A stretch of 34,388 nt of DNA, taken from IMG/VR virus record IMGVR_UViG_3300021963_000385, positions 1-34,388 of that record; one strand, 5' to 3'. Both the position numbers and the translations under genes were made by a program. Source of the stretch: a virus. Under the pieces are notes generated by a model. That model was not told the origin of the DNA. It saw only the letters and a program-made list of their open reading frames with translations, and ran no database searches. Each line of letters begins with the position of its first letter. The stretch's first letter is position 1. Shown one piece after another: positions 1 to 34,388 of this stretch.

Positions 1-668
1 TATTAAATGTCGACATTAGCAATATTATAGCTGCATCTAAGTCTAATGAATTAAGTTTTGATAACTTGTACTTTTTTAATCCAGATCAGAATGATTTTCT
101 CTCTAACGCTATTACAGGAAATCGGCAGGAAGAACTTCCTCGTGATCCTGATACAGCTAGAAATACGACAGGTATCTCAGCTATTGGATTTACATTAAAG
201 ATATTGGATTACATTAAAAAAGCAGTTGACCAGAATATTACTCAAGATGATAATACATATCCTAAAAAAATATTTTTAAATATTCCAGAGGTTAAACATG
301 CAGATACTCAACCACATCTTAAAACATACTTAAAAAAAGAAGATTACGATACAATTTTAGAGTATGCTGTATCAAATGGATTTACAGTAATTAATCCATG
401 GGAACTGACATTTAAACAACAAGTTCTTCATGCAAGAAATGCTGAGGAAATACTTACAGTACCTAGTAGCAATGCTATTCATTCAATGTGGGGCGGGGAT
501 AAAAGTAGATTCATCTACTTCAACCCATATACTTTCCATTTCTTTGCTTTCGACTATATCATTAGACACTATGCAAAGAATAATGAAATAATTTATGGGC
601 AGTCTAAGGATCAGCTATTCATGGGGGCATTTAACCAGTTAAAAACTCTACATATTAAGCTTATATAG
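1..668 (+). CDS. GT61-like glycosyltransferase, 5'-truncated by the window
   Basis: The reading frame is open from base 3 to the TAG at 666-668 with no convincing start, so the gene begins upstream and only its C-terminal part (about 221 codons) is seen. The visible half resembles the C-terminal half of GT61 (DUF563) glycosyltransferases: a segment reading GFTVINPWELTFKQQ, then NAEEILTVPSSNAIHSMWG, which matches in order the family's Gf-iv-pe-lsf-eQ and HGsgl-N elements, with the HGSG motif degenerate. The likely role is transfer of a sugar to a glycan or protein in the host cytoplasm; donor and acceptor are unknown. It converges on the minus-strand gene at 671 with only two bases between the stops, leaving no room for a terminator. 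A GT-like fold is likely; activity is less certain because of the degenerate motif. Confidence 0.5.
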   Translation, partial: LNVDISNIIAASKSNELSFDNLYFFNPDQNDFLSNAITGNRQEELPRDPDTARNTTGISAIGFTLKILDYIKKAVDQNITQDDNTYPKKIFLNIPEVKHADTQPHLKTYLKKEDYDTILEYAVSNGFTVINPWELTFKQQVLHARNAEEILTVPSSNAIHSMWGGDKSRFIYFNPYTFHFFAFDYIIRHYAKNNEIIYGQSKDQLFMGAFNQLKTLHIKLI

Positions 669-670
669 CT

Positions 671-1978
671 CTATTGGGAGAGTATGTTTAATATCTCAGG
701 GTCCCGCTTTATTATATCAATTACCGTTCGGCTATTTAAATCAATATTATTTACCTGCTTGTATCTGATGCCCAGATCTTGAGCCATTGAGTAGTGCCAT
801 GGGTGATACTCCCCAAAGTTTCTTAAAACCTGATTACAGGCCTCTGAGAAGGCATCTGGGCTTATGTCACCAGACTCTAGATCTGCTCCAATATCCATAA
901 CCCTTTGGTTTACATCCAGACCATTTACTTGGAAGAATTTAGTCTTAATTTCTACTACATTGGATTTATATCTATCCATAAATATCATATTCTGCAAAGC
1001 ACTGCTAGATATGGATACAAGTGTCTTAACTTCACTAAAATATCGAATGTTCTCTTCTATTGAGCACCCGCCGACGCACTTGACCTTTTTATGGGCCATA
1101 TTATCATTATGTAAAGTTGTATACTCTATACACTCTTCTTTATGAAATTGAAATCCTGGCTCTATGCACTCAAATCCATAAGACTGTAAAAACTCTTCTA
1201 GCTCGTTTTCGTTATATATTCTTTTTGTTAAGACATCTTGCTCAATTAAGGCTTCACATATACTGCCGTACCCTTTATCTGAATATATAACCTCTCTAGG
1301 CATATCCAAAGAAACAATAGGGGTATTTGTATTTCTAAGCAGATATCTTGGCGTCTTCCATTTGCCAAACCACAAGCTTTTAGTCGCATATACTTTTCTC
1401 CAGGGCTCTACAGATCCTTTAAATAAGTATTCATTAATTCTTTTTAGATCATAGTCATAGTCAAGATTGGTTGCCCAAAAATTATCAACTTCGTAGATTG
1501 TTGGCTGATCATTAAAAATGTAATCTTTAACATTAAAATCAACCATCAGCCTTTCTGTAAAACTTTTGTAATACGGATCTTGTGGTGTAAAGGTTCCATC
1601 AATATGGGACCCTAGTAAAAAAATTTTTGAGTCTGTTAAATTTCTATCTTTGATATAAAATAAAGCTTTAAACAATCTATAATAGTATTGATGCCAGACA
1701 TGTCCAAATTGAGATATTAAATATAGCGCTGGCTGACTTAAGAAAAATTTTACGCTATCAGATAAATCTGTTATATGTTTATACTCTACCTTATCGTATT
1801 CCTCCCAGCATTTAGTATGGATATTTGGGCTTATATCTAATTGATGATGTGGGCAAGTGTTGGGGGAAGAAAAATACTCTTGAATCTTTTCGTAGTCTTT
1901 TGTAATAAATAAAACTTTGCCACCAAAAGTTACGACAAAATGCTTTTCTTTATAAAAAGATCTCTTATCAAATGCCAT
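671..1978 (-). CDS. GT61-like glycosyltransferase (435 aa)
   Basis: A 435-residue protein with no signal peptide or membrane segment. The C-terminal half follows the GT61/DUF563 pattern loosely: WRKVYATKS near residue 195 (family: vYisR), YGFECIEPG near 266, and then SIEENIRYFSEVKTLVSISSSALQNMIFMD, which corresponds to the Q-lf-a-iva-hGs-l-N block. The classical HGSG motif reads SISSSA here. It is probably a sugar transferase working with the two other GT61-like genes nearby. The ATG at 1978 has no Shine-Dalgarno; a TGC plus TATCAT extended -10 lies 6 bases upstream, so the mRNA is probably leaderless. Its promoter lies back to back with that of the sulfotransferase gene at 2017. Confidence 0.5.
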   Translation of the reverse strand: MAFDKRSFYKEKHFVVTFGGKVLFITKDYEKIQEYFSSPNTCPHHQLDISPNIHTKCWEEYDKVEYKHITDLSDSVKFFLSQPALYLISQFGHVWHQYYYRLFKALFYIKDRNLTDSKIFLLGSHIDGTFTPQDPYYKSFTERLMVDFNVKDYIFNDQPTIYEVDNFWATNLDYDYDLKRINEYLFKGSVEPWRKVYATKSLWFGKWKTPRYLLRNTNTPIVSLDMPREVIYSDKGYGSICEALIEQDVLTKRIYNENELEEFLQSYGFECIEPGFQFHKEECIEYTTLHNDNMAHKKVKCVGGCSIEENIRYFSEVKTLVSISSSALQNMIFMDRYKSNVVEIKTKFFQVNGLDVNQRVMDIGADLESGDISPDAFSEACNQVLRNFGEYHPWHYSMAQDLGIRYKQVNNIDLNSRTVIDIIKRDPEILNILSQ

Positions 1979-1984
1979 TAAACA

Positions 1985-1993
1985 ATGATAGCA
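1985..1993 (-). promoter_or_regulatory. Extended -10 promoter for the 671-1978 gene
   Basis: Read on the minus strand this is TGC followed by TATCAT, ending 6 bases before the ATG at 1978. Transcription would start at or next to the ATG, giving a leaderless mRNA. No clear -35 box is needed for the extended -10 class. Confidence 0.5.
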
Positions 1994-1998
1994 TATTA

Positions 1999-2007
1999 TG
2001 GTATAAT
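1999..2007 (+). promoter_or_regulatory. Extended -10 promoter for the 2017 gene
   Basis: TGG followed by TATAAT (2002-2007), 9 bases before the ATG at 2017. The expected start of transcription lies within a few bases of the ATG, and no Shine-Dalgarno is present. It sits 5 bases from the oppositely oriented promoter at 1985-1993, so the two polymerase sites cannot be occupied together. Confidence 0.6.
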
Positions 2008-2016
2008 GTTAGTAAT

Positions 2017-2682
2017 ATGATTCCTTCAAAATCACAATATGCACTAATCAATAGTTTTCCTAGATCTGGTTCTACTTTTTTGCACTCCGCACTGGATAAA
2101 TACCATGCTCAATTTACATTTGTAGAAGAAGATGAAGAATATCTTGATAGATACTGTACGCTACATACTGCGTCGCTTCCTCATGTAATTGAAAACCCAT
2201 TGATTAAAACTATGTCAATATTAAGAGACCCATACGATGCAATAACTTCCCTGCTATACACAAAGTATAAGCATATTGGAATGCAAGAGTTCAGACAAAG
2301 CGATATATTGTTTTATGCAAATATGTATTTAGAATTTACCACTGCAATTGAAAAAATGAACGGTTCTGAAAATTTTATAGCTATAGATTTTAATGAGATG
2401 ATAGAGAACCCATCTGCAGTATGCGAAAGAATTATAGCTAAATTTAATTTATACAGGAATAAACCTTCTAAAATTACAAATGAAGATCTTGTAATATTAG
2501 TTAAACAACAAATGATAGATTCTGGTCAACTATCTTCTGAGTCCAGAGGATCTGTAGAAGTAAGTTTTATGCCAGAGAAAAAAGATCCTTTTAGAAATAC
2601 ATTCTCTGCTTTGGTTAAGGAATCTAAAAAAGAAATTGATCCAGCTTTTAAAGCTTATAAAAAAGTTTTAAAGAGCATTTGA
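2017..2682 (+). CDS. Sulfotransferase-like protein
   Basis: A 221-residue protein with the two hallmark PAPS-binding elements of sulfotransferases: NSFPRSGSTFL at residues 12-22 (5'-phosphosulfate loop, family pattern PrSGTTwL) and RDPYDAITSLLY at 70-81 (3'-phosphate motif, family pattern RnPkdv-vSyy). A later FNEMIENPSAV resembles the family's yEdl-dP segment. The expected reaction is transfer of sulfate from PAPS to a hydroxyl of a sugar or other small or glycan acceptor; the acceptor is not visible. I prefer the ATG at 2017 over an in-frame ATG at 1972 because the -10 box at 2002-2007 lies between them. It is short for the family, near the minimal cytoplasmic single domain. Neighbouring GT61-like genes suggest a glycan acceptor. 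Confidence 0.72.
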   Translation: MIPSKSQYALINSFPRSGSTFLHSALDKYHAQFTFVEEDEEYLDRYCTLHTASLPHVIENPLIKTMSILRDPYDAITSLLYTKYKHIGMQEFRQSDILFYANMYLEFTTAIEKMNGSENFIAIDFNEMIENPSAVCERIIAKFNLYRNKPSKITNEDLVILVKQQMIDSGQLSSESRGSVEVSFMPEKKDPFRNTFSALVKESKKEIDPAFKAYKKVLKSI

Positions 2683-2693
2683 TAAAAAACATT

Positions 2694-2702
2694 TGATATA
2701 AT
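2694..2702 (+). promoter_or_regulatory. Extended -10 promoter for the HNH gene
   Basis: TGA followed by TATAAT (2697-2702), 8 bases before the ATG at 2711 with no Shine-Dalgarno between. It has the same layout as the other leaderless promoters in this window. Confidence 0.6.
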
Positions 2703-2710
2703 TTAGCTAT

Positions 2711-2992
2711 ATGAAGACTGAAAAGGTCTCAATCGCTAAGCAGAAAGCCTCTTTGTATAAATATATACGAGAATATAAGGAAAAACATCCTTGTGCCGAC
2801 TGCAAGATACAGTACCCTTATTATGTTATGGACTTCGATCATGTTCGTGGTAAAAAACACAAAAACGTTATGGAGATTGTTCCAACGCTATCTAAGTCTA
2901 AAGTAGATGAAGAGATAGCAAAGTGTGAAGTAGTATGTTCTAATTGTCATAGAGCTAGGACTCATATGAGAAAAATATCAAAAGCATCTTAA
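2711..2992 (+). CDS. Small HNH endonuclease-like protein
   Basis: A 93-residue protein with a zinc-HNH core: CADC at residues 28-31, the catalytic-type DFDHVRG at 41-47 and CSNCHRART at 76-84, where the two CxxC pairs would hold zinc and the histidines bind the metal at the active site. HNH proteins of this size act as free-standing homing-type or DNA-processing nucleases in many phages; which role applies here is not visible. The N-terminus is Lys-rich. The gene has its own leaderless promoter and converges with the minus-strand glycosyltransferase, their stops overlapping by four bases. It sits between a sulfotransferase and a glycosyltransferase, consistent with an independent insertion (moron-like), though no flanking repeats were seen. 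Confidence 0.75.
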   Translation: MKTEKVSIAKQKASLYKYIREYKEKHPCADCKIQYPYYVMDFDHVRGKKHKNVMEIVPTLSKSKVDEEIAKCEVVCSNCHRARTHMRKISKAS

Positions 2993-4149
2993 TCTTTCAA
3001 CCAGCCGTTTATATTCATAGCATTTTTTTCTTTATATATCTGTTTCCATCTTCTATCTTCAATACAAGATAAGGGCAAAGTTTTATCATCCATACAACCT
3101 GCAATAGGACTAAATAAAAAGAAAAAGTTTTGCCACCAACCGTTTTCTGCTACTGGAAGCATTATCTCATATATGTTTGTATCTTTGTCGCAGACAAACG
3201 TATTTACCAAACCAGACCCATGCAGTGCAACTACACTTCTAGTATTTAGCAATATTTCTAGCTGATCTATATAATTTAGCTCTTCCATGTAAACAACTTC
3301 GTATCCAATATTTTTAAAATAATTTTCAAAAAACTCTTCGTTATGGTAAGATCTATTGATAAAAGTTTTATGTCTTGCTTCAATGTCTTTAGCATCACTT
3401 GCATTTTTGAAGTCTTCAAAATATTTTTTAGTGGTTTTTGTTCTAGATATGTAAACACCTTTAGACTTGTTTTCTTTTTTAGTCAAGCAAGATAAAACTT
3501 TTTCTTTAAAACGCTCAATACCGTATCTTACAAAATAGTCGTAATTATAACTGTACTCAGATAAAATTTGCATTTTATATCTCTTATCTTCAGGCAAATG
3601 TTGTTGTACTACAAGTGGTTGAATTTTTAAACAAGCAGTATTAGCTTCCCACTTTTGTTTTTCTGATTCTTTGTACCATTCTGGAAGTTTTGACTTTGCA
3701 TTTACATAAACTTCTTCTGGAATCATCTTATGCAAGTCTACAATCATGTATGCTTCTTTAAACATAACACTTGAAGACAAAATGTTAAAGCATTCGGTTT
3801 GCGTTATAGGATAATGATTTGAATATACATACGGAATAAACTCTTGAATACTGTGATCTTTAATTATAAGACTTCCTCTTTTACCTTCAGAGATAAAGAA
3901 TGGAAGTATGTCACTATCAAAAGTATTAAGTGCTTCAAACTGTCCACATAAATCTGGTATAGCATGAAACTGATTGTAGTACCCTAACAAAAAAGGATAA
4001 GACTTTTCTTCAACTACTTTGAGATCTCCACCGTTATCAATTTTTAAGTTCTTGAATTTAATAACTTCTACAGAGTATGTTTTTTTATAATGACATTCTA
4101 CTTCTAGACTAAATGGGATATACTCTATGCTTTCGCACGAGATTTTCAT
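2989..4149 (-). CDS. GT61 family glycosyltransferase
   Basis: A 386-residue protein with the best GT61 (DUF563) signature of the three in this window: GVYISRTKTTKKY near residues 231-243, YEVVYMEELNYIDQLEILLN near 283-302, and VALHGSGLVNTFV near 307-319, followed by IYEIMLP. This order and spacing are typical of the family, which transfers sugars such as GlcNAc, xylose or arabinose to protein or glycan hydroxyls. No membrane segment or signal peptide is seen. I take the ATG at 4149, which overlaps the stop of the upstream dioxygenase gene as TGATG; a TTG one codon earlier is possible. The two genes therefore look translationally coupled, linking a hydroxylase to a glycosyltransferase in one transcript. 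Confidence 0.75.
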   Translation of the reverse strand: MKISCESIEYIPFSLEVECHYKKTYSVEVIKFKNLKIDNGGDLKVVEEKSYPFLLGYYNQFHAIPDLCGQFEALNTFDSDILPFFISEGKRGSLIIKDHSIQEFIPYVYSNHYPITQTECFNILSSSVMFKEAYMIVDLHKMIPEEVYVNAKSKLPEWYKESEKQKWEANTACLKIQPLVVQQHLPEDKRYKMQILSEYSYNYDYFVRYGIERFKEKVLSCLTKKENKSKGVYISRTKTTKKYFEDFKNASDAKDIEARHKTFINRSYHNEEFFENYFKNIGYEVVYMEELNYIDQLEILLNTRSVVALHGSGLVNTFVCDKDTNIYEIMLPVAENGWWQNFFFLFSPIAGCMDDKTLPLSCIEDRRWKQIYKEKNAMNINGWLKD

Positions 4150-4802
4150 CAATATTTATTTTTTTCGTAAAAATCTGCAACCTTAATAAATCCTGGCATA
4201 ACATATCTTATTGGCCCATCTCCAACATGCTTAACTCCATGGTTAAACTCATCTGTTCCAGGAAACATTATCAGTGATCCAGCTTTAGGCTTTATTTCAA
4301 AATCCTTGTTTGGCCAGAAAATCTCTCCGTCTGTGTAATCCTCATTTAGATAAAGAACTGCTGCATACTTAATACTTGGATCCGTATGCTGATCAGTATG
4401 AGCTTTAAGCTCTACACCTTTTTGCATTCTTTGAAAGATACCAAAAGATAAATGAAGGGTGGGATCTGACTTAGCAATCAAATCTGTAAGTCTAGTTGTA
4501 ACTGTTCGTGAAACTGGATAGCTTATAACTAAAAGATTCTTGTCGTCCCAGCCTCTTGTTATCTCATACTTTCCTTCAGCTACAAGATTTTCAACATCAT
4601 CTCTTCCAAACTTTTCCATACAAAATTTTGCTAGATGGTCTCTATAATGAACAAACCATTGCTCTTCTGGAGTGCTGTTGATTATATCCCAAAACTCTGA
4701 CAACTCTGAACTTGTTATAAAGTTTTCTACAATAAGAATTCCCTCAACTGGTTCCTTTGGATCGAAACCAGCGTCAATTAGCTCTTGCTTTAAAAATGTC
4801 AT
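4149..4802 (-). CDS. 2OG-Fe(II) dioxygenase, prolyl-4-hydroxylase-like
   Basis: A 217-residue protein with the double-stranded beta-helix core of 2-oxoglutarate/Fe(II) dioxygenases. Iron ligands are H135 and D137 (KAHTDQH) and H188 (FNHGV), and R199 is in place to bind 2-oxoglutarate. The strand YLNEDYTDGEIFWP and the KPKAGSLIMFPG turn are typical of the prolyl-4-hydroxylase branch. These enzymes hydroxylate proline or another substrate using O2 and 2-oxoglutarate; the substrate cannot be read. It has a leaderless promoter (TGA plus TACAAT, 6 bases before the ATG) and its stop overlaps the start of the GT61 gene downstream. It is one of six such enzymes in the window and the only one on the minus strand. 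Confidence 0.85.
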   Translation of the reverse strand: MTFLKQELIDAGFDPKEPVEGILIVENFITSSELSEFWDIINSTPEEQWFVHYRDHLAKFCMEKFGRDDVENLVAEGKYEITRGWDDKNLLVISYPVSRTVTTRLTDLIAKSDPTLHLSFGIFQRMQKGVELKAHTDQHTDPSIKYAAVLYLNEDYTDGEIFWPNKDFEIKPKAGSLIMFPGTDEFNHGVKHVGDGPIRYVMPGFIKVADFYEKNKY

Positions 4803-4808
4803 GTATAC

Positions 4809-4817
4809 ATTGTATCA
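4809..4817 (-). promoter_or_regulatory. Extended -10 promoter for the dioxygenase-GT61 pair
   Basis: Minus-strand TGA followed by TACAAT, with 6 bases (GTATAC) before the ATG at 4802. There is no Shine-Dalgarno, so a leaderless message is expected covering the dioxygenase and the GT61 gene. Confidence 0.6.
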
Positions 4818-4840
4818 AATATAATTTTAGCAATCCAGTA

Positions 4841-4869
4841 TTCACAAATACTGCTTTATTTAGTATAAT
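4841..4869 (+). promoter_or_regulatory. Promoter of the two-tRNA unit
   Basis: TTCACA (4841-4846), a 17-base spacer, then TATAAT (4864-4869). The predicted start lies within a base or two of the 5' end of tRNA-Asn at 4878, so the tRNA would have almost no 5' leader. Confidence 0.6.
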
Positions 4870-4877
4870 ATATTTAT

Positions 4878-4950
4878 TGGACCATAGCTCAGCAGGCAGA
4901 GCGGGAAGCTGTTAACTTCTAGGTCCTAGGTTCGAATCCTAGTGGTCCAG
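4878..4950 (+). tRNA. tRNA-Asn (GTT)
   Basis: A complete 73-base cloverleaf. The acceptor stem is TGGACCA pairing with TGGTCCA, followed by the D arm GCTC/GAGC, anticodon stem GGAAG/CTTCT around loop CTGTTAA (anticodon GTT), T arm CTAGG/CCTAG around TTCGAAT, and discriminator G, as expected for Asn. The 3' CCA is not encoded and must be added by the host. The tRNA-Arg gene follows after four bases, presumably on the same transcript. Confidence 0.93.
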
Positions 4951-4954
4951 CAAT

Positions 4955-5028
4955 ACCTCTGTAGCTCAGTGGAATAGAGCGAGACTCTTCTAAGGTCTGC
5001 GTCGCAAGTTCGATCCTTGCCAGGGGTG
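4955..5028 (+). tRNA. tRNA-Arg (TCT)
   Basis: Acceptor stem ACCTCTG pairing with CAGGGGT (one G-T pair), D arm GCTC/GAGC, anticodon stem AGACT/GGTCT around CTTCTAA (anticodon TCT), T arm GCAAG/CTTGC around TTCGATC, and discriminator G. CCA is not encoded. It reads AGA and AGG, the Arg codons that dominate the accessory genes here, such as the dioxygenase cluster. The tRNA lies two bases from the stop of the minus-strand gene at 5030. Confidence 0.9.
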
Positions 5029-5029
5029 C

Positions 5030-5521
5030 TTATAGTATATCTGTAAAATAGTTTCCATTAATGTAAATCTTAGATGCGGTAGTTAATGTATATGGACTAG
5101 TTGATGTTAAAGTAAATTCTCTTACTGGTTTAGGTGTTGGAGTATCTCCGCCAAGCCAATGTAAATCTAATGTCTGGCTTCCTGGCAAATGATCGCAGTT
5201 AAGTATTATGTGGTTTGCTAGATCTGGATTTCCTTGTGACGGATCATACCAGACCCACCCTGGAAAGTGGTTCATTGTTCCAGCATGTGGAGAAAAAGGA
5301 AGATCTACTTTAAGCTGACCCGTCCCAAAGTTAGTAACTGTAGACAAGTCTATTTGAATCCAAAAGCTAACATTGTATCCAGACTTTGAGTAGACTGATC
5401 CAGCTGTTGGGTATGTGGAATTTGTTCCAGTGAATGTCATACCTGTTGCAGAAAATACTGGACTCCAATGAATTGGAGGTTGTGGAGGTATTGGGCCTAT
5501 TCCTACTGTATTAAATGGCAC
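5030..5521 (-). CDS. Putative virion-associated beta-rich protein
   Basis: A 163-residue protein rich in Thr, Ser, Gly, Pro and aromatics, with no membrane segment and only one Cys. A Pro-rich N-terminus (GPIPPQPPIHWSP) is followed by alternating polar and hydrophobic strands and a tail of TLTSTSPYTLTTASKIYING. The composition resembles small phage fibre-tip or decoration proteins, but I do not recognise a named family. Its start overlaps the end of the 93-residue gene upstream by eleven bases, so the two are one operon and probably coupled. It is separated from the main structural cluster, next to the tRNAs. Confidence 0.5.
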   Translation of the reverse strand: MPFNTVGIGPIPPQPPIHWSPVFSATGMTFTGTNSTYPTAGSVYSKSGYNVSFWIQIDLSTVTNFGTGQLKVDLPFSPHAGTMNHFPGWVWYDPSQGNPDLANHIILNCDHLPGSQTLDLHWLGGDTPTPKPVREFTLTSTSPYTLTTASKIYINGNYFTDIL

Positions 5522-5792
5522 GTTCTATCACCAATATCGCTGCCGTCATTGTATTACTTGAACATACTGCGTAAAGTCTATTTAGAGAAGAGAACTCAAT
5601 TGTAAATCCTTGACCAGGATACAATTTATATCCGTAAGAAGATGTTGACACATTAGGAGATCCAAGATATATATATCCAGAGTCATTGTTATTTTGAACA
5701 ACAAGTGTGTAGCTTGATTGAACAACGTCTTCAAATGTTAAAGCTACAGGAGTACTTGTTGATAAAGTTACTGTTTTATGTCTAGTCTGCAT
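5511..5792 (-). CDS. Small beta-sandwich virion-type protein
   Basis: A 93-residue protein with the pattern SGYIYLGSPNVSTSSYGYKLYPGQ, then SLNRLYAVCSSNTMTAAILVIERA. This layout (an IYlG-p-VS turn, a PGq strand, RLYAV-s and a final I-V-E-A strand) recurs in many small phage proteins annotated as structural or hypothetical near head or baseplate genes. A role as a decoration or adaptor protein is inference. The message is probably leaderless: TATAAT lies 6 bases before the ATG at 5792, with TTGGAA 17 bases further upstream. That -35 box lies in one arm of a perfect 14-base inverted repeat (5816-5855), so control by a protein or by the overlapping small RNA is possible. Confidence 0.55.
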   Translation of the reverse strand: MQTRHKTVTLSTSTPVALTFEDVVQSSYTLVVQNNNDSGYIYLGSPNVSTSSYGYKLYPGQGFTIEFSSLNRLYAVCSSNTMTAAILVIERAI

Positions 5793-5798
5793 TCTTCT

Positions 5799-5827
5799 AT
5801 TATACCCTTAAATATAACAAATTCCAA
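5799..5827 (-). promoter_or_regulatory. Promoter for the 5792-5030 gene pair
   Basis: Minus strand: TTGGAA (5827-5822), a 17-base spacer, TATAAT (5804-5799), then 6 bases to the ATG at 5792. The -35 box lies within the inverted repeat 5816-5855. Confidence 0.65.
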
Positions 5828-5905
5828 TCAGAGGCGGATCCGATTGGAATTTGTTGCGCCAAAGCGCTGTATGGGGAACAAATGGTGGGATGCTACAACC
5901 CATAC
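5810..5905 (-). ncRNA. Candidate structured small RNA
   Basis: About 96 bases between two minus-strand genes, preceded by a strong promoter (5912-5940) whose predicted start falls exactly on 5905. The transcript would begin GTATGGG, which pairs with CCCATAC at 5875-5869 around a 23-base loop. One base later a GCGC-TTTG-GCGC hairpin follows (5867-5856), directly joined to a perfect 14-bp stem (AACAAATTCCAATC with its complement, 5855-5816) with a 12-base loop. The stem is followed by ATATTT, a weak U-rich tail that could end transcription. No ORF of note lies inside. Three helices packed end to end behind a consensus promoter argue for a functional RNA. No known family was recognised, and function is unknown. 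The alternative is an untranslated leader for the 5792 gene, although that gene has its own promoter. Confidence 0.5.
5816..5855. repeat. Perfect 14-bp inverted repeat
   Basis: AACAAATTCCAATC (5816-5829) and its exact reverse complement (5842-5855) flank 12 bases. It can act as the 3' hairpin of the candidate small RNA and also covers the -35 box of the promoter at 5799-5827, so it may be a terminator, an operator, or both. Confidence 0.8.
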
Positions 5906-5911
5906 TAAATT

Positions 5912-5940
5912 AGTATAAAACAGAGAAAATTCAAAGTCAA
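5912..5940 (-). promoter_or_regulatory. Consensus promoter of the candidate small RNA
   Basis: Minus strand: TTGACT (5940-5935), exactly 17 bases, then TATACT (5917-5912). The predicted start, six bases past the -10, is 5905, the first base of the first RNA helix. It is among the strongest -35/-10 pairs found in the window, and no coding start follows it. Confidence 0.7.
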
Positions 5941-5950
5941 TACTATTTGA

Positions 5951-6136
5951 CTAGTTTATAAGCTGTTTTGTAACTAGTAGGTCGTATACGTTTCCAAGCA
6001 TGTATTCGATGGATGGTCTGCTTTTTTCTTCCATCTTCTCAAGTTCGTCTTGAGGCATGCCAGAACCCTGAGCCATCATTCTATTGTCATTTAAGAACGA
6101 CTCAAGCATCATACTTACAACTTCTTCTTTACTCAT
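5951..6136 (-). CDS. Small protein of unknown function (61 aa)
   Basis: A 61-residue acidic, Met-rich protein beginning MSKEEVVSMMLESFLND with a helical, amphipathic look and no Cys or membrane segment. I do not recognise it. Its start overlaps the stop of the preceding 72-residue gene by eight bases, and it is the last of four tiny overlapping genes on the minus strand. Its stop is followed within eleven bases by the -35 box of the small-RNA promoter. Coupled translation is likely. Confidence 0.55.
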   Translation of the reverse strand: MSKEEVVSMMLESFLNDNRMMAQGSGMPQDELEKMEEKSRPSIEYMLGNVYDLLVTKQLIN

Positions 6137-6347
6137 TTTCTTCCTTTGCTCTAAATGCTGGGGAGGGTCCCAACAAAAATCCCTCTTTATGATATTCTAT
6201 CATTTTTTCTAACTCTTGACTAGATACAGTTTGCTTTGCCATAAGAAATAATATGTCATAAATCCTATGAAGCATTATGTAATTTACCATTGGCAAATTG
6301 TCTTCTATTGTACCTTCAACATTTTCTTCAGACACTATATTTTCCAT
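6129..6347 (-). CDS. Small protein of unknown function (72 aa)
   Basis: A 72-residue acidic protein with a helical middle (YIMLHRIYDILFLMAKQT) and no recognisable domain. The segments HRIYDILFLMAKQ here and GNVYDLLVTKQ in the next gene share a Y-D-L-K-Q pattern, so the two may be diverged relatives. Its first 19 bases overlap the end of the 64-residue gene upstream and its end overlaps the start of the 61-residue gene downstream, so it sits inside a tightly coupled operon. Confidence 0.55.
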   Translation of the reverse strand: MENIVSEENVEGTIEDNLPMVNYIMLHRIYDILFLMAKQTVSSQELEKMIEYHKEGFLLGPSPAFRAKEENE

Positions 6348-6522
6348 CCGAAGTTATTTCAAAAAGGACGTCGTTTAAATTTTTACCTTTAGATAGAGAT
6401 TCATCTAAATATTCCACAAATCCCTTTATTGTTCTATCCGCTATTAAATCTCTTGGAATATGAGCACATGGAATAACCATGGCAATTTTCATCAAGAGGT
6501 CTTTATTGTATGTGCTTTCCAT
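6328..6522 (-). CDS. Small protein of unknown function (64 aa)
   Basis: A 64-residue protein, MESTYNKDLLMKIAMVIPCAHIPRD at the N-terminus in two stretches, ending with LNDVLFEITSDGKYSV. It is probably helical, with no motif I can name. Both ends overlap neighbouring genes by about 20 bases in other frames, a compact arrangement that favours translational coupling and argues that all four ORFs in this run are real. The function is unknown. Confidence 0.55.
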   Translation of the reverse strand: MESTYNKDLLMKIAMVIPCAHIPRDLIADRTIKGFVEYLDESLSKGKNLNDVLFEITSDGKYSV

Positions 6523-6685
6523 CCACCACTCTTTTCATCTCAGAATATATCTCTATTCCGATATAAGACTTATAACTACAAGATATGCAGTATAAATATA
6601 TTTTGTCTTCAACATCTATGTTAGGGAAAAGAAGGCCTTGATCTATTGGGCAATTCATTTCTTGAACAAGGCCCTCTTTTGCCAT
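6503..6685 (-). CDS. Small Cys-containing protein (60 aa), possible zinc ribbon
   Basis: A 60-residue protein with CPIDQG near residue 12 and a CISC pair near 34-37. This resembles a zinc ribbon lacking one ligand: C12 followed by D15 in place of a second Cys, then CxxC. It leads the run of four overlapping small genes. No Shine-Dalgarno is obvious before the ATG at 6685, and the upstream region is very AT-rich with no -10 I would commit to. Function is unknown; small zinc-ribbon proteins in phages often bind host enzymes or nucleic acid, but nothing here shows which. Confidence 0.5.
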   Translation of the reverse strand: MAKEGLVQEMNCPIDQGLLFPNIDVEDKIYLYCISCSYKSYIGIEIYSEMKRVVDGKHIQ

Positions 6686-6731
6686 TGATAAATATTTTGA
6701 AACTATCTGTATCTTAATATTTATCTCCTAA

Positions 6732-7292
6732 CTAATTCGGAAATTCTTTGAGCCATTTTTTTGTAGTTGGCGTCAAGCCTTTCCAGGATGACCAGTCTTT
6801 ACCGCCATCAGTCATATAGTACGTTATCTCTGCGTTTATTACTGGATCAAATAATAGTACATTTGATCTCAAATTGAATTTCTCTTTACGATCTTCGCCA
6901 AGAGTACCTAGCATATTGATCTGAAAAATTCCGTAGGAACTGTCTCCAGTATTCCTGTTGCCGTTGTAAGCCATTGGTCGTCCATTGGACTCCTTCTTAG
7001 CTACGGCCCAAGCCATTTTAAGGGCTTGTCCTTCAAAACCTACAGACTTGAGAAGTTGCAGCAACTCTTTGTCTGTTAGCATTTCCGAAGGTTTGTACAC
7101 AGTATTGCTGAACTTTTCCAGCGATTCTTTCTTCAGTTGTGCTTGCTGTTGTATAGAAACTTCTGGTTTAACAACCAGTGCTTCTGCTGATGGCATTGGC
7201 TTCGGCTGGACTCCAAATAAAAATAATGTTATCATTCCTATTGTAGTCCAACTATGAACAACGCTGCTCAGTTTTTCTTTTATATTCTCCAT
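6732..7292 (-). CDS. Membrane-anchored lytic transglycosylase-like lysin
   Basis: A 186-residue protein. A hydrophobic stretch at residues 17-29 (TIGMITLFLFGVQ) after a short Lys-containing start looks like a signal anchor, followed by a Gln/Lys-rich linker. The C-terminal domain has the lysozyme-like transglycosylase core: AWAVAKKESNGRP with catalytic Glu101, then NTGDSSYGIFQIN at 114-126, a signature of the SLT/goose-lysozyme superfamily. It should cleave the glycan strands of host peptidoglycan during lysis or entry. I prefer the ATG at 7292, seven bases after AAAGGAGG, over the ATG at 7298, which is too close to that site. This is one of the strongest Shine-Dalgarno sites here. Only the region near the catalytic Glu is clearly conserved. 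Confidence 0.8.
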   Translation of the reverse strand: MENIKEKLSSVVHSWTTIGMITLFLFGVQPKPMPSAEALVVKPEVSIQQQAQLKKESLEKFSNTVYKPSEMLTDKELLQLLKSVGFEGQALKMAWAVAKKESNGRPMAYNGNRNTGDSSYGIFQINMLGTLGEDRKEKFNLRSNVLLFDPVINAEITYYMTDGGKDWSSWKGLTPTTKKWLKEFPN

Positions 7293-7324
7293 TGGCATTC
7301 CTCCTTTAGAGATAACGAACTATA

Positions 7325-7354
7325 ATAATAACATTGTTTGATAATAACTGTCAA
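7325..7354 (-). promoter_or_regulatory. Promoter for the lysin gene
   Basis: Minus strand: a perfect TTGACA (7354-7349), an 18-base spacer and TATTAT (7330-7325). The predicted leader is about 25 bases and contains the AAAGGAGG ribosome site before 7292. It lies in the divergent region between the lysin and the plus-strand glycosyltransferase. Confidence 0.6.
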
Positions 7355-7376
7355 GCTAGTCAACCAGAAAGATAAA

Positions 7377-8375
7377 ATGAAAATATCTTATCACACAGCT
7401 AAACAATCATTAAATCCAGCAATCGGATATGGTTATGCTGGTGGGAATATTGTAAGATCTTTGCAACAACTTGGTCATGAAGTTAATATTGATGATGAAA
7501 CTGCAAAGGTACAATTAAATTTTTGTCAGCCAGATTATTTTAAGTTTAATAAAAATCAGTATCAAATTGGATATACACCTTGGGAATCTACTGTAATAAA
7601 AAAAGAATGGGTTGTACTATTTAATAGATGTGATGAAGTCTGGACAACATCTGATTGGTGTGCAAATGTTTTTCAAGAAAATGGAGTTAAAGTAGATATA
7701 AAAGTTTTTCCACATGGTATTGAAGACATATGGTCTCCAACCAAAAGAGTTGTTGCTGATGATAGGCCTTTAAAGTTTTTACATGTTGGAGAACCAGCAC
7801 CTAGAAAAGGTGGACAAATGGCTCTTGATGCTTTTGTAAAATATTTTGCTGGAGATGAGCGTTATTCTTTAACTATTAAAGGACATTATACTAATAGTAC
7901 TAGAGTATATATTAATGATAATAAGATATCTACTCCTAATATATATAATAATATAAAGATTATAACAGACGAGTTAGATTTAAGTCAACTAGTAGATTTA
8001 TACAAGTCCCACCATGTTTTGATTTATCCAGGATGGGGAGAAGGATTTGGTCTTATTCCATTTCAAGCATTAGCAACTGGAATGCCAACAATTTGTACAG
8101 AATCTTGGGCACACTATAAAGAATATCTTGGACCCCTAAAGCTTAACTCAACACTTACAGATGAAGCAATACCAAATACAATTAAGAGTATACATCTTGG
8201 ACAAATGTTTAAACCAGATAAAGAAAACTTAGAAGAGCATATGCTTTTTGTTGCAAAAAACTTTAAAGCAATGTCAGGTTATTATTATGCACAGTCAAGT
8301 AGACTACATAAAGATTACAATTGGTTACAGTTGACTAATAATGCTTTTGAGCACATTTTTAAAAAGTTTTCTTAA
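7377..8375 (+). CDS. GT4-type glycosyltransferase
   Basis: A 332-residue GT-B-fold glycosyltransferase. The C-terminal half has KFLHVGEPAPRKGGQMALDAF at 133-153 (the start of the nucleotide-sugar domain) and the donor-binding GEGFGLIPFQALATGMP at 221-237, the E-x7-E-like loop of GT4 family enzymes. The N-terminal half contains GYTPWES and EVWTTSDW, typical acceptor-domain segments of retaining glycosyltransferases. Donor and acceptor are unknown; protein, teichoic-acid-like or cell-surface glycan are all possible. An in-frame TTG at 7338 would add 13 residues, but the ATG at 7377 begins the conserved beta strand. The gene is followed by nrdJ after 90 bases. It is unrelated in fold to the GT61 group at the left of the window. 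Confidence 0.82.
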   Translation: MKISYHTAKQSLNPAIGYGYAGGNIVRSLQQLGHEVNIDDETAKVQLNFCQPDYFKFNKNQYQIGYTPWESTVIKKEWVVLFNRCDEVWTTSDWCANVFQENGVKVDIKVFPHGIEDIWSPTKRVVADDRPLKFLHVGEPAPRKGGQMALDAFVKYFAGDERYSLTIKGHYTNSTRVYINDNKISTPNIYNNIKIITDELDLSQLVDLYKSHHVLIYPGWGEGFGLIPFQALATGMPTICTESWAHYKEYLGPLKLNSTLTDEAIPNTIKSIHLGQMFKPDKENLEEHMLFVAKNFKAMSGYYYAQSSRLHKDYNWLQLTNNAFEHIFKKFS

Positions 8376-8380
8376 AAGAC

Positions 8381-8409
8381 TTCCCACTATAAATAAAGTT
8401 TGCTAGAAT
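8381..8409 (+). promoter_or_regulatory. Promoter for nrdJ
   Basis: TGC followed by TAGAAT (8404-8409), an extended -10, with a weak TTCCCA 17 bases upstream. The predicted leader of about 50 bases is too short for a cobalamin riboswitch. AGGCGG and AAAAGG lie before the candidate starts. Confidence 0.45.
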
Positions 8410-8466
8410 AGGACTCTATCTAAAATTTAATCAATCCGTTAGGCGGAAGAAAAGGTGTCACTGAAA

Positions 8467-10398
8467 ATGTCAAGAACTATTGAAAACCCGTATGAAAACT
8501 TTATTGCACTATCACGATATGCAAGATGGCTACAAGAAGAAAATCGTCGTGAAACATGGGGAGAGACAGTAGATCGATATTTCGACTTTATGACTAATCA
8601 CCTTTCAAAGATGAACTACGTTCCAGATGCAAAGTTGTTAGCAGAACTTAAGCAAGCAGTATATGATAGAAACGTAATGCCATCAATGCGATCAGTGATG
8701 ACTGCAGGTGCTGCATTGGATAGAGATCATGTCGCTGGATACAACTGTTCATTTGTTCCAGTAGACAACCCACGATCATTTGATGAAACAATGTATATCC
8801 TTATGTGCGGAACTGGTGTTGGTTTTTCTGTTGAATATAAGTATGTTAATAAGCTTCCATCCGTTCCAGAATCATTTGAAAAGTCTACAACTGTTATTAC
8901 AGTGGAAGATTCAAAGACTGGTTGGGCAAAAGCATATCGTGAGCTACTTGCAATGTTGTGGGCAGGACAAATTCCAGCAATTGATGTAAGTAAGTTACGT
9001 CCAGCAGGTGCACGTCTTAAGACAATGGGTGGACGTTCATCAGGCCCTCAGCCATTAATCAATCTATTTGATTTTACAATTGCAAAGTTTAAGTCAGCAG
9101 CTGGTCGTCAGCTAAAACCAATTGAAGCACATGACTTAATGTGTAAGATTGGAGAGGTTGTTGTTGTTGGAGGAGTTCGTCGTTCTGCAATGATTTCACT
9201 TTCAAACATTAACGATATTGAAATGGCTCAAGCAAAATCTGGCAATTGGTGGGAAAACAATTCTCAACGTGCACTTTCAAATAACTCTGTTGCTTATTCA
9301 CGCAAACCAGATATGGAGCAATTTATTGCAGAATGGAAATCACTATATGACTCAAAGTCAGGCGAACGTGGAATTTATAATGTCGCAGCAGCGCAAAAGC
9401 AAGCGGCAAAGTTTGGACGCAGAGATCCAGAAGTACATTACGGAACAAACCCATGTTCCGAAATTATTCTACGTCCTTATCAGTTTTGTAATCTTTCAGA
9501 AGTCGTATTACGTGAAAGTGATACAAAGAAAGATATCGAAAGAAAAGTTGAACTTGCAACTATTCTTGGAACGTGGCAGTCAACGCTAACAGACTTTAAG
9601 TACTTACGTAAAATCTGGAAAGACAATACAGAAGAAGAACGATTACTAGGCGTTTCTTTAACTGGACAGTTTGGGCATAAGTTTATGTCAGGAAAAGAAG
9701 ATCTTGTTTCACTAGAAGCGTTTCTAATGACTTTAAGAGAAAAAGCAAGAGAAGTTAATTCAGACATTGCTGCAAAGATTGGTATTCCTGAGTCTGCAGC
9801 CATTACATGTGTAAAGCCTTCTGGAACAGTTTCTCAATTGGTTGGAGTATCTTCAGGAATGCATGCTTGGCATTCAGATTATTATATCCGTACAGTTCGT
9901 GGAGACAAGAAAGATCCACTATCAACATTCTTAAAGGAAGTCGGAATTCCAGTTGAAGATGATGTCATGAAGCCAGGAGATACTCATGTATTTTCATTCC
10001 CAGTTAAGGCACCAGAAGGTGCAATCACTAGAAATGATTTAACAGCAATTGAACACTTGAATACTTGGTTGGTTTACCAACGAGCATGGTGTGAGCATAA
10101 GCCTTCAATTACAGTTTCTGTAAAAGAAGATGAGTGGATGGAAGTTGGAGCATGGGTCTACAAACATTTTGATGAGGTATCTGGAATTTCATTCCTTCCT
10201 CATTCAGATCACTCTTATAAGCAAGCTCCATACCAAGAAGTAACAAAAGAAGAATATGAAGCTCTTGTAGCAAAGATGCCTAAGAATATTCGTTGGGAAG
10301 ATTTATCATTTTACGAGACAGAAGATGGAACAAGCGGAACCCAAACCCTTGCATGTACATCAGATGGAAATTGCGAGATTGTAGATATTTCAGCTTAG
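8467..10398 (+). CDS. nrdJ: Adenosylcobalamin-dependent ribonucleoside-triphosphate reductase (class II)
   Basis: A 643-residue enzyme that reduces ribonucleoside triphosphates to deoxy forms for phage DNA synthesis, using vitamin B12 coenzyme and so working with or without oxygen. Key residues are visible: C94 in GYNCSF and C341 in QFCNLSEV (the reducible pair), the thiyl-radical C330 and E332 in GTNPCSEIIL, the specificity-type GTGVGFSVEY at 115-124, and the C-terminal shuttle pair C630/C636 in CTSDGNC. It matches the monomeric Lactobacillus leichmannii type but is about 100 residues shorter than that 739-residue enzyme. The start is either the ATG at 8467 (MSRTIENPYENF, which I prefer) or the GTG at 8455. 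The gene stands alone behind its own promoter; no thioredoxin-like partner was seen nearby, so the host must re-reduce the shuttle cysteines. Confidence 0.95.
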   Translation: MSRTIENPYENFIALSRYARWLQEENRRETWGETVDRYFDFMTNHLSKMNYVPDAKLLAELKQAVYDRNVMPSMRSVMTAGAALDRDHVAGYNCSFVPVDNPRSFDETMYILMCGTGVGFSVEYKYVNKLPSVPESFEKSTTVITVEDSKTGWAKAYRELLAMLWAGQIPAIDVSKLRPAGARLKTMGGRSSGPQPLINLFDFTIAKFKSAAGRQLKPIEAHDLMCKIGEVVVVGGVRRSAMISLSNINDIEMAQAKSGNWWENNSQRALSNNSVAYSRKPDMEQFIAEWKSLYDSKSGERGIYNVAAAQKQAAKFGRRDPEVHYGTNPCSEIILRPYQFCNLSEVVLRESDTKKDIERKVELATILGTWQSTLTDFKYLRKIWKDNTEEERLLGVSLTGQFGHKFMSGKEDLVSLEAFLMTLREKAREVNSDIAAKIGIPESAAITCVKPSGTVSQLVGVSSGMHAWHSDYYIRTVRGDKKDPLSTFLKEVGIPVEDDVMKPGDTHVFSFPVKAPEGAITRNDLTAIEHLNTWLVYQRAWCEHKPSITVSVKEDEWMEVGAWVYKHFDEVSGISFLPHSDHSYKQAPYQEVTKEEYEALVAKMPKNIRWEDLSFYETEDGTSGTQTLACTSDGNCEIVDISA

Positions 10399-10407
10399 TG
10401 CTACAAT
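10399..10407 (+). promoter_or_regulatory. Extended -10 promoter for the holin-like gene
   Basis: TGC plus TACAAT (10402-10407), beginning at the last base of the nrdJ TAG stop codon (10396-10398). The roughly 55-base leader that follows can form two small hairpins, TTGGG/CCCAA near 10416-10431 and CTGGGC/GCTCAG near 10436-10452. An AGGAGG ribosome site precedes the ATG at 10468. Confidence 0.5.
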
Positions 10408-10467
10408 AATAGTATTGGGATAAAACCCAAAATTCCTGGGCACACTGCTCAGAAATAGGAGGATCTA

Positions 10468-10695
10468 ATGAATACAGATCTAAACAAAGACGGGAAAGTA
10501 ACAATGCAGGAAAAAATTCTAGCAGCGTTAGCAAGCTATGGACGTCACTTTTTAGGTGCATCAATAGCTCTATACATGACAGGAAATACTGATCCAGGAG
10601 ATTTGCTTAAGGGCGGAATCGCAGCGGTACTTCCAGTAATCCTAAAGGCACTCAATACTAACGAGCCAGCTTTCGGATTTACAAAGAAATCATAA
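10468..10695 (+). CDS. Holin-like small membrane protein with an EF-hand loop
   Basis: A 75-residue protein with two hydrophobic segments, about residues 17-38 (ILAALASYGRHFLGASIALYM) and 48-62 (LLKGGIAAVLPVILK), and a charged C-terminus, the layout of a class II holin or similar phage membrane protein. Its first 15 residues contain a complete calcium-binding EF-hand loop, DLNKDGKVTMQE (residues 4-15), with Asp, Asn, Asp, Gly, Val and Glu all in the canonical positions 1, 3, 5, 6, 8 and 12. AGGAGG lies six bases before the ATG. The lysin gene is on the other strand about 3 kb away. Holin function is inferred from size, topology and phage context. A terminator follows at 10716-10746. Confidence 0.6.
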   Translation: MNTDLNKDGKVTMQEKILAALASYGRHFLGASIALYMTGNTDPGDLLKGGIAAVLPVILKALNTNEPAFGFTKKS

Positions 10696-10715
10696 TTAAA
10701 TAAGTAGTTAGGACG

Positions 10716-10746
10716 ACTCCTGTGCTAAAATAAGCATAGGAGTTTT
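10716..10746 (+). terminator. Rho-independent terminator with a promoter in its loop
   Basis: ACTCCTGTGCT (10716-10726) pairs with AGCATAGGAGT (10733-10743) over 11 bp with one G-T pair. The loop is AAAATA and a run of T follows. The 5' arm and loop also read TGC-TAAAAT (10723-10731), an extended -10 box that could drive the fibre genes from 10768. Confidence 0.75.
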
Positions 10747-10767
10747 CCTATTTAGGAGATTTTGAAA

Positions 10768-11115
10768 ATGGCAACACAAAAGAATTTTGAAGTAGATCAA
10801 AATACTACTTTTACCTTTGTAATCGAATATAAAGATCCAACTGGTACACCTATAAATTTAACTGGTGCATCAGCTAAATTGCAAGTTCGTGATACAAAAG
10901 GTGGAAGCAAGTTGGCATTTACCCTTACGTCACCAGCTAGCGGAATAACAATAGATCCTCTACTTGGTAAGTTAACTATTAGAATGACTCCGACTCAAAC
11001 AAATAAATTGTTCTATCCAAAGTCCTCTTATGACCTAATGATAACAGATGCAAATACTGTTAAGACAAAGCTAATTGAAGGATTTATTACTTTAAGCAGA
11101 TCGGTGACAATATAA
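10768..11115 (+). CDS. Ig-like beta-sandwich baseplate/fibre adaptor protein
   Basis: A 115-residue protein of the common phage form beginning with an acidic strand (FTFVIEYKDPTGTPINLTGASAKLQ in two strands) and continuing KLAFTLTSPASGITIDP, GKLTIRMTP and YDLMITDANTVKTKLIEG, the layout of N-terminal domains of baseplate upper proteins and other tail adaptors. It probably links fibres to the tail tip. AGGAG lies nine bases before the ATG at 10768; an in-frame TTG two codons earlier is unlikely. Its stop overlaps the next start as TAATG. It heads the fibre operon, immediately downstream of the 10716-10746 hairpin. The partial gene at 34097 appears to be of the same general class. Confidence 0.6.
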   Translation: MATQKNFEVDQNTTFTFVIEYKDPTGTPINLTGASAKLQVRDTKGGSKLAFTLTSPASGITIDPLLGKLTIRMTPTQTNKLFYPKSSYDLMITDANTVKTKLIEGFITLSRSVTI

Positions 11116-11561
11116 TGACAGAAACAATAGTTATAAATGAAACAGTCAATGATGTAATCGTTTCGTCATCAGGAGTTCAAGGTCCTGCTGGAAGAACAAT
11201 ATTAAATGGAGTTGGAGTACCCGCTTCAAATCTTGGAGTTGCTGGCGATTTTTATTACGACACACAGACTACAAGATTCTATGGTCCAAAACCATCAGAG
11301 TTATCATGGGTTGGAGCAAATAGTTTTCTTTTAAATGCTGGCGTAATTTCATACGAAATGTCCTGGGAAGTCTCTCAAGTAGATGGCCCGTTCAATGGTA
11401 TATTCTCAGTGTTAATTATCCATAACCTTGGCTTCAAGCCAAACGTAACAGTAATTAATAGTGCTGGAGATGTATTAGAAACTGGAATATACTATAATAA
11501 TGACTATATATTAACACTGACAATGGCTCAACCATTTGCAGGGACAGCGTACCTGTCTTAA
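11115..11561 (+). CDS. Short collagen-like fibre/baseplate protein
   Basis: A 148-residue protein. An N-terminal acidic strand leads into a short collagen-like run (SSGVQGPAGRTILNG at 18-32), then GVAGDFYYDTQTTRFYGPK, a small turn motif also seen as GDFYWNSSTNSLRVYFDGSW in the gene at 13092 and GQIYFDTTDNILYFYNGTEW in the gene at 11574. The C-terminal domain (IIHNLGFKPNVTVINSAGD onward) has the same strand pattern as the end of the 502-residue fibre encoded next door. It is likely a minor fibre or a head-binding subunit of a fibre. Its start is coupled to the previous stop. Confidence 0.6.
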   Translation: MTETIVINETVNDVIVSSSGVQGPAGRTILNGVGVPASNLGVAGDFYYDTQTTRFYGPKPSELSWVGANSFLLNAGVISYEMSWEVSQVDGPFNGIFSVLIIHNLGFKPNVTVINSAGDVLETGIYYNNDYILTLTMAQPFAGTAYLS

Positions 11562-11573
11562 GGAGCAAAGAAA

Positions 11574-13082
11574 ATGGCAAGATTATTTGTAACCAGCATC
11601 AATCTGAATAAGAATGAACTTCAGAATGCTAGAGTTCAAAATTTAAGTTCTGCACCATCAAGTCCAGTAGCTGGTCAAATTTATTTTGATACTACTGATA
11701 ATATTCTATACTTTTACAACGGAACCGAATGGATTTCAGCATCAGGTGCTGCAGAAGTAATTCAAGACACAGTCTCCACAATGATACAGACTGGAACTGG
11801 TCTTAATAAGTTATATAACGATAATGCTGGAACTCTAACATTACAGATAGATTCAGCAGTAACAACAAATAGCGGAACACAAACTCTTACAAATAAGACT
11901 ATTGCCCTTGGCTCAAATACAGTTTCTGGAACTACAGCGGAGTTTAATACAGCACTGACTGACGGAGACTTTGCAACATTAGCTGGAGCAGAAACACTTA
12001 CAAACAAAACAATTGCTTCCCCACTAGTTAGTGGACTATCTTTGACTGATTCCACTATAGTATTCGAGGGTTCAACAGCAGATAATTTTGAAACTAATTT
12101 GCAGGTTATAGACCCAACAGCTGATAGAACAATTTCACTTCCTGATTTATCTGGAACTGTAATTTTGACAACAAATAAGGTAACAGATCTAACAGCCCCA
12201 AGCTCTTCATTCTCAATGAATAGCCAAACAATTACAAATCTTGCAACACCTGTAAATGCAGCAGATGCAGCAACAAAGGGATATGTAGATGCAGTTTCAG
12301 AAGGACTTCATATTCATGCTGCAGCAAGAGTCTATGTAAACTCAAATATTGATTTATCGACAGCACTTGAAGCTGGAGATGTAATTGATGGAGTAACACT
12401 TGTTGCAGGAGACAGAGTACTTGTTAATGCACAAACTACAGGATCACAAAATGGTATTTACGTTGTTCAGTCTTCTGGAGCAGCAGTTCGTGCAACAGAT
12501 TTTGATACAGCATTAGAAATAGCATCTGGAGACTTTATATTTGTATCAGAAGGTACCTCTTATTCTTCTACTGGATGGGTACAAACATTAAAGCCAGCAA
12601 CAATTGGCACAGACCCAATTAGCTTTACTCAATTTTCAGGAGCTGGAACATATACAGCTGGAGCAGGATTAACTTTAACTGGCACAGTATTTAGTGCAGA
12701 TGTAACTCCAAGCAGCGGAAGTGCATCTCTTACAAATACTGGTGGTGCAATTGAAGTAAAGACTGATACAACTCGTGGTTTATCTGTAGATGCAAATGGT
12801 CTAGGAATAAATGCTGGAACAGGACTAGCATTTTCAACTGGCGTACTTGGATTTGCTTCAGGTTATGGAGTTCGTAAGCACTCAGAAGATATTTCAGCAG
12901 CAACTTCACACACAGTAACTCACAATTTTAATACAAGAGATGTTACCGTTGCTGTTTATGACAATAGCTCACCATACGCTGAGGTTTTTCCAGACGTTGA
13001 ACATACAGGAGTAAATACAGTTACAATTAAATTTGCAACAGCACCAACTGCAAATCAATATAGAGTAGTAGTTGTAGGTTAA
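11574..13082 (+). CDS. Long tail fibre protein (502 aa)
   Basis: A Thr/Ala/Gly-rich fibre. Residues 1-60 form an attachment-type segment ending in GQIYFDTTDNILYFYNGTEW. Next come repeated GTQTLTNKTIA and GAETLTNKTIA units (about 100-150) typical of trimeric fibre shafts, then a module from NAADAATKGYVDAVSEGLHIH to FTQFSGAGTYTAGAGLTL (about 220-365) that recurs in the 714-residue fibre at 13590. The final domain (HTVTHNFNTRDVTVAVYD to YRVVVVG) is a beta domain shared with the gene at 11115. The role is probably host recognition or spacing at the tail. AAGGAG lies before the ATG, and it is in one operon with both neighbours, with gaps of about 10 bases. Confidence 0.8.
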   Translation: MARLFVTSINLNKNELQNARVQNLSSAPSSPVAGQIYFDTTDNILYFYNGTEWISASGAAEVIQDTVSTMIQTGTGLNKLYNDNAGTLTLQIDSAVTTNSGTQTLTNKTIALGSNTVSGTTAEFNTALTDGDFATLAGAETLTNKTIASPLVSGLSLTDSTIVFEGSTADNFETNLQVIDPTADRTISLPDLSGTVILTTNKVTDLTAPSSSFSMNSQTITNLATPVNAADAATKGYVDAVSEGLHIHAAARVYVNSNIDLSTALEAGDVIDGVTLVAGDRVLVNAQTTGSQNGIYVVQSSGAAVRATDFDTALEIASGDFIFVSEGTSYSSTGWVQTLKPATIGTDPISFTQFSGAGTYTAGAGLTLTGTVFSADVTPSSGSASLTNTGGAIEVKTDTTRGLSVDANGLGINAGTGLAFSTGVLGFASGYGVRKHSEDISAATSHTVTHNFNTRDVTVAVYDNSSPYAEVFPDVEHTGVNTVTIKFATAPTANQYRVVVVG

Positions 13083-13091
13083 GGATAGATA

Positions 13092-13577
13092 ATGGCTAGA
13101 AAATTTCTAAGCCCCTTAAATCTTGTAAATTTAACTACAGATCCAGAGTCTGCTAGCGAGGGTGATTTTTATTGGAATTCGTCAACTAACTCTTTAAGAG
13201 TTTATTTTGATGGATCTTGGTCAAATGCCAGCGCTTCAGATTTAGAAGGCTTAGGAATAGCTACTGATAATCTTGAAGGAAGTACAAGCGGTATTGAAAA
13301 TACAACTACTATAGATACCGCATCGATGGCAACCTGGAGAACATTAAAGTATTTAATTCAAATTGAATATTCTGGAGAAATTCATTCTTTAGAGTCTATA
13401 GTTTCACACGATACAAATGATGTAATGGTTTCACAGTACGGAGATATATTCTCAATTAGCCCGTTAGCTACGGTAACAGCAGATAAAAATAGTGGTATAA
13501 TTAATTTAAAAGTTACGCCGATTTCTGGAAAAACCCCAATATCAGTAAGGTTTTTTAGAATAGGAATTAGGGCGTAG
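13092..13577 (+). CDS. Short tail fibre protein (161 aa)
   Basis: It starts MARKFLSPLNLVNLTTDPESA, similar to the start of the 502-residue fibre upstream, and carries the same GDFYWNSSTNSLRVYFDGSW turn motif. The C-terminal 90 residues (TLKYLIQIEYSGEIHSLE to FFRIGIRA) match in pattern the C-terminus of the 714-residue fibre downstream (AKYMVQGTSGNERELTELLV to MRTVIAV). The protein is therefore an attachment segment joined to a distal domain with almost no shaft, perhaps a short fibre or a subunit competing with the longer one. Unknown receptor. Confidence 0.65.
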   Translation: MARKFLSPLNLVNLTTDPESASEGDFYWNSSTNSLRVYFDGSWSNASASDLEGLGIATDNLEGSTSGIENTTTIDTASMATWRTLKYLIQIEYSGEIHSLESIVSHDTNDVMVSQYGDIFSISPLATVTADKNSGIINLKVTPISGKTPISVRFFRIGIRA

Positions 13578-13589
13578 AGGAGATAGCAC

Positions 13590-15734
13590 ATGGCAACAGT
13601 AGATAAGTCTTTTAGAGTTAAAAATGGAGCGGTAATTGAAGGCTCTTCAGGTATTACAGCAATTGCGGCAGCAACACAAGATGCTTTAATTGTTACAGGT
13701 CGTGCAGGTGGAACAAGTAGCCGTACACTCACAGTATTACCAGCAACACTTTCTGGTAATCAAACAATTACATTTCCAGATGCTACTGGTACAGTAGCCC
13801 TTACTGCTAATAATCTAAGTGTATTTGCAGCTACAACATCATCTCAATTAGCAGGTGTAATTTCAGATGAAACTGGAACTGGCGCTCTCGTATTTGCTAA
13901 CACCCCAACTCTCGTAACTCCAGTTCTTGGAGTTGCTACAGCAACATCTATAAATAAAGTTGCAATTACTGCACCAGCTTCAGCTGCAACGTTGACAATT
14001 GCAGATGGCAAGACATTTACAGTCAGCAATACATTAACATTTACAGGAACAGATACTTCATCTGTAGCATTTGGAACAGGCGGAACTGTTGCATATACTG
14101 CTAATAACCTTGGAGTATTTGGAACAACAACATCTTCACAATTGGCTGGAATTATCTCTGATGAGACTGGTTCTGGAGCATTAGTATTTGCTACATCTCC
14201 AACACTGACAACTCCAAATATTGGTGTTGCAACTGGTACATCTTTTAACAGCATAACAGGTCTTAGCTCAACAAATCCAGTAATGGATGGAACAGCTGCA
14301 GTTGGAACTGGAGTTACAGTTGCTCGTGCAGATCACGTTCACCCAACTGATACATCTAGAGCTCCAATTAATAATCCAACATTTACTGGAACAGTAACGC
14401 TTGCTGCAGATCCAACATTAGCACTACAAGCAGCAACAAAGCAATATGTTGATAATACAGCAGCAGGACTAAATGCTCACGCAGCAGTAGTAGCAGCAAC
14501 AACTGCTAACTTAACTGCAACATATAGCAATGGAACAGCTGGAGTTGGAGCAACACTTACAAACTCTGGCACATTAGCAGCATTTACAATTGATGGTCAG
14601 ACACCAGTACTAAATGATAGAGTACTTGTTAAGAACCAAACAACAACATTACAAAATGGTATTTATACCATTACAACGCTTGGTACAGGCGCAGTAGCAT
14701 GGGTACTTACACGTGCTACAGATCAAGATACTACTCCAGAAATGGGAGCAGGAGATCTTGTATACGTATCAGCAGGAACTGCAAATGGAACAACTCTTTG
14801 GGTACAAACTGCAAAAATTACTACAATTGGAACAGACGCTGTTACATGGTCACAGTTCTCAGGTGCATCTACTGCAACAGCAGGTGCTGGTTTAGTACAA
14901 AATGGCAATGCGTATGATGTTGCAGGAACTACAAATAGAATTACTGTAACTGCAGATGCAGTAGATATTGCATCTACTTATGTTGGACAGACTTCTATTA
15001 CAACCCTTGGAACAATTGGAACAGGTACTTGGCAAGGATCGTTAATTGGTGCCACATATGGTGGTACTGGAGTAAATAATGGTTCGAATACAATTACTCT
15101 TGGTGGAAATATTAGCACTGCCGCCGCATTTACAACATCTGGCGCTAATGCTCTAACTCTTACAACAACAGGTGCTACAAATGTTACACTTCCAACATCT
15201 GGAACACTGCTAACAACTGCAGGATCTGGTTCATCATTAACATTTGGAACTGGAACACTATCTTTAGCTGGAAACGTTACACACTCTGGTTCATTTACAC
15301 AAACATTTACAGCAACTGGAAATACAAGCGTAACACTTCCAACTACTGGAACATTGGCTACATTGGCTGGTGCAGAAACTCTAACAAATAAGGTTTCTGT
15401 AGGACTTACAAATGGACAAATTTCTTCCTCAACAGTCACATGTGCGACTGCTGGAACTGGTTATACCTTGGATACATTTGCAGTAGCATCATTTACCTCT
15501 GCAAAGTATATGGTTCAAGGAACAAGCGGAAATGAGCGTGAATTAACAGAATTACTAGTTACTGTAAATGCTGCAGATGTTCATATTGCAGAATACGGTA
15601 ACGTTATGACATCTGGAGATTTATTCACAATTACTGCAACTCTTGCAGCTGGAACAGTAACAATTACAGTTACTCCAACTACAGGAAACGGCGGATTAGT
15701 AGCAAAGGCAATGAGAACTGTAATAGCAGTATAA
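13590..15734 (+). CDS. Long tail fibre protein (714 aa)
   Basis: It starts MATVDKSFRVKNGAVIEGS, the same N-terminal attachment sequence as the 409-residue protein at 15771. The shaft is built of repeats such as NNLxVFxxTTSSQLAGxISDETG (twice, near residues 75 and 180) and VTLPTSGTLLTTAG / VTLPTTGTLATLAG. A central module with AATKQYVDNTAAGLNAHAA to WSQFSGASTATAGAGL (about 285-440) is homologous to one in the 502-residue fibre. The C-terminal domain is shared with the 161-residue protein upstream. There are no Cys-rich or enzymatic motifs. A trimeric virion fibre is likely. GAGG lies nine bases before the ATG. Confidence 0.8.
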   Translation: MATVDKSFRVKNGAVIEGSSGITAIAAATQDALIVTGRAGGTSSRTLTVLPATLSGNQTITFPDATGTVALTANNLSVFAATTSSQLAGVISDETGTGALVFANTPTLVTPVLGVATATSINKVAITAPASAATLTIADGKTFTVSNTLTFTGTDTSSVAFGTGGTVAYTANNLGVFGTTTSSQLAGIISDETGSGALVFATSPTLTTPNIGVATGTSFNSITGLSSTNPVMDGTAAVGTGVTVARADHVHPTDTSRAPINNPTFTGTVTLAADPTLALQAATKQYVDNTAAGLNAHAAVVAATTANLTATYSNGTAGVGATLTNSGTLAAFTIDGQTPVLNDRVLVKNQTTTLQNGIYTITTLGTGAVAWVLTRATDQDTTPEMGAGDLVYVSAGTANGTTLWVQTAKITTIGTDAVTWSQFSGASTATAGAGLVQNGNAYDVAGTTNRITVTADAVDIASTYVGQTSITTLGTIGTGTWQGSLIGATYGGTGVNNGSNTITLGGNISTAAAFTTSGANALTLTTTGATNVTLPTSGTLLTTAGSGSSLTFGTGTLSLAGNVTHSGSFTQTFTATGNTSVTLPTTGTLATLAGAETLTNKVSVGLTNGQISSSTVTCATAGTGYTLDTFAVASFTSAKYMVQGTSGNERELTELLVTVNAADVHIAEYGNVMTSGDLFTITATLAAGTVTITVTPTTGNGGLVAKAMRTVIAV

Positions 15735-15770
15735 CAGTTTAATTAATAAAGAAGGGATATGTGAACTTCT

Positions 15771-17000
15771 GTGGCAACACAAGATAAAAACTTTAGAGTT
15801 AAAAATGGCATAGATGCTGGTAGTACTATTACCACTACATCTGGTGACATAGTTGCTGCAGGAATTTTAAAATCCAATAATTCTGCCGTAAATGAAGGCG
15901 GAGAAATACAGTTAGCCCTTCCATCCTCTGGTTCAACTCTATCAACTAACGTTGTAATTGATGTTTATCAAAATAGATTAAGAATTTTTGAAGCTGGCGG
16001 AACTACTCGTGGAGCATATATAGACTTGTCTGCAGCAACAGCTGGAGTAGGGTCTAATCTTTTAGCAGGTGGCGGGTCATCTCCTGCATCCCCAACAGTA
16101 GCAGGAATAGTACTTGGTCTTACAGAAGACTTAAATCAATATCTGTCAAATGCTGCAATAGGAAGACAAGCTGGCCTCTATATGCCATCTCAAAGTGGTT
16201 CAACATTTGTTGGAACAAAAGCTGGATTTCAATTTGCAGCTGGTGTAACTTCTGCTGCTGAACTTAACACAGGTATTGGTAATTCTTCTTTAGCTAGCTT
16301 AACAACGGGTGCAAAAAATGTTGGCGTAGGATATGACAGCTTATATTCTACAACTACTGGATCTCATAACGTGGCTATTGGTGGAGAAGATGCATTATTT
16401 AGCAATATAACAGGAAGTCATAATATTGCAATTGGTACTTTGGCAGGCTACAACTCAAAAAGTAATTCTAATGTTTTTATAGGCGGTTTTGCTGGAGACT
16501 CAATTACAACAGGGTCAAATAATATAATTATTGGACGAGATGCTGACGGATCATCTGCAACAGTATCTAATGAAGTTACAATAGGAAATGCTTCTATCAA
16601 TAGATTTAGAGTGCCTGGATTAGGAATAGACTGGACATCTTCTAATGTTCCTATAGCACCTCAAGATATAATTCCATTAGATGATATTTCAAATGAATTT
16701 AATGGGTCAACATCTAGGTTTATTCCAAAATATCAAGGGTCTCAAGTAACAATATCAAACCCTTTTCGACTTTTGCTAACCATCAATGGTATAATGCAAT
16801 ATATAGATTCCCCAGATTATGTCTGGATGTCTGGAGTATCACGAAGAGGATTCTTTGTGGATAACGATGGACAATTACAGTTTTCTGAGGCGGTTCCTGC
16901 TGGATCTGAGTTTGACGCTAGATTAATGCCTGGAGCTGTAACAACAACAAGAACAAGAACATATCCTTTCAAAGCACTGGATATATTACTAGGAGGATAA
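15771..17000 (+). CDS. Fibre protein with YadA-head-like repeats (409 aa)
   Basis: It begins with GTG; the product starts MATQDKNFRVKNG, matching the 714-residue fibre's N-terminus and so fixing the start. Residues 165-260 carry repeats of the trimeric autotransporter head type: TGIGNSSLASL, TGAKNVGVGYDSL, TGSHNVAIGGEDAL, TGSHNIAIGTLAGY and TGSNNIIIGRDA. In YadA-like adhesins these fold as a left-handed trimeric beta-roll, so this is likely a trimeric adhesin tip or shaft. The C-terminal 130 residues form a separate domain of unknown type. The ribosome site is odd: AGAAG (15751-15755) can pair with CTTCT before the GTG, placing the AAGGG site in a hairpin. Confidence 0.72.
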   Translation: MATQDKNFRVKNGIDAGSTITTTSGDIVAAGILKSNNSAVNEGGEIQLALPSSGSTLSTNVVIDVYQNRLRIFEAGGTTRGAYIDLSAATAGVGSNLLAGGGSSPASPTVAGIVLGLTEDLNQYLSNAAIGRQAGLYMPSQSGSTFVGTKAGFQFAAGVTSAAELNTGIGNSSLASLTTGAKNVGVGYDSLYSTTTGSHNVAIGGEDALFSNITGSHNIAIGTLAGYNSKSNSNVFIGGFAGDSITTGSNNIIIGRDADGSSATVSNEVTIGNASINRFRVPGLGIDWTSSNVPIAPQDIIPLDDISNEFNGSTSRFIPKYQGSQVTISNPFRLLLTINGIMQYIDSPDYVWMSGVSRRGFFVDNDGQLQFSEAVPAGSEFDARLMPGAVTTTRTRTYPFKALDILLGG

Positions 17001-17004
17001 GAAT

Positions 17005-20000
17005 ATGGCAAGAAAAGTATTAACAGAGGGTGGATATTCATTTACCGCTTCAACTAAAACGGTGGTAATCAATAAGTATATCCCACAAGAAACACTCATA
17101 CTAATAACAAATGTAACAACTGGACAGGTTATTTATAACTTCTCAGATCCCTCTCTTAAGGCTACCTCCTATACAGTTTCATCTTCTGGTGCCAATTCTA
17201 CAACAACAATTGTATTAAATTATAATACAGCGGCAATGTCAAATAATGACAAGCTTTCTATTGTAATTGATGAGTATACAGAGCAATTCTCACCATCAGA
17301 AATTCTTTTGGATCCTGTAAATAAACTACGTACATCACAGCCACAGTCACTTATTGATACAGACTTTGAGTTTGGTCAACAGACAACAAAATGGGAAAAT
17401 ATTGCCCTTGTGAATAATCGTCCTTGGGCTTATGAAAATCAAACAATTTTGTCAGGCGTAACTGCAATTACAATGAGTGCAAATGCACGTGTTGTAACAG
17501 TTTCTCTTCCAAGCACAACTGGTCTAGCAGTCGGAACCCCAATATTTGTTCGTGATACAAATCTTCCATTTGCAAATGGTAACTTTATTATAGAGTCAGT
17601 AACTTTAAATACATCATTTACATATACTGCTCGTTCTGTAAACTACACATCAATTACAGCTCTTTTTGACTCATCAAGAACATTAGTCACAGCTGGAACA
17701 CTGTATACTGGTTCAGCAATTGGAGCAGCTCCGACACTATCTGTAACTGGAACAGATCTTAGAGTACAGGTAACAACAACAGTTCCTCATGGATTAATGC
17801 CAGGAAATGAAATTGCAATAACTGGTATTACTGGAACAAATCCTCCAAACGGTAATTTTTATGTAGCATCAGTTACATCTCCAACTGTATTTTCATATTT
17901 TGCAAATCCAACAGCTGGAGTTCCATCAGCATTAACTGCAACTGGCGCACTGGTATATTCCAGACCTCAGTCACAAGTTGTTCATAGACCTTTTGACGGA
18001 GGAGTTCTTTTCTCTGCAAATAGCTCATCTAACAATGTTTCTCAATCAAGACAAACAAGACGTTACTTCAGATATCAGTCAGGTAAAGGAATTCAGATTT
18101 CTTCTGGAACACTTTTAAAGCCTTACGCAACAGTAGATCAGATAACATCTTCTGGAACGACTGTCACAGTGACGACTCGTGAAGCTCATGGAATGCAGGC
18201 TGGAATTCAAGTAACTGTATCTGGAGCAACAGAATCTGCTTATAACGGAACATTTACAGTTGTTTCTTGTCCAAGATTTAATACATTTACATATACAGCT
18301 TTATCAACACCTTCAGCAAGCCCAGCATCTGGAGACCCATCAGTTGCTGTTGGTTCTTGGTATGGAGCTAAAAATCGCTTAGGAGCTTTTGATTCACAGA
18401 ATGGATTGTTCTGGGAATTTGATGGTCAGCAATTATACGCAGTTCGTAGATCCGCAACACTTCAAATTGGCGGAAGAGTTTCGGTAACTGCAGGATCTAA
18501 TACTGTAACACAAACAGATGCACAGTATCCGACAGGATTTGCTAAGCAGCTTAAAGTTGGAAATTCTATTGTTCTTCGTGGACAAACATATCGTGTAATT
18601 AATATTGCATCAGATACATCTATGACAATTTCACCAGCTTATCGTGGAACAACTCTTACTTATGGAACAGTAACAAAGGTAGTTGAAACAAGAATTCCAC
18701 AATCATCATTTAATTTAGATAAAATAGATGGCACTGGTCCATCAGGATACAACATTGATTTATCAAAGATGCAGATGTTTTATATTGACTATTCTTGGTA
18801 TGGAGCAGGATTTGTTAGATGGGGCGTAAGAGGTCCTGAAGGAGATGTAATATATGTTCACAAGTTAGCAAATAACAATGTTAATAATGAAGCTTATATG
18901 CGCTCTGGAAACCTTCCTGCAAGATATGAGACAATTACTGAGTCTCCATTTACAGAGACAACAGCTACGCTTGGTTCAGCAGATACAACCCTTACTGTAG
19001 CATCTACAGCAGAGTTTCCATCTACTGGAACATTAATTGTAAGAAATGGTTCTACTCTTGAAGGAGTAAATTATACTGGTAAAACAGCAACTACATTCAC
19101 AGGATTAACTCGTGGTCAAGCTGGTTCAGCAGTAGCTGGAACATCAACTACCTGGTCCTCTGGATCAGTTTCTGGAACAGTAGCATCCGCTTCTGGAATT
19201 CAAATAGGACAAAGAGTTCACTCTTCAACTAACCCCAACCCAGTTCCAGAAGGAACATTTGTAACAGGAATTTCTGGAACAACAATTACATTAAATGAAG
19301 CAGTAACTGCTGCAAACCCACAGCTTATATTTGCACCAATTGCAAATACAGCTCAAACATTTACATACTCTGCTACTGCTCCAACAACTGTTGAGCTAGC
19401 ATTCCCAGGTTTTTCACCTTCAGTGTCTCACTGGGGAACATCAGCAATTATGGATGGACGATTTGATGATGATAAGTCACTTGTCTTTACATTTGGACAG
19501 ACAACAGCAACTACAATTACAGCTGGATCAAGTATTGCATTGATGTCTATTCGTGTAGCACCTTCTGCTGATAATGGTCAAATTGGCGCATTTGGTGCTC
19601 GTGAAGTTATTAATAGAATGCAGCTAAAGCTAAATGCTATGGACTTTACGTTTACTGGAACAGCTCAGCCTCTTTTAGTTACAACAGTTCTTAATGGAAC
19701 GCCATCATCTGCAACCGCTTGGACAAATGCAGTTGCAAACGCAGCACAAACAAACTCTTCACTTGCACAAATTGCATCTTATGCTGGTGGTACAACTACT
19801 GTATCTGGTGGTGAAGTTGCTGGAGGTTTCTTTGTTCAAGGAACAGATAGACTAGATTTAACTCAAGTTAGAGATCTAGGAAACTCAATTCTTGGCGGAG
19901 GTGGAGCAAATGCAAACTCTGGAATTTATCCAGATGGTCCAGATACTATGACTATTGTTGTTAGAAATCTAGGTGCTGCATCTGCAACAGTATACGGACG

Positions 20001-20028
20001 TCTATCTTGGACTGAAGCACAAGCATAA
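17005..20028 (+). CDS. Very large virion structural protein (1007 aa)
   Basis: The largest protein in the window, Thr/Ser/Gly-rich. The N-terminal 110 residues (MARKVLTEGGYSFTASTKTV to IDEYTEQFSP) look like an attachment domain. Repeated beta domains follow: VTTTVPHGLMPGNEIAITGITGTNPPNGNFY near 251 and VTTREAHGMQAGIQVTVSGATESAYNGTF near 390, both of the form H-G-l-GxxVtIsG-----NGtf-V, and a related segment near 160. A part with FYIDYSWYGAGFVRWGVRGPEGDVIYVHKL near 595 and a C-terminal domain with GGEVAGGFFV complete it. Proteins of this type occur as baseplate-attached structural proteins in large tailed phages; the exact place in the virion is not visible. It starts two bases after the previous stop, with AGGAGG nine bases before the ATG. 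Confidence 0.7.
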   Translation: MARKVLTEGGYSFTASTKTVVINKYIPQETLILITNVTTGQVIYNFSDPSLKATSYTVSSSGANSTTTIVLNYNTAAMSNNDKLSIVIDEYTEQFSPSEILLDPVNKLRTSQPQSLIDTDFEFGQQTTKWENIALVNNRPWAYENQTILSGVTAITMSANARVVTVSLPSTTGLAVGTPIFVRDTNLPFANGNFIIESVTLNTSFTYTARSVNYTSITALFDSSRTLVTAGTLYTGSAIGAAPTLSVTGTDLRVQVTTTVPHGLMPGNEIAITGITGTNPPNGNFYVASVTSPTVFSYFANPTAGVPSALTATGALVYSRPQSQVVHRPFDGGVLFSANSSSNNVSQSRQTRRYFRYQSGKGIQISSGTLLKPYATVDQITSSGTTVTVTTREAHGMQAGIQVTVSGATESAYNGTFTVVSCPRFNTFTYTALSTPSASPASGDPSVAVGSWYGAKNRLGAFDSQNGLFWEFDGQQLYAVRRSATLQIGGRVSVTAGSNTVTQTDAQYPTGFAKQLKVGNSIVLRGQTYRVINIASDTSMTISPAYRGTTLTYGTVTKVVETRIPQSSFNLDKIDGTGPSGYNIDLSKMQMFYIDYSWYGAGFVRWGVRGPEGDVIYVHKLANNNVNNEAYMRSGNLPARYETITESPFTETTATLGSADTTLTVASTAEFPSTGTLIVRNGSTLEGVNYTGKTATTFTGLTRGQAGSAVAGTSTTWSSGSVSGTVASASGIQIGQRVHSSTNPNPVPEGTFVTGISGTTITLNEAVTAANPQLIFAPIANTAQTFTYSATAPTTVELAFPGFSPSVSHWGTSAIMDGRFDDDKSLVFTFGQTTATTITAGSSIALMSIRVAPSADNGQIGAFGAREVINRMQLKLNAMDFTFTGTAQPLLVTTVLNGTPSSATAWTNAVANAAQTNSSLAQIASYAGGTTTVSGGEVAGGFFVQGTDRLDLTQVRDLGNSILGGGGANANSGIYPDGPDTMTIVVRNLGAASATVYGRLSWTEAQA

Positions 20029-20045
20029 GAAAGGTATAAACCTGA

Positions 20046-20684
20046 ATGCCTATTACTAAAGTTAGCTATCCTTATGCTAATGATACTTTACAGCTACCGA
20101 CAGCGGCAGTCAGTAATAGGCTTTCTGTAAACGGAATTTCAACTTTCTTACAGCCCATAACAACGTCATCTACATTAAGTATTGGTGGAGTTTTAAATAT
20201 AAATGCTCTATCACCAACAATTGCATCTAATAATGCGTCCGTAGCGAGTATATTTACTTCATCAGTAACTAGTATTATTCTTGGATCTTCTACAATTAAA
20301 ACTGTAGAGTATCCAGCAGACGGAACAACTGAATCAAGCGCAAACGCATCAGGATATATGGGTATGCCTCGTGGAAACAGTGGAAATGCTATTACTGGCG
20401 CATATGGTATTACTGCAGCAGATGCAGGAAAACATTTGTATATAACAACTAGTGGTCAAACGGTAACGATACCAGCTAACGCATCAGTTGCGTTGCCAAT
20501 TGGCACAACTATTGTTTTTGTAAATGGAAATGGCGTAACAACAACAATTGCAATAACAACTGATACTTTAAGACAAGCGAATACAGCAAATACAGGAAGC
20601 CGAACATTAGCTTCAAATGGCATGGCCACTCTAGTAAAAATAACTGCTACAGAGTGGATTATCGGAGGAAATGGTCTTTCCTAA
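20046..20684 (+). CDS. Short fibre/structural protein (212 aa)
   Basis: A Thr/Ser/Ala-rich protein with an N-terminal stretch of short repeats (LSVNGISTFLQPI, LSIGGVLNINAL) and a C-terminal part (GKHLYITTSGQTVTIPANASVALPIGTTIVFVNGNG) that resembles the beta-helical or knob segments seen at the ends of phage fibres, finishing with ATLVKITATEWIIGGNGLS, a common fibre C-terminal ending. No Cys or enzymatic motif is seen. The stop TAA overlaps the next start as TAATG, so translation of the Phe/Pro-repeat protein is probably coupled to it, suggesting the two products are made together. Confidence 0.65.
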   Translation: MPITKVSYPYANDTLQLPTAAVSNRLSVNGISTFLQPITTSSTLSIGGVLNINALSPTIASNNASVASIFTSSVTSIILGSSTIKTVEYPADGTTESSANASGYMGMPRGNSGNAITGAYGITAADAGKHLYITTSGQTVTIPANASVALPIGTTIVFVNGNGVTTTIAITTDTLRQANTANTGSRTLASNGMATLVKITATEWIIGGNGLS

Positions 20685-21190
20685 TGGCATCAAAAGAAAA
20701 CGATAGCAAAGACAAGAATAATAAAAAAGCCACAGGAGTTGTAATGGCTACTATTGTTTCTGCACCGTTCTTCCCGCCTTACTTTCCGTTTTTTCCTCCC
20801 TTCTTTCCTTTCTTTCCCCCTTACTTTCCTTTCTTTCCACCATTCTTCCCTTACTTCCCATTCTTCCCACCGTTCTTCCCGTTCTTCCCTCCTTTCTTCC
20901 CATTCTTCCCACCGTTCTTCCCTTACTTCCCATACTTCCCATTCTTCCCTTACTTCCCGTTCTTCCCACCGTTCTTCCCATTCTTCCCGCCGTACTTCCC
21001 GTACTTCCCTTACTTCCCATTCTTCCCTTACTTCCCATTCTTCCCACCGTTCTTCCCGTTCTTCCCACCGTACTTCCCATTCTTCCCACCTTTCTTCCCA
21101 CCGTTCTTTGGGTCAGCCTGTGGATCTGCATGTTCAGGATGTTTCCCAGGAAGTTTTGGTCCTGGATGTATTTGTGGATGTGCAGTTTAA
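20684..21190 (+). CDS. Phe/Pro-repeat protein with Cys-rich C-terminus
   Basis: A 168-residue low-complexity protein. The first 20 residues are Lys/Asp/Asn-rich. From about residue 28 to 143 almost every residue is Phe, Pro or Tyr, in units such as FFPPFFPFFPPYFP; the last 27 residues are Gly/Cys-rich (GSACGSACSGC, then CICGCAV) with six Cys. No known family was recognised. A second start at 20744 (MATIVSAPFFPPY) has AGGAG five bases upstream, so a shorter form without the charged head is possible. Roles as a virion surface, membrane-contact or adhesive protein are all conceivable. The DNA reads as repeats in every frame, so ORFs in other frames here are accidental. Its many prolines make it a candidate substrate for the hydroxylase-like genes downstream (inference). 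Confidence 0.65.
   Translation: MASKENDSKDKNNKKATGVVMATIVSAPFFPPYFPFFPPFFPFFPPYFPFFPPFFPYFPFFPPFFPFFPPFFPFFPPFFPYFPYFPFFPYFPFFPPFFPFFPPYFPYFPYFPFFPYFPFFPPFFPFFPPYFPFFPPFFPPFFGSACGSACSGCFPGSFGPGCICGCAV
20764..21109 (+). repeat. Long pyrimidine-rich tandem repeat tract
   Basis: About 345 bases in which the plus strand is overwhelmingly C and T, made of irregular TTCTTCCC and TACTTCCC units that encode the Phe/Pro repeats. Purines appear mainly in the TAC (Tyr) codons and at third positions of CCA and CCG. Length variation by slippage and triplex formation are plausible for such a tract. Confidence 0.85.
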
Positions 21191-21217
21191 ATAATTTTAA
21201 ACTATTGAAATCTTTAT

Positions 21218-21223
21218 TATAAT
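21218..21223 (+). promoter_or_regulatory. Possible -10 box before the 21254 gene
   Basis: TATAAT about 30 bases before the ATG at 21254, without a clear -35 or TG extension. AAGGGGA (21244-21250) provides a ribosome site, so this message, unlike most others here, would have a leader. Confidence 0.4.
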
Positions 21224-21253
21224 ATGATACTATTAGAATAGAAAAGGGGATAC

Positions 21254-21691
21254 ATGTATAGATATGCAATTGGCACTAAAATAAATGAAACTGAGTACGA
21301 AATATTTCATACGTTATCAGACTACTCAGATCCACCAGCACCATTTGTTGAAAGATGCGAAAATGTAATTAATAGTGGCTTGCCTGTCATAGGAATGAAC
21401 ACAACCCCATTTCAGAATGATGGTTGCACAAATGCAGTTTGGGACGGAAATTCTTTTTCAGGAGGAAATTCTTTTGCACCAATGAATTTGAACTGGGATG
21501 TATCAAAAAGCTATTCTCTTCTATGTGACAATAAGATATTTTTAACAATATTCCAAACACCAGAAACTTTAACTGACTATATGTTTGACGCAGCATTTAT
21601 GCAAGATATAGTCTTTCTAAAGTTACAAGATGATCAATTTGTTTCAAAAGGAGATATTTGGAACGGCTCTAGTTTTAGAGGACCAGAATAA
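21254..21691 (+). CDS. Protein of unknown function (145 aa), fibre-associated
   Basis: A 145-residue protein starting MYRYAIGTKINETEYEIF. The middle holds an Asn/Gly/Phe-rich run (WDGNSFSGGNSFAPMNLNWD) and the end reads GDIWNGSSFRGPE. There is no signal peptide or membrane segment. The segment SKSYSLLCDNKIFLTIFQ looks like a beta hairpin. I do not recognise a family. Its place directly after the fibre cluster and before the small Cys protein suggests a fibre accessory, chaperone or tip subunit, but that is inference only. A good ribosome site (AAGGGGA) precedes the ATG. Confidence 0.6.
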   Translation: MYRYAIGTKINETEYEIFHTLSDYSDPPAPFVERCENVINSGLPVIGMNTTPFQNDGCTNAVWDGNSFSGGNSFAPMNLNWDVSKSYSLLCDNKIFLTIFQTPETLTDYMFDAAFMQDIVFLKLQDDQFVSKGDIWNGSSFRGPE

Positions 21692-21693
21692 GT

Positions 21694-21936
21694 ATGTCAA
21701 AATGGGAAGAATGGAAAAAATCTCTTGGTGATTCAAGACCATGGCATTTGTTTGATCCACATAAACATATAGAAGATAAAGATATTATTAAAAATAGGCT
21801 TGACACATGTATGTCTTGTGAAAATTTTATTCAAATAACAAAACAGTGTAAGTTATGTGGTTGTTTTATGCCTGCAAAAACAATGCTTGCAGATGCTGAA
21901 TGCCCAATTAAAAAATGGAAAAGAGAGCCACTTTAA
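21694..21936 (+). CDS. Small zinc-binding protein, DUF6171-like
   Basis: An 80-residue protein with CMSC at residues 39-42, CKLCGCFM at 51-58 and CPIKKW near 71-76. Together these form a zinc ribbon of the C-x2-C ... C-x2-C-G-C ... K ... CP-x2-KW type that I associate with DUF6171 proteins, which are common in large phages beside structural or hydroxylase genes. The function of that family is not known to me. It starts two bases after the previous stop and so is co-transcribed. The next gene, a dioxygenase, has its own -10 box about 20 bases downstream. Confidence 0.65.
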   Translation: MSKWEEWKKSLGDSRPWHLFDPHKHIEDKDIIKNRLDTCMSCENFIQITKQCKLCGCFMPAKTMLADAECPIKKWKREPL

Positions 21937-21954
21937 AAAATTTACAAGATATTG

Positions 21955-21960
21955 TATAAT
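21955..21960 (+). promoter_or_regulatory. -10 box before the dioxygenase cluster
   Basis: TATAAT preceded by TTG, about 26 bases before the ATG at 21987. The short leader contains AGGA. It would drive the first genes of the dioxygenase cluster. Confidence 0.5.
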
Positions 21961-21986
21961 TTACTTATAGAGACAGGAATAATTTA

Positions 21987-22694
21987 ATGGAATACGCAGA
22001 CCAACAAGATCATTGGTTCAACAAGGATAGATCAGAAACAGCTGCAAATAGAATGACTGAAAGACAGGTTAATAGTTTAATAACAACAACGAACCCTGGT
22101 CTAGGTCTAAATATCTATCACAATGTTTTTTCAAGAGAAGATGCAACAAGATATATTTCTACTCTTGAGTCAAATCTGACAGATGGGAAAGTTTATCGAT
22201 GGTCTGAGGCTCAAGTAACAAACTCAACAACGCCAGTTAAAAAAGCTAGAGACTGTGTTGACTTTAGATACAAGCAAGAAAACCTTGGCCCAAGAAATGA
22301 TAACAATGCAGAGTTAATTGATTTGCATCAAGAGATTTATGAAAAGCTTAAGTTGTGTATCGACGACTATTGTAGATACTGGGGAATCAATATAACGTAT
22401 TACGAAGCCTTTAACTTTGTAAAGTATGAAGGAGAAGGAAAGCATTTTAGAATACACGCAGATCATGGCCCAGCCTATAACTGTACAGTATCAGCTGTTA
22501 TCTATATAAACGATGACTATGAGGGCGGAGAACTTCAATTCCCAAGATTAGATAATTTAGTATACACTCCAAAGTCTGGAGACATAGCAGTGTTTCCTTC
22601 AAACTATGTTTATGAACATGCATCTTTGCCAATGAAGAGTGGTACAAAATACTGTGTAGTCGTTATGACTGATTTAAGCAGTAGGTCTCATTAA
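21987..22694 (+). CDS. 2OG-Fe(II) dioxygenase 1, prolyl-4-hydroxylase-like
   Basis: A 235-residue enzyme. Iron ligands are H157 and D159 (FRIHADHGP) and H211 (YEHASLP), and K221 in SGTKY is placed to bind 2-oxoglutarate, as in prolyl-4-hydroxylases. The strand YINDDYEGGELQFP (174-187) and TPKSGDIAVFPS are shared with the other cluster members. The N-terminal 140 residues, with CVDFRYKQ and the segment YYEAFNFVKYEGEG, closely match the enzyme at 23481, so the two are recent paralogues. The substrate is unknown. The stop TAA overlaps the next start as TAATG, coupling it to the DUF6065-like gene. Confidence 0.88.
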   Translation: MEYADQQDHWFNKDRSETAANRMTERQVNSLITTTNPGLGLNIYHNVFSREDATRYISTLESNLTDGKVYRWSEAQVTNSTTPVKKARDCVDFRYKQENLGPRNDNNAELIDLHQEIYEKLKLCIDDYCRYWGINITYYEAFNFVKYEGEGKHFRIHADHGPAYNCTVSAVIYINDDYEGGELQFPRLDNLVYTPKSGDIAVFPSNYVYEHASLPMKSGTKYCVVVMTDLSSRSH

Positions 22695-23476
22695 TGCAAA
22701 ATGAAAATTCAAGCCATTTAATTTTATTTAGAGGGACTAATTCTTCGTTGACAGAGGATAGTCCGTCAGTACCATCTCCAACACAATCAGAGATTCCAGA
22801 TTGGTATAAAGAGGCAGATAGATTTGCAAAGATGCCAAATGGAGAATACTATAAGGCTCCACAAGCAGTTTGTCCATTTCCAAAAGAAGGAACAACTAAT
22901 GACTATGGCATGATTCCAACCTGGAAAGCATGTCCAGCTATTCTAGATGCATTTATGACTGGTTATGTTTTAAAAACCCCTTGCGATATTACATTTTTTA
23001 AAAATGACTATGGAAAGATAGATGTAAAAGTTGAAGACGAAAGATATAGATCTTTTTGTACTAAACGGCCCCCAATGCTGCAATTCAAACATCCAGTTGG
23101 ATATTATGAAGATCATTTTTCATGGTTTCCAGATTGGGGTCTAACTCTTCCAGAAGGATATAGTTGCTTATACATGACTCCAATGAATAGATTCGATTTG
23201 CCATTTTTAAATACAACTGGGATTGTGGATAATGATAAAGTAAATCTTTCTGGGTCTTTCCCATTTTTTATAATAAAAGATTGGGAGGGAACAGTTCCAG
23301 CAGGAACTCCTTACATGCAGATACTTCCATTTAAAAGAGAAAACTGGTATCATGAGAAAGAGTTCTTATCTGAAAGAGAAATACAATTAGAATTTTTTAA
23401 TAACGCTAAAAAATATAGGGTTCCAGATGGTGGAGTCTATAAGGACAAAGTTTGGTCCAGAAGAGAATATAGGTAA
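22694..23476 (+). CDS. DUF6065-like protein (260 aa)
   Basis: A 260-residue protein that begins, after a disordered 30 residues, with IPDWYKEADRFAKMP, then WKACPAILDAFMTGYVLKTPCDITFF near 76-101, HFSWFPDWGLTLPEGYSCLYMTPMNRFDLPF near 137-167 and VPAGTPYMQILPFKRENW near 207-224. This order resembles the phage family DUF6065, whose function is not established; the fold is likely a beta sandwich. A second, more diverged copy lies at 24137. Both alternate with dioxygenase genes and are coupled to them, so a partner or substrate-binding role is plausible (inference). The family name is from memory of sequence pattern, not a search. Confidence 0.6.
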   Translation: MQNENSSHLILFRGTNSSLTEDSPSVPSPTQSEIPDWYKEADRFAKMPNGEYYKAPQAVCPFPKEGTTNDYGMIPTWKACPAILDAFMTGYVLKTPCDITFFKNDYGKIDVKVEDERYRSFCTKRPPMLQFKHPVGYYEDHFSWFPDWGLTLPEGYSCLYMTPMNRFDLPFLNTTGIVDNDKVNLSGSFPFFIIKDWEGTVPAGTPYMQILPFKRENWYHEKEFLSEREIQLEFFNNAKKYRVPDGGVYKDKVWSRREYR

Positions 23477-23480
23477 TATT

Positions 23481-24137
23481 ATGAAAACATGGACAGATAA
23501 AGAAAATCTTGGAAATGGTATTGTTCGCTATTCAAATGTCATCAAACCAGAGTTTGATGTAATCAATCGTTTAGAGAATTTGTTAGCACCAGTTGGAACA
23601 ACAAATAGATATGCTTGGCAGCCAGCATATGTTGGGTATAAAGAATTGATGCCAGACTATAGAGACTGCACAGATTTTAAATTTAAGAAAACTGACTTAC
23701 ATTTTGATAAGAGTGAGACTTCTTTGCAGCTACAAAATTTGTGGCAGGATGTATATGATGCTCAATCTGCTGCAGTTGATGATTATAGACGAGACTATAA
23801 TATCATGGAGTTAAAATACTGGGAAGCATTTAATTTTATTAAGTATGGTCCAGGACAACACTTTCAAGAGCACCATGATCATGGTTTTTCTTACAACTGT
23901 ACTGTTTCTTTAGTTGCTTATCCTAATGATGATTACGAAGGTGGAGAACTTTACTTTAGACTTCAAGATTTAAGCATTAAGCCAAAAGCTGGAGATCTAT
24001 ATATATTCCCATCAAATTTCATGTACCCGCACAGAGCTATGCCAGTTCATAGCGGCACAAAGTATTCAATTGTTACAATGCTTGATTACAATAAAAAGTT
24101 TCACACCCCTGAGATGTATCGACCAGACGAGGACTAA
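23481..24137 (+). CDS. 2OG-Fe(II) dioxygenase 2, prolyl-4-hydroxylase-like
   Basis: A 218-residue enzyme starting at the ATG at 23481, four bases after the previous stop; an in-frame start at 23427 would overlap the upstream gene and is unlikely. Iron ligands are H131 and D133 (QEHHDHG) and H184 (YPHRAMP), with K194 in SGTKY for 2-oxoglutarate. It shares with the enzyme at 21987 the segments RDCTDFKFK, YWEAFNFIKYGPG and YNCTVSLVAY, plus NDDYEGGELYF. These shared extra segments, beyond the catalytic core, mark a gene duplication. Its stop and the next start overlap as TAATG. Confidence 0.88.
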   Translation: MKTWTDKENLGNGIVRYSNVIKPEFDVINRLENLLAPVGTTNRYAWQPAYVGYKELMPDYRDCTDFKFKKTDLHFDKSETSLQLQNLWQDVYDAQSAAVDDYRRDYNIMELKYWEAFNFIKYGPGQHFQEHHDHGFSYNCTVSLVAYPNDDYEGGELYFRLQDLSIKPKAGDLYIFPSNFMYPHRAMPVHSGTKYSIVTMLDYNKKFHTPEMYRPDED

Positions 24138-24862
24138 TGCTTAACATATCTGTTGAAAAATCTATGGACTCAGTAATATCTATAGCGCCAATGTCAATTA
24201 AAAGAAATTGGATGGATGATACACCAGAAAAGCATGCCTATAGATGTTTCCCAGTTACACAAGCAAATATGGTTGGTTGGTACCTGTACTCAGAAAAAGA
24301 TGTTGAGTTTACCTGGAATGGCATTAATGATACGAGCTCAGAAAATGTTCAGATTACAAAGGGGACAGAATTTACTTATTCTGGAAGAGGACAGTCTACT
24401 GTAAGTTTTAATACTGGATTAACTTTTAGAACAGATGAGAATATTAGCCTTTTGACTATAAATCCAGTTAATTATTTTAATGAAGATTTTGAAACAATGT
24501 CTTCATTAATAAGTACATCTTGGCTCGATGTATCTTTACCGTTGGCAATTAAAGCAAGGTCAGCAAATAAAAATATAGTTATAAAGTCTGGTACTCCGTT
24601 AGCAACAATTATTCCTATATCATTAACTGCTATGAATGACACAGAAATTAATATTTTTGATTATTCTGATCCTGATAGAAAAAGAGAGCATGCCCATAGA
24701 TCCTATGGAGAGGCAGCTCAAGAAATAAATAAACAGGGTAAATGGACAGATTGGTATAGGGATGCTGTCAATGAAAAAGGCGAAAGCCTTGGTTCTCATG
24801 AAACAAAGGTAATAAGACTTTCAGTGCTAGACAATACCAAAAAGAGAAATGATATAATGTAA
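24137..24862 (+). CDS. Second DUF6065-like protein (241 aa)
   Basis: A 241-residue protein with the same order of elements as the gene at 22694: HAYRCFPVTQANMVGWYLYSEKDVEFTW near 33-60, FRTDENISLLTINPVNYF near 96-113, SWLDVSLPLAIKA near 129-141 and VIKSGTPLATIIPISL near 147-162. Identity is low but the layout (x-C-P-x5-G-Y/W-x-l-x-x-x-D-v-x-F, then the L-x-x-x-P hairpin, then the P-L-a or P-F-f strand and the G-T-P hairpin) fits a diverged paralogue. The C-terminus is charged and helical. Function is unknown. The stop lies inside the promoter region of the next dioxygenase gene. Confidence 0.55.
   Translation: MLNISVEKSMDSVISIAPMSIKRNWMDDTPEKHAYRCFPVTQANMVGWYLYSEKDVEFTWNGINDTSSENVQITKGTEFTYSGRGQSTVSFNTGLTFRTDENISLLTINPVNYFNEDFETMSSLISTSWLDVSLPLAIKARSANKNIVIKSGTPLATIIPISLTAMNDTEINIFDYSDPDRKREHAHRSYGEAAQEINKQGKWTDWYRDAVNEKGESLGSHETKVIRLSVLDNTKKRNDIM
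24850..24858 (+). promoter_or_regulatory. Extended -10 promoter for dioxygenase 3
   Basis: TGA plus TATAAT (24853-24858), 6 bases before the ATG at 24865 and embedded in the last codons of the preceding gene. A leaderless message starting at the third dioxygenase gene is expected. Confidence 0.6.
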
Positions 24863-24864
24863 TT

Positions 24865-25536
24865 ATGGATATAATGAACATGAGCCACGAAGAAAGAAAG
24901 TCAATCACCCCGTCTGGATTTTTTGGAAATAGCAAAGACATGATAGTTGAGCTAGAAAATTTTATGACTGAAGATGAGATTAATTTTTTAGAAAACGCTG
25001 CTAGAAATATTAAAATTTGGGATGTAACTGAAAGCCATACAAACGAAAACGGCACAGTCATCTATGATGCAGATTATTGGAAGGACAGGGTGGCTAGCAG
25101 ACCTTCTTTAGATAAGAATGATCCAGCCATAGGTCCAGTAATAGAAGGCTTATTTAAAAAGCTTAAGCCAGTAATTGAAAATTTTTATAATGTAGTAGCA
25201 GTTCCAACAGGACAAACAATAGTTAGATGGCTACCAGGACAGTTGCAAAATCCGCATGCAGATAAAGAACTACATGATGGACCTGATGCTGGATTGCCAA
25301 ATGACTTTCCTTACTACGACATAGCAAGTTTATTTTATTTAAACGATGACTACGAAGGCGGAGAACTATATTTCCCATTACAAGGAATTCAGTTCAAGCC
25401 AAAGCGTGGAGCAGCCTACTTCTTCCCAGGAGATAAGAATTTTATACATGGAGTAACTGAAATTAAAAGTGGTATTAGATACACATGTCCATTTTTTTGG
25501 ACAATCATAAAGCACACTGGAGAGAACAAGCCATGA
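24865..25536 (+). CDS. 2OG-Fe(II) dioxygenase 3, prolyl-4-hydroxylase-like
   Basis: A 223-residue enzyme. Iron ligands are H131 and D133 (NPHADKELH) and H195 (FIHGVTE), with R205 in SGIRY as the likely 2-oxoglutarate contact, where cluster members 1, 2 and 5 have Lys. The strand YLNDDYEGGELYFP and KPKRGAAYFFPG complete the jelly-roll core. The sequence between H131 and the strand (ELHDGPDAGLPNDFPYYD) is longer than in the neighbours and may shape the active site. Three Met codons occur in the first six residues; the one at 24865 is nearest the promoter. The last bases overlap the next gene as ATGA. Confidence 0.88.
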   Translation: MDIMNMSHEERKSITPSGFFGNSKDMIVELENFMTEDEINFLENAARNIKIWDVTESHTNENGTVIYDADYWKDRVASRPSLDKNDPAIGPVIEGLFKKLKPVIENFYNVVAVPTGQTIVRWLPGQLQNPHADKELHDGPDAGLPNDFPYYDIASLFYLNDDYEGGELYFPLQGIQFKPKRGAAYFFPGDKNFIHGVTEIKSGIRYTCPFFWTIIKHTGENKP

Positions 25537-26279
25537 ATTTAATTAAACATACTAATAATATTTTTGTTTATGAAGATTTTCTTTCGCCAGAAGAATGTTC
25601 TGCTGTAATAAAAGTATTGGATAAGCAGGCATCTAATGGAAAGATTTCTTGGATGCCAATTTCTTTTTACGAGTCATACTCTTCAGTTACGCCACAAGAC
25701 GGAGACTCAGAGTTAGAGGAATTTGGTTTGCCATCTAACTTCTTTTCTAATTTAAAGAATAAGTTTATAGAGTCAGTTGCAGAGGTTGGAAATAAAGATG
25801 TGTCTAGTATTTTTGAAATAGGTTTTCACACTCAAAAGTGGGAACCAGGTGCATATGCCAGAATACACTCAGACAATACTGATGAAAAGGGAAATACAGG
25901 TCCTTTTGCTAGAAGTAGATACGCAGCATTTTTATATCTTAATGATGATTTTGAGGGTGGCTTACTAAGTTTTCCTTCCCAGAATTTAACAATTAGACCA
26001 AAGGTAGGAATGCTTGCGGCATTCGACGGAGGTTTTGAAAATATGCATGAGGTTACTATAATTACAAAAGGAACAAGATATACAATTGGATCTTTCTGGG
26101 ATGATAGAGCAGAATCAGATTATCCTCAAGAAGTTAGAGATGCTTGGGCAGAAGAAATGAAGAAGATTAGAGAGGCTCAAGAAGTTGAAAGATCAGAATG
26201 GCAAGAGTTATTAAAAGAAGGATATAAGCTTGATTTAGATGGACAAAAGTATAAATTTAAAGGAGACGATAATGAATAG
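25533..26279 (+). CDS. 2OG-Fe(II) dioxygenase 4, prolyl-4-hydroxylase-like
   Basis: A 248-residue enzyme. Iron ligands are H112 and D114 (ARIHSDNTD) and H172 (ENMHEVT), with R182 in KGTRY. The strand YLNDDFEGGLLSFP and RPKVGMLAAFDGG are typical. After the core, a charged helical tail of about 55 residues (residues 192-247, ending LDGQKYKFKGDDNE) is present in no other cluster member and may bind a partner. I start it at the ATG at 25533, which overlaps the previous stop (ATGA); an in-frame start 48 bases earlier lies inside the upstream gene and is unlikely. The gene overlaps the next one by eight bases. Confidence 0.88.
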   Translation: MNLIKHTNNIFVYEDFLSPEECSAVIKVLDKQASNGKISWMPISFYESYSSVTPQDGDSELEEFGLPSNFFSNLKNKFIESVAEVGNKDVSSIFEIGFHTQKWEPGAYARIHSDNTDEKGNTGPFARSRYAAFLYLNDDFEGGLLSFPSQNLTIRPKVGMLAAFDGGFENMHEVTIITKGTRYTIGSFWDDRAESDYPQEVRDAWAEEMKKIREAQEVERSEWQELLKEGYKLDLDGQKYKFKGDDNE

Positions 26280-26961
26280 AGAAGTATTAGAAGAAAAGAT
26301 TTATTACTATACAGATGTTTTTGAAGATCCAAAAAAGCTACTAGAAGTTATTGAGTCAACTGAGCTTAAAGACTTTGGCAGCTCTATATCAAAATGGTCT
26401 AGCTGGGACTCATGTAGCGGTGAAATGTATAACTATGGAACAGAAAAGATTATCTATGCTAATGAGGAGGAAAAGTCTCAGCCAGCAGACTCTAATGATG
26501 TAAGTTATATTTTTCATGCTATAAATAATGCATTTTATGAAGCATGCAAAGATTACGCCTTAGCACAAGGAGATCAAGAAGAGCCAAATTTCTACCCAGT
26601 TTTTCCAATCAAAAAGTATAAAGCTGGTACATTTATGGGTGCACATTATGATCAACAAGAGGGAGATAAAAGATTAAAGTATTCTATGGTCATGTATTTG
26701 AATGACGACTATGAGGGTGGAGAGCTTTCATTCACGATCAAGTCCCCAGATGCTCCTATTATTGAAGGTAAGCCTTCTGAAGATTTTAATGTAGCCGTTA
26801 TAGAAAATAAAGAAGCTCTAACAGTTTCTATTAAACCAAAGGCTGGAAGTATTGTTATCTTTCCTTCATCACCGCCTTACCACCACACAGCGCATTTAGT
26901 TAAAAGTGGATTTAAGTACATGGTTCCAAGCCACTGGATGTTTAAAAATATAGATGCATAA
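26272..26961 (+). CDS. 2OG-Fe(II) dioxygenase 5, prolyl-4-hydroxylase-like
   Basis: A 229-residue enzyme. Iron ligands are H125 and D127 (MGAHYDQQE) and H205 (YHHTAH), with K215 in SGFKY for 2-oxoglutarate. The strand YLNDDYEGGELSF is followed by an insertion of about 30 residues (KSPDAPIIEGKPSEDFNVAV and onward) before KPKAGSIVIFPS, not found in the other members. It starts at the ATG at 26272, overlapping the end of the previous gene. It ends the cluster: the next gene has its own promoter 33 bases downstream. Confidence 0.87.
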   Translation: MNREVLEEKIYYYTDVFEDPKKLLEVIESTELKDFGSSISKWSSWDSCSGEMYNYGTEKIIYANEEEKSQPADSNDVSYIFHAINNAFYEACKDYALAQGDQEEPNFYPVFPIKKYKAGTFMGAHYDQQEGDKRLKYSMVMYLNDDYEGGELSFTIKSPDAPIIEGKPSEDFNVAVIENKEALTVSIKPKAGSIVIFPSSPPYHHTAHLVKSGFKYMVPSHWMFKNIDA

Positions 26962-26990
26962 CGTTTGCAAAAAGCTCTAGAATATACCTT

Positions 26991-26999
26991 TGATATAAT
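26991..26999 (+). promoter_or_regulatory. Extended -10 promoter for the 56-codon gene
   Basis: TGA plus TATAAT (26994-26999), 6 bases before the ATG at 27006, with no ribosome site. It is one of the leaderless series and is the main support for the small gene it precedes. Confidence 0.6.
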
Positions 27000-27005
27000 T
27001 ATATT

Positions 27006-27176
27006 ATGAGTCCATATACAAGAAGAGCAGGAAAACATTTTTGCAATCAAATGTACTCTCCCTATTTTCAAACAGAAAATTATAAAGAAAGCCATTTAGA
27101 TCTAGAAAAAAAAATAGAACAACGTTATAAAAAGCTTATAGCGTTTATTATGAGAAAGAATAAAAATGTCAATTGA
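27006..27176 (+). CDS. Small basic protein (56 aa)
   Basis: A 56-codon reading frame, MSPYTRRAGKHFCNQMYSPYF at the start in two stretches, then a helical, charged remainder with LDLEKKIEQRYKKLIAF and a basic end (MRKNKNVN). It is supported by a leaderless promoter placed exactly as for the other genes and by a stop that overlaps the start of the next gene by eleven bases. I do not recognise it. The basic composition would suit nucleic-acid or protein binding, but nothing more specific can be said. Confidence 0.55.
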   Translation: MSPYTRRAGKHFCNQMYSPYFQTENYKESHLDLEKKIEQRYKKLIAFIMRKNKNVN

Positions 27177-27396
27177 CTATACAGCACTACTTTCAGTAGA
27201 ACAAAAAAGAGCCATTTTAGAGCAAAGAATTTCACAGTTTGCTGCAGAGGCATATCAACATTCTCTTAACAAGAAGACTTGTGAAGGATTAGAAGATGTT
27301 GAAGGTGCAGAAAATGCACAGAAGTCCTTGCAAATTCTAGAGGCTGCCATAACAGTACATAAGGCAGAACTAGATTCACTTCCATCAGAAGGTTAA
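27166..27396 (+). CDS. Small helical protein of unknown function (76 aa)
   Basis: A 76-residue protein, largely helical with heptad-like spacing (EQKRAILEQRISQFAAEAYQ, then AENAQKSLQILEAAITVHKAEL), suggesting a two-helix coiled coil. It overlaps the end of the 56-codon gene in another frame. The final bases lead straight into the promoter of the LamG-domain gene. The family is not recognised; similar small helical proteins often sit beside tail genes in phages, with unknown roles. Confidence 0.6.
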   Translation: MSIDYTALLSVEQKRAILEQRISQFAAEAYQHSLNKKTCEGLEDVEGAENAQKSLQILEAAITVHKAELDSLPSEG

Positions 27397-27401
27397 TATT
27401 C

Positions 27402-27410
27402 TGATATAAT
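27402..27410 (+). promoter_or_regulatory. Extended -10 promoter for the LamG-domain gene
   Basis: TGA plus TATAAT (27405-27410), then CTATTT and the ATG at 27417. The 6-base gap rules out a Shine-Dalgarno. Confidence 0.62.
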
Positions 27411-27416
27411 CTATTT

Positions 27417-29150
27417 ATGTCTTATAGAGTAAAAGTTTTAAAGGACAATCCAATAGGATTTTGGCCGCTAGATGAATCTTCTGGAACTACTGCAGTGGAT
27501 GCATCTGGTTGCGGAAACGATGGGACATATACAAGCGTAACCTTGCAAAACTTAATTCCTCTAGTTATGGGCGGAACCTATTCTGGAAACATAAATAATT
27601 CTGGATCAATATCTTTACCAGTAACAAAAAACTTTTATGGAACAGCAGTTTCAGGTGGAGGATTTGGAAATATAAAAACTTCAGATAATGATTTTTCTTT
27701 AGAGGTTTGGTTTCGTCCAAATATAACAACATCTAATAGAACAACGATATTCGCAGATGAAACAAACGGTATTGGAATATATTATGAAAATAGTAATATA
27801 TTGTTTAGATTAAACAATGAAGAACTTTACTACAATTTAAATAGCAGAAATAAAGTGTTCCATTTAGTTGCAACATATTCTACAAGCTCAATGCAAATAT
27901 TTGTAGACGGAATATTAGCTTCATCAAAATCAATTTCTGATTTTAAATTTACAAACTCTACTACAGGCCCATTTAAAATTGGGCCAACATTAAATGCATC
28001 AGATTCATTTTTAGTAGAAGCACCAGCTGTTTATAGATACGCTCTTTCAGATAAAAAAGTTGAGTCGCATTATTCATACGGTATTTATCATGTAAACGCA
28101 TTTCAAATAGTAAATCAAGATAACGGGTTTTTCTTTTCCACACACGAAGAAAACCTTAAGCCATCATATGTACACGAGTTTAACCCACAACAAATTGAAC
28201 TTGGAATGACTACTGACACATATTATGAGAGCGACAGAAAGTACATAGGTTTTTATAAGTCTACTGGAGAGAAGTCTTTAATTCTTTTTGATACAATAAT
28301 GTTGCCTTCTACGTTAAATGTTATTTCGTCAAAGATAGAGTGGCAGTCTGATAAAAATATAGTTGTTGAAATGGGAACAGACGGAATTACATATCCTTAT
28401 ACTTTAACAAACAACTCATCTTTGCCATTGTATAATAAGGCAGAAACTCTTGGAAATAGAATTATATATTTAAAGGTAACTTTTACAACATTGGATGCTT
28501 CAAAATATTTTCCTAAATTTTTAAATCTTAGGGTAAAATTTTACGACACAAAAGATCTATATAGCGATAATAGCAAATACTTCATAACCTCTTCTGACGA
28601 ATATGATATAGCATCATTTAATTATCCAACACTTATTAGGATGGACAAGGACGGAGTTCAAACATCAGCCACAGGCGGATTTAAAATAAATTGCGATTTA
28701 AATATAAACACTTTAGAATTTTTCTACAATCCTTCTGCATTGACAGCAAGCACTCTAATAAATAATACCTCTGCAAACCTATCTTGGAATGGTGCTGGAG
28801 CAATTTCTAAAACAAATATAGCAGCCATATATGTAAATGGTGTAGATAGATCCTCAGCCACCTCAGTATCTTCAATTTTCAACGCTAATCAAATTCATCA
28901 TGTTGTCATTAGATTTACCTCTGCAATAACTGGAGATATCAAGTTTAATTATAATACCTCTGGAGGACCGTCAAATTCGTTTAACAATATAGCAATTTAT
29001 CAGAAGGCTTTAAGTGGCACAGAAGCCCTTCGCCACTACTCTGAGTATACATCTAGACCAGTTTTGGCGTCATCAGATTCTGTAATGACCATGACAGATA
29101 ATGGTATAAACTATGCAAATAGCGAATGGATAGTTATTTCAACAAGATAA
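27417..29150 (+). CDS. LamG/concanavalin-like tail protein (577 aa)
   Basis: It starts MSYRVKVLKDNPIGFWPLDESSG, the conserved opening of phage and bacterial laminin-G-like (LamG/Laminin_G_3) domains (W-PLDE-sG, then D-SG-GN-GTY). The first domain runs to about residue 215 with FSLEVWFRP near 93 and LVATYSTSSMQIFVDGILASS near 148. A middle part has beta-rich segments around 300-390, and a second, more diverged LamG-like domain lies near 415-555 (LEFFYNPS, IHHVVIRFTSAITGDIKFNYN, IAIYQKALSGTEALRHY). Such domains bind carbohydrate or protein, so this is probably a minor tail or fibre protein contacting the host surface. Translation is from a leaderless message. Confidence 0.75.
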   Translation: MSYRVKVLKDNPIGFWPLDESSGTTAVDASGCGNDGTYTSVTLQNLIPLVMGGTYSGNINNSGSISLPVTKNFYGTAVSGGGFGNIKTSDNDFSLEVWFRPNITTSNRTTIFADETNGIGIYYENSNILFRLNNEELYYNLNSRNKVFHLVATYSTSSMQIFVDGILASSKSISDFKFTNSTTGPFKIGPTLNASDSFLVEAPAVYRYALSDKKVESHYSYGIYHVNAFQIVNQDNGFFFSTHEENLKPSYVHEFNPQQIELGMTTDTYYESDRKYIGFYKSTGEKSLILFDTIMLPSTLNVISSKIEWQSDKNIVVEMGTDGITYPYTLTNNSSLPLYNKAETLGNRIIYLKVTFTTLDASKYFPKFLNLRVKFYDTKDLYSDNSKYFITSSDEYDIASFNYPTLIRMDKDGVQTSATGGFKINCDLNINTLEFFYNPSALTASTLINNTSANLSWNGAGAISKTNIAAIYVNGVDRSSATSVSSIFNANQIHHVVIRFTSAITGDIKFNYNTSGGPSNSFNNIAIYQKALSGTEALRHYSEYTSRPVLASSDSVMTMTDNGINYANSEWIVISTR

Positions 29151-29194
29151 TTTGTCAATCAGGATGACAAAATATGGACTTTGACTATAAAGAA

Positions 29195-29203
29195 TGGTAA
29201 AAT
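29195..29203 (+). promoter_or_regulatory. Extended -10 promoter for the head-gene run
   Basis: TGG plus TAAAAT (29198-29203), 8 bases before the ATG at 29212. It would drive the small gene and the portal gene. Confidence 0.5.
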
Positions 29204-29211
29204 GATAACCT

Positions 29212-29553
29212 ATGGATATCAATAAAATAAACTCTCAAGTTGTAGAAGATGTCACCAGGCTTGGAATCTATGTTTGGGAAATGCCAGACGGACGCTGGAT
29301 AGGTGACGACGATGGAAACTTTTTATCAGTAACCTCTACAAAAGGAAACCGTTCAAGAATAGACGCATTGGCTAGAGAGGTCCGTTCTTATGGTATTCAT
29401 GATGGTCAGCCAAAATTTTTAGCTGGTCGTAGAAAAATTGATGATGAAGAATTTGAATATCAAAATGAAAGATTAAAGTGGGGCCTGGTACCAGATCCAT
29501 TAGATATTGGAAACCATAAAGATGAAATGAAAAAATTAAGAGGTGGAAAATAA
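29212..29553 (+). CDS. Small protein upstream of the portal (113 aa)
   Basis: A 113-residue protein with the segment GIYVWEMPDGRWIGDDDGNFLSV near 18-40, RIDALAREVRSYGIHDGQPKFLAGRRKIDD and a charged C-terminus (ERLKWGLVPDPLDIGNHKDEMKKLRGGK). It has no membrane segment or Cys. I do not recognise a named family, but its position directly before the portal gene, with stops and starts abutting (its stop lies one base before the portal ATG), suggests a head-assembly or packaging accessory. The GRWIGDDDGNF turn could be a small beta domain. Confidence 0.62.
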   Translation: MDINKINSQVVEDVTRLGIYVWEMPDGRWIGDDDGNFLSVTSTKGNRSRIDALAREVRSYGIHDGQPKFLAGRRKIDDEEFEYQNERLKWGLVPDPLDIGNHKDEMKKLRGGK

Positions 29554-29554
29554 T

Positions 29555-31135
29555 ATGATACACGAAGAAGAGTCAAATACAGAAAGCCTTCAGGTTTCAA
29601 ATTTAGACGACTGGATGAGATTTAGTGCTCCTGAAAATGTTGTAAGCAACGACCCATTTAAAATTGAAGGAGAATCTTTATCAAAAGTTTCTGGTCTAAG
29701 TTCAACATTTCGTCGTAAAATGAATAGAGATTTACAGAAAAGATTTACTGGTATAGACGGCACAGCCACACAACAGAACTTATTGCAGCAGGCGGTTACT
29801 GGATATGCAATGTTTGATCTTGTTGAGCCACCATACAATCTAGAATACTTGTCTACAATTTATGAGATTTCACCATATAACTATTCTGCAATTAATGCAA
29901 AAGTTTCTAATATTGTAGGATTAGGTTTTGATTTTATTGAGACAAGAAAAACCGTAGATGCAATTGACGAGATTAGCAACGATGCACAACTTCAAAGAGC
30001 TCGTAGAAAGCTTGATAAGCTAAGACAGGATCTGCATCAATGGCTTGAAGAATGCAATGATGAAGAAACATTTAAAGAGACATTAATTAAATTTTATACT
30101 GATGTAGAAGCAACAGGAAATGGCTTCTTGGAAATTGGCAGAACGACATCTGGCAAGATAGGATATATTGGCCATATTCCTTCAAAGACAATGCGTGTAC
30201 GACGTTTGCGTGATGGGTTTATTCAGCTTCTTTATGGCAAGGCTGTTTTCTTCCGTAATTTTGGAGATCAAGATACTGTAAATCCAATTGCTGGTGGCCT
30301 AGACAGACCAAACGAAATTATTCATTTTAAAAAGTATACTCCTAAAAATAATTACTATGGAATCCCAGATATTATTGCTGCACAAAATGCTATGACTGGT
30401 AATGAATTTGCTGGAAAGTATAACCTTGATTACTTTGAAAATAAAGCCGTCCCACGTTATATTATTACAGTAAAGGGAGCAAAGCTTTCTCCAGACTCAG
30501 AGCGTAAACTTTTAGAATTTTTCCAGGTTGGTCTTAAAGGAAAAAATCACCGCTCACTTTATATCCCACTTCCAGCAGATTCGCCAGATTCAAAGGTTGA
30601 ATTTAAAATGGAACCAATTGAAGCTGGTACTCAGGAATCATCATTTAATGTTTATAGGCAGTCCAATAGAGATGAAATTCTGATGGCTCACCGTGTTCCA
30701 ATTTCTAAGATTGGAAGTCCTCAAGGAATATCTCTTGCAAATGCTCGTGATGCAGATAAGACATTTAAAGAGCAGGTATGTAAGCCAATCCAAGATATTT
30801 TAGAAAAGAAATTAAATAAAATAATTCAAGAAATGACAGATGCCTTACAACTGAAATTTAATGAATTAAGCCTGACAGATGAAGATACTCAATCTAAGAT
30901 TGATGAAAGATATTTAAGAATGCAGGTTATCACTCCAAATGAAGTCCGTATTAGAAGAGGCATGGTGCCACTTGATGGAGGAGATGAAGTTGTTATTTTA
31001 AAGCCAGAGGCTCAAGCAGAAATCAGGTCACAGGCTGGAAATACCAGAGCCAGAGGACAGGAAAGAAGCAACAATTCTCCAGATACTTCTGGGGAATCTA
31101 GAAATCCTCAAGGAGAAGGTAGACAAGTTGACTGA
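29555..31135 (+). CDS. Portal protein (PBSX/HK97 type)
   Basis: A 526-residue protein forming the ring at the capsid vertex through which DNA is packaged and ejected. Typical features of PBSX-type portals (Pfam phage_portal) are visible: YLSTIYEISPYNYSAINAKVSNIVGLGF near 91-118, a helical insert, GNGFLEIGRTTSGKIGYIGHIPS near 189-211, EIIHFKKYTPKNNYYGIPDI near 250-269, YFENKAVPRYIITVKG near 289-304 and SNRDEILMAHRVPISKIG near 368-385. The C-terminus is low-complexity and charged. I use the ATG at 29555, eight bases after AGAGGTGG, rather than the GTG at 29543 that overlaps that site. Protease and capsid genes follow, the usual order. Confidence 0.9.
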   Translation: MIHEEESNTESLQVSNLDDWMRFSAPENVVSNDPFKIEGESLSKVSGLSSTFRRKMNRDLQKRFTGIDGTATQQNLLQQAVTGYAMFDLVEPPYNLEYLSTIYEISPYNYSAINAKVSNIVGLGFDFIETRKTVDAIDEISNDAQLQRARRKLDKLRQDLHQWLEECNDEETFKETLIKFYTDVEATGNGFLEIGRTTSGKIGYIGHIPSKTMRVRRLRDGFIQLLYGKAVFFRNFGDQDTVNPIAGGLDRPNEIIHFKKYTPKNNYYGIPDIIAAQNAMTGNEFAGKYNLDYFENKAVPRYIITVKGAKLSPDSERKLLEFFQVGLKGKNHRSLYIPLPADSPDSKVEFKMEPIEAGTQESSFNVYRQSNRDEILMAHRVPISKIGSPQGISLANARDADKTFKEQVCKPIQDILEKKLNKIIQEMTDALQLKFNELSLTDEDTQSKIDERYLRMQVITPNEVRIRRGMVPLDGGDEVVILKPEAQAEIRSQAGNTRARGQERSNNSPDTSGESRNPQGEGRQVD

Positions 31136-31176
31136 TACTACTCAACTGTTTATTTGCCTTTTTATACATAAATAAA

Positions 31177-31182
31177 TATAAT
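31177..31182 (+). promoter_or_regulatory. -10 box for the protease/scaffold gene
   Basis: TATAAT ending 7 bases before the ATG at 31190, without the TG extension. No ribosome site lies between, consistent with leaderless translation. Confidence 0.5.
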
Positions 31183-31189
31183 AAAGCAT

Positions 31190-32509
31190 ATGAATATTGA
31201 AAAATCACTATGGTCATCAGATGGCGATAATATTAATTTATCAGTCCCATTTACTAAGGTCAACCGTGAAAAGCGTACCGTATCAGGATTTGCAACACTA
31301 GACAATCTTGATCAGACTGGCGATGTAGTAACATCAGAAGCTAGCATAAAAGCATTTGAAAGTTTCCGTGGAAACATTCGTGAAATGCATGGTTCGATAT
31401 CTGTAGGCAAAATGGTTTCATTCAAACCAGAAACTTACTTTGATGCAAAGAGCGGTCAATTTTTTAATGGCGTGTATGTAGATGCTTACATTTCAAAAGG
31501 TGCACAAGATACATGGGAAAAAATTCTAGATGGAACTCTTCAAGGATTTTCAATCGGCGGTAAGATTATTGATTCAGAAAATGAAGTTAACAAGTCAACA
31601 GGAAAGCCAGTAAGATTTATTAAAGAATATTCTTTGATGGAACTTTCAGTAGTTGATTCACCTGCAAATGAACTATGCAACATCCTTTCTATTCAGAAGA
31701 TGAATGGACAGTTGATGTTTAAAGGTATTGCAGCAGAAACAAAAATGGAAAATATTTTTTATTGTGAAGAAAGCGATACTGTATTCATGTCAACAGAAAA
31801 AGAATACACTTCACCTGTTTCTGGAAAACCAGCATCATTAATTGGCTGGGTAGAGTCTAATGATATTAACAAATCAAAAGAAATAAATAAAATTCTTGAT
31901 TCACACAAGCAATCAAGATTGACGTTGCCTGATACACAAACAATTGCAAAACAGGCAAACGCAGAAGGAGGTAATGAAGTGTCAGAAAATACAGAAAACG
32001 TAGTTGTAGAAGATGCAGTAGCATCAGAAGCAGCCGTAGAAGAAACATCAGTTGTTGCTGAAGAAGCACCAGCTGAGGCTCCTGCAGATGCAGTAGCAGA
32101 CGCTCCTGCCGAAACTCTGGAAAAAGCAGCCGACGTATCCGAAGTTGAGGTTGATGAACCTGATTTTGCAAAGATGCTTGGCGATCTAAAAGGCTTTTTC
32201 TCTGAGACTCTGAATAAGGCTTCTGAAGCAAATGCTTTACAGGTTTCAGGTATTAAAGATACCGTTGAGACTTTTAGCAAGAGCGTAGATGTTAAAATTT
32301 CAGAATTGGCAGAACAGCATGCAGCACTATCAAAGGCTGTAGAAAATATCAAGAACACGATTGGTAATGTTGAAAAGCGTGTCGACGCAGTAGAATCAGA
32401 GACTGCAATTAAGAAGTCCTCAGACCTTGGCGGGTCTCAGGAAGTAACAATCAAGAAATCAAAATGGAACGGTTCTTTCCTCGGTTCCGTAAATGAACTT
32501 TTAAAATAA
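31190..32509 (+). CDS. Prohead protease (S78-type) with scaffold-like C-terminus
   Basis: A 439-residue protein. Residues 1-170 form the prohead protease domain of the HK97/XkdF (Peptidase S78) family: H67 in REMHGSI, S121 in QGFSIGGK and the conserved ELSVVDSPAN at 151-160. It matures the capsid by cutting scaffold and capsid proteins. After a linker domain, residues 264-320 are rich in Ala, Glu and Pro, and 325-420 form a coiled coil (LGDLKGFFSETLNKASEAN, then VDVKISELAEQHAALSKAVENIKN), a typical scaffold layout, ending in a basic KWNGSFLGSVNELLK tail. A strong internal ribosome site before codon 264 suggests the scaffold part is also made alone. The message from 31190 is probably leaderless. 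Confidence 0.88.
   Translation: MNIEKSLWSSDGDNINLSVPFTKVNREKRTVSGFATLDNLDQTGDVVTSEASIKAFESFRGNIREMHGSISVGKMVSFKPETYFDAKSGQFFNGVYVDAYISKGAQDTWEKILDGTLQGFSIGGKIIDSENEVNKSTGKPVRFIKEYSLMELSVVDSPANELCNILSIQKMNGQLMFKGIAAETKMENIFYCEESDTVFMSTEKEYTSPVSGKPASLIGWVESNDINKSKEINKILDSHKQSRLTLPDTQTIAKQANAEGGNEVSENTENVVVEDAVASEAAVEETSVVAEEAPAEAPADAVADAPAETLEKAADVSEVEVDEPDFAKMLGDLKGFFSETLNKASEANALQVSGIKDTVETFSKSVDVKISELAEQHAALSKAVENIKNTIGNVEKRVDAVESETAIKKSSDLGGSQEVTIKKSKWNGSFLGSVNELLK
31979..32509 (+). CDS. Internal in-frame scaffold protein (176 aa, predicted)
   Basis: Inside the protease gene and in the same frame, a GTG at 31979 (codon 264) is preceded by AAGGAGGT (31965-31972) with a six-base spacer, a near-perfect Shine-Dalgarno. 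Its product would be only the acidic Ala/Glu-rich segment and the coiled coil, the classic content of a capsid scaffold. Other phages (for example lambda C/Nu3) make scaffold from an internal start in the protease gene in the same way. The codons read EGGNEV in the long protein, so the Shine-Dalgarno could be a coincidence of GGA GGT, but the position at the domain boundary favours a real start. Confidence 0.6.
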   Translation: MSENTENVVVEDAVASEAAVEETSVVAEEAPAEAPADAVADAPAETLEKAADVSEVEVDEPDFAKMLGDLKGFFSETLNKASEANALQVSGIKDTVETFSKSVDVKISELAEQHAALSKAVENIKNTIGNVEKRVDAVESETAIKKSSDLGGSQEVTIKKSKWNGSFLGSVNELLK

Positions 32510-32528
32510 AAAGGTAGGTGAAAATATA

Positions 32529-33581
32529 ATGAGCAATGAAACATTAGAAAAAGCAGTAGCGGCTAACACACACGTTACAGCTAACATGACAGGTGCAGCA
32601 GTAGCTACAACTGGTATTCACGTTGGTTCTGAAGGAGAAGGTGGACTTCTCAATCCAGAACAATCAGCCCGCTTTCTAGATTATATGTTCGACGCAACCG
32701 TAATTGGTAAGGTCGCACGTACAGTTAGAATGAGATCTGATACAACCGAAATTGATCGTATGTCAGTAGGTGAGAAGCTTATGGTTCTCGCAACTGAAGC
32801 AGACAATACAGGTACAAACGCAGCGGTATCTTTCTCAAAGATATCACTAACAACAAAGAAGCTTCGTCTAGATTGGGAACTATCAACAGAGTCTCTAGAA
32901 GACAATATTGAAGGTGCTGATCTTGAAGACCATATCGCCCGCATGATGGCAACACAGGCAGGTAACGATATTGAAGATGTTCTTCTAAACGGTAACACAG
33001 CTTTGACAGGAGATAATCTTTACAAGGCATTTGATGGTGTAGTTAAGAAGGCTAAGACAAACGGTCGTGTTGTTGATGCTGGTGGAGCTGGAGTAAGTCG
33101 TGCTGTATTTAACAGCGCTCTTAAGGCAATGCCACGTAAGTACAAGCAGCGCCGTTCAGATCTTCGCTTCTTGGCAGGTTCAAACCTGATCCAAGATTTC
33201 CTATATGCTAACAGCATTGGAACAAACAACACTATCCCACAGGATATCGCTTCAAGCGTAATCCGTGGACAAGGTGTACAGCCACTAGGTGGTCCAGCAG
33301 GTTATGTAGCTCCATTCGCATTTGGTATTCCAATCGTTGAAGTTCCACTACTTCCTGAAGCACAGGATGGCGATTACTCAGGAGAGACAGGTAATCACGG
33401 AGATATCCACTTGACATTCCCAAATAACGTAGTTATTGGTATCAAGCGTGATGTAACTGTATACCGCTTCTTCTGGCCAAAGAAGGACGCAATTGAGTAC
33501 ACAATGTATACTCGTGTTGGTGTCCAGATTGAGCAGGCAGATGCTTGGGTAGTTGTTAAGAACGTTAAGGTCGCTTCATAA
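32529..33581 (+). CDS. Major capsid protein (HK97 fold)
   Basis: A 350-residue protein following the protease/scaffold gene. Features of the HK97-fold capsid family include LLNPEQSARFLDYMFDATVI near 39-58 (end of the N-arm and start of the E-loop region), VSFSKISLTTKKLRLDWELSTESLEDNIEGADLEDHI near 98-134 (the v-l---kl----iS-elleD signature), GNDIEDVLLNGN near 142-153 and a C-terminal strand DVTVYRFFWPKKDAIEY. It builds the icosahedral shell. AGGTGA lies before the ATG. Codon choice differs from the accessory genes: most Arg codons are CGT or CGC, not AGA, as expected for a highly expressed gene. A terminator follows. Confidence 0.92.
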   Translation: MSNETLEKAVAANTHVTANMTGAAVATTGIHVGSEGEGGLLNPEQSARFLDYMFDATVIGKVARTVRMRSDTTEIDRMSVGEKLMVLATEADNTGTNAAVSFSKISLTTKKLRLDWELSTESLEDNIEGADLEDHIARMMATQAGNDIEDVLLNGNTALTGDNLYKAFDGVVKKAKTNGRVVDAGGAGVSRAVFNSALKAMPRKYKQRRSDLRFLAGSNLIQDFLYANSIGTNNTIPQDIASSVIRGQGVQPLGGPAGYVAPFAFGIPIVEVPLLPEAQDGDYSGETGNHGDIHLTFPNNVVIGIKRDVTVYRFFWPKKDAIEYTMYTRVGVQIEQADAWVVVKNVKVAS

Positions 33582-33607
33582 TTTAATTTATTAAGAAGAC
33601 TTGCAAG

Positions 33608-33637
33608 AAAGGCCCCTAATTAATTTTAGGGGCTTTT
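33608..33637 (+). terminator. Rho-independent terminator after the capsid gene
   Basis: GCCCCTAA (33612-33619) pairs perfectly with TTAGGGGC (33626-33633) around TTAATT and is followed by TTTT; the upstream AAA and downstream T run extend the stem. It ends the protease-capsid transcript. Confidence 0.88.
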
Positions 33638-33653
33638 CATTTTAATTTCTTAG

Positions 33654-33662
33654 TGATATAAT
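33654..33662 (+). promoter_or_regulatory. Extended -10 promoter after the capsid terminator
   Basis: TGA plus TATAAT (33657-33662). Unlike the leaderless cases it is 25 bases from the ATG at 33688, and the leader contains TTTAGGAG seven bases before the start. Confidence 0.6.
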
Positions 33663-33687
33663 TGCATTAACTAGTTTAGGAGATAAA

Positions 33688-34086
33688 ATGTCATTTGATA
33701 CACTTAAGGTATCTGAGTTAAAGAAAATAGCGGAAGATTTCGCCGTTGATACAGATGGTCTAAAAAACAAAGCAGATATAATTGCCGCCCTATCAGAGGA
33801 AGGCGTAACATGGTCTATTTACAGTAAGACCTTGGAAAAGAATGAAGAAGAGGACGAAATGTCAGAAGAAGTATTGCCAAGATTTGATGCAAAGAAAGAG
33901 TTGGCAAAAGATAATGTCCTTGTCAGAATGACTAGAGATAACTTTAGATATGATATTATGGGACATACGTTTACAAAAGAACATCCGTTTGTGGCTATGA
34001 GTGGTGAAAACGCTCAAGCAATTTTTGATAAGGAGGAAGGTTTTAGGTTGGCAACTCCTAAAGAAGTTCAGGAGTTTTACAACTAA
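33688..34086 (+). CDS. Head-completion-region protein with SAP-like N-terminus (132 aa)
   Basis: A 132-residue protein. Residues 5-43 (TLKVSELKKIAEDFAVDTDG, then LKNKADIIAALSEEGVTW) have the helix-turn-helix spacing of SAP or Rho-N-like domains, which bind DNA or RNA. An acidic linker follows (EKNEEEDEMSEE) and a C-terminal domain with VLVRMTRDNFRYDIMGHTFTKEHPFVAMSGENAQAIF. Its position directly after the capsid terminator is where tail-connector or head-completion genes normally sit, and small proteins with this two-part layout are found there in other phages. Exact role unknown. Confidence 0.68.
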   Translation: MSFDTLKVSELKKIAEDFAVDTDGLKNKADIIAALSEEGVTWSIYSKTLEKNEEEDEMSEEVLPRFDAKKELAKDNVLVRMTRDNFRYDIMGHTFTKEHPFVAMSGENAQAIFDKEEGFRLATPKEVQEFYN

Positions 34087-34096
34087 AGCCTATTAA

Positions 34097-34388
34097 ATGG
34101 CAGAGGTATACACTAATTCAAGTTCACCAATAACTCATCAAATATTTTGGCAGGGAGTTGCATCTGACGTAGACGCAACATTACCAACAGTTAGAATCTA
34201 TGATATAACTGCGGACCCACTAGTTGTTCCAGCCGTTAGCCCTTCTACAATTTTAGCAACGCTAACAGCTGTAAAAGATGAAACTAATGTTGGCTTGTAT
34301 TACATAAATATTCCATACTCTTTAACAAATAGAAATAAAACATTAAAGTTAGAATGGCAGTATGTTGTAGGAGGAGTTAGCGTAACAA
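34097..34388 (+). CDS. Beta-rich structural protein, 3'-truncated by the window
   Basis: The ATG at 34097 opens a frame that runs to the end of the window (97 codons seen). The product starts MAEVYTNSSSPITHQIFWQG and continues with strands VRIYDITADPLVV, LTAVKDETNVGLYYINIPYSL and LKLEWQYVVGG. This is an Ig-like pattern similar in layout to the adaptor protein at 10768 (a ligand or displacement strand, a G-x-Y/L-x-I strand, a W/Y-D-L strand), so it is likely a head-tail connector or adaptor. It begins ten bases after the previous stop; no clear Shine-Dalgarno was noticed. Confidence 0.55.
   Translation, partial: MAEVYTNSSSPITHQIFWQGVASDVDATLPTVRIYDITADPLVVPAVSPSTILATLTAVKDETNVGLYYINIPYSLTNRNKTLKLEWQYVVGGVSVT

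Follow-up and report, generated by a model that had tools for sequence, protein, structure and literature searches.

Animal POMGNT2 (a protein O-mannose GlcNAc-transferase of family GT61) and EOGT, plant xylosyl- and arabinosyltransferases and bacterial PF04577 proteins are the known systems closest to the GT61-3 protein described below, which has their GT-B fold and PF04577 domain together with an NxxH motif and two arginines; EOGT and POMGNT2 display an N-R-R constellation together with a catalytic His (PMC13123520). Plant GT61 enzymes named in the same source act on xylan or N-glycans and not on hydroxyproline, and the plant hydroxyproline-rich glycoprotein pathway resembles the locus described here as an idea, in that a 2OG enzyme is placed ahead of glycosyltransferases. 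In actinobacterial phages, glycosyltransferase genes lie near structural genes in Che8, Corndog and Myrna, and virion glycosylation by phage glycosyltransferases is known in actinophages (Freeman 2023, as cited in PMC12363180 and PMC12619734). Corndog carries an O-methyltransferase beside its glycosyltransferases (PMC4351075), and the sections consulted on these three phages neither describe the enzymes as GT61 nor report a sulfotransferase or 2OG oxygenase alongside. Sulfotransferases of PF13469 and 2OG oxygenases of PF13640 occur in OM43 phages and cyanophages, where they are not described as one block with GT61, and the function of the phage sulfotransferases is stated to be unclear (PMC10580990). 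The GT61 gene of cyanophage Bellamy is surrounded by genes for glycosyltransferase, epimerase and nucleotidyl transferase functions. A literature search combining phage, sulfotransferase, glycosyltransferase and prolyl 4-hydroxylase, with most subscription papers outside its reach, returned no paper.

We analysed a stretch of 34,388 nt (hereafter the window; positions 1 to 34,388 of IMG/VR record IMGVR_UViG_3300021963_000385) from a virus recorded solely as environmental DNA. Sequence comparison places it as a Stanwilliamsviridae-like siphovirus: its major capsid protein (MCP) is 59-62% identical to those of Stanwilliamsviridae members, and its backbone is syntenic with Streptomyces phage Sham in the order glycosyltransferase, RNR, portal, protease and MCP. 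The host is probably an actinobacterium, because a near relative carries whiB. A GT4-type glycosyltransferase gene (7377-8375, forward strand; PF00534 and PF20706 above cut-off, phrog_2170) adjoins RNR and occupies the same position in Sham, which assigns it to the lineage backbone. At the flank matching the position of the block described below, Sham has two glycosyltransferases, both GT4-type, with no sulfotransferase or 2OG oxygenase annotated at the site; relative to Sham, the window adds this cassette and a 2OG array. A Phe/Tyr-Pro repeat protein is encoded at 20684-21190, upstream of five further 2OG genes.

Organization and conservation of the gene block

The first 4.8 kb of the window encode three GT61-related proteins, a PAPS-type sulfotransferase, a 2OG-Fe(II) oxygenase and an HNH endonuclease. 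The initial annotation had reported the five enzyme genes within less than 5 kb, and both their coordinates and their identities were verified with Pfam and, for GT61-1, with profile comparison and BLAST. It had mentioned neither the HNH gene, located at 2711-2992 (forward strand; phrog_3106, E 3e-21) between the enzyme genes, nor that the genes are divided between the two strands and form four or more transcription units. The TGATG junction noted between the 2OG and GT61-3 genes was also borne out, with the overlap at 4151-4147 (reverse strand) and a 1-nt stop/start overlap in all four contigs compared, reading TGATG or TAATG.

Most block genes have their own -10-like box 6-9 nt ahead of the start codon. 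On the reverse strand, TATCAT (1985-1990) lies 6 nt before the GT61-2 ATG, with TATNAT kept in four of four contigs, and TACAAT (4809-4814) lies 6 nt before the 2OG ATG and is kept in three of four; on the forward strand, TATAAT occurs at 2002-2007, 9 nt before the probable sulfotransferase ATG at 2017, and again at 2697-2702, 8 nt before the HNH ATG, each kept in all four contigs. This arrangement, read from sequence, suggests that the block genes are mostly of leaderless type and moron-like, each with a promoter-like box. Such boxes precede 9 of the 35 window genes compared with 14% of random ATGs and do not constitute a general rule genome-wide; the claim for the block is based on the four of four first genes within it and on the conservation of the boxes. 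A reading as one pathway operon was rejected, since the genes occupy both strands, most have their own promoter-like boxes, and relatives of GT61-3 are found that have no 2OG gene beside them.

A near-identical block, with gene order kept, is present in three other IMG/VR contigs, one of which has no GT61-1. This recurrence of gene order indicates that the grouping is more than chance. Values of dN/dS between 0.03 and 0.24 across the block (0.14-0.21 for GT61-2 over the four contigs) show purifying selection, and the HNH endonuclease is, with the 2OG oxygenase, the best conserved block protein (92-97% identity at dS 0.6-1.4). Between the window and contig L003, dS is 1.1-2.1 in the block as against 0.18-0.40 for lysozyme, GT4 and RNR, showing that the cassette is more diverged than its flanks.

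One canonical and two divergent GT61-related proteins

GT61-3 (2989-4149, reverse strand; 386 aa) matches PF04577 as a canonical GT61 glycosyltransferase (48.6 bits, cut-off 27), with the residues N59xxH62, D66, R236 and R266 and an HGSG motif at 310-313. The best match in a fold search was POMGNT2 (Foldseek probability 1.00; 255 residues aligned at Z 11.1 and rmsd 4.6), the next unrelated fold scoring Z 7.8, for a model with a pLDDT of just 63.5; the two proteins are 12% identical, with an insertion between the two arginines. Mapped by motif and not by coordinates, N59xxH62, R236 and R266, present in the cassette alleles, match the catalytic His and N-R-R constellation seen in EOGT and POMGNT2, and the His and both arginines are invariant in six homologues, the Asn in four of the six. 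GT61-3 is thus a credible GT61 enzyme with a predicted GT-B/GT61 fold, in which the catalytic His and both UDP-binding arginines are present. Its homologues in contigs L025 and L026 have no adjacent 2OG gene, relatives also occur without the sulfotransferase, and the distant L025 gene sits with GT2 and SDR genes. A tblastn search of 50,697 phage records with GT61-3 and the sulfotransferase gave no match, sequence searches of the PDB gave no meaningful match, and scans of genome contigs with alignments of the same two proteins yielded no confirmed relative, although such scans work from short peptide patterns and have little power to find remote homologues.

GT61-1 (3-668, forward strand) is a divergent GT61-like protein cut by the contig edge to its C-terminal 221 aa and scores 15.8 bits against PF04577, below the cut-off. 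Its 357-aa homologue in contig L002 scores 15.7 bits (cut-off 27) and aligns with GT61-3 at hhalign E 3e-5, including the N-terminal NxxH..D motif, and at BLAST E 2e-4. By motif-based mapping, NxxH is present, the first Arg position is the N in FLNIPE and the second is K. GT61-2 (671-1978, reverse strand; 435 aa) is above the PF04577 cut-off (33.3 bits), its best stretch covering only 31 residues; in the same type of mapping the second Arg is R or K and the Asn position is Q, and every allele has ATK, as in the window, or ASK in place of ISR. Its structure model (pLDDT 39.8) was too poor for fold comparison.

The initial annotation was right that two of the GT61 proteins have a degenerate HGSG motif, which reads PSSN in GT61-1 and SSSA in GT61-2. 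Loss of HGSG alone was rejected as proof of inactivity, since its His also varies among other phage GT61 proteins (T in L025, S in L026 and I in Bellamy), and loss of the ISR arginine is more telling. The active-site comparison proposed earlier gave a divided result: the POMGNT2 fold match, N-R-R constellation and His support GT61-3, whereas by motif mapping the first Arg is missing from GT61-1 and GT61-2, unlike POMGNT2, EOGT and the related enzymes. Both proteins are conserved despite the loss of HGSG and the first UDP-binding Arg; they are unlikely to bind UDP as known GT61 enzymes do, and may depend on a different donor or work together with GT61-3 as its partners. Of the three, only GT61-3 looks fully active.

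Sulfotransferase and 2OG oxygenase

The PAPS-dependent-type sulfotransferase gene (2017-2682, forward strand, in an ORF that opens at 1972) is above cut-off for both PF13469 (33.1 bits) and PF00685 (31.6 bits), and homologues in L003 and L023 favour a start at or near 2017. Its 5'-PSB and 3'-PB motifs (FPRSGSTFL at 29-37; R85, D86, P87 and S93 in RDPYxAIxS) are invariant in four alleles. No APS kinase was found in the phage contigs. The 2OG-Fe(II) oxygenase (4149-4802, reverse strand; PF13640, 43 bits) has the ligands H135xD137, H188 and R199, a set common to most 2OG oxygenases and not P4H-specific; with no P4H-specific family match in Pfam, NCBIfam or PHROGs, it classifies as a generic PF13640 member.

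Possible targets of the encoded enzymes

Our tentative preference is for an exchangeable set of moron-like genes that modify glycoconjugates, with the product carried by an exposed virion protein. The block sits at the edge of the structural module of what would be an actinobacterial siphovirus; GT61-3 would move a sugar from a UDP donor onto a glycan or protein hydroxyl, the sulfotransferase would add sulfate using PAPS from the host, and the 2OG enzyme would hydroxylate the acceptor or a sugar precursor. Placed on a fibre, tail or capsid protein, the product would alter that protein's charge and recognition, which would account for the divergence among alleles and for GT61-1 being gained or lost. 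Virion decoration is plausible because glycosyltransferase genes lie beside the structural module in Stanwilliamsviridae and virions are glycosylated in other actinophages; by this analogy it is our best guess, and the phage's own fibres are a plausible target. Virion modification has been shown in Che8, Corndog and Myrna; for the window it is a prediction. A linked route from prolyl hydroxylation through glycosylation to sulfation would be speculative, given the L025 and L026 homologues with no neighbouring 2OG gene, the separate promoter-like boxes of most block genes, the generic PF13640 assignment of the 2OG protein and the lack of the UDP-binding arginine in two of the three GT61 proteins. 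Counting against the virion reading are the absence of a single operon, the GT61-3 relatives without a sulfotransferase or adjacent 2OG gene, and the lack of an APS kinase in the contigs. A narrower version is improbable: the phage's own fibre or repeat proteins, the Phe/Tyr-Pro repeat protein being the candidate substrate, would carry residues that are sulfated, glycosylated and hydroxylated, and GT61-1 and GT61-2 would be either pseudoenzyme partners or glycosyltransferases that have switched donor.

The same enzymes fit modification of the host envelope equally well, and this ranks close behind a virion-glycan role, although taken by itself it is rather doubtful. The glycosyltransferases and sulfotransferase would then change an actinobacterial surface polysaccharide or glycolipid, blocking superinfection or re-adsorption. 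Serotype-converting phages modify the host surface in this way, and bacterial GT61 proteins are often annotated in polysaccharide synthesis; the moron-like organization with separate promoter-like boxes, an allele exchange suited to surface-antigen interplay and the GT2 and SDR genes near the L025 homologue are in keeping with it. However, the closest relatives known are large phages that carry RNR and are generally described as lytic, for which lasting host conversion would presumably be less valuable, and a membrane-bound glycosyltransferase or flippase was not recognised in the block. The placement on both strands with individual promoter-like boxes would suit five unlinked morons gathered at an HNH-aided insertion hot spot, with different targets and no pathway, as would the HNH gene within the block, another cluster of GT61, endonuclease-like and 2OG genes elsewhere in G001 and the absence of an adjacent 2OG gene in L025 and L026; yet the order is constant in four contigs although most pairs have dS values close to 1 or higher, and the 1-nt 2OG/GT61-3 overlap persists in all four, which makes this explanation unlikely. 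The least probable reading, and an unlikely one, is DNA hypermodification, in which the 2OG enzyme would oxidise a DNA base and the glycosyltransferases would glycosylate it. We know of no role for a sulfotransferase in DNA modification, the cassette 2OG protein belongs to PF13640 with no Tet_JBP (PF12851) match above cut-off, and the records examined, which may be incomplete, contain neither a C5-methyltransferase (PF00145) nor a thymidylate-synthase-type hydroxymethylase. Combinations of TET-like oxygenases and glycosyltransferases do act on phage DNA and offer a precedent; such sets are credited to Pyle 2024 in the passage of PMC12619734 that cites it.

Significance

Aquatic phages have been reported to carry sulfotransferases and 2OG oxygenases whose function is unclear. 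The small conserved block joins both to one clearly active-looking and two degenerate GT61 proteins, providing a tractable protein set for learning what phages sulfate and hydroxylate. To our knowledge, sulfated glycans were not previously known on phage particles; if the target is the virion, they would represent a new chemistry there.

Organization and probable exchange of the block

The first 4.8 kb of the window, a 34,388-base IMG/VR virus record, carry, from left to right, a GT61-1 gene truncated at the contig end (+) and genes for GT61-2 (−), sulfotransferase (+), HNH endonuclease (+), GT61-3 (−) and 2OG-Fe(II) oxygenase (2OG; −), beyond which lie tRNA-Asn and then tRNA-Arg; the genes listed in the initial annotation were correct, but the HNH gene had been overlooked. 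The TGATG overlap it described was also confirmed: the stop of 2OG and the start of GT61-3 have a single base in common, and this 1-nt overlap is kept in four contigs. At their 3′ ends, the GT61-3 and HNH genes run into each other over four bases. Nearly the same gene set was found in three other IMG/VR contigs, 3300042890_001842 (L002, part of the 112-kb relative G001), 3300008107_000380 (L023) and 3300032294_001291 (L003), in the last of which GT61-1 was sought and not detected.

All block genes showed dN/dS values of 0.03–0.24 (NG86), with 2OG and HNH the best conserved proteins and the GT61s and sulfotransferase changing faster. Compared with L003, the window showed a synonymous divergence of 1.1–2.1 across the block and less outside it (RNR, 0.18; lysozyme, 0.18; GT4 gene, 0.40), suggesting that the block was probably exchanged between lineages; the contrast was smaller and mixed in comparisons with L002 and L023. 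A second GT61/2OG grouping occurs in G001 (L027 9549–13496, −), comprising a fourth GT61 (PF04577, 42 bits) whose 3′ end is overlapped by an endonuclease-like gene, and a seventh 2OG gene ~2 kb beyond.

The major capsid protein of the window shares 59–62% identity with Streptomyces phages of Stanwilliamsviridae. Because the backbone genes of Streptomyces phage Sham follow this order too (GT, RNR, portal, protease, capsid), the GT4 gene adjoining RNR is a property of the lineage and the block is an addition at the outer edge of its backbone. The host is probably an actinobacterium, since G001 carries a WhiB-family transcription factor (L027 19612–19950, −; PF02467, 40.6 bits), a family confined, to our knowledge, to actinobacteria and their phages.

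Promoter-like boxes

Each of the window's four first genes whose upstream DNA could be read has a TANNNT box 6–9 nt ahead of its start codon, compared with 14% of random ATGs in the window. The boxes of the sulfotransferase, HNH and GT61-2 genes are kept in 4/4 contigs and that of 2OG in three of the four, and the GT61-1 box is present in both complete gene copies. With separate boxes before the first genes, transcription of the block as a single operon was rejected, and translational coupling looks limited to 2OG and GT61-3. Leaderless transcripts are common in actinobacteria, and the box spacing fits both such transcripts and moron-like genes. TATAAT also occurs 6–7 nt before starts at 24865, 27417, 31190 (+) and 5792 (−), outside the block (2OG-C, a LamG protein, a protease and a small ORF at 5511–5792), a spacing suggesting leaderless transcripts there too.

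Predicted activities of the encoded enzymes

GT61-3 scored 48.6 bits against Pfam, and its AlphaFold2 model (pLDDT 63.5, pTM 0.63) best matched POMGNT2 (Foldseek probability 1.00, E 6e-4; Z 11.1 over 255 residues, next unrelated fold Z 7.8). The UDP-binding N-R-R constellation of GT61 and the catalytic His, which follows the Asn by three residues, were defined in a 2026 EOGT structure paper (PMC13123520). Assigned by motif rather than by atomic superposition, its counterparts in GT61-3 are N59xxH62, R236 in YISR and R266 ahead of a conserved Glu; six phage homologues all retain the His and the two Arg. GT61-3 is most likely an active UDP-sugar transferase. At locus L025 (2923–4214 and 8001–10823), a distant homologue lies downstream of a terminase-like gene and is accompanied by GT2 and SDR genes, with possible kinase and nucleotidyltransferase genes, both without Pfam support, in the vicinity.

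In GT61-1, NxxH and D are in register with GT61-3 and FLNIP replaces YISR; in GT61-2 this position is occupied by ATKS or ASKS, and the second Arg site by R or K. An Arg-to-Lys change at the first site abolishes EOGT activity (PMC13123520), yet both proteins are conserved by selection, and they may be either pseudoenzymes partnering GT61-3 or enzymes using another donor. Loss of HGSG alone would not support this reading, because the His of this motif is also missing in phage GT61s whose arginines are intact.

FPRSGSTFL and RDPYxAIxS are kept in every sulfotransferase allele; the phage records yielded no APS kinase, and PAPS would therefore be supplied by the host. The 2OG protein retains HxD, H and R. 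It is a generic PF13640 protein that cyanophage homologues match weakly, and it bears no mark of a prolyl hydroxylase. Five more PF13640 oxygenases cluster at 21987–26961 (+), interleaved with a DUF6065 protein (24137–24862) and an unassigned protein (22694–23476), and all genes of this cluster are conserved in G001. Directly upstream of the five lies a gene (20684–21190, +; 168 aa from the ATG at 20684) whose product consists of FFP/YFP repeats over nearly its entire length; its ends are conserved and its tail is rich in Cys and Gly. Third-base variation among the Pro codons makes it look truly coding, and a relative has a counterpart (L031 7000–7911, −; 303-aa ORF).

Possible substrates of the encoded enzymes

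The initial annotation had envisaged hydroxylation, then glycosylation and sulfation, of fibre proteins, a route weakened by the GT61-3 homologues of L025 and a further locus, L026, which need no adjacent 2OG gene. We favour a glycoconjugate as substrate, because the L025 homologue is grouped with GT2 and SDR genes, the region of the cyanophage Bellamy GT61 (PF04577, 61.8 bits) includes glycosyltransferase, epimerase and nucleotidyl transferase genes, and the structural module lies next to the block. As a target, DNA is unlikely, whereas the host envelope is nearly as likely as the virion; the virion would be the best guess, by analogy with other actinophages in which virion glycosylation has been demonstrated (Freeman 2023, as cited in PMC12363180 and PMC12619734).

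Follow-up and report, generated by a model that had tools for sequence, protein, structure and literature searches.

In staphylococcal small RNAs with a UCCC loop (RsaE type, RNAIII), C-rich hairpin loops pair with G-rich ribosome binding sites. The 6C RNA is built from three helices with two C-rich loops (PMC6582537), and among phage-encoded RNAs, the small RNA PreS of phage lambda targets the host gene dnaN (PMC12197685). Here, we analyzed a 34,388-base virus record from IMG/VR with a G+C content of 36%, referred to below as the window, whose minus strand carries a consensus sigma-70 promoter and, behind it, an RNA of three hairpins, the last of which resembles a terminator (positions 5940-5808). 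Two C-rich loops on three helices occur in RNAs of the GTAGCATCCCAC type, including that of the window, and several sub-groups lack the first C-rich loop. The locus is flanked on the same strand by four small ORFs and an SLT lysozyme-like gene (SLT_3 domain, E = 7.7e-15) on its upstream side and by a 93-aa ORF on its downstream side (Table 1). Two plus-strand tRNA genes of the window (4878-5028) converge on the RNA locus, and a variable spot beside the RNA is occupied in relatives by tRNAs and HNH genes.

Structure, conservation and distribution of the RNA

The initial annotation had proposed a structured small RNA behind a consensus promoter, and each of the parts it named was found: a TTGACT and TATACT pair separated by 17 nt, a perfect 7-bp helix whose first base is the predicted +1, a tetraloop-type hairpin (GCGC-TTTG-GCGC) and a perfect 14-bp hairpin, designated here P1, P2 and P3 for the helices. 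Its statement that no coding start follows was inexact, as an ATG at 5792 opens the downstream 93-aa ORF, which has a TATAAT of its own. The proposal as a whole is supported by covariation, by conserved promoter geometry and by a downstream region that is not conserved. The P3 stem is lengthened beyond its 14 pairs by G-U, G-C and A-U pairs up to a TCCGCC hexaloop, and the whole RNA is about 95-110 nt long. The predicted fold of positions 5905-5793 has an energy of -40 kcal/mol (z = -4.04 against dinucleotide shuffles), and single folds of other members give z values of -5.1 to -6.6. The covariance model R1, whose seed includes the window, matches it at 5808-5911 with 97.6 bits (E = 6.5e-21). 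Most relatives have a T-run after the P3 stem; it is weak in the window, and a simple scan did not pick it up. The count from a promoter scan of the window shows no excess (14 found versus 9.6 +/- 3.2 by chance), and the feature therefore stands beyond chance because it is conserved in relatives, not because of this count.

Table 1. Positions of the RNA, its promoter, its neighbours and its candidate target in the window
Feature	Position	Strand	Basis and details
-35 hexamer TTGACT	5935..5940	-	Sequence; TTGACT or TTGACA in 80/86 homologues
-10 hexamer TATACT, 17-nt spacer	5912..5917	-	Sequence; promoter scores of homologues
Small RNA	5808..5905	-	Predicted +1 at 5905; probable 3' end about 5810-5816
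Helix P1 with inner hairpin P1b	5869..5905	-	P1, 5905-5899 with 5875-5869; P1b, 5894-5891 with 5880-5877
Helix P2, GCGC-UUUG-GCGC	5856..5867	-	Covariation
Helix P3, terminator-like hairpin, 14 perfect pairs + 3	5816..5855	-	Covariation; 14 pairs, 5855-5842 with 5829-5816
P3 hexaloop UCCGCC, proposed interaction site	5833..5838	-	Invariant block AUCCGCCU, 5839-5832
Upstream neighbours: 61-, 72-, 64- and 60-aa ORFs and SLT-domain lysozyme-like protein	5951..7298	-	Conserved
Downstream 93-aa ORF, not belonging to the RNA	5511..5792	-	ORF list
Candidate target, nrdJ leader	8435..8469	+	Hairpin UCCG/CGGA; AGGCGGA 8441-8447; likely SD AAAAGGUG; ATG 8467

The 93-aa ORF has 11 relatives in IMG/VR, whose upstream regions contain the same promoter and three-hairpin RNA with changed stems. 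Two DNA patterns, representing the first loop and the top of P3, gave at least 120 matches each, and the loci collected in this way were retained only if both stem and loop were present. Because loop patterns select for loops, contigs were gathered by neighbour proteins instead. The 72-aa ORF has 583 relatives; of the contigs with the best 80, 79 have the RNA immediately downstream in the same orientation, and it is present at 70 of 77 SLT-protein loci; the RNA-less contigs in these neighbour sets (L271; L341, L348, L349, L372, L388, L392, L394) all stop before the RNA site. The upstream neighbours keep the same order and orientation in nearly all homologues whose contig is long enough, and each of 12 IMG/VR records searched whole with the covariance model, up to 115 kb in length, holds one copy per phage. 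That the RNA is a real gene is near certain, and, as judged from these contigs, a large group of uncultured phages from freshwater has it as a single copy at a constant place.

Searches of Rfam 15 (4227 families) with the window and 12 loci spanning the diversity returned only tRNAs above the gathering threshold and, under relaxed thresholds, nothing credible at the RNA locus. When the region and two diverse members were compared with 50,697 phage records (INPHARED) by BLASTN, no meaningful match emerged. A scan of 84,980 species genomes for the P3 core yielded five matches, which were rejected as chance occurrences in different settings (e.g., GC-rich DNA) and have neither P1 nor a promoter. 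Likewise, the single weak match of R1 in 396 Actinomycetota genomes (28.6 bits, E = 0.004 for one genome), which lies inside GC-rich DNA, was dismissed because a search of 396 genomes is expected to yield as many by chance. In addition, a lone P3-like terminator with the same UCCGCC loop is located directly after a coding gene on the minus strand of L167 (1359-1459); it is not accompanied by P1 and P2, and its R1 score is 46.3 bits.

Sequence change in the stems without compensation had been named beforehand as an observation that would count against the RNA; the stems do change in relatives, with compensation in every helix. In an alignment of 86 members to R1, which leans to the model, 95.8% of cells are paired, versus 33-46% in slid controls, and 20 of the 29 pairs show compensatory changes, with 346 doubly changed cells. 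Such changes occur in six of seven pairs of P1 (98.8% of cells paired; P1b, 88.9%), in all five modelled pairs of P2 (93.7%) and in seven of 13 modelled pairs of P3 (97.2%); for P3 the neighbour-ascertained set gives eight of 13 pairs and 99.5%. Read with the window structure, 47 diverse members in a plain MAFFT alignment have 91.8% of cells paired versus 38-48% when slid and 83.1% in shuffles, with changes on both sides in 20 of 29 pairs. None of 500 shuffles reached the covariation score, and across alignments paired cells amount to 92-96% versus 30-48% when slid. RNAalifold recovers P1 and P3 without a supplied structure. On this comparative evidence, the secondary structure of the RNA is under selection.

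The invariant loop and the nrdJ leader

The P3 hexaloop UCCGCC, closed by GA/UC, is invariant while the stem around it is rewritten. The block AUCCGCCU is identical in all 31 distinct sequences of the 72-aa ORF set and all 35 of the SLT set, both gathered without use of the RNA sequence; the GA/UC closing pairs vary little, and pairs 87-96 and 88-95 never vary in the neighbour-ascertained set. Most members combine a first loop AUCCCAC with the third loop UCCGCC. Since the P3 loop remains even in the most divergent members, where P1 is completely rebuilt, it is the most constrained part of the RNA, and it is probably also its working part.

The window harbors an exact complement of this loop, GGCGGA (8442-8447), in the leader of nrdJ, which encodes a class II ribonucleotide reductase (RNR). 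At ORF starts of RNA-bearing contigs, GGCGGA occurs 52 times versus 17 expected, mostly at nrdJ, and in two sets of distinct nrdJ leaders it is found in 91 of 98 and 61 of 63 (about 95%); among the seven negative leaders of the 98, some belong to N-terminally extended RNR forms whose true leader is positive. Some 20 nt upstream of the ATG and next to the likely Shine-Dalgarno sequence, the motif forms part of the 3' arm of a small hairpin in the leader. The 5' arm shifts register (CCGC, CCGU, GCC) and GGCGGA stays, indicating conservation beyond what the hairpin alone requires. All six near-complete phages have GGCGGA in their nrdJ leader. Across 69 gene families of these phages, full conservation in any one leader is reached by only 42 of 4096 hexamers; of the 448 hexamers with at least five G/C, GGCGGA alone is among these 42, in a test that was preceded by examination of several k-mers. 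In seven relatives that lack the RNA, none of the RNR leaders contains GGCGGA, although phylogenetically this amounts to one contrast.

In addition, GGCGG is present upstream of dnaE in five of the six near-complete phages. AGGCGG is about 6-fold enriched at Shine-Dalgarno positions, as are other SD-like words (e.g., AGGTGG, 5-fold); the general enrichment of GGCGGA at start sites was therefore rejected as proof of targeting, and only its conservation at nrdJ was kept as target evidence. Complements of the first loop (GTGGGA, TGGGAT) are not enriched at start sites. In six phage genomes (e.g., L246-L250), AGGCGG is found at the Shine-Dalgarno position of several genes, among them dnaE and those for proteins of 107 and 67 aa.

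The perfect GGCGGA has been lost in at least six nrdJ leaders (L054, L065, L066, L150, L369, L334), of which L065 keeps a G-U version; these phages retain the RNA loop together with an nrdJ hairpin of other sequence, so that the leader hairpin alone could explain much of the pattern. A small hairpin before the nrdJ ribosome binding site (8435-8447 in the window; about 160 loci) persists even in these six leaders, where its sequence has changed completely, so that it may represent a separate regulatory element. Because a few leaders have lost GGCGGA and the motif resembles a weak Shine-Dalgarno sequence, we regard nrdJ as a lead only.

With this caution, we tentatively read the locus, at somewhat under an even chance, as encoding a stand-alone phage regulatory small RNA whose P3 loop pairs near the ribosome binding sites of nrdJ, and possibly dnaE, and tunes their translation. 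From the conserved promoter and the conserved hairpin, we infer that host RNA polymerase with its housekeeping sigma factor transcribes the RNA from TTGACT-N17-TATACT and that the transcript terminates at P3, with P1 and P2 likely acting as structural stabilisers. The loop GA-UCCGCC-UC would then base-pair over about seven bases with AGGCGGA beside the ribosome binding sites of phage mRNAs, that of nrdJ first and possibly that of dnaE. The effect on translation would most likely be obstruction of the 30S subunit; alternatively, opening of the nrdJ leader hairpin would lead to activation.

Pairing with the nrdJ mRNA is thus put forward, with less than even confidence, as the best-supported mechanism, and binding of a host or phage protein by the invariant loop, for example as a decoy, comes next. 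Such protein binding is doubtful but deserves serious consideration, given that the conserved unit comprises the loop and its closing GA/UC pairs, which vary little where Watson-Crick exchange would be free, and a constrained loop with closing pairs is typical of protein or tertiary recognition. To our knowledge, Actinobacteria generally lack Hfq, which also counts in its favour. However, protein binding would leave the complement in the nrdJ leader as chance. Rather unlikely is a trans-acting RNA whose main targets are host mRNAs, for which the nrdJ match would be incidental: known phage small RNAs such as PreS act on host genes (PMC12197685), and some phages with the loop have lost the nrdJ site, but the conservation at nrdJ would go unexplained.

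The invariant block also resembles the 3' tail of 16S rRNA (GGAUCCGCCUC versus GGAUCACCUCC). It is improbable, though conceivable, that the loop serves a set of phage replication genes (nrdJ, dnaE and others with AGGCGGA starts) as an additional, trans-acting anti-Shine-Dalgarno; if true, one RNA would switch dNTP supply and DNA synthesis together. Mimicry of the 16S end in a broader sense, in which the loop pairs with Shine-Dalgarno sequences generally or diverts factors that recognise this end, is very improbable: GGNGG words do occur at start sites of these phages, but the loop is a poor complement of the commonest site, AGGAGG, and the resemblance was noticed after the fact.

Promoter geometry and the downstream region

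The promoter keeps a fixed relation to the RNA. Among the 86 homologues, the spacer is 17 nt in 81, the distance from the end of the -10 hexamer to P1 is 6 or 7 nt in 74, and the promoter score reaches at least 9 of 12 in 83, a level attained by 150 of 1720 random 50-nt pieces of these contigs. In L159, L160 and L195, a sub-group with N-terminally extended RNR, the RNA has no recognisable promoter and may be processed from an upstream transcript. A small-protein reading was rejected, as the RNA lengths are not multiples of three (35/27/24 homologues by length modulo 3) and no ATG-initiated ORF is conserved among the 86.

What follows the RNA differs between relatives. A tRNA-like region takes the place of the ORF in L014 and L015, annotated same-strand tRNA genes begin within a few bases after the RNA in L018, L028 and L033, opposite-strand tRNAs converge on it in L017, L034 and L037, and other relatives have HNH genes or unrelated ORFs. 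Since conservation does not extend downstream, the locus is a gene for an RNA rather than the leader of a single mRNA. In the window, the 93-aa ORF starts six bases past TATAAT (5804-5799), a promoter of its own. A TATAAT precedes the start by exactly 6 nt in 29 of 727 genes from seven phage sequences, whereas any other distance accounts for at most nine; this sharp peak implies that the mRNA of the 93-aa ORF is probably leaderless, and the pattern suggests many leaderless mRNAs in these phages.

It is accordingly highly improbable that the RNA is a mere 5' leader or attenuator of the 93-aa ORF or a mere terminator of the upstream operon. The ORF does begin 16 nt past the model end in the window, and P3 resembles an intrinsic terminator. 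However, this ORF varies in relatives and has its own leaderless promoter, for which reasons the leader reading was rejected; relatives carry convergent tRNAs, HNH genes or unrelated ORFs at this position, and a bare terminator would need neither P1, P2 and a consensus promoter nor an invariant loop. A functionless chance origin of the inverted repeats, which the near-expected promoter-scan count would allow, is practically negligible, being already refuted by covariation and universal syntenic presence.

Phage group and relation to known RNAs

The portal protein and RNR of the window are 55-58% and 60-67% identical, respectively, to those of Stanwilliamsviridae phages of Streptomyces. WhiB, an actinophage marker (PMC6802176), is encoded in seven of the 10 larger RNA-bearing records; none was found in the window fragment. 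Together, the kinship with Streptomyces phages and the presence of WhiB indicate that the host is probably an actinobacterium, and the phage group as a whole probably infects Actinobacteria. The RNA is a core gene of this large, uncultured group, for which 583 IMG/VR stretches encode a relative of the 72-aa neighbour. Regulatory RNAs in phages of the most abundant freshwater bacteria have been essentially without prior knowledge, and this one is missing from Rfam and has a concrete, directly testable candidate target. It also offers a ready probe for metatranscriptomes, as R1 detects the locus on contigs where protein annotation shows nothing.

The gene order of the window (SLT lysin, glycosyltransferase, class II RNR, portal, protease, capsid) matches that of Stanwilliamsviridae. 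Among the members compared (Muntaha, NootNoot, Evy, Tribute, Kenrey, Mandalore), the order of lysin, glycosyltransferase, RNR and portal is shared; however, their RNR leader lacks GGCGGA and the RNA was not found: R1 detects no copy in two whole Stanwilliamsviridae genomes, nor in the RNR regions of the other four, and the RNR region of one Pseudomonas phage is negative as well.

Among described RNAs, the staphylococcal RNAs of RsaE type and RNAIII, compared by Rfam scan only, belong to another phylum and carry a UCCC loop instead of UCCGCC. PreS is likewise a phage-encoded small RNA linked to DNA replication, the proposed targets here being the phage genes nrdJ and dnaE, but it is Hfq-dependent and acts on a host gene, and no relation in sequence or structure was seen. 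The Rfam model of 6C gave no match at its gathering score, nor any at E values up to 10. The 6C RNA of Actinobacteria nevertheless shares with the phage RNA the three helices, a length of about 100 nt, a probable actinobacterial setting and, for members of the GTAGCATCCCAC type, the two C-rich loops; it differs in being chromosomal and adjoining the Ms1 RNA gene, whereas the phage RNA has its own loop sequence and carries its invariant loop at the position of the terminator. The phage RNA is thus a new RNA family, of a kind resembling C-rich-loop small RNAs such as 6C.

Follow-up and report, generated by a model that had tools for sequence, protein, structure and literature searches.

A phenylalanine-proline repeat family of aquatic phages is linked to a cluster of prolyl-hydroxylase-like oxygenases and is their likely substrate

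Many uncultivated aquatic phages encode a protein built around a long run of [FY]FP and [FY]FPP units (the FFP repeat), and this widespread phage family shows a reciprocal, near-absolute linkage to a downstream cluster of 2OG-Fe(II) oxygenases. We analyzed one such gene within a 34,388-base virus record (the window, meaning the whole stretch of DNA) together with its relatives in other contigs. The tract lies almost always just upstream of prolyl-hydroxylase-like enzymes and is therefore their probable target. Aquatic phages commonly carry 2OG-Fe(II) oxygenases as auxiliary genes, and FFP offers a specific, physically linked and highly repetitive candidate substrate, making the substrate question directly testable.

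Results

The FFP protein and its gene neighborhood

The FFP ORF begins with an ATG that overlaps the stop of the preceding gene (Table 1). A charged N-terminus of 28 residues is followed by the tract, residues 29-142, composed of 57 Phe, 46 Pro and 11 Tyr with no other residue. The first-pass annotation had described a chain of over 100 residues made almost only of these three amino acids, followed by a six-Cys, Gly-rich tail; both are present, and all 114 tract residues are strictly F, P or Y. Thirty-three units make up the tract (13 FFPP, 11 YFP and 9 FFP), with an invariant Phe at the second place of every unit, and the C-terminal tail reads GSACGSACSGCFPGSFGPGCICGCAV, including its 6 Cys. 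Hydropathy of the tract is very high, with a Kyte-Doolittle mean of +0.63 despite 40% Pro.

Table 1. Features of the fibre region of the window
Feature	Position	Strand	Basis
Virion structural (fibre-region) protein	17005..20028	+	phrog_5838
Fibre-region protein adjoining the FFP gene, upstream	20046..20684	+	ORF, no family match
FFP-repeat protein, 168 aa	20684..21190	+	ORF; homologue L120 shares both termini
114-residue F/P/Y-only tract, units [FY]FP or [FY]FPP	20768..21109	+	residue count
Gly-rich tail with six Cys	21110..21187	+	translation
g145, present in only part of the loci	21254..21691	+	no Pfam, no PHROG match
g80, small Cys-containing protein, DUF6171-like (below Pfam cut-off) / phrog_13558	21694..21936	+	
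OG1, 2OG-Fe(II) oxygenase, prolyl-hydroxylase fold (model)	21987..22694	+	PF13640 1.5e-11
g260, remote DUF6065 relative, dUTPase-like fold	22694..23476	+	phrog_7084, fold match
OG2, 2OG-Fe(II) oxygenase	23427..24137	+	PF13640 8.2e-15
DUF6065 protein	24137..24862	+	PF19541 3.2e-32
OG3, 2OG-Fe(II) oxygenase	24865..25536	+	PF13640 3.4e-7
OG4, 2OG-Fe(II) oxygenase	25485..26279	+	PF13640 1e-8
OG5, 2OG-Fe(II) oxygenase	26239..26961	+	PF13640 1.7e-12
Laminin-G-like lectin domain protein, downstream border of the cassette	27417..29150	+	PF13385 1.4e-14

The window protein matches no Pfam or PHROGs family, and tblastn and blastn searches of isolate phages returned no real match, an uninformative result because BLAST masks low complexity. 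Containing no Gly, no Gly-X-Y and no Pfam match, the tract does not qualify as collagen-like; composed of F, P and Y only, it also lacks the Ser-Pro(n) repeats of extensin-type chains. With 28 residues ahead of the tract and no fn3 match there, the protein is a minimal variant of the family. Its nearest relatives of the same form (without fn3), among the matches listed, are L120 and L202, and both its N- and C-termini are found again in L120. A tandem repeat is detected at the DNA level across the tract, and its copies have drifted synonymously, with 8 spellings among the 13 copies of FFPP, 5 among the 11 of YFP and 4 among the 9 of FFP. This variety of codon spellings, the termini shared with L120 and the open frames at other loci together mark FFP as a protein-level feature rather than a chance frame.

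The window carries its [FY]FP(P) tract directly upstream of an OG1-g260/OG2-DUF6065 cluster, with five PF13640 oxygenases (OG1-OG5) spanning 21987-26961. The first of them begins 797 nt past the FFP stop, in agreement with the distance of less than 1 kb noted at first pass. The OG2 ORF overlaps g260, and the true OG2 start may lie further downstream. A promoter scan of window positions 20000-27500 found 28 sites against a shuffle mean of 28.4, showing no excess. Elsewhere in the window, positions 8455-10398 hold a class II ribonucleotide reductase-like gene (647 aa, partial Pfam matches), and tRNA-Asn (gtt) and tRNA-Arg (tct) genes lie at 4878-5029.

The FFP family in other contigs

A single degenerate DNA pattern for [FY]FP[FY]FPP[FY]FP, run on IMG/VR contigs, detected at least 119 stretches, and the FFP frame is open at the loci of all stretches listed. 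Applied to bacterial and archaeal genomes (257 Gb), the same pattern gave 5 stretches, one of which is a real tract (L364, a 265-aa open frame with 8 motifs); the other four hold 3 motifs each. Of 2209 units counted across all FFP ORFs listed, 1015 are FFPP, 803 FFP, 111 YFP and 87 YFPP.

The matches listed include 87 complete FFP ORFs, with an fn3 match in 77 and an Intein_splicing match in 7. By rules made for this analysis, their C-terminal tails were classed as Cys-rich (30), Hint-like (10), other long (7) or short (40); a tail with at least 4 Cys occurs in 30 of 87 complete ORFs outside the window. Since most consist of fn3, the FFP tract and a Cys-rich, Hint or short tail, FFP proteins are probably fibres or adhesins. 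A phrog_1623 capsid is found in 24 of 50 FFP contigs of at least 20 kb, and a gp23-type capsid scores above the cut-off in none of the 50, so T4-like phages are not indicated.

In L100:6904-8241, L098, L045 and L080, the tract is followed by a Hint/intein-like domain, and several of these proteins end in HNK. FFP variants with regular Cys (PFFPPVFCPFFPPRFC) stand directly before the Hint domain in L045:2128-3861 and L098:2931-4298. Auto-processing by such domains may cut the tract or ligate it to something.

Reciprocal linkage between FFP and the cluster

A PF13640 profile search of 50 FFP contigs of at least 20 kb, drawn from the FFP matches listed, found the family in 47, mostly in 5-8 copies. 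The three PF13640-free contigs are G018, G047 and G031, and the G031 contig ends within the FFP gene; FFP without PF13640 is therefore rare, at two of 49 usable contigs (G018, 38 kb, and G047, 53 kb). The first-pass annotation had named wide occurrence in phages lacking any dioxygenase as evidence against a hydroxylase substrate, and these counts run the other way. FFP phages without PF13640 do exist, so the tract is either viable unmodified or modified otherwise. In one of them (L277, G018:C1:1-20000), the FFP gene sits amid collagen-like GPTGPTG genes.

Among the matches listed, 77 FFP ORFs are followed by 4 kb or more of sequence, and in 69 of them a same-strand oxygenase lies within 4 kb. 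Four of the eight exceptions (L006, L066, L074 and L088) lie on contigs holding another FFP gene before the cluster or oxygenase, which rules them out as cases of FFP without enzymes, and the other four (L019, L049, L080 and L116) have no PF13640 on the contig. A search of six further contigs (L019, L037, L080, L077, L010 and L008) found PF13640 only in L008; L037, L077 and L010 are short. The gap from FFP to the first oxygenase, in 90 cases among the matches listed, is at most 200 bases in 40, 200-1000 bases in 42 and more in 8. Two main gene orders, with 48 and 19 members, occur among 79 FFP-ORF records that have all five genes downstream.

For the opposite direction, a g260-only alignment was used as query, and the best 80 of 589 confirmed loci were fetched, all of them nearest relatives of the window (66-93% identity) with common ancestry. 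An FFP ORF, taken as one with at least 5 [FYW]FP, lies upstream in 71 of these 80 loci and in 55 of the 56 with at least 2.5 kb upstream; the FFP and g260 sets share some contigs, and the two counts overlap. Of the remaining nine loci, eight have just 176-1487 bases upstream. In the exception among the 56, L253, the tract lies farther upstream, beyond an inserted island of radical-SAM, cystathionine-synthase-like and IMPDH-like genes (names by eye), which removes it as a counter-example. G003 and G004, considered as clusters without FFP, were ruled out likewise, with FFP upstream of the same kind of island. IMPDH/GMP-reductase-like and cystathionine-synthase-like genes (by eye) lie between FFP and OG1 in L372, L375 and L253.

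The repeat gene and the cluster thus occur together in related phages when surveyed from either side. Their linkage holds in both main gene orders, across an inserted island and where N- and C-terminal domains have been exchanged, a persistence that points to a functional unit rather than to shared descent alone.

The cluster enzymes

OG1 scores 45.6 bits against the Pfam 2OG-FeII_Oxy_3 profile (cut-off 27), placing it in this superfamily, and all of OG1-OG5 match phrog_61. Its nearest solved relatives by sequence are 3itq and 5hv0, both of which we take to be bacterial P4H from Bacillus (B. anthracis), and human LH3. The HxD...H...K pattern is invariant in 55 of 55 OG1 sequences (H157, D159, H211 and K221). 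The two His and the Asp form the iron triad, and the basic residue follows ten positions past the distal His; K221 presumably binds 2OG, a role taken from P4H. All five window oxygenases keep H, D and H, followed by K or R at the last position. Isolate relatives, among the matches listed, are 24-35% identical.

The predicted structure of OG1 (pLDDT 88.5, pTM 0.87) has a fold closest to protein prolyl hydroxylases. The model matches 6f0w (Z 20.1, rmsd 2.9, 190 residues), 3gze (Z 19.4, rmsd 2.6, 177 residues), 4iw3 (Z 19.3, rmsd 2.9, 189 residues) and the viral 5c5t (Z 16.9, rmsd 2.9, 164 residues), where scores no more than 1 Z unit apart count as ties and fold does not prove substrate. The top matches are prolyl hydroxylases, several with bound peptide or protein.

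The g260 and DUF6065 proteins both match phrog_7084 and are remotely related, with an hhalign E of 9e-4 but a probability of just 23%. The best fold rows for the g260 model are dUTPases (Z 9.8, rmsd 3.8, 130 residues). Relatives of g260 in isolates are found in haloviruses such as HF2, and no annotated oxygenase lies nearby in the two halovirus g260 regions viewed; a search of isolates with DUF6065 found no relatives. In the haloviruses HF2 and HRTV-8 (L370 and L371), which are archaeal tailed viruses, g260/DUF6065-type proteins stand beside baseplate/fibre genes.

Contigs chosen by capsid protein

Two control sets were chosen by capsid protein alone. Set A comprises 80 loci with the major capsid protein of the window, of which 36 long contigs were searched; the strict FFP pattern occurs in 1 and PF13640 in 4 of the 36. 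Set B comprises 80 loci chosen by a second capsid type, and its 28 contigs of at least 20 kb gave strict FFP in 4 and PF13640 in 15 (14 above cut-off). A cluster protein has a tblastn match within 10 kb of the capsid gene in 3 of 80 set-A and 13 of 80 set-B loci.

The combined control joined 50 contigs of at least 20 kb (22 from A and 28 from B) and used a looser FFP pattern. FFP is present in six of the 50, the same six that carry a compact cluster, with PF13640 matches numbering 7 in G029, 5 in G095, 6 in G097, 7 in G101, 4 in G112 and 6 in G114. Among the 44 FFP-free controls, at least 4 PF13640 matches are found in one contig (G109), where most of them are dispersed among other genes. The association of FFP with at least 4 PF13640 matches across the 50 contigs gives a Fisher p of 4e-7, a value that overstates the case because contigs are fragments and the neighboring FFP and cluster are lost together. 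None of the 14 set-A contigs under 20 kb has FFP.

Of the set-A loci, 22 include g577, portal and sufficient sequence upstream; oxygenases occur in the fibre slot of one of these, L198, the same phage as G029. The remaining slots are occupied by other fibre genes, without the cluster, and collagen repeats are present in some (L168 and L189 by Pfam Collagen; L183 and L190 by eye); repeat fibres as such therefore do not bring oxygenases. In L174:444-4280, from a phage with a closely related capsid protein, the fibre slot has a g260-like gene with a Trp_halogenase gene on either side (PF04820, 3e-97 and 4e-91), a possible case of phage protein halogenation.

Discussion

The FFP tract is, in our assessment, probably the substrate of the cluster hydroxylases, and the FFP protein part of a fibre or adhesin. 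The earlier proposal that the repeat is a hydroxylase substrate is supported in part, by strong co-occurrence in both directions and by enzymes that are prolyl-hydroxylase-like by sequence and fold; the modification itself stays a probable step. The FFP gene and the downstream cluster would form one exchangeable fibre cassette, in which the FFP protein most likely serves as a fibre or adhesin component and would be carried in the virion, its relatives usually running from fn3 through the F/P tract to the tail. At least one cluster oxygenase would hydroxylate the tract during or after synthesis, prolines first and possibly Phe or Tyr too. Through hydroxylation, a chain otherwise so hydrophobic that it would tend to aggregate could become an extended stalk, soluble and sticky, which a Cys-rich or Hint tail might anchor or cross-link. 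To our knowledge, the known P4H substrates (X-Pro-Gly, Ser-Pro and HIF) are not aromatic-rich, which counts against FFP as a substrate.

Linkage alone does not prove which neighbor is the substrate, and the target of the cluster enzymes could instead be the host or a different fibre in the module. We consider it rather unlikely that the oxygenases hydroxylate other fibres or a host surface protein while FFP is an unmodified member of the module. Further fibre genes do lie directly upstream of FFP, G018 and G047 have FFP without PF13640, and single or scattered oxygenases occur in FFP-free relatives (G079, G109 and others). FFP is, however, the sole recurring non-enzyme neighbor, with g145 and g80 having tblastn matches at just 22 and 28 of 119 FFP loci among the matches listed; the short gaps to the oxygenase (at most 200 bases in 40 of the 90 listed cases) and the collagen-repeat fibres that occupy the same slot without the cluster likewise favor FFP as the target. 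The phages with FFP alone and the mean hydropathy of the tract would also fit an unmodified hydrophobic stalk that interacts with membranes or self-assembles through its aromatic side chains, the enzymes acting elsewhere, but this leaves the near-absolute linkage unexplained and strikes us as highly improbable.

A metabolic role, in which the 2OG enzymes change host metabolism (of 2-oxoglutarate or otherwise) or mend DNA and FFP is a neighbor by accident, has precedent in two papers (PMC3037559, PMC9602691) that suggest a part in metabolism or DNA repair for the 2OG oxygenases of cyanophages, and a metabolic island does separate FFP from OG1 in G003, G004 and the L253 contig. Strand, position and reciprocity are instead consistent with a repetitive Pro-rich fibre gene as the partner, OG1 has a predicted prolyl-hydroxylase fold with peptide-bound enzymes among its best matches, and in the one cyanophage region viewed (S-H9-1) the oxygenase lies outside a fibre cluster; we regard the metabolic role as distinctly unlikely. 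It is scarcely credible that the tract plays no part as protein and is a DNA-level tandem repeat, whether a recombination tract or an artefact of assembly. Tandem repeats are indeed detected in the DNA, but codons differ at their third positions and still encode F, P or Y, the frame is open at the loci of all of the at least 119 stretches, and bacterial and archaeal genomes (257 Gb) give one real case among 5 stretches. Synonymous variation and the frame open at all listed loci lead us to reject a chance repeat or artefact.

If the tract is hydroxylated, [FY]FP(P)n would be a new natural polymer sequence and the cluster a phage route to hydroxylated structural proteins; under the cassette reading, the abundant, unexplained phage 2OG oxygenases would gain a concrete substrate. 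More tentatively, it is possible, though on balance doubtful, that aquatic phages swap fibre-plus-chemistry cassettes, each repeat fibre traveling with its own side-chain-modifying enzymes. The FFP cassette would then contribute 5-7 specialized prolyl-hydroxylase-fold enzymes that, with help from the g260/DUF6065 proteins, hydroxylate distinct sites along an aromatic-proline polymer (giving hydroxyproline and perhaps beta-hydroxy-Phe), a new hydroxylated adhesive class, and the L174 halogenases would modify another fibre.

Virus-encoded prolyl hydroxylases acting on repetitive proteins are a known idea from PBCV-1; what is new here is the repeat family as a likely hydroxylase substrate. PBCV-1 vCPH (PDB 5c5t), which we take to be a collagen prolyl hydroxylase paired with virus-encoded collagen-like proteins, resembles the present case in that a virus encodes both a P4H-fold enzyme and a repetitive Pro-rich protein. 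The window differs in belonging to a tailed phage, with 5-7 clustered enzymes and [FY]FP(P) rather than Gly-X-Y, for which we infer the enzyme-substrate action. Plant and algal Hyp-rich glycoproteins (extensins) carry glycosylated Ser/Pro-rich repeats. The algal P4H with (Ser-Pro)5 (3gze), a match of OG1, likewise represents P4H action on repetitive Pro-rich cell-surface chains; unlike extensins, the FFP tract has neither Ser nor Gly, and Phe makes up half of it. Phage collagen-like (GXY) fibres are also low-complexity repeat fibres and fill the same slot in relatives (L168 and L189), but they differ from FFP in having no 2OG cluster alongside. Cyanophage 2OG-Fe(II) oxygenases (PHROG 61) belong to the same superfamily as OG1-OG5, which unlike them stand in a fixed cluster beside FFP. 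A literature search that covered few subscription papers found no paper on the FFP repeat or on a repeat-hydroxylase pairing. Phage 2OG-Fe(II) oxygenases are described as resembling the human prolyl hydroxylase EGLN3 in the portion of PMC12774648 cited here, which names no substrate, and a P4H transcript is listed in Lake Baikal viruses in the corresponding part of PMC9611531.

Follow-up and report, generated by a model that had tools for sequence, protein, structure and literature searches.

An uncultured phage carries a compact block of five 2OG-Fe(II) oxygenase genes (O1 to O5) and two DUF6065-type genes (D1 and D2), preceded by a gene, F, for a protein built around an aromatic-proline repeat. 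The window that we analysed is the whole 34,388-nt stretch of IMG/VR record IMGVR_UViG_3300021963_000385. The gene set is conserved, its catalytic residues are intact, and the repeat tract of F is under selection at the protein level. We read this locus, with a probability of roughly two in three, as a phage island for post-translational modification, with the F tract as the site of hydroxylation. F is the likely target of the cassette enzymes because the block of hydroxylases sits just downstream of it.

Layout of the cassette and its enzymes

The relevant features of the window are as follows.
20046..20684, plus strand: structural-type gene 5′ of F, its stop overlapping the F start (TAATG)
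20684..21190, plus strand: F, (P)P[F/Y]F repeat protein with a Cys-rich tail, the proposed substrate; conserved upstream of O and D genes
21254..21691, plus strand: 145-aa protein, common between F and O1; 57 relatives in cassettes
21694..21936, plus strand: small Cys-rich protein, probably zinc-binding (DUF6171-like, phrog_13558)
21987..22694, plus strand: O1, 2OG-Fe(II) oxygenase; PF13640 45.6 bits; position clade 52/54
22694..23476, plus strand: D1, DUF6065-type, predicted dUTPase-like fold; phrog_7084; model pLDDT 91.4
23481..24137, plus strand: O2, 2OG-Fe(II) oxygenase; PF13640 56 bits; model Z 20 against prolyl hydroxylases
24137..24862, plus strand: D2, DUF6065; PF19541 112 bits
24865..25536, plus strand: O3, 2OG-Fe(II) oxygenase; PF13640 31.6 bits; position clade 54/54
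25533..26279, plus strand: O4, 2OG-Fe(II) oxygenase; PF13640 36.5 bits; orthologues in both layouts
26272..26961, plus strand: O5, 2OG-Fe(II) oxygenase; PF13640 48.6 bits; orthologues end other cassettes
4149..4802, minus strand: sixth oxygenase, beside a GT61 gene; PF13640 43 bits

The original prediction had placed five oxygenases with intact HxD...H motifs and two DUF6065-like genes at 21987-26961, in the order O1-D1-O2-D2-O3-O4-O5, and a sixth oxygenase at 4149-4802. All of this is confirmed: each of the five exceeds the PF13640 cut-off, HxD...H is invariant in the alignment of the window oxygenases, and the sixth, which probably lies outside the core cassette, is found on the opposite strand. 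The likely true starts are 23481 (O2), 25533 (O4), and 26272 (O5) rather than those of the longest open reading frames. The description of most joints as TAATG or ATGA was slightly overstated, as three of the six are of this kind (TAATG at O1/D1 and O2/D2, ATGA at O3/O4) and the other three are gaps of 4 nt (D1/O2) and 2 nt (D2/O3) or an 8-nt overlap (O4/O5). The unit is nevertheless clearly operonic. Scans for promoters and terminators gave no signal above shuffled sequences, and defence-system models returned a generic 2OG match alone. We rejected GT61 glycosyltransferases as core partners because they are absent from 11 of 12 long relatives and the single relative with one is nearly identical to the window. 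The portal is 58% identical to those of Streptomyces phages, and an actinobacterial host would be our guess.

Conservation of the oxygenases extends well beyond this contig. The HDH triad is present in 913 of 938 relative oxygenases, with nearly all others gapped at those columns, and the 2OG-binding residue ten positions after the last His is Lys (507) or Arg (403), the remaining 28 being gaps. Sequences of O1, O2, and O3 cluster by cassette position (52/54, 54/54, and 54/54), and on this clustering each is monophyletic or nearly so; identity is about 0.80 within these position groups and 0.24-0.44 between them. Several paralogues side by side might invite the reading that the cassette is a recent tandem duplication with no selected role. 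That reading is already refuted by these sequence comparisons: the orthologues are position-specific, the active sites are intact, and dN/dS against close relatives is about 0.004 to 0.2, well below 1. The same evidence, together with the conserved layout, strongly supports the earlier view of the cassette as a dedicated modification system rather than drift.

The O2 model (pLDDT 92.1), the only one on which the oxygenase fold comparison rests, matches solved prolyl hydroxylases with Z up to 20.0: 6f0w (Z 20.0, rmsd 3.1 over 195 residues), the algal prolyl 4-hydroxylase 3gze with its Ser-Pro peptide (Z 19.9, rmsd 2.3 over 175 residues), and the EF-Tu-modifying prolyl hydroxylase 4iw3 (Z 19.2). 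Profile searches likewise match the oxygenases to prolyl 3- and 4-hydroxylases. Judged from model and profiles, the oxygenases are probable protein-hydroxylating enzymes. Similarity to the prolyl hydroxylase fold leaves their target unfixed.

D1 and D2 are homologous, both matching phrog_7084, and they form two clades, so the repeated partner gene singled out by the original prediction has been maintained as two distinct orthologue classes. D2 scores 112 bits against PF19541/DUF6065 (curated cut-off 26.6) and D1 falls below that cut-off. A dUTPase-like beta-clip fold is predicted for D from the D1 model, which matches dUTPase 3tqz (Z 9.8, rmsd 4.6 over 132 residues) and yields a Foldseek E of 6.5e-4; dUTPases are the only beta-clip family among the matches listed. 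Profile comparison of D with dUTPase is marginal, and neither D1 nor D2 has a Pfam dUTPase match. One outcome that the original prediction counted against itself, partner genes without oxygenases, is borne out in part: D relatives occur in this way in haloviruses, other viral contigs, and one bacterial genome, though the D1 and D2 cassette types never do so in the loci scanned. In cells, DUF6065 gave one match in 296 genomes of one phylum and none in 198 of another, and cells therefore give no functional context. A literature search for DUF6065 returned no paper.

Recurrence of the unit and the repeat protein F

More than 100 non-redundant IMG/VR contigs of uncultured phages share the unit, in the form F-ODOD-O(n) or F-OODD-O(n), and because so many have the same layout, its recurrence is far beyond chance. 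Non-redundant sequences divide into 88 ODOD and 18 OODD, so the alternating order noted in the window does recur elsewhere, and strict alternation is not essential. Scans that began from D, counting only loci with more than 1.5 kb of upstream room, found F upstream in 56/56 and 43/43 loci. A scan in the other direction, with a DNA pattern for F that is blind to O and D, found an oxygenase within 2.5 kb downstream in 76 of 85 cases and D in 71 of 85; the oxygenase co-occurrence has a binomial p of about 4e-43 even if the background is 20%. F-like tracts lie away from oxygenases in 9 of the 85; among these, one contig of 38 kb and another of 53 kb have no PF13640 gene. Run against 257 Gb of bacterial and archaeal genomes, the F pattern matched two stretches: a short one that is a chance match, and one on a phage-like MAG contig that carries the same cassette. 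Homologues of the structural-type gene at 20046..20684 were found 5′ of F in five other loci; in two loci (L212 and L215) a second repeat protein, rich in Cys, Asn, and Pro, precedes a D-D-O set. We found no earlier description of such a cassette in the literature, and a search on phage hydroxylation of structural proteins found no matching system.

The original prediction overlooked F, the likely substrate gene directly upstream. In the window the tract has about 112 residues; F tracts are 98% Pro, Phe, and Tyr, with 0.6% Gly. Across F units, Phe occupies the second aromatic position in 2275 of 2280 cases. Tyr is absent there but stands at the first aromatic position 216 times; from this bias it follows that the tract is selected as protein. 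Relatives of F place N-terminal FN3 domains before the aromatic-proline tract and a variable tip after it, and they carry a split peptidase S74 chaperone. Tract length correlates weakly with oxygenase number (Spearman 0.29, p 0.007, relatedness ignored).

Proposed pathway and its alternatives

In the pathway that we propose, F would be a fibre-like protein of the virion, and the oxygenases would act on its (P)P[F/Y]F tract, most likely to form hydroxyproline and perhaps to hydroxylate aromatic residues as well. Hydroxylation would turn a very hydrophobic Pro/Phe polymer into a soluble, stiff stalk, with D1 and D2 most likely acting as partner proteins that keep either the tract or the enzymes in place. 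Between F and O1, some phages have an additional enzyme, glycosyltransferase-like, sulfotransferase-like, or of the radical-SAM type, which may attach further groups; family searches with the glycosyltransferase-like module and with the sulfotransferase-like protein placed neither with confidence. One contig has an O1 fusion whose extra module shares 53% identity with a free-standing gene near F. A more ambitious version, which we hold only tentatively, is that the phage aromatic-proline fibre is a new viral biopolymer in which a fixed core of five distinct oxygenases hydroxylates multiple positions, two dUTPase-fold carrier proteins present the tract, and some phages add glycosylation, sulfation, or cross-links.

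The strongest competitor, although an unlikely one, has the oxygenases hydroxylating other targets (other virion proteins, collagen-like fibres, or a host protein such as EF-Tu), with F a merely co-located fibre gene. The match to the EF-Tu-modifying enzyme fits this reading, as do additional oxygenases outside the cassette and the collagen-like Gly-X-Y proteins of some relatives, which are possible alternative substrates. However, no Gly-X-Y tract is present among the window ORFs read, and F co-occurs with O and D in both search directions despite neighbours that otherwise vary greatly among loci. Much less probable still is a RiPP-like pathway that would cleave F, as a precursor, to free a modified peptide, perhaps the Cys-rich tail. 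Some F proteins do have Hint/intein-like tails, a radical SAM-SPASM gene occurs in a few loci, O4 weakly matches the peptide oxygenase YhhC, and the variable tails contain at least four Cys in 48 of 110 cases; yet many tails lack Cys altogether, F relatives, with FN3 and S74 fibre domains and lengths of up to about 490 aa, are not short precursors, and no leader, protease, or export genes were recognised among the neighbours of the representatives scanned.

Modification of nucleotides or DNA bases, by TET/AlkB-like oxygenases working with dUTPase-fold D proteins, seems to us slightly less credible again. It draws on the predicted fold of D, on the motif-III-like GIVDND that D1 retains, and on a match of O3, alone among the oxygenases, to Tet_JBP. 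That match (17.7 bits) is far under the cut-off of 34.9, and we rejected TET/JBP DNA modification on these PF12851 scores; moreover, the motif-III Asp is lost in D2, the oxygenase fold matches are protein hydroxylases, and the neighbours are virion genes rather than DNA-modification genes.

Hydroxylation of F remains our preferred reading. Environmental viruses carry prolyl-4-hydroxylase genes whose viral use has been termed "cryptic" (PMC9301287), and this locus offers both a defined set of enzymes and a specific substrate that can be put to the test. For DUF6065, the analysis provides a predicted dUTPase-like fold and, in the cassette types, a context. The locus, should this reading be confirmed, would represent a multi-step phage protein modification pathway, and the unusual Pro/Phe fibre that it yields would be relevant both to phage attachment and to work on biomaterials.

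Comparison with known systems

The closest cultured-phage matches are the 2OG-Fe(II) oxygenases of T4-like cyanophages (phrog_61), which belong to the same broad family at 24-35% identity but stand at one or two places per listed record; no D match was found in cultured cyanophages. Bacterial DUF6065 (PF19541) and halovirus phrog_7084 are homologous to D2 and D1, but the examples seen lie beside neither an oxygenase gene nor F. A collagen-type hydroxylation system needs a Gly-X-Y substrate alongside, whereas the F tract consists of Pro, Phe, and Tyr. LH3 (6fxk), a profile match, joins a procollagen lysine hydroxylase and a glycosyltransferase in one chain and acts on a fibrous substrate; the phage O1 fusion occurs on one contig, and the assignment of its N-terminal module as a glycosyltransferase is only weak. 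The algal prolyl 4-hydroxylase (3gze, (Ser-Pro)5) shares the fold and, if our reading holds, the hydroxylation of non-collagen Pro repeats, but it differs in repeat chemistry and organism and has no multi-enzyme operon or D partner. Read as a biopolymer, the fibre would be to phages what hydroxyproline-rich wall proteins are to plants. The viral collagen prolyl hydroxylase of PBCV-1 (vCPH, 5c5t) is a single enzyme of an algal virus, a chlorovirus. It shares with the O2 model a virus-encoded prolyl-4-hydroxylase fold (Z 17.5, rmsd 2.4 over 159 residues) and with the cassette, as proposed here, a Pro-containing protein as target. The phage cassette differs in having at least five enzymes, two beta-clip partners, and an almost Gly-free aromatic-proline tract.

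The cassette locus and its surroundings

The gene order originally predicted for 21987-26961, in which two homologous DUF6065-type genes (D1 and D2) are interleaved with five PF13640 oxygenases (O1 to O5) as O1-D1-O2-D2-O3-O4-O5, was confirmed, as was the sixth oxygenase at 4149-4802, which lies on the minus strand. The accompanying claim that most joints in the cassette are TAATG or ATGA overlaps was too generous, holding for three of the six. Overlooked at that stage was the gene directly upstream of the cassette, F, whose start at 20684 overlaps the stop of the gene before it as TAATG. Its product (20684-21190, plus strand) has a tract of PFF, PPFF, PYF and PPYF units and, after the tract, a Cys-rich tail. 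The repeat tract also keeps other reading frames open, giving spurious long ORFs at 20751-21269 (minus) and 20754-21194 (plus).

The window, a viral contig of 34.4 kb, is probably a fragment. Its portal is shared with 8 of 12 long relatives at 50-98% identity, and among cultured phages the closest portal is that of Streptomyces phages (58%), in which tblastn with O1, D1 and D2 gave no match. At 671-4802, the sixth oxygenase is clustered with two GT61 glycosyltransferases and a sulfotransferase; this cluster recurs in a near-identical record, and none of 11 other long relatives has GT61.

F, O and D genes are linked

Scanning IMG/VR with both D proteins as queries returned 475 relatives, from which 80 loci were kept. 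The alternating order that the original prediction had proposed seeking in other phage genomes was found, in that nearly all of these loci read F-ODOD-O(n) on contigs of sufficient length. Where there is room (more than 1.5 kb), F is upstream in 56/56 D loci, and in 43/43 when D2 alone was the query. The reverse test searched for DNA encoding P[FY]FP[FY]FPP[FY]FP, a pattern blind to O and D, and it recovered at least 118 loci. Among the matches listed, 85 loci had room, with an oxygenase within 2.5 kb in 76 and a D gene within 2.5 kb in 71. Of the nine loci with no oxygenase nearby, four have five or six oxygenases at other places on their contig, three sit on contigs shorter than 9 kb, and two are on contigs (38 and 53 kb) with no oxygenase. 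Applied to bacterial and archaeal genomes (257 Gb), the same F pattern identified one true F, on a phage-like contig carrying the cassette. These results show that F, O and D are linked. The association of D with oxygenases is not a general one, since haloviruses, two related viral contigs and one bacterial genome contain D relatives with no oxygenase beside them.

Among 114 first-D sequences at <95% identity, the layout is ODOD in 88, OODD in 18, and other or incomplete in 8. The D proteins form two clades whose order is reversed in OODD. In complete cassettes, O1, O2 and O3 each cluster according to position, and the window's O4 and O5 have orthologues, at shifted positions, in ODOD and OODD cassettes alike. 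Of 938 oxygenases, 913 have an intact set of catalytic residues, and 23 of the rest are gapped across some or all of the site. Against two close relatives, dN/dS ranges from 0.004 to 0.2 for the first five O and D genes.

Variation in F and its accessory genes

Across 110 distinct tracts, the composition is 52.4% Phe, 42.9% Pro and 2.8% Tyr. Tyr occupies the first aromatic position 216 times and the second never, even though one base change gives access to Tyr at both, so the F protein is under selection. The Phe codon TTC makes up 92.5% of Phe codons in the tract versus 12.8% in the N-terminal region of these genes, and 14.6% in the O and D genes. Other codons also flip inside the tract (TAC, 88% versus about 22%; CCG, 30% versus about 4%), possibly through avoidance of T runs or an effect on translation. 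Tract length can differ strongly between nearly identical phages, being 112 residues in the window versus 239 in L005.

F proteins of relatives contain FN3 domains, and their C-terminus is a Cys-rich tail, a Hint/intein-like domain or a peptidase S74 chaperone. Both FN3 and S74 are frequent components of virion fibres. The Hint/intein-like domain replaces the Cys-rich tail in L090, L107, L150, L151, L195 and L198; in L107 and L195, the two tested against Pfam, its scores fall below cut-off. In L067, L020, L121 and L181 the S74 chaperone is spread over two ORFs, with one part at the end of F and the other at the beginning of the ORF that follows. Features of the relatives' loci are as follows.

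L181:4298-4588, split S74 (with the F tail)
L136:9171-10172, insertion of a radical SAM-SPASM enzyme gene between F and O1 (two independent contigs)
L020:3212-4750, fusion of O1 with an N-terminal module of 300 aa that has a DxD motif (one contig)
L212:4168-5283 and L215:4204-5286, Cys/Asn/Pro-rich low-complexity repeat protein upstream of a D-D-O set

In some loci the interval between F and O1 encodes a radical SAM-SPASM protein, a sulfotransferase-like protein (by our reading of the sequence, as it matched no family) or a glycosyltransferase-like protein, which has a DxD motif and matches Gb3_synth below cut-off. The glycosyltransferase-like module fused to O1 in L020 shares 53% identity with a stand-alone gene close to F in L181; L020, L143 and L268 are the same contig, and the fusion counts once. 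In 45 loci, short-chain dehydrogenases are interspersed with the last oxygenases or follow them. The protein in L212 and L215, with repeats like NPPTCN and GNCNAF, is possibly a second type of substrate, and its place before D-D-O may point to a wider scheme in which a repeat substrate is combined with D and O.

A proposed pathway and the predicted folds

Left unmodified, a stretch of at least a hundred Pro/Phe residues should be very insoluble, which would provide a reason for a modification pathway. In the best-supported mechanism, the F tract would be hydroxylated by multiple prolyl-hydroxylase-like enzymes, with D serving as partner proteins of a re-used fold; catalysis, target residues and location in the virion are what we infer. 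The O2 model (pLDDT 92.1) aligns to prolyl hydroxylases with a Z of 20 and the D1 model (pLDDT 91.4) to dUTPases with a Z of 9.8. The D motif around GIIDxD...IPAGTPxAQIIP is similar to dUTPase motif III, but the Asp is missing in D2.
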